Shown: positions 1 through 64,000 of the stretch, piece after piece
Layout of the letters: the number at the start of each line of letters is the position of its first letter
How positions within the stretch are numbered: position 1 is the first letter of the stretch
DNA from: Noviherbaspirillum sp. Root189
Lineage (GTDB): Bacteria; Pseudomonadota; Gammaproteobacteria; Burkholderiales; Burkholderiaceae_D
Length of the DNA: 64,000 bases
Assembly: GCF_001428545.1 (NCBI RefSeq)
Contig: NZ_LMHZ01000020.1
Coordinates: forward strand, 1 to 64,000
Reading direction: 5' to 3'
The notes under the pieces: generated by a model
The model's input: only the letters and a program-made list of their open reading frames with translations
What the model was told of the DNA's origin: nothing
The model's database searches: none
Translations under genes and position numbers: made by a program

Positions 1-172
1 GCCTCGATCATAAGTCCGGATCTATGGCTGCAATCTCCACCTGCGCGACATCATGAATTGAACGCTTGGCAAACCGGGGGCGACCATCTATGTGTGAAAG
101 CGCCTCTATATGAATAAACGAAACTCAAATTGAAGTATCAAACGGATAAGAACTAACGAGAGGGATATCCGG
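1..172. other. Left flank of the IS remnant; no gene seen
   Basis: No convincing coding frame is visible. The last 20 bases before the transposase start contain a purine-rich GAGAGGG stretch that can serve as its ribosome binding site. The stretch probably holds the left end of the insertion sequence, but I could not define a terminal inverted repeat because its right-hand partner is not recognisable. Confidence 0.4.
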
Positions 173-545
173 ATGAAGCGCTTCGTAGAGGGAGTCGAAC
201 GGACACAAAGCACCATGTTCCCGGCTTTGTTGGATGAGTACGTTGCTGAAGACAATTCCGTTCGTGTCATCGATGCCTTCAGCGACACGCTTGATTTAAA
301 GGCACTTGGCTTCGAGGGTGCGGTACCAGTTGAAATGGGAAGACCTTCCTACCATCCGGCGGTCATGCTAAAAATCTAGGTGTATGGCTACCTTAATCGC
401 ATCATGGATGGGTGCCACGCACTTCCGGATGAAAAGGCTGCCGAAGGTGCAAGCTGAGATGAGCTTGCATGTGCTGGCGTACAACATGAAGCGAATGATG
501 AACATCCTGGGTACGCAAACATTGATTGCAGCAATGAGACAATAG
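173..545 (+). pseudogene. IS1182-family transposase remnant, internally deleted
   Basis: The first 68 codons match the N-terminus typical of IS1182-type DDE transposases (MKRFVEGVERTQ, then a region on the target protein ending LKI). An in-frame TAG at 377-379 interrupts the frame, but the same frame then reads VYGYLNRI, the normal family continuation. At about 405 the sequence jumps in another frame to MGATHFRMKRLPKVQAEM and on to LAYNMKRMMNIL, which is the usual C-terminus of these transposases, ending with TAG at 543-545. Several hundred central codons, including the DDE catalytic core, are therefore missing. The element cannot be autonomous. Family assignment is from remembered motifs; the deletion and frame change are seen directly. 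Confidence 0.75.
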
Positions 546-1009
546 GCCGAAAGGCTTTCGCATGTGATCCGATGTTTATCGGAGCCAGCTTCTCATTTGA
601 GGTCATTCTGCGGACATTTCCGCACAACCTCGGTCGGTTGCTGTCCTACCGCCGAACTATGCCAAGGTCTGTTTCCTAACCAATCTTTGCCATTGCCAAC
701 GAGCATGGTGCCAATCATCCTCCACTTTGACCAAATATTTTTACGGCGGCTGAAAATCGGCTTGCGGATCCGAAAAGCCAGCGTAGCTTTGATGACCCAC
801 AGGAGACATGGCGTGGAGCTCTCATCGTGTAACACCTTGAATTTGAAGGATTAGCATGTGCGCCGAACTATGGCGATGGGCACTATCGAGTAACTTTGCA
901 CCTTTATGCGAAAACAGAATAACAAGATGCATAAATAGTAGTTCGCTTTATAACCTCCGAGTGCGAATATGGCGCATCGATAGCTGTATTTGTAATAAGG
1001 GGGAGGGGT
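546..1009. other. 464-bp region between the IS remnant and cysT; cysT leader
   Basis: Short open frames run both ways but none has a ribosome site or recognisable protein. The part next to the transposase remnant is probably the right end of the old element. The last 150 bases are AT-rich and should hold the cysT promoter. A weak sigma70-like pair is TTGCAC at 896-901 and AATAAC at 918-923 with 16 bases between. CysB-activated promoters usually have poor -35 boxes, so this is only a suggestion. A strong GGGGGAGGGG ribosome site ends the stretch. No sulfate-binding-protein gene is present here. Confidence 0.4.
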
Positions 1010-1873
1010 ATGCTGGCTGCAACACCACAATCATCAAGCCGCGGCAGCGTTTTAAGAGTCATTCCAGGATTCAGGCTTTCGCTCGGTTTTACCCTGTTTT
1101 ATTTAGGGTTGATTGTCCTGATTCCCTTGTCGGCCGTGTTTTTAAAGACATTTACGATGACGTGGGATGCCTTTGTGGCCGCTGTGACGTCGGATCGGGT
1201 GATGGCTTCCTACCGGCTGAGCTTCGGCGCGTCCTTGATCGGCGCCCTGATCAACGTGGTATTCGGCGGCATTGTCGCCTGGGTGCTGGTTCGTTATCGC
1301 TTTCCCGGCAAGAAGATTATCGACGCGCTGGTGGACTTGCCCTTTGCGTTGCCCACGGCGGTCGCGGGTATCGCGCTGACTGCACTGTATTCGTCCAACG
1401 GCTGGATCGGACGTTATCTGGAGCCGCTCGGTGTCAAGGTTGCCTTCACGCCGCTGGGTGTGGTCGTCGCGCTGACCTTCATCGGTCTGCCTTTCGTCGT
1501 CAGGACGGTGCAGCCAGTCCTGGAAGAAGCCGAGCGCGAACTTGAGGAAGCAGCAGCCAGCCTTGGTGCAAATCGCCTCCAGACATTTGCCAGGGTCATT
1601 TTTCCGACCATTTTGCCGGCCTTGTTAACCGGATTCGCACTGGCCTTCGCACGTGCCACAGGCGAATACGGTTCCGTGATTTTCATCGCCGGCAACATGC
1701 CCATGGTGTCCGAAATCACGCCGCTGTTCATTATTACCAAGCTAGAGCAATACGACTATGCAGGGGCGACTGCCATTGCGGTGGTGATGCTGCTGGTATC
1801 GTTTTCGCTGCTGCTGACGATTAATCTGCTGCAAGCCTGGACCCGCAAGCGTGGTCAGGCAGAGAGGGTGTAA
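1010..1873 (+). CDS. cysT: Sulfate/thiosulfate ABC transporter permease CysT (CysU)
   Basis: This is one of the two inner-membrane subunits of the sulfate/thiosulfate importer (287 aa, normal length). It has about six hydrophobic helices and the binding-protein-dependent permease EAA-type loop around residues 180-200 ([21 protein letters not shown]), which contacts the CysA ATPase. The start ATG is preceded by a strong GGGGGAGGGG ribosome site. Only 2 bases separate it from cysW, and cysT-cysW-cysA-cysB form one compact unit. Expression is expected to be CysB-controlled under sulfur limitation, by family knowledge. The periplasmic binding protein gene that often precedes cysT is absent upstream. 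Confidence 0.95.
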
Positions 1874-1875
1874 AT

Positions 1876-2784
1876 ATGGCCGGCGCTGCTGTCTCAACTC
1901 TTCCGATATCCGTGCCGCGTGGTGAACCCGCCTATGCGCCGGCTGCCACAGTTGAACCAGTCTGGGTTCGCGTGATACTGATTGGTATCGCGCTGATTTT
2001 CCTGACGCTGTTCCTGTTCATTCCGCTGGTCGCTGTATTTGCCGAGGCACTGAAGAAAGGCTGGGATGCCTACACCTCGGCGATCGTGGAGCCGGATGCG
2101 ATTTCGGCCATCAAGCTGACCCTGCTTACCGCTGCGATTGCCGTGCCGCTGAACCTCGTCTTCGGTGTCGCGGCTGCCTGGACCATTGCCAAGTTCGATT
2201 TCCGTGGCAAGAACATCCTGCTCACGCTGATCGATTTGCCGTTTTCGGTATCGCCGGTAATTTCCGGCCTGATTTATGTGCTGCTGTTCGGCGCACAAGG
2301 CTGGTTCGGTCCATGGCTGCGCGAGCATGACATCAAGATCCTGTTCGCGGTACCCGGTATCGTGCTGGCGACCGTCTTCGTCACCTTTCCCTTCGTGGCA
2401 CGCGAGCTGATCCCGCTGATGCAGTCGCAAGGCAGTGAAGAGGAAGAAGCGGCGCTCGTGCTGGGTGCATCCGGATGGCGCACCTTCTGGTATGTGACGC
2501 TGCCCAATATCAAATGGGGCCTGCTGTACGGGGTCATCCTGTGCAATGCACGCGCGATGGGTGAGTTCGGCGCCGTCTCGGTGGTCTCCGGTCACATCCG
2601 TGGCGAGACCAATACCATGCCTCTGCAGGTAGAAATTCTTTATAACGAATATAACTTTGCCGCTGCGTTCGCGGTGGCCTCGTTGCTCGCCTTGCTGGCG
2701 CTGGTGACGCTGGCACTCAAGAGCTTTGTTGAGTGGCGCGCGCACGATCTGAATCTGAAAACGCTGAATGAGGGCGAGGAATAA
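1876..2784 (+). CDS. cysW: Sulfate/thiosulfate ABC transporter permease CysW
   Basis: Second membrane subunit of the sulfate importer, 302 aa. The N-terminal tail of about 30 residues is polar, followed by about six membrane helices. The permease coupling loop [23 protein letters not shown] lies at about residues 190-212. Late in the protein, the [20 protein letters not shown] region is typical of CysW. It starts 2 bases after the cysT stop and ends 2 bases before the cysA start, so the three transporter subunits are almost certainly co-translated. It forms a heterodimer with CysT by family analogy. Confidence 0.95.
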
Positions 2785-2786
2785 TC

Positions 2787-3854
2787 ATGGGTATCGAAGT
2801 TCGCAACATCAACAAGCGCTTTGGCAATTTCGTTGCGCTGGATAATGTATCGCTCAGCTTTCCGCAGGGTGAACTGACGGCATTGCTGGGCCCTTCGGGC
2901 TGCGGCAAAACTACCTTGTTGCGCATCATCGCGGGCCTCGAACAGCCGGATGCAGGACAAGTTTTCCTCGATGGACAGGACGCGTCTGCGCACCACGTTC
3001 GCGAGCGCCAGGTCGGCTTCGTGTTCCAGCACTACGCCTTGTTTAAGCATATGACCGTGTTCGAAAACATCGCATTTGGCTTGCGGGTCAAGCCTCGTAA
3101 TGTGCGTCCATCTGAAGCGGACATCAGGCAAAAGGTTATGCAGCTGCTTGAGCTCGTCCAGCTGGACTGGCTGGCCGACCGCTATCCGCCGCAGCTGTCC
3201 GGTGGCCAGCGCCAGCGTATCGCGCTGGCACGCGCACTGGCGGTGGAACCCCGCGTCCTTCTCCTTGACGAGCCTTTTGGTGCGCTTGATGCCAAGGTCC
3301 GCAAGGAATTGCGCCGATGGCTGCGCCGCCTCCACGATGAACTGCACGTGACCAGTATCTTCGTTACCCATGATCAGGAAGAAGCGCTGGAGGTCGCCGA
3401 CCAGATCGTGCTCATGAACAAAGGCAAGGTCGAGCAGATCGGTGCGCCTGACGAGGTGTACAACCATCCATCATCGCCGTTCGTGTATGGCTTTCTGGGC
3501 AACGTCAACCTGTTCCACGGCCGCGTTCATGAAGGTGTGCTGGATGCCGGTGGTGTCACGCTCGACGCGCCGGATCATGTGCAGGCGCAGGATGCGAAAG
3601 GTGTCGGCTTCGTCCGCCCGCACGAGTTGGAAGTCGACCGTTATACCGCCGATGCCGAAGGCATCGTAGCCCGCCTGCGCCGTGCGCATGCGATCGGTCC
3701 CCTGGCGCAACTGGAGCTGGAGCGCGCCGATAACCAGGAACTCATCGAAGCCGTCATTTCAACCGAGCGATACACGCAACTCGGTTTCAGCGAGGGCGAA
3801 ACACTGGTGGTGCGGCCCAAGCGCCTGCGCGTGTTTGTCGACCAGGGTATATAA
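2787..3854 (+). CDS. cysA: Sulfate/thiosulfate ABC transporter ATP-binding protein CysA
   Basis: ATPase that powers the CysTW channel, 355 aa. Visible motifs in order are Walker [10 protein letters not shown] (about residue 33), Q-loop FQHYALF, ABC signature [15 protein letters not shown], Walker [13 protein letters not shown] and the switch histidine in FVTHDQEEA. The C-terminal third (from about 240) is the TOBE-like regulatory domain of sulfate/molybdate importers. It lies 2 bases after cysW, and cysB follows after 12 bases. The motif set is complete, so the protein should be active. The CysA assignment over other CUT-type ATPases rests on the cysT/cysW context. Confidence 0.95.
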
Positions 3855-3866
3855 GGGAGCAAGCAA

Positions 3867-4796
3867 ATGAATTTTCAACAACTGCGATCAATCCGGGAAG
3901 CTGCGCGCCGCGGCTATAACCTGACCGAAGTCGCCAATGTCCTGTTCACCTCGCAACCGGGTGTCAGCCGACAGATCCGCGAACTCGAGGAAGAGCTCGG
4001 CGTCGAAATTTTCGAGCGCAACGGCAAGCGACTGACTGGCCTGACCCAACCCGGTAAAGGCATCCTGCAAATCATCGACCGCCTTTTGCTGGAGGCGGAA
4101 AACCTGCGGCAAGCCAGCCAGGAATACGCGGGAGAAAAGAGTGGAACACTGAGCGTTGCGACGACCCACACCCAGGCACGTTATGTATTGCCACAGGTAG
4201 TGCAATCTTTCCGTTCAACGTTCCCCAATGTACGCATCGCGTTGCAGCAGAGCGCCCCGGAGCACATTGCCGAGTGGGTTATCTCCGGCAAGGCGGACGT
4301 TGGCATTGCCACCGAAGGCCTGAGTCAGTTCGAGGAACTGGTTTCTTTTCCGTGCTATCAATGGAGCCACGTGATCGTGGTACCCGAAGAGCATCCGTTG
4401 ACACGCCTTCACAGCGTATCGCTGGAAGATCTCGCCGCCTATCCCCTCATTACCTATGACGTCGGTTTTACCGGGCGCAGTCATATTGACGACGCGTTCA
4501 GGCAGGCTGGCATTTCGACGGATATCGTGCTGACCGCGATGGATTCCGACGTGATCCAGCAGTACGTGTCGCTTGGTCTCGGAGTGGGTATTGTCGCGTC
4601 GATGGCGGTCGAACAAAACCGCGGCGGACGTTTGCACGCGATCGAAGTACCGCACCTGTTCGCGCCGAATGTGACGCGGCTGGCGGTGCGTCGCGGCGCC
4701 TACCTGCGGTCTTACACCTATGAATTCATTCTGCAGTTTGCGCCTGAGCTGAAGCGTTCGGATATCGAAACGGCGCTGAATATGAGCGGGACTTAA
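3867..4796 (+). CDS. cysB: LysR-type sulfur regulator CysB (or Cbl paralogue)
   Basis: LysR-family activator of sulfur assimilation, 309 aa. The N-terminus carries the winged helix-turn-helix (MNFQQLRSIREAARRGYNLT to QPGVSRQIRELEEELG, about residues 1-60). The remainder is a substrate-binding-like inducer domain with the SVATTHTQARYVLP and TAMDSDVIQQYVSLGLGVGI stretches typical of CysB/Cbl, which in relatives sense O-acetylserine-derived inducer or sulfate/APS. It is the last gene of the cysTWA unit and probably controls it, and so also itself. From sequence alone CysB and Cbl cannot be separated with certainty; I favour CysB because of the operon position common in Burkholderiales. Confidence 0.88.
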   Translation: MNFQQLRSIREAARRGYNLTEVANVLFTSQPGVSRQIRELEEELGVEIFERNGKRLTGLTQPGKGILQIIDRLLLEAENLRQASQEYAGEKSGTLSVATTHTQARYVLPQVVQSFRSTFPNVRIALQQSAPEHIAEWVISGKADVGIATEGLSQFEELVSFPCYQWSHVIVVPEEHPLTRLHSVSLEDLAAYPLITYDVGFTGRSHIDDAFRQAGISTDIVLTAMDSDVIQQYVSLGLGVGIVASMAVEQNRGGRLHAIEVPHLFAPNVTRLAVRRGAYLRSYTYEFILQFAPELKRSDIETALNMSGT

Positions 4797-5012
4797 GGCT
4801 TCATTTGTAAAGCAGGAGTTGCGTAGGGCGCGCGGCAGTTAATACGGCTGATCGAGAATGGCAAGGTGCGACGATCTGCTCGTCCCTTGTCATTGTCGCA
4901 GTGAAATAACCGGTTGACAGAGGCACATCAATCCCCTTGGAAGAACGGCAATTTTGGCAGGCGGTTCCTGGCATGTTTTAATGCCAAAGATATCTTTCAG
5001 GACGTTTGCCAA

Positions 5013-5705
5013 ATGACGACATTCTTTCACCACCCTAAAAGGCACCCCTCCGCTATATTGCTGCTCGTGCAAGTGCTCGGCGTGCTCCTGTACCCGTTCA
5101 TCGAAGTCACAAAATTTGGCCAGACCGGCCTCAATGTTTTCGGTGTCATCGTGCTGGGCATGACCATTCGCACCGTTCACAGGACGCCGGGGCCGACCTG
5201 GATCAGTGTTGCGCTCGCGGTCCCCGTCATCCTGCTGGTGGCTCTGCAAAGTCTCTTCGACATGCCTGGCCTGCTCCCTTGGTCATCCGCGCTGGAGGCA
5301 GCCTTTTACTTCTTTGCCGCTGCCAGTCTTATTGCCTACATGATGGAGGACTACCAGACAACCGTCGATGAGCTTTACGCAGCGGCCGCCACCTTCACAC
5401 TGCTTATCTGGGCGTTCACCCACCTCTTTGTGATGACCCAGGCGCTGCAACCTGGTGCCTTCTCGGACAATGGGGTGATCCGCACCTGGTCAGACCTGAA
5501 CCATCTGAGCTTTGCACTGCTAACGGGCACCGGGATGGGTAACATCGTGGCCGTCTCGGCGCACGCTCGCTCATTGGCTAGTATCGAGATGCTGACAGGA
5601 CTAATGTATCTGGCCGCCGTTGTTACCCGGCTCATCGGTTTCACGATGCCCTTGGGGAAGCCAGCGTCAAAGCGTAAAAAGAACGACAGCGCTGACACGG
5701 ACTAG
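5013..5705 (+). CDS. K+-channel-like (ion_trans_2 fold) membrane protein with altered filter
   Basis: A 230-aa integral membrane protein with about six hydrophobic segments. The C-terminal part aligns with the pore of two-TM K+ channel domains: a pore helix (DLNHLSFALLTG), then the filter position TGMGNIVAV where channels have TVGYGDIVPV, then an inner helix (SIEMLTGLMYLAAVVTRLIG) very like the channel EALVGQLYLAVLVARLVG pattern. The filter is GTGMG rather than TVGYG, so K+ selectivity is doubtful. I chose the ATG at 5013; an upstream TTG at 4914 would add 33 residues that look non-coding. The tail is basic and charged (KPASKRKKNDSADTD). No operon partner is evident. Confidence 0.65.
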   Translation: MTTFFHHPKRHPSAILLLVQVLGVLLYPFIEVTKFGQTGLNVFGVIVLGMTIRTVHRTPGPTWISVALAVPVILLVALQSLFDMPGLLPWSSALEAAFYFFAAASLIAYMMEDYQTTVDELYAAAATFTLLIWAFTHLFVMTQALQPGAFSDNGVIRTWSDLNHLSFALLTGTGMGNIVAVSAHARSLASIEMLTGLMYLAAVVTRLIGFTMPLGKPASKRKKNDSADTD

Positions 5706-5901
5706 CGCGACGGGTCCCTGGACCGGTCGCCAAATTTGGCGTCATCGCTTTTTGCCAGGCAAGGGCAGTTTCAGTCAGATTGCATGGTCAATATCGGATA
5801 CGGTTGAAGCACACCAATTTCTCGACAAGCAGGCAGGCCGATTTACCATTAAGCTCTGCTTTTCGATCCATCGGCTTCATACCCTGTCCGCGAACGTATC
5901 C

Positions 5902-6777
5902 ATGCCCGATTCCCGCTCTATTGGTTTGCTTTGCTTACTTGCCACCTCAATCGGATGGGGGTTGAACTGGCCGGCGATGAAGTTCCTCCTGCAGGAATGG
6001 CCACCCCTGTTCGCGCGCGGGACCTCGGGTCTTTGCGCGGCATTGATCATTGCACTGATCGCCGCCGCAACCGGACGAAGTCTGATCGTGCCGCGCGCGT
6101 ATTTCGGCCGGATTTCGCTCAGCGCGTTCTTCAATATCTTTGCGTGGATGGGGTTTTCCACTTTGTCCATGCGCTGGCTGAACGCTGGCCAGGGCGCGCT
6201 TCTTGTTTATACGATGCCGGTGTGGGCCACTTTGTTTGCGTGGCCTTTCCTCGGGAGAAAGCCAGGTGCCAAAAGTATCGTGGGGCTGGCACTTTGCCTT
6301 GCCGGCATAGCGTTGTTGTTCGCCGGCTCAACCTCTGGCATAGAGGCCGGGAAGTGGCCCGGCGTACTCTTTGCATTGGCTGCCGCAATGTTGTTTGCGC
6401 TTGGTACAGTCGCATTGAAGCCGCTGCCAATCGATCCCCTTGCACTGGTCAGTTGGCAGCTCGCCATTGGATGCCTGCCAATGGTTTTGTTCGGCGTCCT
6501 GTTTGAACATCCTGAACTGTCGGCCCTAAGCTTCAGAGGTGGCGCGGTCATGGTGTACATGACGCTGGTGCCGATGGGGCTGTGTTACATCATGTGGTTT
6601 GCCGCCCTGCGCCGGGTACCGCCGGCTTTGGCGTCGATCGCAACCTTGTTGACGCCTGTCGTGGGCGTTTTTGCGGCTGCCTTGAGTCTTGGAGAGCCTT
6701 TGGGTTGGAGGGAGATTGGGGCGATGGCTTTGACGCTGACGGGCGTTGCGACGGCATTAAGGGTCACAAAAAACTAG
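5902..6777 (+). CDS. EamA/DMT-family transporter (RhaT/YdcZ-like exporter)
   Basis: A 291-aa inner-membrane protein with ten predicted helices arranged as two EamA repeats (about residues 5-135 and 145-285), the standard drug/metabolite transporter fold. Each repeat ends in the usual Pro/Gly-rich helix, as in the late AALRRVPPALASIATLLTPVVGVFAA stretch. Substrates of this family (amino acids, nucleotide precursors, drugs) cannot be read from sequence. The open frame extends further upstream, but the ATG at 5902 (MPDSRSIGLLCLL) fits the family start; the upstream 94 codons are basic and low-complexity. It is convergent with the cytochrome c gene. Confidence 0.8.
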   Translation: MPDSRSIGLLCLLATSIGWGLNWPAMKFLLQEWPPLFARGTSGLCAALIIALIAAATGRSLIVPRAYFGRISLSAFFNIFAWMGFSTLSMRWLNAGQGALLVYTMPVWATLFAWPFLGRKPGAKSIVGLALCLAGIALLFAGSTSGIEAGKWPGVLFALAAAMLFALGTVALKPLPIDPLALVSWQLAIGCLPMVLFGVLFEHPELSALSFRGGAVMVYMTLVPMGLCYIMWFAALRRVPPALASIATLLTPVVGVFAAALSLGEPLGWREIGAMALTLTGVATALRVTKN

Positions 6778-6818
6778 CCAGAAGATTTGACCTCGGCCTG
6801 GAACACGGAGAACGCAGA

Positions 6819-7268
6819 TCATCCGCCGCGGCGTCGCTTTTGCACCATGCTGCCTTGCGGCGGGATATCAGGCGCCGTGTTTTCGAAAACCGCTTTGAGA
6901 AAGGCGATGATATCGGCGCGCTCCTGCGCGTCCCCGATTCCCTGAAAATTCATGCTGGTTCCGGGAATGACTTTTTGAGGGGCGCTGAGCCACTTGTCGA
7001 GGTTGTCCTGATTCCATTCGATGTTTGCTTCTCTCAGCACGGAAGAGTAACTGAGAAACCCTTCAACTGTTCCGGCCTTACGGTTCCACACGTTAGCCAG
7101 GCTCGGTCCGATCGAGTGCTCGCCGGGTTTGACCGAATGGCAGGCCATGCATGGCCGGAAATCTCGTGCGCCACGTTCGGGATTTCCGGCGGCATGAGCC
7201 GTACCGGCGAAAAGCGCGAACAACACGCCTGCCATCTTAAAAATACATGCGGTAGAAAAATGACTCAT
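6819..7268 (-). CDS. Secreted class I cytochrome c
   Basis: Small periplasmic c-type cytochrome of 149 aa. A signal peptide covers residues 1-26 (hydrophobic MAGVLFALFAG, cleavage after AHA). The haem-binding motif is CMACH at residues 40-44 and the likely axial Met lies in PGTSMNFQGI. This matches the cytochrome c2/c550-like family that shuttles electrons in the periplasm. An in-frame ATG 30 bases upstream exists, but the ATG at 7268 has an AGGAG five bases before it. The C-terminal tail after the fold is short and basic (QKRRRGG). No oxidase or dehydrogenase gene is adjacent, so its partner is unknown. Confidence 0.85.
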   Translation of the reverse strand: MSHFSTACIFKMAGVLFALFAGTAHAAGNPERGARDFRPCMACHSVKPGEHSIGPSLANVWNRKAGTVEGFLSYSSVLREANIEWNQDNLDKWLSAPQKVIPGTSMNFQGIGDAQERADIIAFLKAVFENTAPDIPPQGSMVQKRRRGG

Positions 7269-7410
7269 GACGACTCCTGTCTTGTCATATGAATTCATGG
7301 TTTGCGCCTGTTACAGCCTGCTACAGCAAGCTACGGGCATAGAGCCTGCGGCATCGCCATATCGCCGGGATGGACACAAATGCAAATAGCATCATCCCGC
7401 AGGTAAAGGA

Positions 7411-7557
7411 CTTATACCAATCCCAACCCATAACGCACCATGAGATCGCGTCTTTTTTCGGGGGCGCCGAGCCGCCTGCCTGCGTTGCACTCGTCGTCAA
7501 TAGCTCGCTATTGACTCCTCCTGCGCCTTGCCAGTCAAAAAAATCCATCGATCTCAT
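7411..7557. repeat. Miniature inverted-repeat element, copy 1
   Basis: Begins CTTATACCAATCCC and contains inverted ATGAGATCG (7440-7448) and CGATCTCAT (7549-7557). An inner palindrome TCAATAGC-TC-GCTATTGA lies between. Copy 2 at about 32.0 kb is nearly identical apart from a roughly 12-base length difference in the middle. This copy stops at CGATCTCAT and lacks the outer right arm that copy 3 retains, so it is truncated on the right. Confidence 0.85.
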
Positions 7558-8006
7558 GCAGGGAATATGCCAGCCGGCTTGATCTGGTAAGGGAAACTTC
7601 TAAGCCTTTGAAAACCTTGGTTATTCCAGGACAGTCGCTGATTGACTGGATATGATTGGCTCTCTTGAAGGAGAATTCCCACATCTTCTGTTTGGTGTGA
7701 GCCAACACGTAACGGCACAGTGGCAATGACAGGTAGTGGGTCAGTGGCGATGATGCCGACCGCTTCAATCGGCTTCGACTTCAATCCCACAGTTGACCGC
7801 ATTCGCGTGGTGAGGGACAACCGGGCGCGTTGTCGGAATGGCCATCGAGCCCTAAGCGTTAAGCGGTAAAGCGCAGATCGCTTTACCGCCACAATGTGTA
7901 CACAAGGCACAAGGAGCATGGCAGGCCGTTGTCGAATTGCCTGTCCTTTGTCTCACCTTTCTCGGCGGAGGGTGAGACCCGAAAAGCTCCGCTATCGATT
8001 AACGAC
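7558..8006. other. Non-coding stretch with two perfect hairpins
   Basis: The minus strand has open frames of about 78 and 121 codons, but they show no ribosome site or family resemblance, and part of one is only repeat sequence. Two perfect hairpins are present. GCGGTAAAGCG at 7863-7873 pairs with 7879-7889 across a 5-base loop, and GTCTCACC at 7950-7957 pairs with 7971-7978. Both lie just after the stop codon of the minus-strand M48-like gene, but neither is followed by a T-run. I see nothing else here; it may be a decayed gene. Confidence 0.4.
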
Positions 8007-9113
8007 TCAGGGCATCAAAGGCTTGTTTGCCGCCTGCTTTGCCTTGATATCCTTCAGCGTACGGCCCATCGCCGCGACGCGGAAGTTGGTGCCCGGATGC
8101 ATGGCCGTATAGGCGTTTAATACTGTCGGCGGAAATTGCGCCGCTAACCGGCGCCAGAATGGAATGGTGTCATCGATCTTGTAGCCGGCGCGGACCAGCA
8201 TATAGAGCGACAGCCTGTCGGCAATGGCATCCAGTTCTTGCGGCATGGGTTTGATGCCTGCAAGGCCGCTCATGGTGCTCATGTCGGGCCGGATGCGTGT
8301 CAGGTTGTCGATAATCCCACCGGCTGTCGCACTCATGCGCTGGCGTGCCGGATGGCCGAGCGTGATGTGAGCCATTTCCTTTGCCAGTACGTAGGCCAGC
8401 TCATCATCGGTCTTTGCAAAGTTCATCATGCCACGCGATACCAGTACGCGATAGCCATCGGCATACGCGGTAACGTTATCGGTATTGCCAAGTTCAAACC
8501 CGTAAGCGCAGGCATGGGTCAGCGGGACATTCAATGTGACATTGCCGCCATCACGCAACACCGCGATTTTGACTGAGGAACGACCCGTGACCAGTGGCGC
8601 AAGGATGGAGGCGGCCTGACGTTCCGCATTCTCGCCTTCGGGCAGGATACGATCCTCGACGGACAGCAGGACGTCGCCGGCGCGCACGCCTGCATTTGCC
8701 GCACCGCTACCGGCCAGTACGCCCATGATTCGCAACTTGTCGCCCAACCCCAGCACCCTTTGCGCTGCGGCTATATATTCGTTCGAATAGGAATAGCGGT
8801 TCTTGGCGGTAAAGCCGAGCAGATTGCGTGCCTGGGATTTGCAGAGCTCGGGGTTATTGACGATCAGCGGTGCCGCAACCCGGTACAGCCGGTCCTGCAT
8901 CGTCGCAAGCGACTGCAACGCAATTTCTTCCTGCGTCGGTGGCGCCGGCGGTACCGTGCGTACGCTTGGTTCCGCCGGCCTGGTCGGCAGATCGGGCGGA
9001 GCGGAAGTGGTGGTGGCGCAGGCTGCCAGCAGCAAGGCGGCGGGGATCAGCAGCAGTTCCTTGCGAGGCGCGGCAATCTGCAAAAGCGGTTGAAGTCGCT
9101 TGAGAACAGGCAT
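8007..9113 (-). CDS. M48-like PDZ lipoprotein with degenerate zinc site
   Basis: Predicted outer- or inner-membrane lipoprotein of 368 aa. The signal ends in the lipobox LLAAC (about residues 28-32). A Pro-rich linker follows, then an alpha domain, a PDZ-like segment (LAGSGAANAGVRAGDVLLSVEDRILPEG) and an M48-type domain. The active-site motif expected as HExxH reads KEMAH, and the downstream ExxAD-type motif reads DAIADRL, lacking the Glu ligand position. Two of the three metal ligands therefore seem replaced, suggesting a non-catalytic member. The ATG at 9113 is chosen because AAAGGAAG precedes it and it gives a proper signal peptide. It follows dut by 13 bases. Confidence 0.7.
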   Translation of the reverse strand: MPVLKRLQPLLQIAAPRKELLLIPAALLLAACATTTSAPPDLPTRPAEPSVRTVPPAPPTQEEIALQSLATMQDRLYRVAAPLIVNNPELCKSQARNLLGFTAKNRYSYSNEYIAAAQRVLGLGDKLRIMGVLAGSGAANAGVRAGDVLLSVEDRILPEGENAERQAASILAPLVTGRSSVKIAVLRDGGNVTLNVPLTHACAYGFELGNTDNVTAYADGYRVLVSRGMMNFAKTDDELAYVLAKEMAHITLGHPARQRMSATAGGIIDNLTRIRPDMSTMSGLAGIKPMPQELDAIADRLSLYMLVRAGYKIDDTIPFWRRLAAQFPPTVLNAYTAMHPGTNFRVAAMGRTLKDIKAKQAANKPLMP

Positions 9114-9126
9114 GTGTCTTCCTTTA

Positions 9127-9576
9127 TTAATGTTTTCCGGTACTGCCAAAACCGCCGGCACCGCGTTCGCTGGAATCGAATTCATCCACCACGTTGAAAC
9201 CGACCTGCAATACCGGAACGATGACCAGTTGCGCCAGTCGTTCCATCGGATTGAGAGTGAATTCGGTTTGTCCGCGATTCCAGGTCGATACCATCAACTG
9301 ACCCTGGTAATCGGAATCGATCAGACCAACCAGGTTACCCAGCACGATGCCATGCTTGTGGCCCATGCCGCTGCGAGGAAGGATCACCGCGGCATAGCCC
9401 GGGTCGGCGAGGTGAATTGCCAGGCCAGTGGGAATGAGATGGGTTTCGCCAGGGCGAATGGTCATCGGTTCGTCGATGCAGGCGCGCAGGTCGAGCCCGG
9501 CGCTTCCAGGTGTTGCATAAGCGGGAAGCTGTTCCTTCATGCGCGGGTCGAGAATTTTGACGTCTATGGATTTCAT
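9127..9576 (-). CDS. dut: dUTP diphosphatase (dUTPase)
   Basis: Trimeric dUTPase of 149 aa that hydrolyses dUTP to dUMP and pyrophosphate, keeping uracil out of DNA and feeding thymidylate synthesis. The five conserved motifs are visible: [10 protein letters not shown] (about 22-31), [10 protein letters not shown] (about 67), GLIDSDYQG with the catalytic Asp, ERLAQLV, and the C-terminal P-loop-like [13 protein letters not shown]. It sits 74 bases after coaBC, an arrangement known from many proteobacteria including E. coli (coaBC-dut). All motifs are intact and the length is normal. Confidence 0.95.
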
Positions 9577-9650
9577 GAGGTGTAAGAATAAAGTTGCCTG
9601 TCCGAAGACGCACAGGGGCTTACAAAAAAATACAGCTTATCGTTGCGCGA

Positions 9651-10841
9651 TCACAAGCGGCCGGCAATCTCGCTGACCAGTTGACGCGCAAGGTCATGCT
9701 TGTCGGCGCGCGCCAGGCGTTTGTTGCCCGCATCGTCGAACAGCACCAACTCGTTCTCATCCTTGCCAAACGTCTGATGACCAATATTGCCGACCAGGAG
9801 AGGAATGCCCTTGCGCTTGCGCTTGGCCTCACCGTATTCGAGCAGGTTTTCGGATTCCGCTGCAAAGCCGACGCAGTAGGGCTTGTCTTTCAGGGCTGCG
9901 ACAGCCGCGAGGATGTCCGGATTCTGTTCAAACTGAAGTTGCGGCACGTCGCCGGCTTCGTTCTTTTTCAGTTTCTGGACGCTGGCATTGGCGACACGCC
10001 AGTCGGCCACCGCGGCCACGGCAATGAAGATATCCTGGCTGGGGGCGCGGGACATGACCACATCGTACATTTGCTGCGCGGTCTGGACATTGATGCGGTG
10101 CACGCCAAAGGGTGTCGACAGGGCGGTGGGGCCGGACACGAGCGTCACCTCGGCGCCAGCTTCACGTGCCGCACGCGCGATTGCATAACCCATTTTCCCC
10201 GAAGAGAGATTGGTGATGCCACGCACCGGGTCGATAGGTTCAAAGGTCGGGCCCGCGGTAATGAGGACGCGTTTGCTGGTCAGGACCTTGTTGCGGAATG
10301 AGGCAATGATTTCTTCAAGCAGTTGCTCGGGTTCCAGCATGCGCCCCATGCCGGTTTCCCCACAGGCTTGTTCACCGGCGTCGGGACCAAGAATGTGGAT
10401 GCCATCGAACCGCAACTGCGTGGCATTGCGTTGTGTTGCCGGGTTCTGCCACATCTCGACGTTCATTGCCGGCGCGACGAGCAAGGGTACGGTCATCGGG
10501 CGTGCAACGCACAGGGTCGACAGCAGGTCGTCGCAGGCGCCATGCGCGAGCTTGAACATGAAATCCGCAGAGCAGGGCGCGATGACAATTGCATCCGCAT
10601 CGCGTGTCAGGTCAATGTGCGGCATGTTGTTTGCAATCCGCGCATCCCATTGGTCGGTATAGACCGTGCGGCCAGACAGGGCCTGCATGGTGACCGGCGT
10701 AATGAAATGTGTCGCCGCATTGGTCATCACGACCTGGACTGTTGCGCCGGCCTTGACGAGGCCGCGCGTCAGCTCGGCGGCCTTGTAACAGGCGACGCCG
10801 CCGGTAAGGCCCAGGACGATTCGTTTCCGTTCGAGGTCCAT
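9651..10841 (-). CDS. coaBC: Bifunctional phosphopantothenoylcysteine synthetase/decarboxylase CoaBC
   Basis: Coenzyme A biosynthesis enzyme of 396 aa. The N-terminal flavoprotein half (about 1-185; GLTGGVACYK, and PAMNVEMW around residue 120) is the CoaC decarboxylase. The C-terminal half (about 190-396; ITAGPTFEPIDPVRGITNLSSGKMGYA) is the CoaB synthetase, which joins 4'-phosphopantothenate to cysteine. The start at 10841 (MDLERKRIVLGL) matches the family; an in-frame ATG eight codons upstream is possible, and a GGGAA lies six bases before the chosen start. It is in the same direction as lspA upstream and dut downstream. Confidence 0.93.
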   Translation of the reverse strand: MDLERKRIVLGLTGGVACYKAAELTRGLVKAGATVQVVMTNAATHFITPVTMQALSGRTVYTDQWDARIANNMPHIDLTRDADAIVIAPCSADFMFKLAHGACDDLLSTLCVARPMTVPLLVAPAMNVEMWQNPATQRNATQLRFDGIHILGPDAGEQACGETGMGRMLEPEQLLEEIIASFRNKVLTSKRVLITAGPTFEPIDPVRGITNLSSGKMGYAIARAAREAGAEVTLVSGPTALSTPFGVHRINVQTAQQMYDVVMSRAPSQDIFIAVAAVADWRVANASVQKLKKNEAGDVPQLQFEQNPDILAAVAALKDKPYCVGFAAESENLLEYGEAKRKRKGIPLLVGNIGHQTFGKDENELVLFDDAGNKRLARADKHDLARQLVSEIAGRL

Positions 10842-10900
10842 GCAAGTTCCCAGTAATCCCAACAATCGAATGACGTTAGTGTAGCAGTGTTGCCAACAAG

Positions 10901-11422
10901 TTATTTCCCGACGCGCCGGAGTTCGTCAATGACGAACAGGATGGCGCCGCCGACAATGGCCATGTCGGCTACGTTAAACGCCGGCCAGTGCGGCAGGCTG
11001 GAATTGGGTACGTAAAAATCAAGGAAGTCGATCACGTGGCCATAGAGCACGCGGTCAATCACATTGCCGACCGCGCCGCCAAGGATCAACGCCAGCGCCC
11101 AGCAAAACAAACGTTGCCCGGCATGGCGCTTCAGCAGATAGGTGATAAAGATCACCGCGCCAATGGCGACGCCAGTGAATACATAGCGCTGCCAGCCCGA
11201 TTCGCTGGCAAGGAAGCTGAACGCGGCGCCCTTGTTATAGGCGAGCACCAGGTTGAAGAAAGACGTGACTGGAAGCGATTCACCGAAGGTGAACAGTTTG
11301 TTGATCGTAATCTTGGTGATCTGGTCGATCAGGACAATGATTGCAGCAATACCAAGCCAGGGCGCGATGCTCGCGCTCGGGCCGGACGAAAACATCTTGA
11401 TGCTCTTTTGTTTGGATGCCAT
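10901..11422 (-). CDS. lspA: Lipoprotein signal peptidase (signal peptidase II)
   Basis: Inner-membrane aspartyl protease of 173 aa that cleaves prolipoprotein signal peptides at the lipidated Cys. Four membrane helices are visible. The catalytic aspartates lie in [18 protein letters not shown] and [11 protein letters not shown] (about residues 125 and 150), and the NKGAAFSFL motif precedes them. It lies 204 bases after ileS, a gene pair conserved in proteobacteria. The N-terminal extension of about 18 polar residues before the first helix is common in Burkholderiales. Its lipoprotein clients include the M48-like protein three genes on. Confidence 0.95.
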
Positions 11423-11557
11423 AGCAGGAATTTAAGTTATCGACCGGTTGCCTGAATGTTGAACATGCAACATTCAACTTTCAACATTCAAGTTTCAACG
11501 GTCGCATGGACATGGACATGCGAAACAAGTACTGGCCCGTCCAACGGTGTCAACGGC

Positions 11558-11592
11558 GTTGCCTGCATTCTTTTGAGGGAAATGCAGGCAAC
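11558..11592. promoter_or_regulatory. Perfect 12-bp hairpin between ileS and lspA
   Basis: GTTGCCTGCATT (11558-11569) pairs exactly with AATGCAGGCAAC (11581-11592) across an 11-base loop. It lies 35 bases past the ileS stop on the minus strand and has no T-run on either side. It is therefore not a classic intrinsic terminator; it could stabilise or process the ileS-lspA mRNA. The role is inferred, the structure is seen. Confidence 0.55.
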
Positions 11593-11626
11593 GAGAAAGC
11601 TGGGCGTGCCGGCTGCGAATACAGAC

Positions 11627-14476
11627 TTACGCAAACTTGCGCGGCTCTGCATGGCCGAACAAGTTGTTGAAGCAGCGTCCGCACAGGCCGGGATGTTCAG
11701 CATGGGCGCCCACGTCGGCGCGATAGTGCCAGCAGCGTTCGCATTTCTGATGCGCTGAGGGGGTGACCGTCACAGCTTCTTCCGCTACGCTGTTCACTTG
11801 CGTCACCTTTGCTGCCGATGTGATGAACACATACTTCAGGTCATCATCGAGGCTGTTGAGCAACCTGAACTTGTCGCCGCTCGCCTTGATCTCGATTTCC
11901 GCCTGCAGCGAGGAGCCGATGCCGCCGGCCACACGCACTTCTTCCAGCTGCTTGGTCACGTCGGTGCGGACTTCACGCAAGACGGCATATTTTGCCAGCA
12001 GCATGTCGCGATCGGCAATCTCGGGCAGCGCGTAATAGACCTGCGTGAAAATGGTTTCGTCGCTTTCCGCATAGCCTTCCGGCCCGGCAAACACCGCCCA
12101 TGCCTCCTCCGCCGTGAACGACAGGATCGGCGCCATGACGCGCAGCAAAGCCTGGGTGATATGCCAGATTGCAGTCTGCGCCGAACGACGTGCGGCGGAA
12201 GTCGTGCCGCTCGTGTACAGCCGGTCCTTCAGGATATCGAGATAGAAGCCGCCGAGGTCTTCCGAGCAGTACCCCTGCAGTTTGGCGACCACCGGGTGGA
12301 ATTCGAATACCTCATAGTTCTGCAGGATATCGGCCTGCAATTCGGCCATCCGTGCGATCGCATAGCGGTCGATTTCAAGCAGGTCCGCAACCGGCACCGC
12401 ATCTTTCTTCGGATCGAAGTCTGACGTGTTTGCAAGCAGAAATCGCAGCGTATTGCGGATACGGCGATAAGATTCCACCACGCGCTTGAGGATCTCGTCG
12501 GAGATGGACAGCTCGCCGGAATAATCGGTCGATGCCACCCACAAGCGAAGGATCTCGGCGCCAAGGGTGTCCGACACCTTTTGCGGAGCGACCACGTTGC
12601 CCTTGGACTTGGACATCTTCTTGCCTTCACCGTCGACGACGAAACCGTGCGTCAGCAGGGCCTTGTACGGCGCGCGGCCGTTGATCATCGACGACGTCAG
12701 CAGCGAGGAATGGAACCATCCGCGATGCTGGTCCGAACCTTCAAGGTAAAGGTCAGCCGGAAAAGCCGATTCCGCCGCATGCGAGCCGCGCAGCACGGTC
12801 TGGTGGGTCGTGCCGGAATCAAACCACACGTCGAGGGTGTCTTTGTTCTTGACGTACATGTCAGCGTCGTCGCCCAGCAATTCTTTCGGATCGAGTGCCT
12901 GCCAGGCTTCGATGCCGTGCTGCGCGACGCGCTGTGCGACCTGTTCCAGCAGTTCAGGTGTGCGCGGATGCAGTTCGCCGGTTTCCTTGTGCACGAAGAA
13001 GGCCATCGGCACACCCCACTGGCGCTGGCGCGACAGGGTCCAGTCGGGACGGTTGGCGATCATGCCATGCAGACGGGCCTTGCCCCAGCTGGGAAAGAAG
13101 GCGGTTGCTTCGATACCGGCAAGCGCGGTTTCGCGCAAGGTCTGACCGTTATCCTTCGGCTTGCGATCCATGCCGGCGAACCATTGGGACGTCGCGCGGT
13201 AGACAATCGGCGTCTTGTGGCGCCAGCAATGCATGTAGCTGTGGTCGAACATGACCAGCTTGAACAGCGAGCCGACTTCATCGAGCTTCGCGCAGATCGG
13301 CTTGGAGGCTTCCCAGATGTTCATGCCGCCGAAGAAGGGCAGCCAGGACGCGTATTTGCCATCGCCCATTACCGGATTGAGGATGTCGTCATCCTTCATC
13401 CCGTGCGCCTTGCAGGACTGGAAGTCTTCGATGCCGTAGGCAGGCGACGAGTGCACGATGCCGGTACCGGTATCGAGCGTCACGTATTCGCCCATGTAGA
13501 CCGGCGACAGGCGGTCGTAGCCTTTGTCGACGCCGGCAAACGGATGGCGGAAATTGATCAGCGACAGCGCTTCGCCCTTGGCGGTGGCGATGACCTTGCC
13601 TTCGAGGCCGTAACGCTGCAGCGAGGCTTCGACCAGATCCTTGGCAAGGATCAGCAGCATCGCTTCGCCGTTGCGTTCGGTCTGCACCAGCGCATAGTCA
13701 AACTCAGGATGCACGTTCAGCGCCTGGTTGGCGGGGATGGTCCAGGGCGTAGTGGTCCAGATGACGATATAGCCTTTGTCGGTCGGCAGCTTGCCGAGTC
13801 CAAAGGCTTTGGCCAGTTTTTCCGGCTCGGCGAAAGGAAAGCCGACGTCGATGGCCGGATCGCGCTTGTCCTGGTATTCCACTTCGGCTTCGGCCAGCGC
13901 CGAGCCGCAGTCGAAGCACCAGTTCACCGGCTTGAGGCCGCGATAGACATAACCTTTTTCGAGGATGGTGCCGAGTGCACGGATTTCGTCGGCCTCGTTA
14001 CCGAAGTTCATGGTCTTGTAAGGATTGTCCCATTCGCCCAGCACGCCAAGACGGATGAAGTCTTTCTTTTGGCGCTCGATCTGTTCCGATGCATAGGCGC
14101 GTGACTTGGCTAGGACTTCGGCGGTCGGCAGGTTTTTTCCGTACTGTTTTTCGATCTGGATTTCGATCGGCATGCCGTGGCAATCCCAGCCCGGTACGTA
14201 ATCCGCATCGAAGCCCGCCATATTGCGTGCCTTGACGATCATGTCCTTGAGGATCTTGTTGACTGCATGGCCGATGTGGATGTCGCCGTTGGCGTAGGGA
14301 GGACCGTCATGCAGGATGAACTTCGGGCGGCCCTTCGAGGCCTTGCGGATGCGCTGATAGATCTTCTTGTCTTGCCATTCCTTGACCCATTTCGGTTCGC
14401 GCTTGGCGAGATCGCCGCGCATGGGAAAGGCGGTTTCGGTCAGATTGACCGGGTACTTGTTTTTTTGCTCGGACAT
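11627..14476 (-). CDS. ileS: Isoleucyl-tRNA synthetase
   Basis: Class I aminoacyl-tRNA synthetase of 949 aa that charges tRNA-Ile. The HIGH signature is in [17 protein letters not shown] (about residues 57-73), the editing (CP1) domain follows, and the KMSKS loop appears as [11 protein letters not shown] (about 610). The C-terminus carries the zinc-binding pair CERC and CGRC of the eubacterial type. The start at 14476 ([12 protein letters not shown]) matches the family; an in-frame ATG 11 codons earlier is less likely. It sits between ribF and lspA in the usual ribF-ileS-lspA order. Confidence 0.96.
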
Positions 14477-14538
14477 GGTGGTTTCAATGTTAAAAATTCG
14501 GTGGATCAAACGGCATCGGTATCAGCATCGTCTGATCG

Positions 14539-15516
14539 TCAAATTCGGTCTGTGGCTGACACGGCAAGCGCTTCACGCTCTTTAAAGAAATCGCGGGCCT
14601 GCTGCGCATCGCGTTCAATCGCAGCGGTGAGGGTTGGCAGGTCGACGTACTTTTCTTCGTCGCGGAGCTTCTTTAAAAACTCGACGCGCACGATCTTGCC
14701 GTAGCACTGCTCCGCGTAGTCGAACAGGTAGGTTTCCAGCAGCACGCGGCCGCTGTCCTCTACCGTCGGCCGCACACCAAGGCTGGCGACACCTTGCAAT
14801 GGATGATTCGCCAGGCCGTGCACCTGCACCACAAATATGCCCGACAGCGCAGGGCGCTTGTGCGCCATGCGCAGGTTCAGGGTTGGAAAGCCGATGGTAC
14901 GGCCCAGCTTCTTGCCATGGGTGACATGGCCGGAGACTGCGTAAGGATGGCCGAGCAGCTGCGCCGCCAGTGCAAAGTTGCTGTCGGCCAGCGCAGCGCG
15001 CACAGCCGACGAGGAGATCCGGGTGCCTTCATTGGTCACGGCCGGCATGGCTTCGACGTGGAAGCCGTATTTCTTGCCCGCTTCGATCAGCGTTGCGACA
15101 TTGCCCGCGCGTTTGGAGCCATAGCAAAAATCTTCGCCGACCATCAGCCATTTGACGTGCAAGCCTTCCACCAGGACCTTTTCGACGAAGTCCTCCGGGG
15201 ACATGGAGGCAAAATGGGCATTGAAATGTTCGACGATGACACGGTCGATGCCGGCATTGGATAAAGACTGGAGTTTGTCGCGCAGGTTGGCGATCCGGGT
15301 CGGCGCGCGCGACAGGTCGCCGGCCAGACGGGCGAAGAACTCGCGCGGATGCGGCTCGAAGGTCATGACGGCCGCTTCAACACCGAGTCGCGTCGCTGCT
15401 TCGCGCACGTGCGCAAGCAGGGCCTGATGGCCACGGTGCACACCGTCGAAGTTGCCGATCGTCAGCGCGCAGGGCGCTCGCGATGCAGCGTTGGGAAGTC
15501 CGCGAAATACCTTCAT
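14539..15516 (-). CDS. ribF: Bifunctional riboflavin kinase/FAD synthetase
   Basis: Enzyme of 325 aa that phosphorylates riboflavin to FMN and adenylylates FMN to FAD. The N-terminal nucleotidyltransferase domain shows TIGNFDGVHRGHQALL (about 19-34, the HxGH-type motif) and the downstream ISSSAVRAAL signature (about 165). The C-terminal riboflavin kinase domain shows GRTIGFPTLNL (about 205) and the catalytic region SLGVRPTVEDSGRVLLETYLFD. It is the first gene of the ribF-ileS-lspA series, 62 bases ahead of ileS. The ribosome site is weak. No FMN riboswitch is visible upstream. Confidence 0.95.
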   Translation of the reverse strand: MKVFRGLPNAASRAPCALTIGNFDGVHRGHQALLAHVREAATRLGVEAAVMTFEPHPREFFARLAGDLSRAPTRIANLRDKLQSLSNAGIDRVIVEHFNAHFASMSPEDFVEKVLVEGLHVKWLMVGEDFCYGSKRAGNVATLIEAGKKYGFHVEAMPAVTNEGTRISSSAVRAALADSNFALAAQLLGHPYAVSGHVTHGKKLGRTIGFPTLNLRMAHKRPALSGIFVVQVHGLANHPLQGVASLGVRPTVEDSGRVLLETYLFDYAEQCYGKIVRVEFLKKLRDEEKYVDLPTLTAAIERDAQQARDFFKEREALAVSATDRI

Positions 15517-15609
15517 GGAGATGGCTCGGAGTCCAGATGCAAAACCTGTGATTATATGCGCTTTCGCGCGCTTTTCCCCCCTGCAAGAGGAAGCTGAGGT
15601 GCCAAAGTG

Positions 15610-16476
15610 TCAATCAATTCGCGATCCGGCGCCGGAATCTCGCACCTCGGCGGCGTGCGGATCCTGCCGATAGTAGTCTTTCAGCAAGCGATAGATCGCC
15701 GGATACGCCAGTGCAAGCGGCTCCGGGAAAACGAAAAATGCTTCGGAGGCGACCGCGAAAAACTCTGCCGGATGCTTGGCTGCATACGGGTCAAGGGGCA
15801 ATTGCGCGGATAACGTGTCATAGAGCGCCGCATGCTCGGGATTTTCGTCGTCGAAATCCGTCGGCAGCATGGCATCAACCCTCTCGACGCGCCGTAAAAA
15901 GTCCTCGTATGCAGCCGAAAATTCGCGTTTCCATTCCGCTGCGCTTAACGATCGATGCCATTCGGGCAAGAACGGCGGAAACCCGTTCGGCGATCCACTT
16001 CCCATATCTAATTTGTGGGCAAACTCGTGGATGACAACGTTGTATCCAGCGACATCGGTTTCCGCCACGTCTTCCCAGGACAACACCACCGCGCCGCCGG
16101 CATCGATGGCCTCTCCGGATACCGGCTCATGCCATTCATGCACGACACCAGCCTCGTCGACTTCGGCCTGCGGAATAATGAACGCCGCCGGATAAATAAT
16201 GACACCCGCCATGTCGTCGTACATGTCAAGCGTAAGGTTAAGGACGGGCAGGCAAGCCTGGGCGGCGATCTGTACCGCGATGTCGTCGGTCAGCACAAAG
16301 CCACCGGCGCCGGTAAAGGTTTTGCGCACAAGCAGCGTCTCGCTCAGGTTTTTCAGGCGAATGAGATCATTTGGCGCAAGCCGCTGCAGAAAGGGCAGGC
16401 GGCTGACGGCCGCTGCCCACATCGGGTCGGGAATACGGGGCGTTTGTCGGGCAAAGAGTCGGCGTAACCATTCCAT
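15610..16476 (-). CDS. mtfA: MtfA-like zinc-dependent peptidase (M90)
   Basis: Cytosolic peptidase-like protein of 288 aa related to E. coli MtfA (Mlc titration factor A), which binds the glucose repressor Mlc and has aminopeptidase activity. The HEFAHKLDM motif (around residue 165) supplies the HExxH zinc site. The EFFAVASEAFFVFPEPL stretch near the C-terminus gives the third ligand region typical of M90. I chose the ATG at 16476 (MEWLRRLFARQ); a longer frame from 16533 starts with unlikely sequence. It lies 19 bases after the YidB-family gene. No Mlc homologue is in this window, so the regulatory role is untested. Confidence 0.82.
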   Translation of the reverse strand: MEWLRRLFARQTPRIPDPMWAAAVSRLPFLQRLAPNDLIRLKNLSETLLVRKTFTGAGGFVLTDDIAVQIAAQACLPVLNLTLDMYDDMAGVIIYPAAFIIPQAEVDEAGVVHEWHEPVSGEAIDAGGAVVLSWEDVAETDVAGYNVVIHEFAHKLDMGSGSPNGFPPFLPEWHRSLSAAEWKREFSAAYEDFLRRVERVDAMLPTDFDDENPEHAALYDTLSAQLPLDPYAAKHPAEFFAVASEAFFVFPEPLALAYPAIYRLLKDYYRQDPHAAEVRDSGAGSRID

Positions 16477-16495
16477 GCCGGCATTGTTACCGATT

Positions 16496-16915
16496 TTAGT
16501 GATAGCCGCCCATGAAATGGTCCAGCAGCACACTCATGTTACCAACGCCGCCATGGGGAATTTGCCCGGCTGGAGTGAGCTGATCGATCAGGTCGGGCAG
16601 CATGACGCTGAGGTGTTCAGCCGCGTCGTGTTCGGTATACCCTGTTTCCTCTGCGATCTGCTTAAGCTGACCGTCACCGAGGATCTTTTCCATCTGGGAC
16701 GGCGCGACTGCCATATTGGGTCCGGCACCGATCCACGAGCGGATAATATCGACCGCGCCCTCTTCCCGGAAACGCTCCACGAGGCCGTGCAGGCCCCCGG
16801 TCTGGCCATTATTGGCAATCAGCGCCAAGGCCGCCTGCAACAGGCGAGTTCTGGAATCCATTAATGGCAAATGGTTATCGCCAAGCATGTCGAATGCCCT
16901 GTCGAGCAGCCCCAT
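16496..16915 (-). CDS. YidB family (DUF937) protein
   Basis: Small cytosolic protein of 139 aa resembling E. coli YidB. It begins MGLLDRAFDMLG, has a Gly-rich turn (NNGQTGGLHGLVERF), the SWIGAGPNMAVAPSQMEKILG segment (about 60-80) that marks DUF937, and a helical C-terminus containing LSVMLPDLIDQLTPAGQIP. Function is unknown in the family. A strong GAGGGAGG ribosome site precedes the start. It is followed closely by the mtfA-like gene and the two may be co-transcribed. Confidence 0.85.
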   Translation of the reverse strand: MGLLDRAFDMLGDNHLPLMDSRTRLLQAALALIANNGQTGGLHGLVERFREEGAVDIIRSWIGAGPNMAVAPSQMEKILGDGQLKQIAEETGYTEHDAAEHLSVMLPDLIDQLTPAGQIPHGGVGNMSVLLDHFMGGYH

Positions 16916-17061
16916 CGCGTGCCTCCCTCAGAAATTGGAGAAAGCAGTTACCTTAGGTGAAATGCGGGCATGCCGGTGAGGAATCGACGGGACTTTTGAT
17001 CTGGGTTTATGGCGCAAAATTTTCTGGCTTGAAAGAGCCCGGAAAAGTCCGGGTGGGGTTC

Positions 17062-17787
17062 TCAGAGTTCGCCCCACACCGCATTCAGAGCAGAAATTGC
17101 AGCGATTCCAGCTGTTTCCGTACGAAGAACGCGTTGTCCGATAGACAAGGAAAGCGCGCCTTGGCTAAGTGCCATGTTTTCCTCCTGCTCGGTGAAGCCT
17201 CCTTCCGGACCGATCAGCAGAGACACGCATTGAGGTGGTTGATGTCGCGCCCAATCGGAGAGCGACTGGGTTGCACGCGGCGACAGCAGGATGCGGTGGT
17301 GCAAGTCGCTCTGGGCTATCCATTGGGTGAACTGTTCCGGTTCAGCAAGGTGGGCGAGCCGGTTACGACCGCACTGTTCGGCAGCTGCTTCGATAATGTT
17401 CTTCCAATGTTCATACTTTTTCGCCGCACGTTCGGACGAAAGACGGACGACGCAACGCTGGGCCGCAATCGGCTGGATCGCGGTAGCACCGAGTTCCACC
17501 GCTTTTTCAATAATCCAGTCCATCTTGCTGCCTTCCGGCAAGGCCTGGGCGAGCGTTAATGCATACGGTAATTCGGCTTCCCGCGGAGAAAATGCTTTTA
17601 CCTCTGCAACCGCACGCCTGCGCTCTATGGTTTGCATGGTCGCGGTGAATTCTCCGCCTTCGCCGTTGAATAATGTAATCGCTTCGCCAATAGCAAGCCG
17701 AAGAACGTGGATGTGATGCGTAATATGTTCAGGCAGGGAAACGACCGTACCAATAGAAAGGGCTTGCGGGATATAGAAGCGAGGCAT
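17062..17787 (-). CDS. rsmE: 16S rRNA (uracil(1498)-N(3))-methyltransferase RsmE
   Basis: SPOUT-class methyltransferase of 241 aa that methylates U1498 of 16S rRNA in the 30S subunit. The N-terminal PUA-like domain (MPRFYIPQAL to about 70) is followed by the knotted SAM-binding domain, with QRCVVRLS (about 115), LLIGPEGGFTEQEE (about 190) and the terminal LGQRVLRTETAGIAAI-type knot (here IGQRVLRTETAGIAAI). I chose the ATG at 17787 because the longer upstream frame is AT-rich and non-family. It is divergent from tkt across a 335-bp gap that contains a palindrome. Confidence 0.93.
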   Translation of the reverse strand: MPRFYIPQALSIGTVVSLPEHITHHIHVLRLAIGEAITLFNGEGGEFTATMQTIERRRAVAEVKAFSPREAELPYALTLAQALPEGSKMDWIIEKAVELGATAIQPIAAQRCVVRLSSERAAKKYEHWKNIIEAAAEQCGRNRLAHLAEPEQFTQWIAQSDLHHRILLSPRATQSLSDWARHQPPQCVSLLIGPEGGFTEQEENMALSQGALSLSIGQRVLRTETAGIAAISALNAVWGEL

Positions 17788-17897
17788 GTTTTTGATTGAC
17801 GAGACGTTGGCGCAAAAATAGGCGTTGAAGTCGCAGGAAGTTGAATAGAGGGCTGAGTTGTTATTACTTTGTTTTCTTTGTTTCAACTAAGTATTTA

Positions 17898-17922
17898 CAT
17901 GTATATACCTTGTATATACATG
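17898..17922. promoter_or_regulatory. Perfect 10-bp palindrome in the rsmE/tkt gap
   Basis: CATGTATATA (17898-17907) and TATATACATG (17913-17922) are exact inverted copies with the 5-base spacer CCTTG. The same stretch also reads as a direct repeat GTATATAC-CTT-GTATATAC. It lies about 110 bases upstream of the rsmE start and 200 bases upstream of tkt, so it could be an operator for either. No cognate regulator is recognisable nearby. Confidence 0.5.
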
Positions 17923-18122
17923 GGATTTACATAGTTATTACTAGCAGGCAATGAACAGGTGCCACGAAGAACACGATGGTCATGAAAGGCATACCCTGAT
18001 ACCGCCCGATTTTAAATCCGCCAATCGCACTCTGGTAAAATATCGGGCTTTGCAACATCCCGCGTCCGGCAATGCGTGACGCCCGCAGCCGCTCCAAGAC
18101 CCGCCACATACCTTGACTTGAC

Positions 18123-20117
18123 ATGACTTCCACTCTCCCCACCGACAAGATGGCCAATGCGATCCGCGCATTGGCGATGGACGCAGTACAAAAGGCAAAT
18201 TCCGGCCATCCCGGCATGCCCATGGGCATGGCAGAAATCGCCGTTGCCCTGTGGACCAAACACCATCGCCATAATCCGGTCAATCCGCGCTGGATCAACC
18301 GCGATCGCTTTGTTATTTCCAATGGCCACGGCTCAATGCTGCAATATGCCTTGTTGCATCTGTCCGGCTACGACCTGTCGATGGAAGAGATCAAGAACTT
18401 CCGTCAACTGCATTCCAAGACGCCTGGTCACCCTGAGTATGAAATTACCGCTGGCGTGGAAACGTCGACCGGACCGCTCGGCCAAGGCATTACCAATGCA
18501 GTCGGCATGGCACTGGCAGAAAAACTGCTCGCCGCCGAATTCAACAAGCCCGGCTTCGATATCGTCGACCATCACACTTACGTCTTCCTTGGCGACGGCT
18601 GCCTGATGGAAGGCATTTCGCACGAAGCCTGTTCGCTGGCAGGCACACTGCGTCTGTCCAAGCTGATTGCCCTGTACGACGATAACGGCATTTCCATCGA
18701 CGGCAAGGTCGACGGCTGGTTTACCGACGATACGCCCAAGCGTTTCGAAGCCTACGGCTGGAACGTCATCCCCGGTGTCGATGGTCACGATGTCGCTGCA
18801 ATCGACGCTGCCATTGCGCAAGCGAAGAAGGCAGACAAGCCGACCTTGATCTGCTGCAAGACGGTCATCGGTAAAGGAGCGCCTAATATGCAGGGCAGCG
18901 ACAAGGTGCACGGTGCGGCGCTCGGCGACAAGGAAATCGCGGCGACGCGCGAAGCAATTGCGTGGCCGCATGCGCCATTCGAGATCCCCGCCGACGTCTA
19001 TGCGGCATGGGATGCGAAGGCCAGCGGCCAGGCCCTGGAAAACGAATGGAATGCATTGTTCAAGGCATATGACGAGCGCTATCCGCAACAGGCAGGCGAG
19101 CTATTGCGCCGCATGAAAGGCGAGCTGCCTGGTAACCTGGACGATGCGATGAAGGCATACATTGCCTCCTGCGTCGAAAAGAAGGAAACCATCGCGACCC
19201 GCAAGGCCAGCCAGAATGCCATCCAGGCACTGGCGCCGGTGCTGCCGGAATTCCTCGGCGGCTCCGCTGACCTGACCGGCTCCAACCTGACCAACTGGAA
19301 GGAATCGGTCGCGGTGCGCAGCGAGCAGCCGGGCAACCACATCAATTACGGTGTGCGCGAGTTCGGCATGAGTGCCATGATCAACGGTATCGCACTGCAT
19401 GGCGGCTATCTGCCTTTCGGCGCGACCTTCCTGACGTTCTCCGATTACAGCCGCAATGCGCTCCGCATGGCGGCACTGATGAAGATCCGCTCGTTGTTCG
19501 TGTTCACGCACGATTCGATCGGCCTTGGCGAAGATGGCCCGACCCACCAGTCGGTCGAGCACATCTCCAGCCTGCGCCTGATCCCGAACCTGGACAACTG
19601 GCGTCCTTGCGACACCGTGGAATCGGCGGTGGCATGGCAGCAGGCGGTAAAACGCCGCAATGGTCCGAGCACCCTGATTTTCTCGCGCCAGAACCTGCCA
19701 TACATGGAGCGCAACGAGCAGCAGATCAACGACATCCAGCGTGGCGCCTACGTCTTGCGCGACGCGCAGGATGCGAAGGCGATACTGATTGCCACCGGTT
19801 CGGAAGTGGAACTGGCGATGAAGTCCGCGGATGAACTGGCCAAGGAGGGCATCGCGGTTCGCGTCGTCTCCATGCCGAGCACCGACGTGTTCGACCGCCA
19901 GGATGCCGCATACAAGGCAAGCGTGCTGACGAAGGGCTTGCCGCGCGTTGCCATCGAGGCAGGTGTGACCGACTTCTGGTACAAGTACGTCGGCCTCGAA
20001 GGTGCGGTGGTCGGCATCGACACCTTCGGCGAATCCGCTCCGGCGGGCGTGCTGTTCAAGCACTTTGGCTTCACGACTGACAATGTCGTGGCCAAGGTGA
20101 AATCGGTTTTAGGTTGA
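18123..20117 (+). CDS. tkt: Transketolase
   Basis: Thiamine-diphosphate enzyme of 664 aa moving two-carbon units between sugar phosphates in the pentose phosphate pathway. The N-terminal ThDP domain shows the SGHPGMPMG substrate loop (about 27) and the [13 protein letters not shown] to [11 protein letters not shown] cofactor motif (about 155-190). The middle domain has [15 protein letters not shown] and the [15 protein letters not shown] transketolase signature (about 465). The C-terminal regulatory domain follows. Length is standard. No clear ribosome site precedes the ATG. gap follows 154 bases later in the same direction, linking pentose phosphate flux to glycolysis. Confidence 0.95.
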
Positions 20118-20271
20118 TTTACAGTTTCCAGCGCCTTCCCGGTTGACGGGGAGGTTGGGTTGGGGCGAAGCGCGGATCACATCGATCATGCGGAAATCGC
20201 TCTTGCCCAACCCGGCTCCGCGAGGAGCGGGAGCTGAATGATTACTTTGCTTTTTCATTCAGGAGAAAACC
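20118..20271. promoter_or_regulatory. tkt-gap spacer with a hairpin abutting the gap ribosome site
   Basis: CTGAATGA (20234-20241) pairs perfectly with TCATTCAG (20255-20262). The right arm overlaps the first bases of the gap ribosome site AGGAG (20261-20265). A second, larger GGGTTGGGGC/GCCCAACCC pairing lies further upstream. The hairpin could tune gap translation or protect an mRNA 5' end after processing. Structure is seen; function is inferred. Confidence 0.45.
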
Positions 20272-21282
20272 ATGACTATTCGCGTCGCAATCAACGGCTA
20301 TGGACGTATCGGCCGTAACATCCTTCGTGCGCATTACGAAGGCGGTAAGAAGAACGACATCCAGATCGTTGCGATCAACGACCTCGGCAATGCGCAATCG
20401 AACGCACACCTGACCCGCTACGACACAGCGCACGGCAAGTTCCCGGGCACCGTGGAAGTGGACGGCGATTTCATGATCGTCAATGGCGACAAGATCAAGG
20501 TTTTCGCGCAGCGCAATCCGGCTGAAATTCCGTGGGGCGAGCTCAATGTCGACGTCGTGCTCGAGTGCACCGGCTTCTTCACCACCAAGGAAAAGGCATC
20601 GGCCCACCTGAAGGGCGGCGCCAAGAAGGTCATCATTTCCGCTCCGGGCGGCAAGGATGTGGATGCGACGGTCGTGTTTGGCGTCAACCAGGGCGTGCTG
20701 AAGTCCTCGGATACCGTTATCTCCAATGCTTCCTGCACCACCAACTGCCTGGCGCCGCTGGTCAAGCCGCTGCATGACAAGATCGGTGTGGTCAATGGTT
20801 TGATGACGACTGTGCACGCGTACACCAACGACCAGGTGCTGACCGACGTCATGCACGAAGACCTGCGTCGTGCGCGTTCGGCCACGCAGTCGATGATCCC
20901 GACCAAGACTGGTGCTGCCGCGGCTGTTGGACTGGTACTGCCGGAACTGAACGGCAAGCTGGATGGTTTCGCGATCCGCGTTCCGACTATCAATGTGTCG
21001 ATCGTCGACCTGTCGTTCATCGCTGCGCGTGATACGACTGTGGATGAAATCAACGCGATCATGAAGGAAGCTTCTGACGGCACGCTGAAGGGCATCCTGA
21101 CTTACAACACGGATCCGCTGGTATCGGTGGACTTCAATCATAATCCGGCATCGAGCAATTTCGATGCGACGCTGACGAAGGTGTCTGGTCGTCTGGTGAA
21201 GGTGTCGTCGTGGTACGACAATGAGTGGGGTTTCTCGAATCGTATGCTGGATACGACTGTGGCGTTGATGTCGGCCAAGTGA
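20272..21282 (+). CDS. gap: Glyceraldehyde-3-phosphate dehydrogenase, type I
   Basis: NAD-dependent enzyme of 336 aa for the oxidative phosphorylation of glyceraldehyde 3-phosphate. The Rossmann motif [10 protein letters not shown] opens the protein (about 7-16). The catalytic Cys is in [12 protein letters not shown] (about 150) with the partner His in [10 protein letters not shown]. The C-terminal [12 protein letters not shown] is typical. Ribosome site AGGAG lies before the start. In relatives pgk often follows tkt-gap, but here a terminator and glnE on the other strand follow, so the pathway operon ends at gap. Confidence 0.96.
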
Positions 21283-21301
21283 TGTAGGTTTTTGGTTGTT
21301 G

Positions 21302-21340
21302 AAAGGGCGTATCCGGGGGACTGGGTACGCCTTTTTTGTT
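21302..21340 (+). terminator. Intrinsic terminator after gap
   Basis: AAGGGCGTA-CC pairs with GGTACGCCTT around a GGGGGACTG-type loop, followed by TTTTTTGTTTT. It lies about 20 bases after the gap stop codon. Confidence 0.85.
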
Positions 21341-21703
21341 TTCTTCGGTGAATCGGGTCTGTTTGTTCTTCGATCGAGCTTGCCGGGACTGGCCCCGGCG
21401 GGCCACCAACTTTCTTTGCTTCGCCAAAGAAAGTAGGCAAAGAAAGGCGACCCCGCTTCGCCGCCCTTCGGGTTCCCAAAAGAGCAGTGCCGCAAGCGGG
21501 AAGCGCAGAACTCGCCTGCGGCTCAGACAGCTGCGCTTCTTTCTGCACAGGGGGTTTTTTAAACCCATCCCCACCCTAACCCTCCCCTTGAAGGGGAGGG
21601 AACCTTGGCTCGCTCGCTGCGCATCGCATTGCTGAATGCTGAATGCTGAATGCTGAAGGACGTTGACGGATTTTATTCTTACTCATCGTTCTCTAACGTC
21701 CGT
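21341..21703. repeat. 363-bp intergenic repeat cluster between gap and glnE
   Basis: No gene is visible. The stretch contains a CTTTCTTTG (21411-21419)/CAAAGAAAG (21426-21434) hairpin within a GC-rich block that I recall as a dispersed intergenic repeat in Burkholderiales and Xanthomonads. It also has the CCCTCCCCTT/AAGGGGAGGG palindromic block near 21580-21600, and a tandem GCTGAAT heptamer, about 3.9 copies at 21631-21657. It separates the convergent gap and glnE genes. Its spread in the genome cannot be checked here. Confidence 0.55.
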
Positions 21704-24451
21704 TCAAGTAGCGCTAAGTTGACTCCTCCCCAACGTCACCCCCCACAGCTCCCTTACTTTCGCGGCGGCGACCTCTACCTTCTCCACATCGACCCGCGCC
21801 CGGTCATTTCCCTGCAACCGGATTTGATGCTGCAGCTTGCGGAACGTCCGATATGCGTCCGCTACCTCTCCTGCAAGCGTCACATCGATCAATCCCAGCT
21901 CACCGCACAATTTGAGCAAGGCGATATTCCCGATATCCGGCGTCAGTTGGGGATATTTGCACGCATTGCACAGCACCAGAAACTGCACGATGAACTCGAT
22001 ATCGATCATGCCTCCAGCATCGTGCTTCAGATCGAATTGCAAGGAGCGGTTCGGATGTGCCTCATGCATCTTGGTACGCATCGCGGCAACTTCGCGACGC
22101 AGTTTTTCCTCATCTCTTGGCTGACGCAAAACCTGTTCACGGATCGCTTCAAAGCGTGCCCCGATCTCCGCATCGCCTGCACAAAAGCGGGCACGGGTCA
22201 GCGCCTGGTGTTCCCATAGCCACGCGTGCTCCGTCTGATATTTTTCAAAGGCCGAGACCCGCGACACCAGCAAACCGCTCGCGCCATCGGGGCGTAATGC
22301 AATATCGATATCGAATAGGATCCCGGCGGGAGTATGGGTGGTCATCCAGGTAATGAAACGTTGTGCCAGTCTTGCATAGTTCGCCGGCGCTTCCTGGTCG
22401 TCATCATCGAACAGGAAAATCACATCCAGGTCCGACGCATAACCGAGTTCTTTGCCTCCCAGCTTGCCATAGGCGATCACCGCAAATTTCGGAACCTCGC
22501 GATGCCGATTGTGGATGGTCTTCCAGACCGCGCCGATGGTTGCGCCGACGAGAATGTCCGCAAGTGCTGACAGGTGGTCGGCCAGCTTTTCCACCGTGAG
22601 TCCGCCTTCGAGATCCTGCGCCAGCAAGCGGAACAACTGCGCATGATGCAGGTCGCGCAGTACGTTCATTTGAAGCTCGGTGTCGCCATCCGCTGCATCC
22701 AGTTGACGTTGCACCTCCTGTGCGAATGCGGTCCAGTCAGGGGCTGCCGTCAATGTACGGTCTTCAAGCAATTCATCCAGCAGAATGGGATGCCGGGTCA
22801 GGTAGGTGGCCGCCCAGCCGCTGGAGCCCATCATGCGAATCACCCGGCCCAGGGTGTGCGGGTACTCGGTGAGCAGGGCGAGGTAGGCAGCGCGTCGTGC
22901 AATCGCTTCAAAAAAATCCAGCAGGCGCCCCAAGGTCTCCGCTCGCGCGTTCGATGTGGCGGCGATGAGTGGCAGCGACGCGTTAATCAGCGCCATCAGC
23001 TTGTTCCGGCTTGCCTCAGGTAGCGACTGCAGGCGTGGCGACTGCGCGGTGGCGAGCAATCGGTTGGTAGCGCCTGGCACATCGTCGAAGGCCAGTGCTT
23101 GCAGGCGTGCTTCGATGGCTTCACGGTGTTCAATGTCGGAAAGGTTACCTTGCACGATCGTCGCGGATTCGGCGACCGGCGTGGCCGGCGTGCTGCTTGC
23201 CTTGTCGGCAAAAATCGCATCGAACTGTGACGCAACGGTGGTCCGGTGGGCGTCGAGCTCCGCCAGTAATGCGGGCACGTCGGCAAAACCCATCATTTTC
23301 GCGATCGTGAGCTGATCTTCCGGATTGGCGGGGAAGGTGTGGGTCTGTGCATCGTCAAGATACTGCAAGCGGTGCTCAAGGTTGCGCAGGAAGGTATAAG
23401 CCGCTTGCAGTTGTTCCACTTCAGCAGCACTCAGCAGGTTTTTCTCGGCAAGCGTGACCAACGTCGCACGTGTCGAACGGTCCTGCAGCGACAGATCGCG
23501 CCCACCACGAATCAGCTGGAATACCTGTGCCAGGAATTCGATTTCACGAATGCCGCCGCGCCCCAGCTTGACGTTGTTGGCGCGCTCCGGGTGACGTACC
23601 TCCTGCCGCTTCACCTCTGCGCGGATTTGCCCATGCATATTGCGCAAGGCTTCAATCGCGCCGAAATCAAGATAGCGGCGGTAAACGAAAGGCCGCACGA
23701 TCTGTTCAAGCGAGGCAATGTCTTCCGGGCGTCCGGTCAGCGCACGTGCCTTGACCCAGGCATAGCGCTCCCATTCCCGGCCTTGCACCAGCAAATATTC
23801 TTCAACCATCGCAAGACTTGCCGCCAGCGGCCCGGAGGCGCCGTTCGGTCTCAATGCCATGTCGACCCGGAAGGTGAAACCATCCTCGGTAATCTCTGAC
23901 AGCGCACCGATCAGCTTCTTGCCGACCCGGATAAAAAATTCGTGATTCGACAGTTGCCGCTGTTCGGGCGACGTCACCCGGGTCTCTCCGCTCTCCGGGT
24001 AGACGAAGATCAGGTCGATGTCGGACGATACATTGAGCTCATGTCCGCCCAGCTTGCCCATGCCGATCACCATCATTTCCTGCCGCTCGCCGGAGTCGGC
24101 GCCGATGGGTGTGCCGTGGAGTTCCACCAACTCTGCAGAGATCGCGGCAAGGTGGGTCTGCACGGCAAAATCGGCGAAGTCGCTGATGGTGGCCAGAACT
24201 TCAGCCAGTTCCGCCCGTCCGCCAAGGTCGCGATCGATTAATGCCGAGACCACCAGGTTGCGTACCCGGCGCATCGCTCGCGGGAGAGGCATGCCGGCAG
24301 CTGTTTCTTTTTGTAAAAGCCGAGCAAAAACCTCTGGTGTAATAGATAATCCGGCAAGCTCGGCTACCATGTCCGCGCGGGACGGGTCGGCGTTGCGCCA
24401 TCTCGAGTAGAACCTTGAGGCAACTTCGCTGGTCAAAAGGGAAGGGGTCAC
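21704..24451 (-). CDS. glnE: Bifunctional glutamine synthetase adenylyltransferase/deadenylase
   Basis: Controls glutamine synthetase by adenylylating and deadenylylating its Tyr in response to PII and glutamine, 915 aa. Two nucleotidyltransferase domains are visible: the N-terminal adenylyl-removing half has GMGKLGGHELNVSSDIDLIFVY (about 130-155), and the C-terminal adenylyltransferase half has AYGKLGGKELGYASDLDVIFLF (about 670-690). Helical PII-interaction regions lie between. The start appears to be a GTG at 24451 without a clear ribosome site, so the exact N-terminus is uncertain. It is divergent from the yhdP-like gene. Confidence 0.94.
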   Translation of the reverse strand: MTPSLLTSEVASRFYSRWRNADPSRADMVAELAGLSITPEVFARLLQKETAAGMPLPRAMRRVRNLVVSALIDRDLGGRAELAEVLATISDFADFAVQTHLAAISAELVELHGTPIGADSGERQEMMVIGMGKLGGHELNVSSDIDLIFVYPESGETRVTSPEQRQLSNHEFFIRVGKKLIGALSEITEDGFTFRVDMALRPNGASGPLAASLAMVEEYLLVQGREWERYAWVKARALTGRPEDIASLEQIVRPFVYRRYLDFGAIEALRNMHGQIRAEVKRQEVRHPERANNVKLGRGGIREIEFLAQVFQLIRGGRDLSLQDRSTRATLVTLAEKNLLSAAEVEQLQAAYTFLRNLEHRLQYLDDAQTHTFPANPEDQLTIAKMMGFADVPALLAELDAHRTTVASQFDAIFADKASSTPATPVAESATIVQGNLSDIEHREAIEARLQALAFDDVPGATNRLLATAQSPRLQSLPEASRNKLMALINASLPLIAATSNARAETLGRLLDFFEAIARRAAYLALLTEYPHTLGRVIRMMGSSGWAATYLTRHPILLDELLEDRTLTAAPDWTAFAQEVQRQLDAADGDTELQMNVLRDLHHAQLFRLLAQDLEGGLTVEKLADHLSALADILVGATIGAVWKTIHNRHREVPKFAVIAYGKLGGKELGYASDLDVIFLFDDDDQEAPANYARLAQRFITWMTTHTPAGILFDIDIALRPDGASGLLVSRVSAFEKYQTEHAWLWEHQALTRARFCAGDAEIGARFEAIREQVLRQPRDEEKLRREVAAMRTKMHEAHPNRSLQFDLKHDAGGMIDIEFIVQFLVLCNACKYPQLTPDIGNIALLKLCGELGLIDVTLAGEVADAYRTFRKLQHQIRLQGNDRARVDVEKVEVAAAKVRELWGVTLGRSQLSAT

Positions 24452-24726
24452 AGTGTCAGGAATTGAGTGGCTGGGTTAAAGGGACAGGCATGTGCGATGC
24501 AGCGCACGATAAAGAGTTGTTCATTGATAAATTATTGAGCATTGTTCGGTGATATCCATACGGACATGATGCATGCAATGCTAATCCGACGCGGGAGACA
24601 TAACAAGGAGCCCGCCGTATATACTGCGTTGCGTGGCGTCTATGGTATTCCGTCCTGCCATGTATCTCCGTGCATTGCCGTTACTTCTCGCTTGATGCTT
24701 TTGAACAGACTCCGCTCCTATCGTTG
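24452..24726. other. Divergent glnE/yhdP spacer; no gene seen
   Basis: AT-rich in the middle (24510-24560), which is where promoters for both directions would fit. A 61-codon plus-strand frame at 24542-24727 lacks a ribosome site and looks like chance. Confidence 0.4.
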
Positions 24727-27700
24727 ATGTCCACAGATCCGAACATGCCGCCGCAACCAGACACCAGGCTTAGCGCGTACTGGCATGCGTCGAAAGAATG
24801 TTATCGAATCGCCAATAAGGCGACGCATCACGTGCTTGGTGCGCTGTTCAAGACGGCGGTTGTCCTGTACTTCATTTTCTGCGCCCTGGTGCTCGGGCTG
24901 CGCTATGTCGTGCTGCCCAACATCGACAGCTACAAGCCGGAAGTCGAGAGGATGGCCACGCGCGCCATCGGTAACAAGGTTTCCATTGGCGACATCCAGG
25001 CATCCTGGTCCGGCCTGCGTCCCCGGCTCTCGCTTGACCAGGTGGTTATCCACGATAAGTCCGGCAATGCCGCGCTGACGCTGCCCAACGTTTCCGCCAC
25101 GCTGTCCTGGCTGTCCCTGCCCACCGCCGATTTGCGACTCGAACAACTTGTCATCAACAAGCCCGACATGGACGTGCGGCGCGATGCGAACGGCAAGCTG
25201 TTCGTGGCCGGCATCGCCATTGATACCGGCAAAACCGGCAGCGACAAAGGCGCTGATTGGGTATTGTCGCAACGTGAAATCATCATCCGCGATGGACGCG
25301 TTCGCTGGAATGACGATCAGCGTGCCGCGCCCGAACTGCCGCTCAATGATGTCAATCTCATCTTGCGCAATCAATGGCGGCATCATCGCTTCTCGTTGCG
25401 GGCAACGCCGCCCGCCGCCTTCTCCGGCCCGCTCGACGTGCGTGCCGCGTTCGACCATCCTCACTTTGCAAGCAAGATTTCCGACGCCGCGGTATGGAAG
25501 GGACAGCTTTACGCTGATCTGCACAACACCGATCTGACAGTCTGGAGAACGTATCTGGACTATCCGGTGGATATGCAGCAGGGCAAGGGTTCGGTACGGG
25601 CATGGCTGGATTTCGACCGCGCCAAGGTTGCCAACTTTACCGCCGACCTGAGCTTGTCCAACGTGTCTGCAAGACTGCGCAAAGACCTTGAACCCATGAA
25701 CCTGGTCGAGGTATTGGGACGGATTTCCATCCGTGAGGATTACAACGCCAATGCGCAGGATGGCACACCGACGTTCGGCCAGAATGGGCATGCCATCTCG
25801 CTGACCGACTTTACGCTGCAGACCGATGATGGACTGTACCTGCCACGTACTACGATCAGTGAAAGCTACGCGCCGGCCCGCAATGGACGGCCCGCAAGAA
25901 CCGAAATCAACGCCCGCCTGCTCGATCTGCAAACTGCTGCCAGTTTCGCCGAACGCTTGCCGCTTCCTGCGGAGCAGCGCCAAATGCTGGTGGATTTTGC
26001 GCCGCGCGGTCTTCTCAGGGACTTTTCCGCGCAGTGGCAGGGCAGCTATCCCGATATTTCGGCCTACAGTGTCAAAGGCGAATTTGCCGGCCTGTCGCTC
26101 AAGCCCTTACCGGCCCGCGAAGCAAAGCCCAGGACCGCCACATCGCCGGCCCAGGCAGCGGTGCCGGCGATTCCCGGCTTCGATAACCTGACAGGACGGA
26201 TCGACGCGAACGACCGCGGCGGCTCGTTCAACCTGGCCTCGCGCGATATCGCATTGCAGCTGCCTGGCTATTTCGCCGAGCCGGTGATGCCTTTCGATCG
26301 TTTCAGCATGCAGGCAAACTGGACCTTCCAGGAAAACAGCAAGCTGCTGCTCGACGTGCAAAAGATGGAATTCGTGCAGGGTGAACTGGCAGGTTCCTTC
26401 AGCGGCACCCACCTCATGCCACTGAGTCATCAGGCCGGCAAATCGCGTGGCAACATCGATCTCACCGGAAAACTGAACAAGCTTGAACTGCAGGATATCG
26501 GGCGCTACCTGCCCTTGCAGACGCCCAAGTCACTGCATGAATGGCTGACCGGTGCACTCGTTGGCGGCACCGTAAAAGATGTGCGACTGAAGCTGAAGGG
26601 AGATCTCGCGCAATTTCCTTTTGCGCGAAGCGCCGGCAACGATAAACCGAAAGGCGAATTCAGCGTACTCGGCAAGATCGAAAACGGCAAGCTGAACTAC
26701 GGACCGGATCTGTTTGCACAAGATGGCACTACGCCTATGTGGCCGGTGATCGACGACATCAACGGCACCATCGCATTTGACCGGGCGCGCATGGAAATCG
26801 TGGCAGCCATCGCCAGGACTGCGGGTACCACGCTGTCCAACGTCAAGGCGGTGATTCCCGACCTGAGCCAGCACGACAACATGGTGCTGAGCGTGAATGG
26901 TGAAGCCGCCGGACCGTTGCAAAACTTCTTGCGCTTCACGAATGAAAGTCCGGTCGCCGGCTGGATCGATCATTTCACCGAAGACACCAAGGCCACTGGC
27001 AATGCCAGGCTGGCACTGGACCTGCAACTGCCGTTACAGCATCTGCGTGACGCTAAAGTAAAGGGTGCGCTCCAGTTCGCCGGAAACAACGTGAACCTGA
27101 TCAAGTTCATGCCGCCATTGATGGGTACGACCGGCAAGCTCGAGTTTTTCGAGAAGGGTTTCAATATCGCCGGAATAAAGACCAACTTCCTCGGTGGACC
27201 GACCACCGTTTCCGGTGGTACCCAGCGCGACGGCGGCATCGTGGTCAAGGCTGACGGCAATCTGTCGGTGGACGGCTTGCGCAAGATCTACACAACACCG
27301 CTGACCCAGCGCTCATCCGAGCTGATCAGCGGCGGCACACGGTATACCACCGTCATCCGCGTCAAGAACAAGCGGCCGGAAATCGTGGTCGAGTCCAATC
27401 TGATCGGTGTTGGCCTCGACTTTCCGGCGCCCCTCAGGAAGGCAAGCGGCGACAGCATGCCATTCCGCTTTGAGCTTGCCGAACTACCATCAAATGATGC
27501 TGCGTTAATGCGCGACGAGATGAAGCTGTCACTGGGTTCCTCCATTTCGGCAAGGTACGAGCGGCAGAAGGGCACTGAAAAGGATGCGGAGTGGCGCGTG
27601 CTGCGCGGCGGCATCGGCGTCAACGTGCCGGCACCGCAACCGGATGGCGGCTTGATCGTCCATGCCAGCATGAAGTCGCTGGATATCGACGCATGGCGTC

Positions 27701-28971
27701 GTGCGCTGACGTCGGTGGTCACCGCGGGGCGGCAGGACGATGCGCAAAATACACAAAGTACTCAAAGTACTCAAAGTACTCAAAGTACTCAAAGTACACC
27801 GAGTCAGCCGGATTCCCTTGGCATCGCCCAGTATATCGATCCTGAAGTCCTCGCCGCGAATGCGACCGAGTTGATCGTGCTCGGACGCAAGCTCGACAAT
27901 GTCGTGGTCGGTGCGTCCCATCAAAAAGGCCAGTGGCAAGCCAATATCGATTCCGACCAGGCTTCCGGCTACGTGACCTGGATGGAGCCGCGTTTCCGCC
28001 AGGGTTCGGGACGAGTCACGGCAAGGCTGGCGTCGCTCATCATTCCACAGTCCGCCGCATCCGACGTCACAGAACTGCTCGAAGGCAAGAACACCACCAC
28101 GCAGATGCCCGCGCTCGATATCGTTGCTGAAAACTTCGAGTTGTTCGGCAAGAAATTCGGACACCTGGAAGTCGCCGCGCAGAATGCACGCGGGCCGAAC
28201 GGGCGCGAATGGCGAATCAACAAGTTATCCATCGCCAACCCGGACGGAGAATTCAATGCGACCGGTCGATGGGCCAGCAAGGACGGCGAGAGCTTGTCCA
28301 GCCTTGCCTACAAGATGAAAATCGCCGATGCCGGCCACCTGCTCGAACGTTTTGGGTTTCAGAATGTACTGCGCGGGGGGAAGGGCGAAATGAAAGGCGA
28401 AATCAGTTGGAAAGGCTTGCCATTTTCGCTGGATATTCCCTCGCTGGCCGGGGACATGCATCTTGACCTGACTGCCGGACAATTTCTGAAAGTCGATCCG
28501 GCAGCCGCCAAGCTGCTTGGCGTGCTTAGTCTGCAATCATTGCCGCGTCGACTGGTGTTGGATTTCCGGGATGTGTTTTCCGAAGGTTTTGCCTTCGATG
28601 GCGTCAGCGCAACGGCAAACATCGCGCAGGGCGTCGTGCATACCGATAATTTCAAGATGCGTGGCGTAGCGGCGACGGTTTTGATGGATGGCACAGCGGA
28701 TATCGCGCAAGAAGCGCAGAATTTGCATGTGGTCGTGATCCCGGATATTAATGTCGGTGCAGCGTCGGTTGTCTACGGACTGGCCGTCAATCCTGTCATC
28801 GGCGTGGGTACTTTCCTGGCGCAACTTTTTCTGCGCGAGCCGCTGATGAAGGCCTTCACTTTTGAGTATCAGGTGACTGGCCCGTGGAAGGATCCGGTGG
28901 TCACCAAGATGCTGCGCAAACCCGCTACACCGAACGGCGAGGCGGCAAACAATTTCGGAACCAAAGGCTGA
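24727..28971 (+). CDS. yhdP: YhdP-family AsmA-like envelope protein
   Basis: Very large envelope protein of about 1414 aa with one N-terminal membrane helix (around residues 40-62, VVLYFIFCALVLGLRYVVLP) and a long periplasmic beta-rich body of the DUF3971/AsmA type. E. coli YhdP (1266 aa) is one of the bridge-like proteins implicated in phospholipid transport to the outer membrane. The C-terminus has the family features GKGEMKGEISWKGLP and the hydrophobic YGLAVNPVIGVGTFLAQLFLREPL. A five-copy 9-bp tandem repeat at 27751-27795 encodes a Thr-Gln-Ser run in the body. The start is uncertain: ATG at 24727 or 24745, neither with a good ribosome site. The nitrilase gene follows 4 bases later. Confidence 0.85.
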   Translation: MSTDPNMPPQPDTRLSAYWHASKECYRIANKATHHVLGALFKTAVVLYFIFCALVLGLRYVVLPNIDSYKPEVERMATRAIGNKVSIGDIQASWSGLRPRLSLDQVVIHDKSGNAALTLPNVSATLSWLSLPTADLRLEQLVINKPDMDVRRDANGKLFVAGIAIDTGKTGSDKGADWVLSQREIIIRDGRVRWNDDQRAAPELPLNDVNLILRNQWRHHRFSLRATPPAAFSGPLDVRAAFDHPHFASKISDAAVWKGQLYADLHNTDLTVWRTYLDYPVDMQQGKGSVRAWLDFDRAKVANFTADLSLSNVSARLRKDLEPMNLVEVLGRISIREDYNANAQDGTPTFGQNGHAISLTDFTLQTDDGLYLPRTTISESYAPARNGRPARTEINARLLDLQTAASFAERLPLPAEQRQMLVDFAPRGLLRDFSAQWQGSYPDISAYSVKGEFAGLSLKPLPAREAKPRTATSPAQAAVPAIPGFDNLTGRIDANDRGGSFNLASRDIALQLPGYFAEPVMPFDRFSMQANWTFQENSKLLLDVQKMEFVQGELAGSFSGTHLMPLSHQAGKSRGNIDLTGKLNKLELQDIGRYLPLQTPKSLHEWLTGALVGGTVKDVRLKLKGDLAQFPFARSAGNDKPKGEFSVLGKIENGKLNYGPDLFAQDGTTPMWPVIDDINGTIAFDRARMEIVAAIARTAGTTLSNVKAVIPDLSQHDNMVLSVNGEAAGPLQNFLRFTNESPVAGWIDHFTEDTKATGNARLALDLQLPLQHLRDAKVKGALQFAGNNVNLIKFMPPLMGTTGKLEFFEKGFNIAGIKTNFLGGPTTVSGGTQRDGGIVVKADGNLSVDGLRKIYTTPLTQRSSELISGGTRYTTVIRVKNKRPEIVVESNLIGVGLDFPAPLRKASGDSMPFRFELAELPSNDAALMRDEMKLSLGSSISARYERQKGTEKDAEWRVLRGGIGVNVPAPQPDGGLIVHASMKSLDIDAWRRALTSVVTAGRQDDAQNTQSTQSTQSTQSTQSTPSQPDSLGIAQYIDPEVLAANATELIVLGRKLDNVVVGASHQKGQWQANIDSDQASGYVTWMEPRFRQGSGRVTARLASLIIPQSAASDVTELLEGKNTTTQMPALDIVAENFELFGKKFGHLEVAAQNARGPNGREWRINKLSIANPDGEFNATGRWASKDGESLSSLAYKMKIADAGHLLERFGFQNVLRGGKGEMKGEISWKGLPFSLDIPSLAGDMHLDLTAGQFLKVDPAAAKLLGVLSLQSLPRRLVLDFRDVFSEGFAFDGVSATANIAQGVVHTDNFKMRGVAATVLMDGTADIAQEAQNLHVVVIPDINVGAASVVYGLAVNPVIGVGTFLAQLFLREPLMKAFTFEYQVTGPWKDPVVTKMLRKPATPNGEAANNFGTKG
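27751..27795 (+). repeat. Five-copy 9-bp tandem repeat inside the yhdP-like gene
   Basis: The unit ACTCAAAGT (first copy ACACAAAGT) repeats five times in frame and gives a TQS tripeptide run, continuing into TPSQPDS. Nine-base units keep the frame, so slippage would change linker length without switching the gene off. Confidence 0.85.
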
Positions 28972-28975
28972 GATC

Positions 28976-29791
28976 ATGATGCAACCCACAAGATCTACAA
29001 AAATTGCCGCCATCCAGATGGTGTCCACGCCCGTCGTGGAAGAAAATCTCGCCAGTGCCCGCAGACTGGTTGCGGATGCCGCCCGTCAGGGTGCCCAACT
29101 CGTGCTGCTGCCCGAATACTGGCCGATCATGGGCATGAAGGACACGGACAAGCTGGCGCATGCCGAGCAGACCGGTGGCGGCCCGATACAGGAAACCATG
29201 TCTGAACTTGCGCGCGAACACAAGATCTGGCTGGTAGGCGGCACCCTGCCCATGGCCGCCCCGGACGATGGCAAGGTGCTTAATACCCTGATGGTCTATA
29301 AGCCCGATGGCGAACAGGCGAGCCGTTACGACAAGATCCACCTGTTCAGTTTTACCAAGGGCGAAGAGTCCTACGACGAGGCGCGGACCATCGTGCATGG
29401 CGAGCGTGTAACCACCTTCGACGCACCATTCGGTAAGGTGGGCCTGTCGGTATGCTATGACCTGCGGTTCCCCGAGCTGTACCGCGCGATGGGCGACTGC
29501 GCATTGATTGTGATGCCAGCGGCATTTACCTATACCACCGGGCGTGCGCATTGGGAAATCCTGCTGCGCGCACGTGCCATCGAGAATCAATGCTATGTCC
29601 TTGCCGCGGCGCAAGGAGGCAAGCATCCCAATGGACGGCGTACCTGGGGCCACAGCATGCTGGTCGATCCCTGGGGCGAGGTGAAGAGCGTGTTGCCCGA
29701 AGGCGAAGGCGTGGTCATCGGGGATCTTGAAATCTCGCGACTGCAAGGTGTGCGTGAAAGCCTGCCGGCGCTCACGCACCGGAAGCTGTAA
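28976..29791 (+). CDS. Carbon-nitrogen hydrolase (Nit/deaminated-glutathione amidase type)
   Basis: Nitrilase-superfamily amidase of 271 aa. The catalytic triad is Glu47 (LLPEYWP), Lys120 (YDKIHLF) and Cys160 (SVCYDLRFPELYR). The RFPELYR and AQGGKHPNGRRTWGHSM segments resemble the Nit1/YbeM group, which repairs deaminated glutathione. Substrate assignment is by resemblance only. Two adjacent ATG codons occur at the start; AAAGGCTGAG precedes them. It begins 4 bases after the yhdP-like gene, and tldD follows, a gene order I recall from other Burkholderiales. Confidence 0.88.
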   Translation: MMQPTRSTKIAAIQMVSTPVVEENLASARRLVADAARQGAQLVLLPEYWPIMGMKDTDKLAHAEQTGGGPIQETMSELAREHKIWLVGGTLPMAAPDDGKVLNTLMVYKPDGEQASRYDKIHLFSFTKGEESYDEARTIVHGERVTTFDAPFGKVGLSVCYDLRFPELYRAMGDCALIVMPAAFTYTTGRAHWEILLRARAIENQCYVLAAAQGGKHPNGRRTWGHSMLVDPWGEVKSVLPEGEGVVIGDLEISRLQGVRESLPALTHRKL

Positions 29792-29803
29792 GCATTCCAC
29801 CAG

Positions 29804-29874
29804 GCATCTGCCGGCTGAATCAATTGACCTGTCTGGTGCCGGATTGTCCGCCGGGGCGGCAGCCCGGCAGATGC
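29804..29874. promoter_or_regulatory. Long inverted repeat in the nitrilase-tldD gap
   Basis: GCATCTGCCGG (29804-29814) pairs exactly with CCGGCAGATGC (29864-29874), with a smaller GC-rich fold in the 49-base loop. A TACAAT box at 29876-29881 follows at once and could be the -10 of a tldD promoter. There is no T-run, so it does not look like a terminator. Confidence 0.4.
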
Positions 29875-29929
29875 TCTACAATCGCATATCGTATCCAGCC
29901 AACGCATACACGCGAAGAGACAACAAAAC

Positions 29930-31390
29930 ATGAAGCTATTTGAACCCAATCTTCAAACCCTTGCCATTGCCCGTGATGTCCTGCTGACACCTTTCGGTCT
30001 GGATGAATCCAAGCTGATCAAAACGCTGGACGAGATCTTTACGCATCGGGTCGATTACGCTGATCTGTATTTTCAGTTCACCAAAAACGAAGGCTGGAGC
30101 CTGGAAGAGGGTATCGTCAAGACGGGCAGCTTTTCGATCGATCAGGGTGTGGGCGTACGCGCGGTGTCCGGTGACAAGACGGCGTTTTCGTATTCCGACG
30201 AAATTTCGGAACGGGCGCTTCTCGATGCGGCCGCGGCGACTCGCACCATTGCGCGTCAGGGCGCCGGCAAGATCAAGGTCGCTTCATCGATCCAGCCTGT
30301 TGGCGGACGGTCCCTGTATCTGCCAAACGATCCCTTGTCTTCGCTGACCGCGACAGAGAAGGTGACCGTGCTGGAAAAGATCGAGCGTATTGCGCGGGCA
30401 AAGGATCCGCGCGTGGTGCAGGTCATGGCCTCCCTTGCGGGTGAATACGATGTCGTGCTGGTGGTACGCAGCGACGGTGTGCTGGCGGCGGACATCCGGC
30501 CACTGGTCCGCATGTCGATCACCGTCATCGCCGAGCAGAACGGCCGGCGCGAAGTTGGTTCCAGCGGCGGCGGCGGCCGTTATGATTTCAATTACTTCAC
30601 CGATGAACTGCTGGAAAAGTACGCGAGCGATGCGGTCTCGACGGCGATCGTGAACCTGGACGCGCGCCCCGCGCCGGCAGGACCGATGACCGTGGTGCTG
30701 GGCTCGGGCTGGCCAGGCGTACTGTTGCATGAAGCGATTGGCCATGGACTCGAAGGCGACTTCAACCGCAAGGGTGCCAGCGCGTTTTCGGGCCGCATTG
30801 GCGAGCGGGTTGCGGCCAAGGGCGTGACCGTCGTGGACGACGGCACCATCGCCGACCGGCGCGGTTCGCTCAATATTGACGACGAAGGCACGCCGACGCA
30901 GTGCACGACCCTGATCGAAGACGGCATACTCAAGGGCTATATCCAGGACACGATGAACGCACGCCTGATGAACATGTCCGTGACCGGCAATGCACGTCGC
31001 GAGTCGTATGCGCACCTGCCCATGCCTCGCATGACCAATACCTACATGCTGGGCGGCGACAAAGACCCGCAGGAAATCATCGCCTCGGTTAAAAATGGTT
31101 TGTATGCCGTCAACTTTGCCGGCGGCCAGGTCGACATTACCAACGGCAAGTTCGTGTTTTCCGCCAGCGAAGCCTACATGATCGAAGACGGCAAGATCAG
31201 CTATCCAGTCAAGGGCGCAACCCTGATCGGCAACGGTCCGGATGTACTCAACCGTGTTTCATTGATCGGCAATGACATGCGGCTCGATAGCGGCATCGGG
31301 GTCTGTGGCAAGGAAGGCCAGAGCGTTCCCGTGGGCGTCGGTCAGCCGACATTGCGTATCGATGGCATGACGGTCGGCGGCACAGCCTAA
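29930..31390 (+). CDS. tldD: Metalloprotease TldD
   Basis: Cytosolic protease subunit of 486 aa that with TldE (PmbA) degrades unfolded peptides, matures microcin B17 and acts on the CcdA antitoxin in E. coli. The HEXXXH zinc motif is present as LLHEAIGHGLEGDF (about residues 265-278). The conserved Gly-rich GNGPDVLNRVSLIGNDM and final GKEGQSVPVGVGQPTLRI stretches mark the TldD side. No pmbA gene lies in this window, so the partner must be elsewhere. A perfect bidirectional terminator follows. Confidence 0.95.
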   Translation: MKLFEPNLQTLAIARDVLLTPFGLDESKLIKTLDEIFTHRVDYADLYFQFTKNEGWSLEEGIVKTGSFSIDQGVGVRAVSGDKTAFSYSDEISERALLDAAAATRTIARQGAGKIKVASSIQPVGGRSLYLPNDPLSSLTATEKVTVLEKIERIARAKDPRVVQVMASLAGEYDVVLVVRSDGVLAADIRPLVRMSITVIAEQNGRREVGSSGGGGRYDFNYFTDELLEKYASDAVSTAIVNLDARPAPAGPMTVVLGSGWPGVLLHEAIGHGLEGDFNRKGASAFSGRIGERVAAKGVTVVDDGTIADRRGSLNIDDEGTPTQCTTLIEDGILKGYIQDTMNARLMNMSVTGNARRESYAHLPMPRMTNTYMLGGDKDPQEIIASVKNGLYAVNFAGGQVDITNGKFVFSASEAYMIEDGKISYPVKGATLIGNGPDVLNRVSLIGNDMRLDSGIGVCGKEGQSVPVGVGQPTLRIDGMTVGGTA

Positions 31391-31403
31391 TTGGCAGAAA
31401 AGA

Positions 31404-31457
31404 AAAACCGGTTAGCGTGCCGCCTTTTCCAGACGGCACGCTAACCGGTTAATTTTT
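31404..31457. terminator. Bidirectional intrinsic terminator (tldD / small secreted protein)
   Basis: A perfect 17-bp stem: 31406-31422 pairs with 31434-31450 (AACCGGTTAGCGTGCCG and its complement) with an 11-base loop. It is flanked by an A-run on the left and AATTTTTT on the right, so it works on both strands. Confidence 0.93.
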
Positions 31458-31488
31458 TGCAGAGATGTTTCGTGCTGCCGAAGGTGTT

Positions 31489-31866
31489 TTATCTACGTAA
31501 GGAAGCGCGTCCGTCACCGTAATTATGGTAGCCCCGATGGTGGTGCTGATGCTGATGGTGATGCTGGCGCGGAGCAGAAGACTGATAGTAGATAACCGGC
31601 GGAGGTGCGAGCGGATAGGCCGGTGTCGGCGCAACGTAGTAACTTGGCGCCGGATAGTAATACACCGGAGGCGAAGGAAATGCCGATGGTGGTTGACCAT
31701 AAGGGCCATAGTCAACCTGCGGCTGCTGATAGACGACGCCAGGCTGCACATACACCGGCCCGCCGACAGACACGGACCAATGGACATTGCCTCCCGCGAA
31801 TGCCGGTGCGGACCAGCCTGACAGGACAAGGCTTGCGGCGGCGGCTAACCTGAAATACTTCATCAT
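31489..31866 (-). CDS. Secreted Tyr/Pro-rich, His-tailed protein of unknown function
   Basis: Small protein of 125 aa with a signal peptide (residues 1-24, cleaved after AFA). The mature part is almost wholly low-complexity: Pro-Val-Tyr/Tyr-Pro runs (VYYYPAPSYYVAPTPAYP), then a histidine cluster (HHHQHQHHHRGYHN) near the C-terminus. Similar short periplasmic proteins with Pro/Tyr stretches are common in Burkholderiales. The His cluster suggests metal binding, but that is inference. A good AAAGGAG ribosome site precedes tandem ATG codons, and its first bases continue from a perfect 9-bp hairpin. Confidence 0.75.
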   Translation of the reverse strand: MMKYFRLAAAASLVLSGWSAPAFAGGNVHWSVSVGGPVYVQPGVVYQQPQVDYGPYGQPPSAFPSPPVYYYPAPSYYVAPTPAYPLAPPPVIYYQSSAPRQHHHQHQHHHRGYHNYGDGRASLRR

Positions 31867-31876
31867 GCTTCACTCC

Positions 31877-31900
31877 TTTGTCCTTATATTAAAGGACAAA
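31877..31900 (-). promoter_or_regulatory. Hairpin immediately before the ribosome site of the secreted protein
   Basis: TTTGTCCTT (31877-31885) pairs with AAGGACAAA (31892-31900) across ATATTA. On the minus strand the AAAGGAG ribosome site begins within the last stem bases. It could gate translation or be an operator. Confidence 0.5.
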
Positions 31901-32013
31901 GTCATATCGACTGCCGGGAATCTTTGTAACAAGAGTCGTACGGGCAACGATATGTTGTATGGAGGCTGACTGTCCTTGCTAAATCATTCCGGTCATTGCT
32001 GCCGATATAAAGG

Positions 32014-32161
32014 CTTTATACCAATCCCAACCCATAACGCACCATGAGATCGCGTCTTTTTCCGTCCGCCGGCGTTGCACTCGTCGTCAATAGCTCGCTA
32101 TTGACTCCTCCTGCGCCTTGCCAGTCAAAAAAATCCATCGATCTCATTTGTCACGTTATAG
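32014..32161. repeat. Miniature inverted-repeat element, copy 2
   Basis: Nearly identical to copy 1 from CTTTATACCAATCCC through the two inverted ATGAGATCG/CGATCTCAT arms, but about 12 bases shorter in the centre. It also extends further right (TTTGTCACGTTATAG), matching the complement of the left arm as seen in copy 3. Its right arm forms the last codons and stop of the tautomerase gene. Confidence 0.85.
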
Positions 32162-32328
32162 CTTGCACCGGTAGCCCAGTCTTCCTTTTTGACTTCCTTG
32201 ATAATGATGTCAACCGATTCCGGCTTGCATGCCAGGGTCGCAACCGCCGCTTCAGTCACTGCCTTGGCAAAGGCCCGCTTCTGTTCCAGCGTCCGTCCTT
32301 CAAACATCTGTACGTTAATTGTCGGCAT
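32125..32328 (-). CDS. 4-oxalocrotonate tautomerase-like protein with repeat-derived tail
   Basis: A 67-aa protein of the tautomerase superfamily. The mature N-terminus is Pro-Thr-Ile-Asn, giving the catalytic Pro1 after Met removal, followed by the family pattern EGRTLEQKRAFAKAVTEA and VDIIIKEVKKEDWATG. A good GGAAGGACA ribosome site precedes ATG 32328. The C-terminal residues after ATGASY (NVTNEIDGFF) and the TGA stop are read from the right arm of repeat copy 2, so the original C-terminus has been replaced. It lies 16 bases after the remnant of a class II aldolase gene, a likely former operon partner. Whether the hexamer still forms is unknown. Confidence 0.75.
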   Translation of the reverse strand: MPTINVQMFEGRTLEQKRAFAKAVTEAAVATLACKPESVDIIIKEVKKEDWATGASYNVTNEIDGFF

Positions 32329-32344
32329 AAATTGTCCTTCCAGT

Positions 32345-32803
32345 TTATTGTTGATAAGAAGCTGATACCGCATCAAGCATCCGCAGCAATGCCGGCCATT
32401 CGAGTTCGCCTTCCGGCGAGCCGTCACCGAGCAGTTCGCGGTGTGTTTTGACGCAAGTCTCGTGATCGGGCAGAACCAGCTTTGCACCGCCAGCCTGTGT
32501 TCAGCTGGATTTCGCATGCCTTGTCCAGCGACTCCATGAGCACATTAGCTTCGGCCACCGTCCGTCCGCACACAAGTGTACCGTGATTGCGCAACATCAT
32601 CGCCGGGTAGCCGCCAAGCCGGTCGACGAACCGCCGCTGCTCGCTCGGCGACAGGGCAAGCCCTTCATAGGTATGGTAACCAAGCTGGTCATGGAAACCC
32701 AGCGCATGCAGGCGGCCAGGTCACGGCGCACCTGCCATTCTTCCTTGCTGATCGCTTCACCCGCAAGTTTGCCGCCCTGGTATGTGAAACTCGATGCCAT
32801 CAT
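32345..32803 (-). pseudogene. Decayed class II aldolase/adducin family gene
   Basis: The N-terminus (MMASSFTYQGGKLAGEA, then SKEEWQVRRDLAA) matches class II aldolase-like decarboxylases/epimerases. It then jumps, in another frame, to the C-terminal half: LHALGFHDQLGYHTYEG, MMLRNHGTLVCGRTVAEANV and SLDKACEIQ. A second frame change leads to the terminal HRELLGDGSPEGELEWPALLRML ending with TAA at 32345-32347. About 100 central residues, including most of the His metal ligands, are missing. Family length is about 250 aa. The gene is clearly dead. Confidence 0.78.
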
Positions 32804-32814
32804 GGATCACCATA

Positions 32815-32842
32815 ATGAAAAACGCCCGGCAATGCCGGGCAG
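32815..32842 (-). terminator. Intrinsic terminator after the porin gene
   Basis: Read on the minus strand, GCCCGGC-ATT-GCCGGGC is followed by GTTTTTC. It lies about 70 bases beyond the porin stop codon. Confidence 0.85.
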
Positions 32843-32912
32843 TTAAGCAATCGAACTGAATAAGCTGTGAAGCAGGCAATGCCCGTCCAGGCGTCATCAG
32901 ACCATTAAGCTA

Positions 32913-34004
32913 TCAGAAACGGTGGCGGACACCGACGCCGAAGCTGTTGCCGCTATCGCGGTTAGTGATGCGGTCATTCATCACAATCGCATACAGGTCG
33001 GTACGCTTGGACAGGTCATAATCGTAGCCAACTGCTGTCGTGTTGCGCTTCTGGTCCGGACCGAAGGCGACGCCGTCACGCTTGGTTTGCGCCCATGCCA
33101 GCTGCACCTTGCCAGGACCTGCCGTTACGGTCGCGCCCAGGGACAAGGTCTTGTCATCCAGATCGATGTCATGCGAAGTCTGGCCGTAAGTCGCAAACAG
33201 TTTTGCGACTTTCAGGTCGTAGCTGCCACCGACCATCCATGCAGTCTGGCGTGCTGCGAACGCGCCGGTTGCAAGCGGAATATTGCCGCCCGGTTGAACG
33301 TTACCTGCCGGGACGTTGAGTGGATTATTGATCTCGACGTTGTGATAGAACGCGGTCAACGCCAGTGGACCGGCGAAGTACAATGCATTGATACCAATGT
33401 TGTTACGGCCGGTGCTGCCGGCGACTTCGCCGAACTGGTAGTGCACGTTGGCGGTCAGCCCACCGAAGCTCGGTGTCTGGTAACGGATGGAATTGCTCCA
33501 GCCGGTGTCGCCGACGATGGAGTTAGTCCAGCCGGACGCATTGAACAGCGGCACGTCTGCGTGCAGGATCAACGGCGAGAAAGTGTAGGAATCGCCGAAC
33601 GGGTTGAACAGGATGGTTGGCAGGAAGTGCGGAGCCAGTTCACGGCCAAAGGACACCGCACCGAAACCGCCCGACAGGCCGACGTTGGCGTCGCGTGAAA
33701 ACAGCGTGTCGCCGGGGAAGCGGCCCTGTGTGCCTGTGTCGGCCTGGATAAAACTGGTCAGCAGGAAGTTGGCTTTCAGACCGCCGCCCAGGTCTTCCGA
33801 ACCTTTGAAACCAAACCACGAAGTTGTCATGCCGCCGCTATTGACGACCGAGCGTGAGCGCGCATCGCCGGCGTTGCGCATCGAGCCGGCATAAACATCA
33901 ACGAGGCCAGTGAAGGTAACATTGGTTTGCGCGCTGGCCGGAATGGCAACAGCACCGCCCAGTGTAGCTGCGAGCAGTAGTTTTTTTAGTTTGTTATGTT
34001 GCAT
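32913..34004 (-). CDS. Gram-negative general porin (OmpC-like, Burkholderiales type)
   Basis: Outer-membrane trimeric porin of 363 aa forming a diffusion pore. The signal peptide covers residues 1-25 (cleaved after ASA). The mature start QTNVTFTGLVDVYAG and the SSWFGFKGSEDLGGGLKANF-like segment (here TTSWFGFKGSEDLGGGL) are typical, as are alternating beta strands throughout and the terminal Phe (VGVRHRF) needed for BAM assembly. A good AGGAG ribosome site precedes the start. Specificity cannot be deduced. It neighbours the purine catabolism genes but has its own terminator and leader. Confidence 0.93.
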   Translation of the reverse strand: MQHNKLKKLLLAATLGGAVAIPASAQTNVTFTGLVDVYAGSMRNAGDARSRSVVNSGGMTTSWFGFKGSEDLGGGLKANFLLTSFIQADTGTQGRFPGDTLFSRDANVGLSGGFGAVSFGRELAPHFLPTILFNPFGDSYTFSPLILHADVPLFNASGWTNSIVGDTGWSNSIRYQTPSFGGLTANVHYQFGEVAGSTGRNNIGINALYFAGPLALTAFYHNVEINNPLNVPAGNVQPGGNIPLATGAFAARQTAWMVGGSYDLKVAKLFATYGQTSHDIDLDDKTLSLGATVTAGPGKVQLAWAQTKRDGVAFGPDQKRNTTAVGYDYDLSKRTDLYAIVMNDRITNRDSGNSFGVGVRHRF

Positions 34005-34229
34005 GACATCTCCTGTTGTGATGCAGATTGAATAAACCGGGTGTGCCCCCGGACGGTGAAACCCTCCGGGCTGCCTGTCGTATAACTTTCAGTGCATTGC
34101 AATGCATTGCGTTTCCATATGGGCAGCCATTCTACTTTTCATTGTTTTCTTATGGGCAAGGAAATGGCAGATTTTCATGCCGTTGTACTATCGGCGCAAC
34201 GCTGCGGCGGGCACCGCAGCTTGTCATTC
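34005..34229. promoter_or_regulatory. Porin leader region with 14-bp palindrome
   Basis: The stretch holds the minus-strand porin promoter region. TGCATTGCAATGCA at 34093-34106 is a perfect 14-bp palindrome about 90 bases upstream of the porin start. A CCCGGA/TCCGGG hairpin at about 34051-34073 lies in the probable mRNA leader. No gene is visible. Confidence 0.45.
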
Positions 34230-35579
34230 TTATACGGCGACAGTGTTCGGTTCGGTCTGCTGTGGTCCGCGCGCATGGACCAGCTTGCCGGCGCTGTAAG
34301 TTGCGGCCACAGTGCGGTCGTCACCAAGCAGCGCAAGGGCAAACAGTAGTTCCTCCAGGCTTTCGGTGCGCGAAGTACGGCGGGAGAGCAGGGGTGTCGC
34401 ATGCGGATCGAGGACGACGAAATCAGCCTCGACGCCGGTTGCAAAATTGCCAATCGTCCCTTCCAGTTGCATGCTTCGTGCGTTACCGAGTGTCGCCATA
34501 TAGAACATGCGCAAAGCCGGCAAATAAGTGCCGCCCATACGGGCGACCTTGTACACTTCATTCATGGTCTGCAGCATCGAGAACGATGTGCCGCCACCGA
34601 CGTCGGTCGCCAGCGACAACGGAACCTGCGCGGCATCCGCGCGTGCAAAGTCGAACAGGCCGCTGCCCAGAAAGAGATTGGACGTCGGACAGATTGATGC
34701 CGCCGACTGGGTTTCGCGCATGCGTGCGCGATCATGGTCGTCGAGCCAGATGCAGTGCGCATACATGGCACGCGGACGCATCATGCCGTAGTGGTCGTAT
34801 ACATCCAGATAGCTGCGCGCGGCCGGGAACAGCGATTTGACCCACGCGACTTCATCGGTGTTTTCCGCGACGTGGGTTTGCAGGAAAGTGTCGGAATACG
34901 TCTGCGCAAGTTCACCGGCCAGTTGCAATTGCGCCTCGGTCGAAGTTGGCGCAAAGCGCGGCGTGATCGCATACAGCTGCCGGCCTCGCTTGTGCCACGT
35001 GCGAATCAGGTCTTCACTTTCGCGTACGCCGGCTTCCGCTGTGTCGCAAAGAAAGTCGGGACAATTCCGGTCCATCATGATCTTGCCGGCTACCATGCGC
35101 AGGTTGCGCTTTTCGCTCTCGCCGAAGAAGGCATTGACCGATACGGGATGCACGGTGCAATACACCATTGCTGTCGTGGTGCCGCAGCGTAGCAATTCAT
35201 CAAGGAAGAAGCTCGCCACTTCGGCGGCATGTTCTTCCTTTTCAAACTTGCGCTCGGTCGGAAACGTATAAGTCTCCAGCCAGGGCAGCAGACCAGGTGC
35301 CGGCGACGCGATCATGTCGGTCTGCGGGTAATGGATATGTGTATCGATAAAACCGGGCACGATCAGCTTGCCGCGATAGTCCTGGACCTTGACGCCCTCG
35401 GGCAGCGTGCCGCTCAACTGGGTATAGTCGCCGGCGGCATAAATGCGGCCATCGGCCACGATCAGCAGGCCGTCTTCATGCCAGCGAAAGGCCTTGTCGT
35501 TAAAGGCCGGATCCGCCGTAAAGTGCAGGATGCTGGCGCGGTAAGCCTGGCAGTTAGGGAGTGCTTTAGTGGACGTCAT
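34230..35579 (-). CDS. guaD: Guanine deaminase
   Basis: Amidohydrolase of 449 aa that deaminates guanine to xanthine, the substrate of the xanthine dehydrogenase encoded upstream. The zinc site HxH appears in PGFIDTHIHYPQTDMI (about residues 68-83). Later ligands lie in LQTHVAENTDEV and the AHCIWLDDHD stretch, and the Asp in SLATDVGGGTSFSML. The last 40 residues have the normal amidohydrolase ending. The ATG at 35579 is chosen (MTSTKALPNCQAYR); a longer frame begins within non-family sequence. It is last in the xdhA-xdhB-xdhC-guaD order with an 81-base gap. Confidence 0.93.
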   Translation of the reverse strand: MTSTKALPNCQAYRASILHFTADPAFNDKAFRWHEDGLLIVADGRIYAAGDYTQLSGTLPEGVKVQDYRGKLIVPGFIDTHIHYPQTDMIASPAPGLLPWLETYTFPTERKFEKEEHAAEVASFFLDELLRCGTTTAMVYCTVHPVSVNAFFGESEKRNLRMVAGKIMMDRNCPDFLCDTAEAGVRESEDLIRTWHKRGRQLYAITPRFAPTSTEAQLQLAGELAQTYSDTFLQTHVAENTDEVAWVKSLFPAARSYLDVYDHYGMMRPRAMYAHCIWLDDHDRARMRETQSAASICPTSNLFLGSGLFDFARADAAQVPLSLATDVGGGTSFSMLQTMNEVYKVARMGGTYLPALRMFYMATLGNARSMQLEGTIGNFATGVEADFVVLDPHATPLLSRRTSRTESLEELLFALALLGDDRTVAATYSAGKLVHARGPQQTEPNTVAV

Positions 35580-35660
35580 TACATTCTTTCTTTGCTTGAT
35601 ATTGGATATTGTCGTGTGCAGCCATGCCGAAACCGCGCAGGTCTCTGCGCGGCGCATGCG

Positions 35661-36710
35661 TCATGCGAACTGCCGCCGTTGCGGCTGGGCGAGTTGTGCA
35701 CATTCTTCCGCTTCCCAGACCTGCAGCAGTTGTGCGCAGACCGATGCGGCGATGACGGCCGGCTGTTTGCCGGTGATGCCGGGAACACCAATCGGGCATA
35801 CCATGTCGGCAATTCGTTCCTGTGCAATACCGCGGTCGCGCAGCCTGTGTTCAAACTGCATGCGCTTGGTTTTTGAACCGATCAGGCCAAACCATCCGGC
35901 GTCGGCGCGACGCAGGATGGCTTCGGACAGGCGCTGGTCGAGCGCATGGGAATGTGTGAGTACAAGATAAGTCGAGCCAGGAGGCACTTCATCGACGACC
36001 GCTTCAGGTGCATCGGTCGCCTCAATCCTGACATTGGTGGGCACGCTCGCGGGAAACATGTCGTCCCGTTCGTCAACCCAGGTGACATGGCAGGGAAGGT
36101 CAGCCAATGCGCGTACGATGGCAGCGCCGACATGTCCTGCGCCGAACAGCACCAGATGCGGTCGATAAGGGCGGCAAGGGTCGGCCAGCCAGGTTTTCCC
36201 TTCCGCATCCTTCAGTACATGGCAGGGACGCTCGACGTCAATCGCGCCGAGCGTGGCAGGCCAGCTACCGGCAATGCACTTGCCCGATGCATCGAGCATC
36301 ACGGGCGGGGTTGTCGAATCCAGTGCAACCAGTCGCCAGCTGGTCTCGCGTTCGGACCGGCGTTCATCAAGCAGACGATAATAGTCCGCCTGCGCTTCAT
36401 CGACCCGTTCAAACGCGAGATGCACGACGCCGCCGCAGCACTGGCCGAGACTTGGTCCCAATGCAAACCGGCCGATGCGGCGGCTGGCCGCCGGCATTGT
36501 CGTGATCTGGTTGAGCATTTCACGGGCGATCTCACAGGCACGCATCTCCAGATGGCCGCCGCCAATGGTGTCGACCTGGCCATCACGCGTGACCAGCATC
36601 TTGGCGCCCGGTTCACGCGGCCCGGATCCTTCAACCGCAGCCACGGTCACCAGCACCGAGGGCATGTCGTCCCCGGTGAGCGATGTGACTGCTGACAGCC
36701 ATGCGCTCAT
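35661..36710 (-). CDS. xdhC: Xanthine dehydrogenase accessory protein XdhC
   Basis: Molybdenum-cofactor chaperone of 349 aa that binds and sulfurates Moco before inserting it into XdhB. The N-terminal domain opens with VLVTVAAVEGSGPREPGAKMLV and IGGGHLEMRA (about 20-55). The C-terminal Rossmann-like domain has HLVLFGAGHVGAAIVRAL (about 190) and FGLIGSKTKRMQFE. Its start overlaps the xdhB stop by four bases (ATGA), so the two are translationally coupled. This fits its role on the XdhB subunit. Confidence 0.94.
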   Translation of the reverse strand: MSAWLSAVTSLTGDDMPSVLVTVAAVEGSGPREPGAKMLVTRDGQVDTIGGGHLEMRACEIAREMLNQITTMPAASRRIGRFALGPSLGQCCGGVVHLAFERVDEAQADYYRLLDERRSERETSWRLVALDSTTPPVMLDASGKCIAGSWPATLGAIDVERPCHVLKDAEGKTWLADPCRPYRPHLVLFGAGHVGAAIVRALADLPCHVTWVDERDDMFPASVPTNVRIEATDAPEAVVDEVPPGSTYLVLTHSHALDQRLSEAILRRADAGWFGLIGSKTKRMQFEHRLRDRGIAQERIADMVCPIGVPGITGKQPAVIAASVCAQLLQVWEAEECAQLAQPQRRQFA

Positions 36711-39076
36711 GCTGCGCTTGCCCGTACCGCGTCCACGGCGTTGAGGATTGCTTCGCTGGTCGCGGGCGCATTTAACGGTGGATTGATCTTGTAGTCGCCA
36801 ACGCTCGCCACCGCATCGCGGATCGCGAAGAATACCGAGAAAGGCAGCAACAGCGGTGGTTCACCGACAGCCTTGGAACGATGGATACTGTCAGACGCAT
36901 TGCGATTCTTGAACAACGCGACACGGAAATCTTCCGGGCAATCGGAGATGCCGGGAATCTTGTAGGTCGAGGGTGCATGCGTCATCAGCTTGCCGGACTT
37001 GTTCCACCACAGTTCTTCGGTGGTCAGCCAGCCCATGCCCTGGATGAATGCGCCTTCGACCTGGCCGATATCGATGGCCGGATTCAGGGAATTGCCCGCG
37101 TCGTACAGGGCATCGGCGCGCAGCAGTTTCCATTCGCCGGTCAGGGTATCGACCACGACTTCGGATACCGCAGCACCGTAGGCGAAGTAGAAGAACGGAT
37201 TGCCTGTCATCGTCTTCGCATCCCAGTACAAGCCGGGCGTCGCATAGAATCCATCGGACCACAGTTGCACGCGGGCGTTGTAAGCACTGCGGATCAGCGA
37301 CTCGAAGGATTCCGGCTTGCCATCCACATACATATGACTATTGGCGAACCGGATCTTCGATGCATCGACGCCATAGGCTTCGGCAGCGAACGCGGTCAGG
37401 CGCTCGCGAATCTGGCGGGCCGCATCCTGCGCGGCCTTGCCGTTGAGGTCGGCACCGGTCGACGCCGCCGTTGCCGAGGTATTGGCCACCTTGCTGGTAT
37501 CGGTCGCCGACACCCGCACCCGCGACAAGTCCACCCCCAGTTCATGCGCCACCACCTGCGCCACCTTGGTGTTGATCCCTTGGCCCATCTCGGTGCCGCC
37601 ATGGTTGACCAGCACCGAACCATCCACATACACATGCACCAGCGCACCGGCCTGGTTCAGGTGGCTCACGTTGAACGCAATGCCAAACTTGACCGGCGTG
37701 ATCGCCAGGCCCTTCTTCAATACCGGACTGCTCGCATTGAACGCCCTGACCGCTTCCCTGCGTGCCCGGTAGTCGCTGGTGGTTTCCAGTTCGGCCACCA
37801 GTTCATGGATCACGTTGTCAACCACCTTCTGCCCGTACTGGGTGACGTTGCGCCCCTCGGCATCGTTGCGGCCGTAAAAGTTCAGCTTGCGCACATCCAG
37901 CGCATCCTTGCCCAGGTTGCGCGCTATCTCGTCAATCACATACTCGATCGCAATCGCACCCTGCGGTCCGCCAAAGCCGCGAAACGCGGTATTGGACTGG
38001 GTATTGGTCTTGCCGCACATGGCCACGATGTCCACATCCGACAGGTAATACGCATTGTCGAAATGACATACCGCCCGCGTCGCCACCGGACCCGACAAGT
38101 CGGCCGAATAACCGGCACGCGACACCATCTCGACCTTCGCCGCGACGATGCGGCCGTCATCGTCGTAACCGACCGCATAGTCATAATGGAAACAATGGCG
38201 CTTGCCGGTCACCAGCATGTCGTCATCGCGGTCGGCGCGCAGCTTGACCGGACGCTTGAGCTGCGCCGCGCAGATGGCTGCGACCGCCGCCCACAACGCC
38301 GACTGCGATTCCTTGCCGCCGAAGCCGCCGCCCATGCGCCGACATTCAACCACGACATTGTGCGAATGCAAGCCCAGCGCATGCGCGATCACATGCTGCA
38401 TCTCCGACGGATGCTGGGTCGAGCAGTACACCAGCATGCCGCGGTCTTCCTTGGGCACCGCATACGAAATCTGGCCTTCCAGGTAAAACTGCTCCTGGCC
38501 GCCGACATACAACTCGCCCTTGACCGTATGCGGCGCGGCGTCGAACGCGCGCTTGAAGTCGCCGCGCGCCAGATGCATCGGCGGCAGCACGAACGACTGC
38601 GCCTGCTTGGCTTCCTGCGGGGTCAGGATGGCCGGCAATTCTTCATAGTCGACCTTTGCCTGCCGCGCCGCATAGCGGGCATGGTCATGCGTATCGGCAA
38701 CGACGACAAACATGGGTTGGCCGACATACTGGACCAGGCCATCGGCCAGGATGGGATCGTCATGGATGATCGGTCCGCAGTCATTGGTGCCGGGAATGTC
38801 TTCGGCGGTATAAACCGCCACCACGCCGGGGGCCGCCCTGACCGCGTCCAGGTCGATGGCCCGCACGCGCGCATGGGCTTTTTGCGACAGGCCCAGCGCC
38901 GCATGCAGCGTGCCCTGGACTTCGCCGATGTCATCGGTATAGGTGGCTTCGCCCAGCACATGCAGTACCGCCGATTCATGCGGACGCTGCTTGCCGACTT
39001 CGGCCCAGTCCGCCGCGCTGTCTGTGCCTGTGCCGGTATCGGCCTGTTTCAGAAATGCTTCGCTTTGTGTATTCAT
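36707..39076 (-). CDS. xdhB: Xanthine dehydrogenase molybdenum-binding subunit XdhB
   Basis: Large catalytic subunit of 789 aa that hydroxylates hypoxanthine to xanthine and xanthine to urate. The molybdopterin-binding domains show GGQEQFYLEGQISYAVP (about 195), RRMGGGFGGKESQ (about 245) and AFRGFGGPQGAIAIE (about 365). The catalytic Glu lies in KAVGEPPLLLPFSVFFA near the C-terminus (about 740). A clear AAGGAGC ribosome site precedes the start, 14 bases after xdhA. It works with XdhA (FeS/FAD) and needs XdhC for the sulfurated cofactor. Confidence 0.95.
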   Translation of the reverse strand: MNTQSEAFLKQADTGTGTDSAADWAEVGKQRPHESAVLHVLGEATYTDDIGEVQGTLHAALGLSQKAHARVRAIDLDAVRAAPGVVAVYTAEDIPGTNDCGPIIHDDPILADGLVQYVGQPMFVVVADTHDHARYAARQAKVDYEELPAILTPQEAKQAQSFVLPPMHLARGDFKRAFDAAPHTVKGELYVGGQEQFYLEGQISYAVPKEDRGMLVYCSTQHPSEMQHVIAHALGLHSHNVVVECRRMGGGFGGKESQSALWAAVAAICAAQLKRPVKLRADRDDDMLVTGKRHCFHYDYAVGYDDDGRIVAAKVEMVSRAGYSADLSGPVATRAVCHFDNAYYLSDVDIVAMCGKTNTQSNTAFRGFGGPQGAIAIEYVIDEIARNLGKDALDVRKLNFYGRNDAEGRNVTQYGQKVVDNVIHELVAELETTSDYRARREAVRAFNASSPVLKKGLAITPVKFGIAFNVSHLNQAGALVHVYVDGSVLVNHGGTEMGQGINTKVAQVVAHELGVDLSRVRVSATDTSKVANTSATAASTGADLNGKAAQDAARQIRERLTAFAAEAYGVDASKIRFANSHMYVDGKPESFESLIRSAYNARVQLWSDGFYATPGLYWDAKTMTGNPFFYFAYGAAVSEVVVDTLTGEWKLLRADALYDAGNSLNPAIDIGQVEGAFIQGMGWLTTEELWWNKSGKLMTHAPSTYKIPGISDCPEDFRVALFKNRNASDSIHRSKAVGEPPLLLPFSVFFAIRDAVASVGDYKINPPLNAPATSEAILNAVDAVRASAA

Positions 39077-39090
39077 GATGTTCTTGCTCC

Positions 39091-40560
39091 TTAGGCGCAG
39101 GCAAAGACATTGACGGCGCCAGCCGGCAACGGCGCATCGGTGCGGGTTTCGTACCAGAAGCGCTGCAGCAGGTTCTGCGCGGTCTTCATCCGGTAGGCGC
39201 TGGAGGCACGCATATCGGTCAGCGGCGCGTAGTCCTGTGCCAGTTGCGCCATCGCTGCCTTCACCGTTGCCTTAGTCCATTCATGGCCGACCAGCGCGGC
39301 TTCGGCCAGCGGCGCGCGGCGCGAGGTCGCCGCCATGCCGCCGTAGGCAATGCGGGCTTCGCGCACGGTATTGCCATCGAGCGTGATGGCAAACGCGGCG
39401 CACACCGCCGAGATATCCTGGTCGAAGCGCTTGGCCAGCTTGTAGGTGCGGAAATGGCGATGGGGCTGCGGCAGCGGAATGCGTACCGCTTCGACGAACT
39501 CGCCGCGCTGCAAGTCCTTCTTCTGGTAATCGAGATAAAACGCTTCGAGCGGCATGCTGCGCTGGCCACCCTTGCCGTTGAGCACGATCTCGCTGCCCAG
39601 CGCAATCAGCCACGGCGCCGAGTCGCCAATCGGCGAGCCGTTGGCCACATTGCCGCCCAGCGTGCCGGCATTGCGGATCGGCAGCGAGGCAAAGCGCTGC
39701 CACAGCTCGTTGAGTTCCTTGCCATAATGCCGGCCCACGGCCGCATACGCGTCATTGAGCGTGACGGCCGCGCCGATGGTCAGCATGCCGTCCTGCTCGG
39801 AGACATTCTGCAGTTCGGCGACCTGGTTGATATAGATGATGTCGCCCAGGTTGCGCATCTGCTTGGTCACCCACAGGCCCACATCGGTGGAACCCGACAG
39901 CAGGGTGGCGTCGGGTTTGTCGGCGCGGATGGCGATCAGTTGCGCGAGCGTTTGTGGAATATGGAAGGACTGGCCGTCATGGGAATAGGTCAGCATGCCG
40001 GTGCGCTGGATCGCCTGCAGGGACGCGGCCAGTGCAGCGCGGTCGAATTGTGCCTTGGGCAATTCGAGCATGCGGTGGGCGGCATCGATGATGGGCCGGT
40101 AGCCGGTGCAGCGGCACAGGTTGCCCGACAGGGTATCGTCGATTTCCTTGCGCGCCGGCGCGCAGCTCCTGCCTTCCTGTTTCAGGTACAGGCCCCACAG
40201 CGACATGACAAAGCCCGGTGTGCAAAAGCCGCATTGCGAGCCATGGCATTCGACCATTGCCTGCTGCACCGGATGCAGTTCGCCGTTGGCCTGCTGCAGG
40301 TCTTCGACGGTGAACAGCGCCTTGCCGTCCAGGGTGGGGACGAACTGGATGCAGGAATTGACGGATTTGAGTTCGACGGTACTGCCCTTGAGCTCGCCAA
40401 TGACAACGGTGCAGGCGCCGCAATCGCCTTCGGCGCAGCCTTCCTTGGTGCCGGTGCAATGCTGGTCTTCACGCACATGCTGCAGGATCGTGCGCGTCGG
40501 CGATGCGTCTGCAATCGTCTGCACGGCGCCGCGATAATAAAAACGTATGGGTTGGGACAT
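39091..40560 (-). CDS. xdhA: Xanthine dehydrogenase FeS/FAD subunit XdhA
   Basis: Small subunit of 489 aa that passes electrons from the Mo site to NAD. Two [2Fe-2S] clusters are encoded: a plant-ferredoxin type (CAEGDCGACTVV, about 42-53) and the second with CGFCTPGF (about 110) and CRCTGYRPI (about 145). The FAD domain follows (LSGSTDVGLWV; NAGTLGGNVANGSPIGDSAPWL, about 290-312) and then the CO dehydrogenase-type C-terminal domain. A GGAGAGAG ribosome site precedes the start. It heads the xdhABC-guaD unit; the upstream gap carries candidate operators. Confidence 0.95.
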   Translation of the reverse strand: MSQPIRFYYRGAVQTIADASPTRTILQHVREDQHCTGTKEGCAEGDCGACTVVIGELKGSTVELKSVNSCIQFVPTLDGKALFTVEDLQQANGELHPVQQAMVECHGSQCGFCTPGFVMSLWGLYLKQEGRSCAPARKEIDDTLSGNLCRCTGYRPIIDAAHRMLELPKAQFDRAALAASLQAIQRTGMLTYSHDGQSFHIPQTLAQLIAIRADKPDATLLSGSTDVGLWVTKQMRNLGDIIYINQVAELQNVSEQDGMLTIGAAVTLNDAYAAVGRHYGKELNELWQRFASLPIRNAGTLGGNVANGSPIGDSAPWLIALGSEIVLNGKGGQRSMPLEAFYLDYQKKDLQRGEFVEAVRIPLPQPHRHFRTYKLAKRFDQDISAVCAAFAITLDGNTVREARIAYGGMAATSRRAPLAEAALVGHEWTKATVKAAMAQLAQDYAPLTDMRASSAYRMKTAQNLLQRFWYETRTDAPLPAGAVNVFACA

Positions 40561-41010
40561 GCTCTCTCCGCCTTTGCGTTTGTGATGCTGGTTTTTGTGA
40601 CGCTAGGTTAGCACCCGCTCTCCATCAGGCTATATGACAAATCTGATGTTGAGTATCCGTAACGTGGAATAAAGATAACTCCAGGTTGCTTCACCCCTTC
40701 ATTTCTCTTTGCGCACATACCGCGCCAGGCTCACACATGGCAACAAACATTCATCATGCAAGAACGTCCATGGTCAGTCAGTTTCAAATTCAGATACTCA
40801 ATATATATGCCTGCTTATAAGATCAGGAAATAAGATCAGGACATGCTTCGCGGCACGGCGTTCTCGCATTTTGTGCCTCCTTTTGCACCTTTAACAAGCA
40901 TGTCGCTAGCGGTTTGAGTGCATTCCGGATTACAGTGTTCAGCATGCGTTTCCTAAATGAATTGGGCGTACGGGCTGGTTCGCGATAAGGCTTCATTCAG
41001 GGAATTTGTG
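40561..41010. promoter_or_regulatory. 450-bp xdhA upstream region with candidate operators
   Basis: No gene is visible. CATCAG (40623-40628) and CTGATG (40643-40648) are inverted copies with 14 bases between, 65-90 bases upstream of xdhA, a layout compatible with a LysR-type site. Further up, ATAAGATCAGGA occurs twice in tandem (40817-40828 and 40830-40841). Either could control purine catabolism. No regulator gene is adjacent. Confidence 0.4.
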
Positions 41011-41012
41011 GC

Positions 41013-41046
41013 AATAAAAAAGGCCGGCATCGTAGCCGGCCTTTCC
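41013..41046 (-). terminator. Intrinsic terminator after the purine permease gene
   Basis: AAGGCCGGC (41020-41028) pairs with GCCGGCCTT (41035-41043). On the minus strand the stem is followed by TTTTTATTGCC. It lies about 20 bases past the stop. Confidence 0.9.
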
Positions 41047-41062
41047 ACTCTGCTACAACGGC

Positions 41063-42364
41063 TTACTCGCCGCCGAGATAGGCATAGCGGAATACAAAGA
41101 TTGCCGCGATGATCCAGACAATAATCGGTACTTCCTTGGCGCGGCCAGTCAGCAGTTTGAGGCCGGCATAGGAAATAAAGCCGAATGCGACGCCATTGGC
41201 GATCGAATAGGTGAAGGGCATCAGCAATGCGGTGACGACCGCCGGCACGCTTTCGGTGGTGTCGTCCCAGTCGATGTCGACCAGTTCGCGCAGCATCAGG
41301 CAGGATACATAAAACAATGCGGGAGCCGTCGCATAAGCGGGTACGGCCCCGGCCAGCGGGGCGATGAACAGGCAGGCCAGGAAAAGCACCGCAACCGCAA
41401 CCGCCGTCAGACCGGTCCGGCCGCCTGCCTGCACGCCGGCGGCGCTTTCGATATAAGCGGTGGTGCTCGATGTGCCCAAGAAAGAGCCGGCGACAATGGC
41501 GGTACTGTCGGCCATCAGCGCTTTGTTCAGCCGGTCCATCTTGCCTTGCTTGAGCAGGCCCGCCCGATTGGCGACACCCATCAGTGTGCCGGTGGCGTCG
41601 AACAGTTCAACCAGGAAGAACACCAGCACCACGTTCAGGATGCCGATCGACAGCGCGCTGGAGATATCCAGTTTAAACAGCGTCGGGTCAATCGACGGCG
41701 GTGCGGAAACAATACCCGCAAACTTGTTTCCGGCAAAGAAGAAGCTCAGCACGGTCACGGCAACGATGCCGATCAGGATGGCGCCCTTGACCCGCAGGCG
41801 GTCCAGCGCGACGATCATGAAGAAACCGATGATGGCCAGTACGGGAGGGGGCGCATGCAGATTGCCCAGTGTGATGTAGGTGGCTGGATTCGACGTGATG
41901 ATGCCCGCATTTTTCAGGGAAATGATCGCCAGGAATAAGCCGATGCCGGCGGTGATCGCGGTGCGGATCGAATGCGGAATGCCGTTGACGATTATTTCGC
42001 GGATACGCAGGACGCTGATGATCAGGAACAGGATGCCCGAGATGCAGACCGCGCCCAATGCGGCTTGCCAGGTATAGCCCATACCCAGGACCACGCCATA
42101 GGCGAAATAGGCATTCAACCCCATGCCGGGCGCCAGCGCAATCGGATAGTTGGCATACAGGCCCATGATCAGCGTACCGATGGCTGCTGCCACGCAGGTC
42201 GCGACAAACACCGAATCTTTCGGCATCCCGGCGTCGCCAAGAATGGAGGGGTTCACAAAAATAATATAGGCCATCGTCAGGAAGGTGGTCAGGCCGGCCA
42301 GCAACTCCGTGCGGACGTCTGTCCCCTGTTCCTTCAGCTTAAAGAACCTCTCCATCAAACTCAT
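41063..42364 (-). CDS. NCS2-type (AzgA) adenine/guanine/hypoxanthine permease
   Basis: Inner-membrane purine:proton symporter of 433 aa with about 12-14 helices. The AzgA-type features are the N-terminal ELLAGLTTFLTMAYIIFVNP (about 20-39), GMGLNAYFAYGVVLGMG (about 78) and FLVELFDATGTLMGVANRAG (about 250-270), then SSTTAYIESAAGVQAGGRTGL. E. coli relatives are GhxP/AdeP. Which base is preferred cannot be told from sequence. A strong AGGAG ribosome site precedes the start. It lies between xdhA and the nucleoside ABC genes, consistent with supplying guanine or hypoxanthine to GuaD/Xdh. Confidence 0.9.
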   Translation of the reverse strand: MSLMERFFKLKEQGTDVRTELLAGLTTFLTMAYIIFVNPSILGDAGMPKDSVFVATCVAAAIGTLIMGLYANYPIALAPGMGLNAYFAYGVVLGMGYTWQAALGAVCISGILFLIISVLRIREIIVNGIPHSIRTAITAGIGLFLAIISLKNAGIITSNPATYITLGNLHAPPPVLAIIGFFMIVALDRLRVKGAILIGIVAVTVLSFFFAGNKFAGIVSAPPSIDPTLFKLDISSALSIGILNVVLVFFLVELFDATGTLMGVANRAGLLKQGKMDRLNKALMADSTAIVAGSFLGTSSTTAYIESAAGVQAGGRTGLTAVAVAVLFLACLFIAPLAGAVPAYATAPALFYVSCLMLRELVDIDWDDTTESVPAVVTALLMPFTYSIANGVAFGFISYAGLKLLTGRAKEVPIIVWIIAAIFVFRYAYLGGE

Positions 42365-42892
42365 TTGTCTTCTCCTGATATGTATTAAAGCGAGGCCCGT
42401 ATCCAGGCCAGGTTGCGCCAGGCGAGTCTGGCGACAAGCACGGCCACTTATCGTTTTATATGTCCGATCGAATACGTTTTATTGAGCCGCGAGCAGTAAT
42501 GTCCTATAGAAAGCAGGGATTTGGATATGCGGGCTTGAATATGTTGCATATGGGATTACGAATAAAAGCATTGGGCCGATGTGTCCCGCAATACCGACGC
42601 GGTGCTGATAAGGAACGGTTAATGCTTATGGAGCAGTTTGTATAGTTTCCACCATAAACTTAAATGGAAACTTCTACGATAATTCTATTCTGCGCCCACT
42701 ATTTATGCATTTCGCAATTATGTGCCCCAAGACAGACAAAACCCTACAACCGTATATCTCCCTATCTATATTTCCCATACAGACCAAGGTATATTCGCCG
42801 CGCAGTTATCCTGTAATTTTCGCCAATAATAAGAATATTGATAAGAGAGCTACTACCATATCGGTTTCAGCAGCTCGCAAGAAGAGTGAGAC
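42365..42892. promoter_or_regulatory. 528-bp divergent region upstream of the purine permease and nucleoside ABC genes
   Basis: No gene is visible; the region is AT-rich. AGTTTCCA (42644-42651) and TGGAAACT (42665-42672) are exact inverted copies with 13 bases between. The 10-mer ATATGTCCGA at 42458-42467 recurs, complemented, upstream of the BMP gene at 46508-46517. The ABC gene has an AAGAGTGAGAC ribosome site. I compared it with the purine-riboswitch core and did not find the required three-way junction. Confidence 0.4.
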
Positions 42893-44425
42893 ATGGACAC
42901 CCGCCTAAGCCTAAGCAGGATCACCAAGAAGTATCCTTCCGTGGTCGCCAACGATGGTGTCGACCTGAACGTCATGCCGGGGGAGATTCATTCCATCCTC
43001 GGCGAAAATGGCGCCGGCAAGTCGACTCTCATGAAGATCATTTATGGATCGGTCAAACCCGATGCCGGCCAGGTTTTCTGGAACGGCAAGGAAGTCAACA
43101 TCGCCAATCCGGCCGAAGCCCGCAAGCTCGGCATCGCGATGGTCTTCCAGCATTTTTCGCTGTTCGATACCCTGACCGTCACCGAGAACATCGCCCTCGG
43201 CCTGCCCAAGGACACCGACCTCAAGGAACTGAGCCAGCGCATCGACACCACCGCGCGTCAGTACGGACTCGACCTGGAGCCGCAGCGCCATGTGCACACG
43301 CTGTCAGTCGGCGAATGCCAGCGGGTCGAGATCGTGCGTGCTCTGCTCGCCAAGCCGCAATTGCTGATCCTCGACGAGCCGACCTCGGTGCTGACCCCGC
43401 AGGCAGTCGAAAAGCTTTTCGAGACGCTGCGCAAGCTTGCCGCCGAAGGCTGCAGCATCCTGTATATCAGCCACAAGCTCGATGAAATCCGCGCACTGTG
43501 CGACAAGTGCACGGTCATGCGTGCGGGCAAAGTCACCGGCATCTGCGATCCTTCGCAGGAAAGCGCGTCGAGCCTGTCGCGCATGATGATCGGCTCCGAG
43601 CCGCCGGCGATCAAGTCGGTCGACCGGCTGCCCGGCGAGAAAATGCTTTCGCTGCGCAATCTCTCGCTCGAGAAAAGCCATCCCTTCGGCACCTCGCTCG
43701 CCGGCATCAACCTCGACTTGCACGCCGGCGAGATTGTCGGCGTCGCCGGGGTCAGCGGCAACGGCCAGCAGGAACTGCTCGCCGCCTTGTCGGGTGAAGA
43801 TCCGCGTGCCGCAGCCGACATGATCGTGCTCAAAGGCGAGCCGGTCGGCCGCATGAATGCCGCACGCCGCCGCAAGCGCGGCCTTGGTTTCGTGCCTGAA
43901 GAAAGACTTGGACGCGGTGCGGTGCCCGATCTCTCGCTCGCGCAAAATATTCTGCTGTCGCACCAGAACGAATCGACAATCGGCCGCGGCCTGATTCGCT
44001 TTGGTGCACTCAACCAATTGGCTTCTGCCATCATCGGCCGCTTCAAGGTCAAGGCGCCCGGTCCGCATGCGACCGCCGGCAGTCTTTCCGGCGGCAATCT
44101 GCAAAAGTACATTGTCGGTCGTGAAGTCATGCGCGACCCCAAGGTACTGATCGTTGCCCAGCCTACCTGGGGTGTCGACGTCGGCGCCGCCGCGCAGATC
44201 CGCGCCGAGCTGGTGGCTCTGCGCGATGCCGGTTGTGCGCTGCTTGTAGTGTCCGAAGAGCTCGATGAACTGTTCGAGATCTCGGACCGGCTGGTCGTGA
44301 TTGCCAAAGGAAAGCTGTCGCCGTCCATCAAGCGTTCGCACGCGACGGTGGACCTGATCGGTCAATGGATGAGCGGACTGTGGGACAGCGTGCCCCCGGT
44401 GCAGCAGGAGGTAGCCAATGCTTAA
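42893..44425 (+). CDS. Nucleoside ABC transporter ATP-binding protein (two NBDs)
   Basis: Fused double ATPase of 510 aa, like BmpB/NupO and sugar importers of the CUT2 type. NBD1 (about 1-250) has Walker A LGENGAGKST, Walker B LLILDEPTSVLTPQ and switch His in YISHKLDE. Its signature reads LSVGECQRVEI rather than LSGGQ. NBD2 (about 255-500) has an RBS-like degenerate Walker A (GVSGNGQQELL) and an intact SLSGGNLQKYIVGRE signature. This asymmetry is normal for the family except for the Val-Gly-Glu change. It overlaps the next permease gene by 8 bases. Nucleoside or purine-derivative specificity is inferred from BMP-type partners and the purine neighbourhood. Confidence 0.88.
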   Translation: MDTRLSLSRITKKYPSVVANDGVDLNVMPGEIHSILGENGAGKSTLMKIIYGSVKPDAGQVFWNGKEVNIANPAEARKLGIAMVFQHFSLFDTLTVTENIALGLPKDTDLKELSQRIDTTARQYGLDLEPQRHVHTLSVGECQRVEIVRALLAKPQLLILDEPTSVLTPQAVEKLFETLRKLAAEGCSILYISHKLDEIRALCDKCTVMRAGKVTGICDPSQESASSLSRMMIGSEPPAIKSVDRLPGEKMLSLRNLSLEKSHPFGTSLAGINLDLHAGEIVGVAGVSGNGQQELLAALSGEDPRAAADMIVLKGEPVGRMNAARRRKRGLGFVPEERLGRGAVPDLSLAQNILLSHQNESTIGRGLIRFGALNQLASAIIGRFKVKAPGPHATAGSLSGGNLQKYIVGREVMRDPKVLIVAQPTWGVDVGAAAQIRAELVALRDAGCALLVVSEELDELFEISDRLVVIAKGKLSPSIKRSHATVDLIGQWMSGLWDSVPPVQQEVANA

Positions 44426-45479
44426 GATGGAAAAACGGCCCAGCCCGTCGACGCTGATGTCGTGGATGTCGCCGGTCCTCGCAGTCTTGCTGACAGGGAT
44501 TTGCGGCGCCATCCTGTTCCTGGCCCTTGGCAAAAATCCGCTTACCGGCTTGTCGATATTCTTCATCGAGCCGATCAAGGACATGCAGGGTTGGTCGGAG
44601 ATCGGTGTCAAGGTTGCGCCGCTGCTGCTGATCGCCGTGGGCCTGTCCATCTGCTTCCGTTCCAATGTCTTCAACATCGGTGCAGAAGGGCAACTGGTGG
44701 TTGGCGCGGTTGCAGGCGCGGCCGCGGGTCTTTACTTTGACCACGGTGAAGGTGGCGGACCGCTGCTGATTGCTGTCATCCTGTTTGCGGGCATGCTGGG
44801 CGGCATGGCATGGGCCGGGATCACGGCCTTCTTGCGCGACCGCTTCAATGCCAATGAAATCCTGGTCTCGCTGATGCTGGTCTATGTTGCACAACTGCTG
44901 TTGAGCTTGCTGGTGCATGGGCCCTTGCGCGATCCGGACGGCTTCAACTTCCCGCAATCGCGGATGCTCTCCGATGGCTTCCTGTTGCCGATCCTGGTCG
45001 AGCACACGCGCCTGCATTTCGGCATTGTGATGGCGCTGCTGGCGTCGAGCCTCGGATGGGTGTTCCTTAGCCGCAGTTTTGCCGGCTATCGCTTGCAGGT
45101 AGGTGGCATGGCGCCGGCAGCGGCCCGCTACGCCGGCTTTTCGTCACGCAAGGCGCTGTGGACCTCGATGCTTCTGTGCGGCGGGCTGGCCGGCATCGCA
45201 GGCACTGCGGAAGTACTCGGCCCGATCGGCCAGCTCACACCGACCGTTTCACCCGGTTACGGCTTTGCCGCGATCATCGTTGCCTACGTGGGACGCCTGC
45301 ATCCGATCGGCGTGGTGTTCTCCAGCTTCATCATGGCCCTGTTCTATATCGGCGGCGACCTCTCGCAGTCCCGCCTCGGCATGCCGAATGCGATCACCGG
45401 CGTGTTCCAGGGCATCCTGCTGTTCTCGCTGCTGGCCTGCGACGTGCTGATCCACTACAAATTGAGCTGGAGAAAATAA
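44418..45479 (+). CDS. Nucleoside ABC transporter permease 1
   Basis: Inner-membrane permease of 353 aa (BPD_transp_2 fold, 8-10 helices), related to BmpC/NupP. The conserved IAVGLSICFRSNVFNIGAEGQL stretch (about 72-93) is the family hallmark, with FNANEILVSLMLVYVAQLLL (about 150) and a late GYGFAAIIVAYVGRLHPIGVVFSS region. It starts within the ATPase gene (8-base overlap) and its stop is directly followed by the start of the second permease, so the three are co-translated. The two permeases should form the heterodimeric channel. Confidence 0.9.
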   Translation: MLKMEKRPSPSTLMSWMSPVLAVLLTGICGAILFLALGKNPLTGLSIFFIEPIKDMQGWSEIGVKVAPLLLIAVGLSICFRSNVFNIGAEGQLVVGAVAGAAAGLYFDHGEGGGPLLIAVILFAGMLGGMAWAGITAFLRDRFNANEILVSLMLVYVAQLLLSLLVHGPLRDPDGFNFPQSRMLSDGFLLPILVEHTRLHFGIVMALLASSLGWVFLSRSFAGYRLQVGGMAPAAARYAGFSSRKALWTSMLLCGGLAGIAGTAEVLGPIGQLTPTVSPGYGFAAIIVAYVGRLHPIGVVFSSFIMALFYIGGDLSQSRLGMPNAITGVFQGILLFSLLACDVLIHYKLSWRK

Positions 45480-46394
45480 ATGGAATCATTCGCTCCACTG
45501 ATCGCCGCGTCGATCAATGCCGGCACGCCGCTGATGCTGGCCGCGCTTGGACTGCTGATGAATGAGCGCTCGGGCGTGGTCAATCTTGGCGCCGAAGGCA
45601 TGATGCTGGTGGCGGCCGCGGTCGGCTTCGCCGTGGCGGTCAATACCAATAGCGTGGCGGTCGGCTTCATCGCCGGTGCCGCCGCAGGCATGCTGATGGC
45701 AGGCTTCTTTGCGCTGCTGACCGTGTGGCTGGGCACCAACCAGTATGCGACCGGACTGGCGCTATCGCTGTTTGGCGCAGGCGCGTCGGCCTATATCGGC
45801 ATCAACTACGTTGGGCGCAGCCTGGAAAACCCGAAGTTCGCGCTTCCCTTCCTGGCCGACATTCCCTTCCTTGGCACCGCGTTGTTCCGTCAGCATCCGA
45901 TGGTTTATCTGTCGCTGCTGCTCTGCGGCGGCATCATCTGGTTCCTTTACCGCACTCGTGCCGGCCTGGTGCTGCGCGCCGTCGGCGAATCGCCAACGTC
46001 CGCCCATGCGCTGGGCTATAACGTGCGTCGTATCCGGCTAGCTGCGTTGCTGTTTGGCGGTGCCTGCTGCGGCTTGGCGGGCGCTTTCCTGTCTCTGGTT
46101 TATACCCCATTGTGGGTCGAGGGCATGGTGGCGGGACGCGGCTGGATCGCGCTGGCACTGACGACCTTTGCCACATGGCGTCCGGCGCGTGTGCTGGTGG
46201 GCGCCTATCTGTTCGGCGGCGTGACGATCATGACCTTCCATGCTCAGGGTCTGGGCGTGTCGATCGATTCGCAGCTGCTGTCGATGATGCCGTATCTTGC
46301 AACGATTCTGGTGCTGGTTCTGATTTCGACCAATGCCAACTGGATCAAACTGAACATGCCGGCCTCGCTGGGAAAGAACTTCAACCCGCATTAA
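45480..46394 (+). CDS. Nucleoside ABC transporter permease 2
   Basis: Second permease of 304 aa, related to BmpD/NupQ. Hallmarks are TPLMLAALGLLMNERSGVVNLGAEGMML (about 18-45), the TNQYATGLALSLFGAGASAYIG segment, and AVGESPTSAHALGYNVRRIRLAALLFGGACCGLAGA (about 165-200), which is the cytosolic loop contacting the ATPase. It begins on the base after the previous stop codon. No clear terminator follows; the binding-protein gene lies 410 bases downstream with its own leader. Confidence 0.9.
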   Translation: MESFAPLIAASINAGTPLMLAALGLLMNERSGVVNLGAEGMMLVAAAVGFAVAVNTNSVAVGFIAGAAAGMLMAGFFALLTVWLGTNQYATGLALSLFGAGASAYIGINYVGRSLENPKFALPFLADIPFLGTALFRQHPMVYLSLLLCGGIIWFLYRTRAGLVLRAVGESPTSAHALGYNVRRIRLAALLFGGACCGLAGAFLSLVYTPLWVEGMVAGRGWIALALTTFATWRPARVLVGAYLFGGVTIMTFHAQGLGVSIDSQLLSMMPYLATILVLVLISTNANWIKLNMPASLGKNFNPH

Positions 46395-46804
46395 GCCGCG
46401 CATAAGCAGTTTCGGCAGTTTTTCCTTCCTGGCCGGGAAGGATGGTAGCGGCATTCTTGCATGGACTATTTTGTTCGCGGCGTAAAAGGCAAAATCCCGG
46501 GATAATGTCGGACATATGAATACTATTCGTGTATACATATATCGCTGCCCGGGGTGATGTTCATAATACAACGAGCATTTGAACAACAAATGCGTCAAGC
46601 GGTTGAGTGCGGTGCATGACACCGGCAGCGAGTTTTTTCGAAGTTGCTACATCGAATCTGGATGCACGCAGAAGGCGTCCGCAAATGATTTGGACTTTGG
46701 TGTCGTTCCCACAGGAAGGCATCCCGAAACCCTGCTGTTATGCCCGCTCGGTGTGGTTCGGCGTCCATTGATAAACAAGTGGGTGTCACATGTAGAGGAA
46801 AACC
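46395..46804. promoter_or_regulatory. 410-bp leader of the BMP gene with operator-like motifs
   Basis: No gene is supported; a 107-codon plus-strand frame is rich in Cys/Arg and lacks a ribosome site. CCTTCC-TGGCC-GGGAAGG at about 46425-46442 is a weak hairpin after the permease. TCGGACATAT (46508-46517) matches a motif upstream of the purine permease. TGTATACA (46530-46537) is an 8-bp palindrome of the kind bound by GntR/FadR-type repressors, inside a larger imperfect palindrome (ATATGAATAC...GTGTATACATAT). Confidence 0.4.
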
Positions 46805-47893
46805 ATGTCGAAAAGCTTCATGCGCGGTGCTCTATCCGCCATCGCCGTCCTTCCTGCACTCGCGGCTGCGCCCGTGTTTGCTGCAGGCTCCGCGCCCCTT
46901 AATGTAGGTTTTGTCTATGTGAGCCCAATCGGTGAAGCCGGCTGGACGACACAGCATGACATCGCCCGCAAGGAAATGGAGAAAAACCTCAGCGGCAAAG
47001 TCACAAGCAAGTTCGTCGAAAACGTCCCTGAAGGCGCCGATGCGGAACGCGTGATTCGTGACCTCGCCCAGCAAGGCAACAAGCTGATCTTCACCACTTC
47101 GTTCGGCTACATGAACCCGACGCTCAAGGTTGCCAAGCAATTCCCCGACGTCAAGTTCGTGCATCTGACCGGTTACAAGACAGCACCCAACGTAGCGACC
47201 GCCAATGCGCGTTTCTATGAAGGCCGTTACCTCGCCGGCGTCCTCGCAGGCAAAATGACCAAGTCCAACGTGGCCGGTTACGTCGCCGCTTTCCCGATCC
47301 CTGAAGTCCTGCAAGGCATCAACGCTTTTACCCGCGGCATGCGCAGCGTTAACCCCAAGGCTGAAGTCAAGGTTATCTGGGTCAATAGCTGGTTCGATCC
47401 GGGTAAGGAACGCGATGCGGCGATCACGCTGATGGGCCAGAATGCTGACGTCGTGACTCACCATACCGATTCGACCGCCATTGTTCAGGCGGCGGAAGAG
47501 AAGGGCAAATACGCAGTGGCCTACCACTCCGACATGAAGAAGTTCGGTGCCAAGGCACAACTCGGCGCGGTGACCCATCATTGGGGCAAGTACTACACCA
47601 ACGCCGCGCAACAAGTCATCGATGGCAAGTGGAAGTCGAGCAGTGTCTGGGGTGGCATCAAGGACGGCATGGTCAAACTGGAAGCCATCAATGACAGTGT
47701 GCCGAATGACGTGAAACAAGTCGTCGCGGCGGCGGAAAAAGATATCGTTTCCGGCAAGATCACGCCGTTCGACGGACCGCTCAAGGACAACGAGGGCAAA
47801 GTGCGTCTGGAGAAAGGTTCGCTGAACGATGAAGCCCTGAACAAGATGGACTTCTACGTTGAAGGCGTTGCGGGCAAGCTGCCTGGCAAGTGA
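46805..47893 (+). CDS. BMP-family nucleoside-binding protein
   Basis: Periplasmic substrate-binding protein of 362 aa of the BMP/PnrA (Med) family, which bind purine nucleosides or bases. The signal peptide (about 1-27, cleaved after VFA) has no lipobox Cys, so it should be a soluble periplasmic protein. The family motifs VGFVYVSPIGEAGWTTQHD (mature start), FTTSFGYMNPTLKVAKQFPDVKFVHLTGY and FYEGRYLAGVLAGKMTKSNVAGYVAAFPIPEVLQG are clear. GAGGAAAACC precedes the ATG. It probably serves the ABC genes upstream but may be expressed separately and more strongly, given its own leader and terminator. Confidence 0.92.
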   Translation: MSKSFMRGALSAIAVLPALAAAPVFAAGSAPLNVGFVYVSPIGEAGWTTQHDIARKEMEKNLSGKVTSKFVENVPEGADAERVIRDLAQQGNKLIFTTSFGYMNPTLKVAKQFPDVKFVHLTGYKTAPNVATANARFYEGRYLAGVLAGKMTKSNVAGYVAAFPIPEVLQGINAFTRGMRSVNPKAEVKVIWVNSWFDPGKERDAAITLMGQNADVVTHHTDSTAIVQAAEEKGKYAVAYHSDMKKFGAKAQLGAVTHHWGKYYTNAAQQVIDGKWKSSSVWGGIKDGMVKLEAINDSVPNDVKQVVAAAEKDIVSGKITPFDGPLKDNEGKVRLEKGSLNDEALNKMDFYVEGVAGKLPGK

Positions 47894-47943
47894 TCCATTA
47901 AAGAAGCTTAACGGGCAGAGAGGGAATATTCATCCTGCTCATT

Positions 47944-47976
47944 GTTAAAAGGCCTGCAGGAATGCGGGCCTTTTGC
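47944..47976 (+). terminator. Intrinsic terminator after the BMP gene
   Basis: AAAAGGCC pairs with GGCCTTTT around TGCAGGAATGCG, followed by TTTTGCTTTTGCTTTTT. It lies about 55 bases beyond the stop. Confidence 0.88.
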
Positions 47977-48116
47977 TTTTGCTTTTTCGGCAGCGCGAAG
48001 GTTGAGTTACGTAAGTACCAAACCGAAATCCCAACACTGCAACGATTATGGCAACTCTCCGGTGTGATAACTGGCTACTGCCATTGGGATATCGTTGAGA
48101 TTGAAGGAGAGTTGAC

Positions 48117-48881
48117 ATGGGAAGTATCCCGGTATGGGCACAGGCGGGCCTTTGGGGATTTGTCGCAGGAGCAGCGTTGCTTATCGGGGCAGGTATTGCC
48201 TACTTTGTTAACGTGCCGCAGCGGCTCATTGCTGCCGTGATGGCATTTGGCAGCGGCGTACTGATCTCGGCACTGTCGTTTGAATTAATGGACGAGGCTT
48301 ACCGGAAGGGTGGCTTTGATTCCACGGCGATCGGCTTCCTTGGCGGAGCGGCCGTCTACACCCTGGCTAACTGGGTGCTCGCCCGGCAAGGCGCGAAACA
48401 TCGCAAGCGCTCTGGCAGCCAGCAGCCTTCCGAACAGCAAGATAGCGGCAGCGGCCTTGCCATCGCCGTTGGGGCTCTCCTGGATGGCATACCGGAATCC
48501 ATCGTCATCGGACTCTCCATGCTTCAGGGCGGCGCCGTCAGCTTCGTCGCAGTGATTGCGATATTCCTGTCCAATATCCCGGAAGGTCTTTCCAGCGCGG
48601 CAGGCATGAAGAAGGCCGGGCGATCTGCCGCTTACATCTTTGGCATCTGGGGTGGCATTGCCGTTACGTCCGGCCTGGCAGCGCTGGTCGGCTATACGGT
48701 GTTCCAGGGCTTTTCCGAGGACGTGATTGCCGCCACGACGGCTATCGCCGCAGGCGCCATCCTTGCGATGCTGGTTGATACCATGATCCCGGAGGCGTTC
48801 GAAGAAACGCACAACTTCGCCGGCCTGATCACAGTCGCTGGATTTCTGGCGTCATTCGTATTAAGCAAGATGGGCGGATAA
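48117..48881 (+). CDS. ZIP-family metal transporter
   Basis: Integral membrane protein of 254 aa with about eight helices. The ZIP core is visible: ALLDGIPESIVIGLS (about 122-136), with Asp-Gly-Ile-Pro-Glu in place of the usual HxxPE, and FLSNIPEGLSSAAGM (about 157), the second PEG helix. A polar, Gln/Ser-rich loop (SGSQQPSEQQDSGSG) lies between helices III and IV; it lacks the histidines typical of zinc ZIPs. Zn2+ is the default family substrate but the changed His makes specificity uncertain. A strong AGGAGAG ribosome site is present. It is not linked to the purine genes, which end in a terminator. Confidence 0.83.
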   Translation: MGSIPVWAQAGLWGFVAGAALLIGAGIAYFVNVPQRLIAAVMAFGSGVLISALSFELMDEAYRKGGFDSTAIGFLGGAAVYTLANWVLARQGAKHRKRSGSQQPSEQQDSGSGLAIAVGALLDGIPESIVIGLSMLQGGAVSFVAVIAIFLSNIPEGLSSAAGMKKAGRSAAYIFGIWGGIAVTSGLAALVGYTVFQGFSEDVIAATTAIAAGAILAMLVDTMIPEAFEETHNFAGLITVAGFLASFVLSKMGG

Positions 48882-49121
48882 GGGGAACGATGAAGGCGCG
48901 ATCCATCGCTGCCCGAAACGGGCATTTCGATCAGGCAATCCGCCTCGGCCTCCATCGGCCAGTCAGACCGAAACAACTCTAAAGGCTGGCCGGCGACGTA
49001 GCTTGCCTGGCCGAATTTCAATATTGCAACGATTCAAGCTTTATTGATCTACCGCAGAAACTTTATTTACAAATGGATGGAACTGCCGCAACCCCGCATG
49101 GACAAAGGCTAAAGTGCGTTA
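48882..49121. other. Spacer upstream of the LexA box; no gene seen
   Basis: Short frames exist on both strands but are the continuation of, or shadows to, the ZIP gene region and have no ribosome sites. The right end is AT-rich (49020-49075). Confidence 0.4.
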
Positions 49122-49141
49122 TACTGTACGCATGAACAGTA
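49122..49141. promoter_or_regulatory. LexA (SOS) box
   Basis: TACTGT-N8-ACAGTA matches the CTGT-N8-ACAG LexA consensus of E. coli and betaproteobacteria with both outer T/A pairs. It overlaps a TATACT -10-like box at 49120-49125 with TGGACA at 49099-49104, so LexA binding would block transcription towards the gene at 49273. Confidence 0.72.
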
Positions 49142-49223
49142 TGCGTGAATGCCTGAAATGCCAACAGGAAATGGCTTGAAAAGGCAGGCATGCATATCTT
49201 GAAGGATGCGCATGCATCTGTCT

Positions 49224-49252
49224 GGCGACAGGCTTCATACGGTCCTGTCGCC
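49224..49252 (+). promoter_or_regulatory. Perfect 9-bp hairpin in the leader of the LexA-box gene
   Basis: GGCGACAGG (49224-49232) pairs with CCTGTCGCC (49244-49252) over an 11-base loop, ending 20 bases before the start codon at 49273. It could affect translation initiation. There is no T-run. Confidence 0.45.
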
Positions 49253-49272
49253 GTCGAACCGGGAGCTGAATC

Positions 49273-49692
49273 ATGTTCAAAGCGGGTACTTGGGTAGGCG
49301 CAGGCCGCTGGCCAAACCAGAACTCTCATCCTGATCAATGGCACAAGCCACTGCGCGGACAGGTTATCGATTTCTGCGACGTGCGCGCGTGGGCCAATAC
49401 CATACAGTTTCCCGAAGACGTGCCGCATGCCGGCGACGTAATGAGCGTTGCGCTGAGAATGAAAGCGCAAGGCACGCTGAACGGCCTGACGCCGGTATGC
49501 TGGGACTTTGTTACGCACCGGCGCGTGCTATGGGAAAAGACGGCCGCACTTCGCAGCTACGAAGACGATGTGCTGTTATGGAAAGCTGCAAAAGCCATGC
49601 GTGCCGATGAAATCCAGCATCCGCGCCGCCGCAAGCCGCGTGACATTCGCGAATTCCTTCCCGAGCAGCAAAAGCATCTGGCCCTGGCCTGA
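49273..49692 (+). CDS. Hypothetical protein behind a LexA box
   Basis: I do not recognise this 139-aa protein. It is soluble, without signal peptide or membrane helix, and rather rich in Trp and Arg. It opens MFKAGTWVGAGRWPNQNSH and has a compact middle (VIDFCDVRAWANTIQFPEDVPHAG). A basic C-terminal tail (RRRKPRDIREFLPEQQKHLALA) could contact nucleic acid or a partner protein. GGGAGC precedes the ATG. The upstream LexA box suggests induction by DNA damage. Single-gene unit; the next gene is convergent. Confidence 0.65.
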   Translation: MFKAGTWVGAGRWPNQNSHPDQWHKPLRGQVIDFCDVRAWANTIQFPEDVPHAGDVMSVALRMKAQGTLNGLTPVCWDFVTHRRVLWEKTAALRSYEDDVLLWKAAKAMRADEIQHPRRRKPRDIREFLPEQQKHLALA

Positions 49693-49734
49693 TGCGTTGA
49701 TCCTCACTTATTTTCTGATGCTAAGTCGCTGATG

Positions 49735-52700
49735 CTAAGTCATTAACGGCTCACGTGACTGATGATGCCGGACCCAGACATGGATGTCGGCTTCCGGTTT
49801 GGGACGGCTGAAAAAATAGCCCTGCAATTCATCGCAGCCGGCCGCCTTCAGCAGGCCGACATCGGCTTCACGTTCAACACCCTCCGCAACCACTTTCAGG
49901 CCCAGCGTGTGGCCGAGTCCGATGATCGCCTTGATCACCGTCAGGCTATGTGGTGCGCTATGCATACTGCTGATGAAGGACTTGTCGATCTTGAGCTTGT
50001 CGATCGGGAAACGGTACAGGTAATTGAGGCTGGAATAGCCGGTGCCGAAATCGTCCACCGATAGAGAAAAGCCAAGCTCCTTGATCGCATCCAGCGTTTC
50101 TATCGTGGCCGGCACGTTTTCCATCAGCAAAGATTCGGTCAATTCCAGTTCAATCTGGCTGGCATTGATCGGATAGGCGGCCAACGCTTCCTGCAAGGTG
50201 TCGATCAGGGTGCCGTCACGCAGTTGAACCGCCGACAGGTTGACCGAAATCGGGATCTGGCCAAGCCCTTGTTCGCGCCACTCGAGATGCTGCCTGCACG
50301 CTTCCTTGATGGTCCAGGCGCCAATGGACACGATCAGCCCGGTCTCTTCGGCAATCGGAATGAACTGTGCAGGATGCATCAGCCCTTCGCGCGGATGTTT
50401 CCAGCGCAGCAGGCATTCCATGCCGGCGATGCTGCCATCGCGCGCGAGCACGCGGGGCTGGTAGTGCAAGGCCAGTTCATCGCGCTCGATGGCGTGACGC
50501 AATTCGCTTTCGAGGTGCAGGTGACGGACGATGCGATCGTTAAGCTTTTGAGTGAAGAACTGGGCATTATTGCGGCCCAGTTTTTTTGCTTCATACATGG
50601 CGGAGTCGGCATTGCGCATCAACTGATCGATGTCGTTGCCGTCTTCGGGAAAGACCGACACGCCAACGCTGCACGATATATACAGTTCCGATCCTTCCAC
50701 CTGGTGCGGCGTGCAAATCATGGCGATTAGCCGGTGATCGATGATGCGGGCGATTTCTTCCGCATCCTTGACGTCGTTAAGGATGACGACAAACTCATCG
50801 CCGCCGAGGCGGCTGACGGTATCGCCTTCGCGCACGGCGCTCAGTAACCGGGAGCCGACCGAGCGCAGCAGGCCATCGCCGATGTGGTGCCCCAGCGAGT
50901 CATTGATATTCTTGAAGCGATCAAGGTCGACGAACAGAATCCCGACCTTTGCGGATTTGCGCCTTGCCTGCTGGATCGACAGCGTAAGACGTTCCTCGAA
51001 CAGGGCACGGTTTGGCAGCCCCGTCAGTACATCGTGATGTGCGAGGAACTGGATATGCTGCTCGTTGGCTTTGCGGTCGCTGATATCGAGCGAAATGGCG
51101 ATGAAATGCGTGATATCGCCTTGCGCATCGCGCACCGCATTGACGACCAGCCAGGCGGGATAGGACACGTTGCGCTTACCCTTGATCCAGACCTCGCCTT
51201 GCCAGGTTCCTTTCAGCGTGGCCGTGTGGCGGATGCTTGCAAACAGTTCCCTGTCGTTATGGTCGGACAGCAGAAAGCCGGGACGCTTGCCCAGCAGATC
51301 GGACAAATCATACGAGGTGCTGCGGCAGAAAGCGAAATTGACCGACATCACCAGGCCGTCGGCATCCATCAGCACAATCCCTTCGGAAGAGGCTTCGAAC
51401 ACTTTTGCCCACAGTTCCAGCCGCGACTCCAGGGATTTGATCTGGCCGATGGGCGTAAAGGTGCTGATGATCGCTGGCACACCCTGATAAGCGACACGAC
51501 GCGCGGAAATCAGTGTCCACTTCGGATGGGCACCGCCTTTCCAGCGGACCTCGAATTCATCGACCGCGCCAACGTCGCTCAAGCGCTGAAAGAATCGGAT
51601 CCGGGACGCTGGTTCCATCCCGGTCTTCCAGGGATCGGTCTTCTGTCCGTCAAGCCACGCCTGGGCCGCCTGGTTTGCATGCAGGACCTCGTGATGCGGG
51701 ATTGCAGTGACGAGCATGGGAATTGGCACGGAATCGACCAGCTCACGCTGCGCTTCCGCCGCACGCGCCTTGGCGACCAGTTCCTGCTGCTCGATGCGTT
51801 GACGGTCAAGCTGGTCGAGCATGCTGTTGAAGCCCGACACCAGTTGGCCGATTTCATCTTCACTGACCCATGCCGCCCGTAAGGTGTAGTCGCCGGAACG
51901 CCGTACATTCTCGGCGACGTTGGCAAGCTGGTGGATGGGCAGAGCAATCTGGCGAGCGACAAAAAATACCACCGACAGGATGACCATCAACAGCAGCGCA
52001 GCAGTACCGAGATGTATCCACATGCGACGGAACTCACTCTGGATGCGCGTCTGCAATAAGCGTTCGAGCTCGCCTTGCGATGCTTCCCATGCTTCACGCA
52101 ATGACAGGATGGCATTCATGTAGGCACTCTCGAATTCCGTGCCTTCGGTGTCCATCGATGTTGCGTCGATATACGACTGCGTGGTCATCCGGAAACGGTC
52201 GAGGGCGGCATTCAATCTGGCCTGCGAGGCCGAAAGGTTCGTCTTCAGTTCCGGCGTACTCGCCGCGTAGGCTTCGTTGTAATCGCTTTGTATTCCTTTC
52301 ACGATGGCGTCGAACCGTCCAGCAAGGATGAGAAATTGCGTCACCCATTTCTGGTGTTCCATCGGCAAGAGTGCGTTGTCCTGATACGCCTGGCGGCGCG
52401 TTGCGTGCAGCACTTCCAGCAGGTCCGGAAATCTCAGGACGACCAGGGACATGGTGTAGTAACTGTCGAGATCCGGGTCGAGGATCAGATTGGACTGGTT
52501 GCCAATACGTGTCAGCAGCGCCTTGCCCGTCGTCAAGGCCGTGGTATGGTCGGTCTGTATCGCGCGCGGCGAATTGGGCGCATTTGGCGGATCGAGCCCG
52601 CGAATTGCCTGGATGAATTCGGTATTCAGTTCGCTGGTACCCAGCACGTCGCCAAATTGCTGGTCCGCATTGGCGACCTTCTCAAGAGCAATTGCCTGAA

Positions 52701-52941
52701 TAGGGCCTGCCGCACCCGGTTTCCCGTCTTCTCCCGCCATGCTGGAAAGCAGAGCATGACGTACTGCACTGATGTACTGGTTGCCGGCTGTTTCCTTTTC
52801 CGCAAAATTGATGGCAATGAACTTTTCGTGAATCAGAATTCCCGACACGAAAATAACGGCGGTAAGGTCGAGCAGATAAATCAGCGTGAGTTTGCGCCCC
52901 ACGGTGAGCTTCCCTACAAACCGCGCAACCATGTTTTGCAT
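49735..52941 (-). CDS. Membrane GGDEF/EAL sensor protein (c-di-GMP turnover)
   Basis: Protein of 1068 aa controlling cyclic di-GMP. Order: TM1 (about 17-36), a 270-residue helical periplasmic sensor, TM2 (about 309-330), HAMP (331-384), two PAS regions (about 400-500 and 510-624), GGDEF domain (GGDEF at 713-717) with an inhibitory RxxD site (REGD, 704-707), and EAL domain. The EAL motif reads ECL (842-844), but the other catalytic residues are present (NLSAVQL, ELTES, DDFGTGYSSL, KIDKSF, AEGVE, QGYFFSRP). Both activities look possible. I chose ATG 52941 with GGGGACGG before it rather than the TTG 11 codons upstream. Confidence 0.92.
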   Translation of the reverse strand: MQNMVARFVGKLTVGRKLTLIYLLDLTAVIFVSGILIHEKFIAINFAEKETAGNQYISAVRHALLSSMAGEDGKPGAAGPIQAIALEKVANADQQFGDVLGTSELNTEFIQAIRGLDPPNAPNSPRAIQTDHTTALTTGKALLTRIGNQSNLILDPDLDSYYTMSLVVLRFPDLLEVLHATRRQAYQDNALLPMEHQKWVTQFLILAGRFDAIVKGIQSDYNEAYAASTPELKTNLSASQARLNAALDRFRMTTQSYIDATSMDTEGTEFESAYMNAILSLREAWEASQGELERLLQTRIQSEFRRMWIHLGTAALLLMVILSVVFFVARQIALPIHQLANVAENVRRSGDYTLRAAWVSEDEIGQLVSGFNSMLDQLDRQRIEQQELVAKARAAEAQRELVDSVPIPMLVTAIPHHEVLHANQAAQAWLDGQKTDPWKTGMEPASRIRFFQRLSDVGAVDEFEVRWKGGAHPKWTLISARRVAYQGVPAIISTFTPIGQIKSLESRLELWAKVFEASSEGIVLMDADGLVMSVNFAFCRSTSYDLSDLLGKRPGFLLSDHNDRELFASIRHTATLKGTWQGEVWIKGKRNVSYPAWLVVNAVRDAQGDITHFIAISLDISDRKANEQHIQFLAHHDVLTGLPNRALFEERLTLSIQQARRKSAKVGILFVDLDRFKNINDSLGHHIGDGLLRSVGSRLLSAVREGDTVSRLGGDEFVVILNDVKDAEEIARIIDHRLIAMICTPHQVEGSELYISCSVGVSVFPEDGNDIDQLMRNADSAMYEAKKLGRNNAQFFTQKLNDRIVRHLHLESELRHAIERDELALHYQPRVLARDGSIAGMECLLRWKHPREGLMHPAQFIPIAEETGLIVSIGAWTIKEACRQHLEWREQGLGQIPISVNLSAVQLRDGTLIDTLQEALAAYPINASQIELELTESLLMENVPATIETLDAIKELGFSLSVDDFGTGYSSLNYLYRFPIDKLKIDKSFISSMHSAPHSLTVIKAIIGLGHTLGLKVVAEGVEREADVGLLKAAGCDELQGYFFSRPKPEADIHVWVRHHQSREPLMT

Positions 52942-53149
52942 ACCGTCCCCAAACAGGGAATAAAATTTCTTCAATGCAATTGACGTGCCAATGTGCGGGG
53001 GCCGTATCGAGCCGTTTCGGCACCCGCGTTACCGAGAAGTTGGGGCGAAATGAATGGTCCTGCGATTCATCGGGCCTGATGTACTACCTTGGTGCATCGA
53101 AGCGAATACGGTGCCACGTCATGGTGCAGTGACATGCAGCGCCAGAAAG

Positions 53150-53277
53150 GTGCATGAGGTTCAGGTTTCGGCGTTGCACACGTCGTCAATAGCAACGCTC
53201 TTGGCTCCTCCAGCGCCATGCCAGTCAAAAAAAGCCATCGATTTCATTCGTTACGTTACAGGCCGGGATTGGTATTA
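53150..53277. repeat. Miniature inverted-repeat element, copy 3
   Basis: A diverged copy that retains the right end: ATTTCATTCGTTACGTTACAG then GGGATTGGTATTAG, the complement of the CTTATACCAATCCC left end of copies 1 and 2. It shares the centre (GTTGCAC, GTCGTCAATAGC, CCAGTCAAAAAAA, CATCGAT). Its right end overlaps the stop codon of the chemoreceptor gene (53275-53277). Confidence 0.75.
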
Positions 53278-55041
53278 GAACTCCTCCCAGCCATCAGCAG
53301 TCGTGGCGAGCGGGGCTCGCGCCGTTGGGCGCGTGGTTCCTTCCAGAGTGACGAGGACAGGGCTTCGGGAAACCTTTTCATGAACTGGCGCGACCCCAGT
53401 GTTCATCATCGGTACACCGCCCGTGGTCGACCGTAGCAAGGCACTGGCCGTGGTATCGGTATTGGAACTGACAGTGGCATCTGCATCCAGGCGAAAGCCA
53501 GATACCACTTCAACCAGCTTGCCTGCCTGGTCCTTCAGCGATTGCGCGGCCGCGGCCGCTTCCTCGACGAGCGCGGCGTTCTGCTGCGTAGCTTCATCCA
53601 TTTGTTCGACCGCGAGGCTGACCTGACCGATGCCGCTGCTCTGTTCCTGGCTTGCCACTGATATCCGGCCGATCAGGTCGTTGACCAGGTTAACTTCCTT
53701 GACGATCTCATTCATTTTTGCGCCCGCCTGGTTAACCAGCAAGGAGCCGTCATGGACTTTGCCGACCGTATCGCCAATAAGGTCCTTGACTTCCTTCGCT
53801 GCGTCCGCCGACCGCTTTGCAAGGCTGCGTACTTCCGCGGCGACTACCGCAAAACCGCGGCCCTGTTCACCGGCACGCGCTGCCTCCACCGCGGCATTGA
53901 GCGCCAGGATGTTGGTTTGAAACGCAATGCCGTCAATCACCGCGATGATGTCGACAATCCGTCGCGAGGAATCATTGATCGCACCCATGGTGTTCATGAC
54001 TTGAGAAACAATGATGCCGCCTTCGCCGGCGACTTTTGATGCATGGCCTGCGATTGCGTTCGCTTCGTGGGCATTGTCGGCGTTCAGTTTCACGGTGCCG
54101 GTGAGCTGCTCCATCGACGAAGCCGTCTCTGCAAGCGAGCTGGCTTGTTCTTCGGTGCGCGAGGACAGATCGACGTTGCCCGACGCGATTTCGTTGGATG
54201 CGGTCGCTACGGCGTCGGTCGCAACACGCACTTGCGCGACGATCCCGGCGAGCTTGTCGCGCATGGTCTTCATTGCATATAGCAGGCTGGACCGATCGCC
54301 AGCACGCAAATCGATGGAGGCGGCGAGATCGCCGTTCGCTATTTGTTCGGCGATCTGCACCGCGTAGGCCGGCTCGCCTCCCAAACGGGCAAGCAGCCTG
54401 CGTACGATCAGCGTGGCGGCAAAAGCACCGACTGCCAGCGCCATAAAACCAACGATTAGCAGCGTGATGCGGCTGCTGCGAGAGATCTCATCAATCTCGC
54501 GTGCCGATGCATCGATGCTCTTTCTTTGTTCAGCCAGGAGCCGGTTAACCGCATCGAGGTATTGCGCCGACGTCGGCAGGAACTGGTTCTCCAGAAGCGT
54601 GTTCGCCTCGAACAGGCTTGCATTGGCCTTGGCCTTGTCGATCTGGGCGCGTATGTCCAGATAAGCCTGACGTCTTTCCACGATCTCGCGAAACAGGGCC
54701 TTCTCTTCGGACGAGGACAGCATCTTGGCGATCTTCTGCTGGATTTCAGAAGAATCCTTGGTCGTGGCGGCAATCTCCGCTGCAAAGAAATCAGCCACCG
54801 AAGAATCGGTACTGACCGCGATGGCCGCAGTGCGCCGGACACCCGTGTGCACATTACGGTACCAGTCGCTCACCAGGCGTTCCTTGGCAAGCGGGACGCT
54901 CATCATGGTACGCGTCCTGGTGGCGACATCTTCCAGATACCAGAGGGATAGCGCGGTGGTAACAGCAAGGAAAGCGAGAACGAGGATAAACGCCAGGCTC
55001 ATCTGGCGGCCAATGGTCATGTTGTTGGTATCGTTTTTCAT
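53275..55041 (-). CDS. Methyl-accepting chemotaxis protein
   Basis: Chemoreceptor of 588 aa. TM1 lies at about 12-32, a helical periplasmic four-helix sensor covers 33-190, TM2 192-212 and HAMP about 213-267. The cytosolic signalling domain has the hairpin tip [19 protein letters not shown] (about 375-395) followed by the conserved [20 protein letters not shown] 60-residue linker ends in DGWEEF, resembling the C-terminal tether (x-W-x-x-F/W) that recruits CheR/CheB. The ligand is unknown. The stop codon coincides with the edge of repeat copy 3. Same strand as the GGDEF/EAL gene but 300 bases apart. Confidence 0.93.
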
Positions 55042-55311
55042 GGGGCTCTACGGACGCAGGATGATCGGATGACCGCTGGTGTTGTAAAAAGCAAGACGTT
55101 TACACCGGGTTGTAATAAAGCAATGTGCGTGCCACTCAAAATGTGATGAGGGCGGAGTCAGCCTGAACCAAAACAGGGCAGCATGCGGCATGCTCGGTCG
55201 CGGATGTTTCGCGTGCGCTCGTCGTTGCGCAGGCGCGTCGCTTGGCGCGATCGCCGTCGTAATGATGTGACGTGTGGAGAGCGCCCGAAGCGCAGCCTCG
55301 CGTGGGTAAAG
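55042..55311. other. Chemoreceptor upstream region; no gene seen
   Basis: About 270 bases between the chemoreceptor start and the terminator of the histidine kinase. An AT-rich stretch near 55080-55130 is the probable promoter area. I looked for a FliA-type site (TAAA-N15-GCCGATAA) and found none. A GC-rich, Arg-codon-like frame on the minus strand is not supported. Confidence 0.4.
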
Positions 55312-55356
55312 TTAAAAACAGCCGTTCCCTGCAAAACCCATATCGTCAGGGACGGC
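55312..55356 (-). terminator. Intrinsic terminator after the hybrid histidine kinase gene
   Basis: On the minus strand GCCGTCCCTG (55347-55356) pairs with CAGGGAACGGC (55321-55331) with one bulge, followed by TGTTTTTAAC. Confidence 0.75.
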
Positions 55357-55365
55357 ATCCAGGCA

Positions 55366-58300
55366 TCATGCCGCCTTGCGTGTCGCGAGAGCCTGCTCCA
55401 CCAGTGACAGGGTACGTTCCACCATCTCCCTGAATCGCGACATGTCCTCGGGTCTTTCACGGCGCTTCGCCAGCAATTCTTCCAGTTCGCCAGCGAATGC
55501 CGCCAGTTCCGTTGCGCCCACGTTGGCTGCCATGCCGCGCACCGTATGCACCGCCGATTTGGCCGTCATGTGGTCTCCCGCGCTGGCAGCTTGCAAGAAC
55601 TGCATCAGGCTGCCGGAAAGGCTGGGAATCAGCATTTCCAGCACGCGGTGATAGAGGTCGACGTCGTTAGACAAGCGGTACAGCGTGTCGGCCGTATCGA
55701 ATCCGGGAATGCTGATTGGGCCGCCATCCTCCGTTACCTCGGCTTCACCGCTCACGTCGTTTAAGTTCATGGATGCCGCCGTATCCGCAACAAATGCTGC
55801 GTTGTAGGCTACGCGTGCGTCAGCCGGTGTCAGCCAATACGCCAGCGTCCGGTAGAAATGCTCCGGATTGATCGGCTTGGTGATGTGGTCCTGCATGCCG
55901 CTGCGTACGCATTCCTCGCGTTCTTCCGCGGTTGCGTGAGCCGTCATTGCGACGATCGGCATGGCTGCAAAACGCTCATCCATCCGGATACGGCGGGTAG
56001 TCGCATGACCGCCCATTTCCGGCATCTGGATATCCATCAGTACCAGGTCGTACGCATGGGGTCCGCCTGCGAATACCTTATCCAGAGCAATGCGCCCATT
56101 CCCCGCTATGTCCACCTGCAAGCCGGTCGCTGCCAGCATTTCGCGGGCGATTTGCTGGTTGACCTCATTATCTTCCACGAGCAACACGCGGGCGCCGTCG
56201 AAGCGTGGCAAGGTACGCCGTATCGACGGTACCGACCGCGATGCGCCATCCTGGGCCAGGACATTCACAAATGTGTCGTGCAGACGAGACTGATCGATGG
56301 GTTTGAACAAGACCGCCGACACCGGCGCATTTTCAGCCTGGTGAATGACATCTTCACGACCGAAGGCCGTGATCAGGATAACTTTAGGCGGATAGGTCAA
56401 GTGGTCATTGGCGATCGCAGTAGCCAGCTCAAGCCCATTCATGTCTGGCATGCCAAGATCGGCCAGGATTAGGTCGTAAGGCGTCGTGGCATCGGCATGA
56501 CGGATCGCAGTGAGCGCGGTGGCGGCATCTTCGGTCGCATCCGCATGCAACTGGAAACCCTCTACCAGATCAGTCAGGATTTGCCGTGCCGCCGGATTGT
56601 CGTCAACAATCAGCACGCGACAGCCGAGCAGGCGATCAGGCAGGCCGGGAAGGGCTGTCGTGGTCAGCGCCCCCAGGCCAAAACGCAGGCTGAATCCAAA
56701 GGTCGATCCGGCGCCGGCCTCGCTGTGCAGCGACATGGTGCCGCCCATCATTTCCACTAGCCGGCGGCTGATGGCCAGGCCCAGACCCGTCCCGCCGTAT
56801 TTACGCGTGGTCGACTCGTCCGCCTGACTGAACGCATGGAATAACCGCGACTGCTGCTCGGGTGACATGCCGATACCGGTATCTTCCACTTCAAAGCGCA
56901 ACTCCACGCCGTCGGGATTGCTGCTGAGTACACGACAGCGCAACTGGACCTGACCGGCTGGCGTGAACTTGATGGCATTGCTCATCAGGTTGACCAGGAT
57001 CTGCCCTAGCCGCAACGGGTCACCGTTAAGATGCACCGGCACGTCTTCCGCAATATCGAACAGATAGCGCAAGCCTTTCTCGCTGGCACGCTGGCTGGTC
57101 ACGGTACTGACGTTGCCGAGCACTTCGTGCAGAGAAAAGTCAGTGGTCTCGATGCTCAGCTTGCCGGCCTCGATCTTTGAAAAATCCAGGATGTCATTGA
57201 TGATGCCAAGCAGCGAGACCGCGGCACGATGGATCTTTTCCACATAGTCGCGCTGCTTGCCGCTCAGCTCGGTACGCAGGGCCAGGTAAGCCATGCCGAT
57301 GACGGCATTCATCGGCGTACGGATCTCATGGCTCATGTTGGCGAGGAAGGCCGATTTCATCCGTGACGCTTCTTCAGCCCCTTCCTTGGCAATCTTGAGG
57401 GCGCGCTCATGTTCGCGTAATTCTTCATTGATGCGCGAGAGTTCGGCGGTGCGTTCCTGCACGCGTTGCTCCAGGATACGCTCGGACCGTTTCAGGCTGT
57501 CCACCAGTTGTTGTTGCGCGCTTTCCTTTTCTCGCCTGACCTGGTTGAAACGATCCGCTAGCGCCAGGGAAAGCAGCAGCATTTCCAGCGCCGATCCGAT
57601 TTGCATGCCGTAGACGGTAAGGAAGTTCGGAATGCCCTTGACGCCGTAGCTGCGCAGCGCCGTCAGCACCGCTGCGAATACGAGGCAGCTGAAGGCCAGC
57701 AGGAAAAATCGCGCACTGCGCTGTCCGCGTAGTTTGCAGACCACGCCGACGATCAGGGCCAGCAGCATGTTGGCCGCATCGACCGTGATGCCGGTGGCAA
57801 TCATCTTGTGATAAGGCAGGAACCAGAAGCCTGCCATCTGCACGATATTGAGCACGAGGAAGCCGCGCATCACCCTGTCCAGCCACGGTACCGTATCGTA
57901 GGTCGATAACAGGCGACGCTGGAACAAGAGCAAGGTAAAGCCGGTCAGGCCAAAGCCGATCATGGACGAAATCATCGACCAACCCGGCGATTCCGGCCAC
58001 AGGAACTGGAATCCAATGCCGCTGAATGCCACGATCGACAACGCATTGGCGGCGACGAACAGCACGTAATACAGATAGGTGCGGTCGCGCAGTGAAGCAA
58101 ACAACAGAAAGTTGTAGAGTCCCAGCGCAAGCAGCATGCCGAAATACAGTGACTGACCGATATATTCGCGCAGGCTCTGCTGGTTGAACACCGCTGGTTC
58201 CCACAGTTTGGCGGGAATATCGAGCGAGGTGCCCGAAGCCGCACGCAGGTAGTAAGTACCTTCGGACTTGCTGGCCAGGTGCAGCGGGAAAACGAAATTG

Positions 58301-58746
58301 CGATGGTTGACGGGTCGGTGAGAAAATGGCAGCGAGTGACCGGTTTCGATCCTTTCGTAACCCTGTTCGCCAGGGACAAAGAGCTGGACCGAATGCAGGT
58401 GGGTAAATGCAACCTCAAGCAGTCGTTCGTGGTCTTCGCCGGATGCGTTTGCAAAGGTAATACGCAGCCAGATCGCCGAGCGGCGCAAGCCAAAGTTAAG
58501 GGAATCGGTCTGCTGCAGCGACGGTTTGAATCTGCCCGCCATTTCGGGCGTCCGAATGTCGTCGATGGTCCACTTTTGCTCCTCGTCCTCCAGGACATCC
58601 CAGTGCGGCGTCAGATTGACCGGCTTGCCAAGGGCCGTATCATCGACCCGCAGTTCGCCCGCCCGACCCGCCGCAACGCTGACAGCCAGCAGTATAAAAA
58701 CGCTCCAGTATCGCAGCCAACGTTGTCCGAGGCTCATCCGCTTCAC
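55366..58746 (-). CDS. 7TM hybrid histidine kinase with two receivers and HPt
   Basis: Phosphorelay sensor of 1126 aa. Signal peptide (1-29), a periplasmic 7TMR-DISM extracellular beta domain (about 35-180), seven helices (about 197-400), and coiled coil (405-455). The kinase core has HisKA His473 ([12 protein letters not shown]) and an ATPase domain with N590 (NAIKF), DTGIGM and [12 protein letters not shown]1 has Asp763 ([11 protein letters not shown]), REC2 Asp905 ([11 protein letters not shown]) and HPt His1067 ([14 protein letters not shown]). All phospho-sites are intact. DISM domains often bind carbohydrate or small ligands; the signal here is unknown. No DNA-binding output domain or cognate regulator gene is adjacent. 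Confidence 0.94.
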
Positions 58747-58931
58747 CCACGCTTATGATTTGACGGGACACAAACGTCCCAATCGTAGCAGCATACCGAA
58801 AATTACCAATTGATTGCATATCGGCAACGATATTTGTAAAAAAAAGTTACCATTTCCTGTTAGAAATAAAATAACATCGCGACATTCCATACGACGTTCG
58901 GCCCCAAAAATGCCGGTAACAGGGAGGATAG

Positions 58932-60701
58932 ATGAGCAAGGAATGTCAGCATCAAGCGGTCATCGTTGGCAGCGGTTTCGGCGGTGCGGTCATGTCTGCA
59001 CGGCTTTCCAGAAAATGGCCCGGAGCCGTTCTGCTGCTGGAGCGCGGCAAGGAATACCCGTTGGGAGCCTTTCCCCGCAGTCCCCATGATCTGGCCGACA
59101 ATGTCTGGTGCCCGGACGGTGACGCGGTCCGCAGGCCGCGGGCGGTAAGGAACCGCAAGGCCCGGCGCGGTCATCTTACCGGGATGTTCGACATCCGCCA
59201 TTTCAACAAGATTGATACCGTCACGTCGGCGCTGTATGGCGGCGGTTCCCACATTTATGCCAATGTTTTCCTGCGCCCTCCGGCGGCTGTCTTTGAACAG
59301 GGATGGCCGCAGGGATTGCGACGCGAACGACTGCTGCCCTATTACGACGTGGCGCAGCAGGTATTGGGGGCTCGCCCCGTTCCGCCTGCCAGCGGTCCTG
59401 AAGATCGTCGTTACATCAAGCGTACCGAGCAGTTCCAGGCGTTTGCCCGCGAGGCAAAGCTGACCACGCGGCTGGCCGATATCGCTGTCTATTTCGGTAA
59501 CGACTATACCTATAAGCGCAACGGCGCGGCCTTGCCGCTCGGTGTGCAGGAAGCCAACCGCTACGGCGCACTGCAGACCTCCTGTACCTATTGCGGCGAA
59601 TGTGATATTGGCTGCAATGTGCAGGCAAAGAATTCGGTGGATCACAATTATCTGCATGTCGCCCGGCATCGCTACGGCATGGCGGTCCGTACGCAGTCGG
59701 TGGTGGAGCGTGTCGTGCCGCTGAATGCCTTGCACGAAGACGATCCGGACTGCGACGGGCAGTTCGGATTTCGTGTGTACTTTCGCGATATCCGCCTTGG
59801 TAAAACGCATGCCGTCACCACCCGGCGCGTGGTGCTGTCGGCCGGTACACTGGGCACCACCGAACTGCTTTTCCGGTGCCGCGACATTCATCGGACACTG
59901 CCGCGTGTGTCTTCGCGTCTCGGGCAGCAATTCTCGGGCAATGGCGACTTTCTTTCTTTTGCCATTGGCGGCAAAAAAGAAGTGAATTCCACCTATGGCC
60001 CGGTGATCACGCAGTACACAGACCACCACCTGTTTGAAAACCTCGACCGCAAGCAAGCCTTCCTGCTGGAAGACGCCAGCTATCCCACGCAGGTTGGCTG
60101 GGCAACGGCGGCGCTCAGCCCCATGATGAATCCTTTCCAGAGGATCTGGCAAAGCGCCCGGCAAATGCTGGCGTATATATTCGATCGTTATTACCCAGGG
60201 CGCAAGCAAAGCAGCGTCGGTTTCCTGGTTCAGAAATTGTTTTCGCACGACTTGTCGCAATACAGCGCGGTACTGCTCTGCATGGGGCTGGACAATGCAA
60301 AGGGCGTTCTCAGCCTGAACAAGGATGGTTACCTCGATATCGACTGGCCCCAGGAAAGCAACCGCCCGCTATACGACGCCATTCTGCAACTCGGTGAGCG
60401 CTTTACCCGCTTCATCGGCGGCAAGCATTTCCTTCCCATGCCGACCTGGTTGTGGCCGGTCAAAAATAATGTGACGGTGCACCCGCTCGGTGGCGCGGTG
60501 CTTGCCGATTCGCTGCAACAGGGTGTGGTCAGCGCTTGCGAAGGCAGCCGTGGACAGGTGTTTGGCTACCGGAATCTGTATGTCGCCGACGGCTCACTCG
60601 TGCCGACCGCGCTGGGCGCCAATCCGGTGGCGACCATTACCGCTCTGTCCGAATGGATTGCCGAAGAACTGACCGGCATGACGCCGGACAGCGACCTTTA
60701 A
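58932..60701 (+). CDS. GMC-type FAD oxidoreductase (cholesterol-oxidase-like)
   Basis: Flavoprotein of 589 aa. The N-terminal FAD-binding motif is VIVGSGFGGAVMSARLS (about 10-26) with LLLERGKEY (acid end of the fold). The C-terminal NVTVHPLGGAVLAD and VADGSLVPTALGANPVATITALSE regions carry the catalytic His and the FAD-binding end as in GMC/cholesterol oxidases. A C-x2-C-x2-C-x3-C motif (Cys218, 221, 224, 228: SCTYCGECDIGC) lies in the substrate-domain region and resembles a ferredoxin cluster. No signal peptide is present. GGGAGGATAG precedes ATG. It heads a coupled set with the hydrolase (13 bases on) and the phosphoesterase; the substrate is likely a lipid alcohol or sterol-like molecule, by inference. 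Confidence 0.85.
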   Translation: MSKECQHQAVIVGSGFGGAVMSARLSRKWPGAVLLLERGKEYPLGAFPRSPHDLADNVWCPDGDAVRRPRAVRNRKARRGHLTGMFDIRHFNKIDTVTSALYGGGSHIYANVFLRPPAAVFEQGWPQGLRRERLLPYYDVAQQVLGARPVPPASGPEDRRYIKRTEQFQAFAREAKLTTRLADIAVYFGNDYTYKRNGAALPLGVQEANRYGALQTSCTYCGECDIGCNVQAKNSVDHNYLHVARHRYGMAVRTQSVVERVVPLNALHEDDPDCDGQFGFRVYFRDIRLGKTHAVTTRRVVLSAGTLGTTELLFRCRDIHRTLPRVSSRLGQQFSGNGDFLSFAIGGKKEVNSTYGPVITQYTDHHLFENLDRKQAFLLEDASYPTQVGWATAALSPMMNPFQRIWQSARQMLAYIFDRYYPGRKQSSVGFLVQKLFSHDLSQYSAVLLCMGLDNAKGVLSLNKDGYLDIDWPQESNRPLYDAILQLGERFTRFIGGKHFLPMPTWLWPVKNNVTVHPLGGAVLADSLQQGVVSACEGSRGQVFGYRNLYVADGSLVPTALGANPVATITALSEWIAEELTGMTPDSDL

Positions 60702-60714
60702 AGGGGGAGTGTTC

Positions 60715-62508
60715 ATGCACGATATTCAAGCGCAGAAGGCGGCCGCAGGGACGACAACACCCGCGGCCGGTGAACTGCACGATGTCAAGATTCGCTTCGC
60801 CGAAGTCATGAAGGGCTATGTCAGCGCCGAGGCGACGACTTTTTCAGATGGCCATGACGACGGCAAGGCCGCAGGGCATGCGCTCGCATTGCATGTCACG
60901 GTCGCCATCGAAGATCTTGGCGCATTCCTCTCACAGGCTGAGCACGCCGGCACGCTCAGCGGCCATATCGAATGCGCGTTGCTGGGTGGGGTCTGTCCGG
61001 TGCAGTCCGGCACTTTCCGGCTGATGCCGGACACCGCCGACCGCGACCGCAAGGTCATGTATTACCAGGTGTATTGCACCACGCCGCAAGGCGAGCCGCT
61101 TACCTTCATCGGCAACAAGCAGGTCCAGCATGATGCGCCGCTCGATACCTGGAAGGACACGACCACGTTGTTCGTCAACGTCTTCCACGGGCATATCGAT
61201 CCCGCCGAACCATCGCATGGCGAATTATGGGTAACCGGGATCATCAGTCTTGGCCTCATGGATTTCATGCAAGTCTTGCGCGGACTGCGCGCAACCGATG
61301 CGAGTGGTACGACCAGTGTCGCGGGTCTGGTGGCCTTTGGCCGGTTTTTTGCAGGCAAGCTATGGGACGTTTATGGGCCGCATCTCCCGCCGGCACCCAG
61401 CCAGCCGCAGCGGCGCTATGCCAGATTCACGACTGAAGGTGTTACGGGTGCCGAGATCAGCACGCATCCCTTTCTCACTGCGGACGGTCTGCGGCTGGAA
61501 CTGACCCGCTTTGCACGGTCGCCTTGCGACGATGTGGTGTTGATCATGCATGGGCTGACCAGCTCCTCGGACATGTTCATCATGCCCGAGCACCAGAATC
61601 TTGTGCAGACCCTGCTCGATGAAGGCTATGGTGAAGTCTGGACACTGGATTACCGCGGTAGTTGCCGCTTTCCGTATAACCTGGCACGCACCCCGTATAC
61701 CTTTGACGATATCGCCTTGTTCGACCATCCGGCGGCGTTGCATGAACTGCGCCGCCACATCGGTCCGCAACGCCGCGTGCATGTCATTGCGCATTGCGTC
61801 GGCGCGCTGACCATGGCGATGAGCCTGTTTGGCAAGACAGTTGGCGGCATCAGCAGCGCCATTCTGAACAGCGTCGCACTTACGCCTTATGTCCCGAAAT
61901 GGTCGCAATACAAGCTTGCCATCGGCCCCTGGGCCTCCGACTACCTGCTGGGTATCGATTATTACAATCCGGGCTGGCGGCGTGAGCGCGGTTGGTCGAT
62001 CGGCAAACTGCTGGCCTTGAGTGCCGATTTCGTGCATCAGGAATGCGATTCGCCGGAATGCCACATGCTGAGCTTCATGTGGGGCAGCGGCAGGCCGGCA
62101 CTGTTCAACCATGCCAACATGCTGCCGGTGACGCATGACCGCCTTGGCGATCTGTTCGGCGGTGTCGGCGTGCATTATTACCGTCACATACACAGAATGG
62201 TCACCAGCGGCCACCGCGCCGTGAAGTTCGATCCTGACAACACGCGCTATGCCGCGCTGCCGGACGACTATACCAGCGATGTCGCGGATATCCCGACACC
62301 CATCCTGCTCATGCAAGGCCAGGACAATCATGTGTTTGCGGATTCCAATATCCGCTGTCATGACATGCTGGAGAAGTTGGTTCCGGGCCGTCATCGCCTG
62401 CATGTGGTTCCCGGATATGGCCACCAGGATATCTTCATGGGCAAGGATGCGGCGAACGACGTGTTCCCGCATCTGATTTCTTTTTTGCGCGAGCATAGCC
62501 ATGACTGA
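60715..62508 (+). CDS. Two-domain alpha/beta hydrolase with apparent Cys nucleophile
   Basis: Protein of 597 aa. Residues about 25-240 form a beta-rich domain with the pattern VSAEATTFSDG, FRLMPD and TWKDTTTLFVNVFHGH, which I recall as fused to GMC oxidoreductases in longer proteins. Residues 250-597 are an alpha/beta hydrolase: oxyanion region VLIMHGLTSSSDMF, nucleophile elbow VIAHCVGAL with Cys361 where Ser is usual, Asp537 (QGQDNHVF) and His570 (PGYGHQD). A Cys-Asp-His triad recalls PHA synthases. There is no signal peptide. GGGGGAG lies before the ATG at 60715; a GTG at 60709 is too close to it. Its end overlaps the next gene by 8 bases. Confidence 0.8.
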   Translation: MHDIQAQKAAAGTTTPAAGELHDVKIRFAEVMKGYVSAEATTFSDGHDDGKAAGHALALHVTVAIEDLGAFLSQAEHAGTLSGHIECALLGGVCPVQSGTFRLMPDTADRDRKVMYYQVYCTTPQGEPLTFIGNKQVQHDAPLDTWKDTTTLFVNVFHGHIDPAEPSHGELWVTGIISLGLMDFMQVLRGLRATDASGTTSVAGLVAFGRFFAGKLWDVYGPHLPPAPSQPQRRYARFTTEGVTGAEISTHPFLTADGLRLELTRFARSPCDDVVLIMHGLTSSSDMFIMPEHQNLVQTLLDEGYGEVWTLDYRGSCRFPYNLARTPYTFDDIALFDHPAALHELRRHIGPQRRVHVIAHCVGALTMAMSLFGKTVGGISSAILNSVALTPYVPKWSQYKLAIGPWASDYLLGIDYYNPGWRRERGWSIGKLLALSADFVHQECDSPECHMLSFMWGSGRPALFNHANMLPVTHDRLGDLFGGVGVHYYRHIHRMVTSGHRAVKFDPDNTRYAALPDDYTSDVADIPTPILLMQGQDNHVFADSNIRCHDMLEKLVPGRHRLHVVPGYGHQDIFMGKDAANDVFPHLISFLREHSHD

Positions 62509-64000
62509 TATGTCGGACATATCGAACATGAATGCAGAGGCCAGGCCAGCGTTACCGCCCGGTCTGGTGCTATGGCCCGCAGGTACTGCACCTTCCAACC
62601 GGCTCTGTGTGCTGATCAGCGATATCCATTGTACGGATTGCACGGTCGGCAACCAGACCGCGTCGGAGACCGACTGGCAATTGTTTTTCGAGCAGATGGA
62701 ATTTGCGGTCTGTAATCCCGGCGATAAGGCTCATCCTTCCTCCGCGCACCGGGTCGATGAACTGATGCTCATCCTCAATGGCGACATTGTCGACCTGATA
62801 CGCAGCAGCAAATGGGCGCAGGCCGGCGTCTATCCGTGGCAGCGCGACGATCCGCGATTCGGCGAGATCGTGCTCGACATCATGCGCGACATCGTGCGAA
62901 TCCATGCGCATAAGCGGCCGAAAGATAGCAGCCAGCCGTACTCGGGCTTCTTTTACTGGATGCGCAAGAGCCTGGCGATATTGCACCGGAGTGGCGTGCG
63001 CGTCAGCATCATTCCGATTGTCGGCAACCACGACAAGGAACTGCAAGTAGTACCCGATGCGCGGCAAATGTTCTACGAAGAATGTCTTGGGCTGACGGCA
63101 CTCGATATTCCCGACAGCTATCGCAGGTGGGTTGCGGCACAACTCGGTACGTCCCCGGATGAGCTTTATCCCAGTCTGCCTTTTTATGTGGCGGACATCG
63201 GCATGCGTTTGCTTGCGACCCACGGTCAATGGCGGGATGCCGATAATTCGCGCGCCACATCGGGCTGGCGGCCGGGCATGGGCTGGACTCCCGATGTCTG
63301 GCGGAAGGAAAGCTACCGTGCCTTCAGCGACCCGTGTTTTGGTGACACGGTGGCCGCAGGCATGCTGTCGCACTTCATCTGGTGTACCGAGCAGCGTATC
63401 GACCCTTCGATACCGGGCGCGCCGCGCGTATGCAACCTGCTTGATGAAATGGATCTGTATCGTCCTTCGATTGCGGCCGTCGTGCGCCTGCTGAGTGAGT
63501 CGCGCCGCCTCGCACGGCGCGACCCGAAAGCAAAAGGATTGCATGCACAGGTCCTGCAATGCTTTCGCGAAAGTCTGGTGGGGTGGCTGGCGCAGAAAGC
63601 GACTTGGGACAGTGCGATGGGCACTACCAAGATGGGGCTGTATGTACTGTGGCTGCTGACCAAGCCGAAATGGTACTGGCTCGATATTTCGCTGATGCGG
63701 TTGATGGCAAAGGTGCAAGAGCCGGAATCAAACATCACCGACAAGGATTTACTGGGATTGCCGGCCTTTGGCGATGGTTACCGTGAACTCGGATTGCGCC
63801 TGCATGTGGAAGGACATACCCATGTGGCGTTGGAAGCGGATGTGCAATTTCAGTCGCTGCCGGACGGACGCAACAACTACACGTACGTCAATCTTGGCGC
63901 GTGGCGCGACGCAATTCTGCGCAAGCGTAGCCGCGGCTTCCGACGGCGCGGTATCGGTCGCGCACTGTTCGTCTTCGATCTGGCCAGGCTGCCAGCCAGC
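62501..64000 (+). CDS. Calcineurin-like metallophosphoesterase, C-terminally cut by the window
   Basis: The open frame runs 500 codons to the window edge without a stop. It starts inside the hydrolase gene (ATGACTGA overlap), indicating translational coupling. Dimetal motifs in order are SDIH (Asp41-x-His43), NGDIVD (Gly94-Asp95...Asp98), VGNHD (Gly175-Asn-His-Asp) and, late in the frame, EGHTH. A long insert with hydrophobic stretches (MGLYVLWLLTKPKWYWLDISLM) lies between the GNHD and GHTH motifs and may lie at a membrane. No signal peptide is present. Typical MPE domains are about 250-300 aa, so this is a large variant. Substrate unknown. Confidence 0.82.
   Translation, partial: MTDMSDISNMNAEARPALPPGLVLWPAGTAPSNRLCVLISDIHCTDCTVGNQTASETDWQLFFEQMEFAVCNPGDKAHPSSAHRVDELMLILNGDIVDLIRSSKWAQAGVYPWQRDDPRFGEIVLDIMRDIVRIHAHKRPKDSSQPYSGFFYWMRKSLAILHRSGVRVSIIPIVGNHDKELQVVPDARQMFYEECLGLTALDIPDSYRRWVAAQLGTSPDELYPSLPFYVADIGMRLLATHGQWRDADNSRATSGWRPGMGWTPDVWRKESYRAFSDPCFGDTVAAGMLSHFIWCTEQRIDPSIPGAPRVCNLLDEMDLYRPSIAAVVRLLSESRRLARRDPKAKGLHAQVLQCFRESLVGWLAQKATWDSAMGTTKMGLYVLWLLTKPKWYWLDISLMRLMAKVQEPESNITDKDLLGLPAFGDGYRELGLRLHVEGHTHVALEADVQFQSLPDGRNNYTYVNLGAWRDAILRKRSRGFRRRGIGRALFVFDLARLPAS

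Follow-up and report, generated by a model that had tools for sequence, protein, structure and literature searches.

We begin with the question that this locus raises: do three adjacent genes, encoding an oxidoreductase, a hydrolase and a phosphoesterase, serve one pathway, or do they only lie side by side? The genes sit at the end of the window, the 64,000-nucleotide stretch of DNA analysed from the soil bacterium Noviherbaspirillum sp. Root189, and the features considered are the following:

55366 to 58746, minus strand: 7TMR-DISM hybrid histidine kinase with two REC domains and Hpt; a divergent conserved neighbour, perhaps no dedicated part
58932 to 60701, plus strand: GMC oxidoreductase, 589 aa (Pfam, NCBIfam and PDB matches; N-terminal GxGxxG, active-site-type His517 and Asn564, CxxCxxCxxxC at residues 218-228)
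59583 to 59615, plus strand: codons of the Cys218-Cys228 motif, a putative Fe-S site (computed from residue numbers)
60715 to 62508, plus strand: alpha/beta hydrolase, 597 aa, including an N-terminal domain of ~200 aa (Pfam match)
60772 to 61404, plus strand: hydrolase N-terminal domain, approximately residues 20-230 (computed coordinates)
61795 to 61797, plus strand: codon of the nucleophile Cys361, within AHCVG (computed coordinates)
62501 to 64000, continuing to 64066, plus strand: calcineurin-like metallophosphoesterase, 521 aa, with SDIH, NGDxxD, GNHDKE, THGQ and GHTH

The initial annotation had described three genes on one strand with a 13-base gap and an 8-base overlap, and this layout is confirmed. 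The gap between the GMC and hydrolase genes is 13 bases with the ATG start at 60715 and 7 bases if the GTG at 60709 is used, and the overlap of hydrolase and phosphoesterase covers 62501-62508. The phosphoesterase frame closes at 64066 (L002:6066), 66 bases beyond the window; the next gene on the same strand encodes an EAL/HDOD protein, with a start between ~64118 and 64250 and a frame end at 65539. The three enzyme identities are likewise better than chance, with Pfam matches for the first two genes and a Metallophos match in 7 of 8 orthologues of the third (best E 8e-6). No signal peptide is evident by eye at the three N-termini, in agreement with the first reading, and a scan for promoters and terminators found no more of them than in shuffled sequence.

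Does the trio hold together in other genomes? A search of 245 genomes yielded 13 in which the hydrolase is both close and intact, and every one of them has the complete trio in the same order; in one further genome, G209, the trio is decayed. Loci L042-L048 were taken to equal G379, G399, G357, G368, G246, G335 and G325 and do not raise the count of 13. Outside the close relatives GMC and hydrolase are mostly fused, in proteins of about 1120-1370 aa, and in 8 genomes the GMC, the Cys-hydrolase and a PhoD-type metallophosphatase form a single open frame of 1884-2096 aa (L053, L055, L061, L063, L067, L112, L164, L165). Excluded from these 8 are L054, whose phosphatase part is split over two frames, and L062, which is cut by a contig end. 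Frames of 1906-1930 aa in G376, G387 and G413 are candidates for the same three-part chain. In one genome, G476, a 1369-aa GMC-hydrolase protein is followed directly by a PhoD gene, and in G992 all three lie in one 2019-aa chain that is 59-65% identical to that 1369-aa protein. With the fusions, what was a guess from one operon becomes open to test, namely that the three activities belong together: found side by side or in one giant protein, they suggest a shared pathway. Conserved order, fusion of the first two genes and the three-part chains give good support to the trio as a single system, and we judge it likely, on balance, that the trio is a conserved enzyme module processing one substrate class, probably in the cytosol.

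We turn our attention to the other loci that carry the GMC-hydrolase core, from which the giants were counted apart. A metallophosphoesterase, drawn from several families, lies within two genes at 8 of 18 such loci; the other 10 have no linked phosphoesterase, and three of them (G052, G159, G194a) have a contig end within ~1.5 kb on one side. About 0.45 linked loci would be expected (Poisson P 3e-8), with P at 1e-3 when the count is limited to the 4 of 17 loci detected with the models that define the background, which covers PF00149 and PF09423 genes only. With the PF00149 search the G549 gene went undetected, and the genes of G661 and G411 scored at or below its cut-off; chance is therefore understated for divergent families. 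G411 as a locus without a phosphoesterase was ruled out, because the 658-aa gene between its patatin and GMC genes is one (19.9 bits against a Pfam cut-off of 21.5; 33% identical to the Azospirillum gene). Two genes, named by eye, were taken as housekeeping neighbours and remained uncounted: one, SbcD-like, adjoins the G185 giant, and the other, LpxH-like, adjoins the G174 hydrolase. By eye, the Azospirillum phosphoesterase partner has long hydrophobic stretches, which fit a cytosolic pathway less well.

The 18 loci include the second G522 locus, which has hydrolase, ADC and patatin/N-domain and no GMC match. They exclude G235b (fusion next to contig ends), G174 (GMC and hydrolase on separate contigs), G740 and G749 (both congeneric with G727), five Rhodococcus plasmids, a second Pseudonocardia and a second Rhizobium plasmid, Persicobacter, Arthrobacter, G1108, and matches to the GMC or PhoD domain alone (most of 69/299; G726, G949). 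The one Rhodococcus plasmid inspected has no GMC annotated in the stretch.

Could the GMC and the Cys-hydrolase be a real two-enzyme unit, with the phosphoesterase an incidental or locally recruited passenger? The ten unlinked loci would fit, as would the window-type phosphoesterase family, which stands alone in G052, G522 and G1108. This rare family occurs in just these three of the 349 other genomes drawn from the class. We nevertheless consider a passenger unlikely, given the PhoD single chains in 8 genomes, the several families paired with the core, and the fact that G052 and G522, the carriers whose core status is known, both also have a GMC-hydrolase fusion elsewhere in the genome. Scattered homologues, which would speak against one system, are seen only in part: ten of the 18 loci are unlinked, yet two of the genomes concerned, G052 and G522, carry a window-type homologue elsewhere. 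Because the order is conserved, because fusions and giants exist, and because 8 of 18 loci are linked and the window-type family co-occurs with the fusion, the trio appears to be a functional unit that recurs, with its phosphoesterase exchanged over time, as judged from gene content and arrangement.

What kind of enzyme is this phosphoesterase? The metal-site residues D41/H43, D95, N176/H177, H241 and H439/H441 are invariant in A1 and in the wider profile A5. The protein scores 17.7 bits against PF00149 (cut-off 21.5), and three distant relatives give 24.3 bits (L173), 16.2 bits (L174) and no match (L172). PhoD (PF09423) gives no Pfam match and an hhalign probability of 0.2, and the first 500 of the window protein's 521 aa match no NCBIfam family at E 1e-3, in a library that presumably includes an LpxH model. 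Sequence searches of the PDB, with the protein alone and as two profiles, returned no convincing relative; the AlphaFold model made with 8 close homologues is poor (mean pLDDT 56.4), and Foldseek found it no PDB match at E under 0.001. PHROGs matches are weak, the best being a metallo-phosphoesterase at E 0.051, and plasmid sequences gave no match at E 0.01.

Cyclic nucleotides are substrates of some calcineurin-like enzymes, and a class III cyclase-AAA protein adjoins the core in L058, L059, L099, L164 and L165, so the phosphoesterase might be a regulatory cyclic-nucleotide phosphodiesterase and no pathway enzyme. However, no class III cyclase was found among the proteins scanned near the window trio, although a GGDEF-EAL and an EAL/HDOD protein do lie close by, and six giants have an upstream hybrid kinase instead. 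PhoD is also covalently fused to both enzymes, which favours a shared substrate, and a purely regulatory role appears improbable to us.

The hydrolase is marked by its nucleophile. The Ser of the acid lipase GxSxG is not present, and position 361 is Cys in all 32 aligned members; Asp537, the expected catalytic acid position, is variable. PDB sequence matches at E up to 0.1 are solely gastric lipase and lysosomal acid lipase, and Abhydro_lipase (PF04083) scores 20.7 bits, under its cut-off of 27. The AlphaFold model made with 8 close homologues is poor (mean pLDDT 47.7); Foldseek against the PDB gave it mainly alpha/beta-hydrolase-fold enzymes among the 50 matches listed and identified no fold for the N-terminal domain, which recurs in the fusions, where it separates GMC from hydrolase, and follows patatin in other clusters. 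PHA synthases use Cys, and the invariant Cys361 would suit a polyester-synthase-like acyltransferase in an operon that makes, rather than degrades, a storage or envelope lipid; with lipases as the PDB matches and no PhaC-type Pfam match at E 1e-3, we give such a synthase little chance.

The nearest solved relative of the GMC protein is cholesterol oxidase, its best match in both PDB and NCBIfam, with a score for NF058674 of 189.6 bits that lies below the curated cut-off of 850. His517 is kept in 36 of 36 GMC domains compared and Asn564 in 32, both seen in the alignment to 4rek, and we take them to be the cholesterol oxidase active-site residues. Type I cholesterol oxidases have an active-site Glu, whose region falls outside the aligned part. 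Within CxxCxxCxxxC, residues C218, C224 and C228 occur in 36/36 domains and C221 in 35/36, a pattern familiar from Fe-S proteins. Given this near-invariant motif, the earlier label of oxidase is uncertain. A Collimonas GMC oxidoreductase turns glucose into gluconate in mineral weathering (PMC12542777), which might suggest that the GMC here oxidises sugars to acids and that the trio helps to mobilise phosphate. We find this highly improbable: the Collimonas enzyme has a Tat-exported small subunit as well as a cytochrome subunit, neither having a gene among those adjoining the trio, and the nearest family here is cholesterol oxidase.

The first suggestion for the divergent 7TM hybrid kinase was that it might sense the compound on which the trio acts. 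Its place next to the trio is kept in all 13 genomes. A close copy is also kept in two of the four trio-less genomes of the genus (G242 and G265, with none found in G207 and G312) and in the trio-decayed G209, so the coupling is uncertain.

How might the three enzymes work together? We infer a series of steps on one common molecule, in which the FAD-dependent GMC protein would dehydrogenate a bulky hydrophobic alcohol by way of His517 and Asn564, the residue pair of cholesterol oxidase; its electrons may travel over a Cys4 Fe-S site to an external acceptor other than oxygen. The acid-lipase-like hydrolase would form an acyl-S-Cys361 intermediate and cleave or transfer an acyl ester of the same molecule, and the dimetal phosphoesterase would remove a phosphate or phospho-headgroup. 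The window phosphoesterase is unmatched to PhoD, so the step common to both would rest on superfamily function. By analogy we infer an acylated, phosphorylated lipid-like alcohol as the substrate; the lipid-like alcohol first suggested stays plausible from the cholesterol oxidase and acid lipase relatives and from patatin and ADC neighbours elsewhere, as a prediction.

No description of the GMC-hydrolase core was found in the open-licence literature. Our fuller proposal, a tentative one with a little less than an even chance, is an undescribed bacterial pathway acting on an isoprenoid- or sterol-like lipid that bears acyl and phosphate groups. In it, a fixed core of Fe-S GMC dehydrogenase and Cys-nucleophile acid-lipase homologue would have independently recruited different dimetal phosphoesterase families, once as a tri-functional polypeptide of ~2000 residues. 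If the substrate is sterol- or hopanoid-like, the module would open a new branch of bacterial lipid metabolism. The replacement of Ser by Cys in an acid-lipase relative, and the Cys4 motif in a relative of cholesterol oxidase, both lend themselves directly to enzymological tests.

Compared with known systems, the GMC protein resembles cholesterol oxidase (NF058674) in its best matches and its kept His and Asn, and differs in the extra Cys motif, a segment gapped in cholesterol oxidase, and in its association with a hydrolase, either in one operon or by fusion. The acid lipases (gastric lipase; lysosomal acid lipase/cholesteryl ester hydrolase) are the hydrolase's sole PDB sequence matches, whereas the window protein has Cys for Ser, the added N-terminal domain and no evident signal peptide. 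Calcineurin-like metallophosphoesterases (PF00149) share the metal-site motifs and the Metallophos match of the orthologues, while the window protein falls below the Pfam cut-off and has no PDB relative in the searches. PhoD phosphatases (PF09423), a family that includes a phospholipase D according to PMC4223295, come after GMC and hydrolase in the giants, but hhalign does not match them to the window phosphoesterase. In the G727-type cluster (G727, G749) the order is hydrolase, ADC, patatin/N-domain, GMC, phosphoesterase. It adds acetoacetate-decarboxylase-family and patatin genes, and the N-domain is fused to patatin rather than to the hydrolase. Its GMC and hydrolase are 52% and 34% identical to those of the window, and a related phosphoesterase directly follows the GMC; that the two phosphoesterases were unrelated was overturned by the wider profile A5 (hhalign probability 92, P 6e-7).

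We begin with the three coupled genes at the 3' end of the window, an end that falls within a contig of 77,366 bases, and with what lies on either side of them:

55366-58746, minus strand: divergent 7TMR-DISM hybrid histidine kinase
58932-60701, plus strand: gene 1, GMC oxidoreductase, 589 aa (PF00732 and PF05199)
60715-62508, plus strand: gene 2, alpha/beta hydrolase with a Cys nucleophile, 597 aa (PF00561)
62501-64066, plus strand: gene 3, metallophosphoesterase, 521 aa, frame closing at 64066
66178-77365 (L002:8178-19365, downstream locus): acyl-CoA catabolic cluster with fused acyl-CoA carboxylase, ABC binding protein, TetR, acyl-CoA ligase and acyl-CoA dehydrogenases, named by eye

The final 8 bases of gene 2 lie within gene 3, as the initial annotation had it, and the same overlap is found at four other loci (L043, L044, L045, L046), where it rests on start codons judged likely. 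The closest named public loci belong to Noviherbaspirillum and near relatives. The hydrolase has matches in 28 of the 245 genomes searched in the family (the window's own counted) and a close intact copy, of at least 71% identity, in 13; all 13 keep the gene order of the trio, which bears out the co-occurrence expected of a joint system. Within the genus, the trio is present in 10 of 14 other genomes, and the hydrolase search gives no match in 4 of the 14. Portions of the acyl-CoA cluster hold the same position in several relatives.

The kinase had been proposed to sense the same compound. In all 13 genomes with the intact trio it stands divergently next to it, but two trio-less members of the genus retain a close copy: that of G242 is 60% identical, that of G265 66% over 700 residues in a frame of 1005 aa. 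The synteny thus stands, while a dedicated role is not clear. Two further trio-less genomes of the genus, G207 and G312, give generic kinase matches only, with no close copy. A fourteenth genome, G209, holds the trio as fragments only; remnants of all three genes (L064:5344-6654) adjoin a full-length kinase frame, the kinase being kept beside a decayed trio.

We turn to the class, where the hydrolase matches in 6 of 185 genomes (the window's own counted) include frames of 1147 and 1159 aa starting with a GMC domain, and others near 2000 aa. A Pfam scan of two of the latter (L053, L061) finds GMC, hydrolase and PhoD phosphatase in a single chain, and adding BLAST, profile and PF09423 searches brings such giants to eight genomes. 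In G992 the three occupy 2019 aa, 59-65% identical to the 1369-aa GMC-hydrolase of G476, directly downstream of which lies a separate PhoD gene. Trees of the GMC and of the hydrolase each group the giants into a single clade that also takes in G476, so the giants probably derive from one fusion followed by one later split. A hybrid kinase lies directly upstream of six giants. In a scan of three of these kinases and two nearby regulators, all scores stay below cut-off; the kinases are similar to the NahK/ErcS group and the regulators to ErdR. Class III nucleotide cyclase-AAA proteins repeatedly adjoin GMC-hydrolase fusions (L058, L059, L099, L164, L165), and at the last three, from another class, such a protein stands divergently in place of the hybrid kinase.

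Is a phosphoesterase a regular companion of the core, that is, of the GMC and hydrolase genes, separate or fused? Scattered homologues had been named as what would count against a system, and the picture is divided: a metallophosphoesterase lies within two genes at 8 of 18 further core loci and is absent from that range at 10, namely G052, G159, G194a (each with a contig end near on one side), G235a, two G522 loci (one without a GMC match), and plasmids of Pseudonocardia, Leptospira, Rhizobium and Bernardetia. The linked enzymes are of several families: one directly upstream in G194b and Variovorax (44% identical), a second in Azospirillum, G661 and G411 (31-34%), a third in G549 behind a RoxA-like cytochrome, one in G727 that profile comparison links to the window's, and PhoD in G476. 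Against a chance expectation of about 0.45 loci within 5 kb, from PF00149 and PF09423 gene density, 8/18 gives P = 3e-8; counting only the 4/17 detected by the same models gives 1e-3, and 3/16 gives 0.009 with G476 left out because its finding query contained PhoD. The weaker values are the fairer test.

Among 349 other genomes drawn evenly from the class, three (G052, G522, G1108) carry the window-type phosphoesterase, with no core genes in the surrounding 19-20 kb. G052 and G522 carry a GMC-hydrolase fusion elsewhere; as non-giant core genes are rare (3/184 and 3/298 other genomes in two separate searches), the joint chance is, roughly, near 2e-4. The core carriers G159 and G174 are not among the phosphoesterase matches and may not have been in the draw.

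The hydrolase nucleophile is Cys in 32/32 aligned members and His570 is found in 27, the gap in the remaining five probably arising because six rows had been cut to 331 aa; position 537, where the acid is expected, is variable. In the GMC domains the active-site-type His is present in 36/36 and Asn in 32/36, as are C218, C224 and C228 in all 36 and C221 in 35, a CxxCxxCxxxC-type motif that may hold an Fe-S cluster. The phosphoesterase metal motifs are kept even in three distant relatives (35-39% identity).

Other neighbours recur. An acetoacetate-decarboxylase-family gene repeatedly adjoins a stand-alone Cys-hydrolase (L166, L060, L168, L051), followed in L166 and L060 by a patatin fused to the hydrolase-type N-terminal domain, with a similar protein in L168. 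RoxA-like and MauG-type dihaem cytochromes (L100:13199-15136, L049:5933-7018) adjoin two GMC-hydrolase fusions and could be electron acceptors or peroxidases. In L056 and L057 a fusion and second GMC gene adjoin an apparent branched-chain-type ABC transporter, by eye. The module was not found treated in titles and abstract openings from a full-text search; as most subscription journals lie outside it, this is weak evidence of novelty.

A sugar or other alcohol is the less likely substrate. We infer an acylated, phosphorylated lipid-like alcohol, from the patatin and acetoacetate-decarboxylase-family neighbours of the core elsewhere, from a PhoD family described as including phospholipase D (PMC4223295), and from the nearest solved relatives, which are acid lipases for the hydrolase and cholesterol oxidase for the GMC protein. 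Cholesterol oxidase has a gap where the GMC protein carries the C218-C228 segment.
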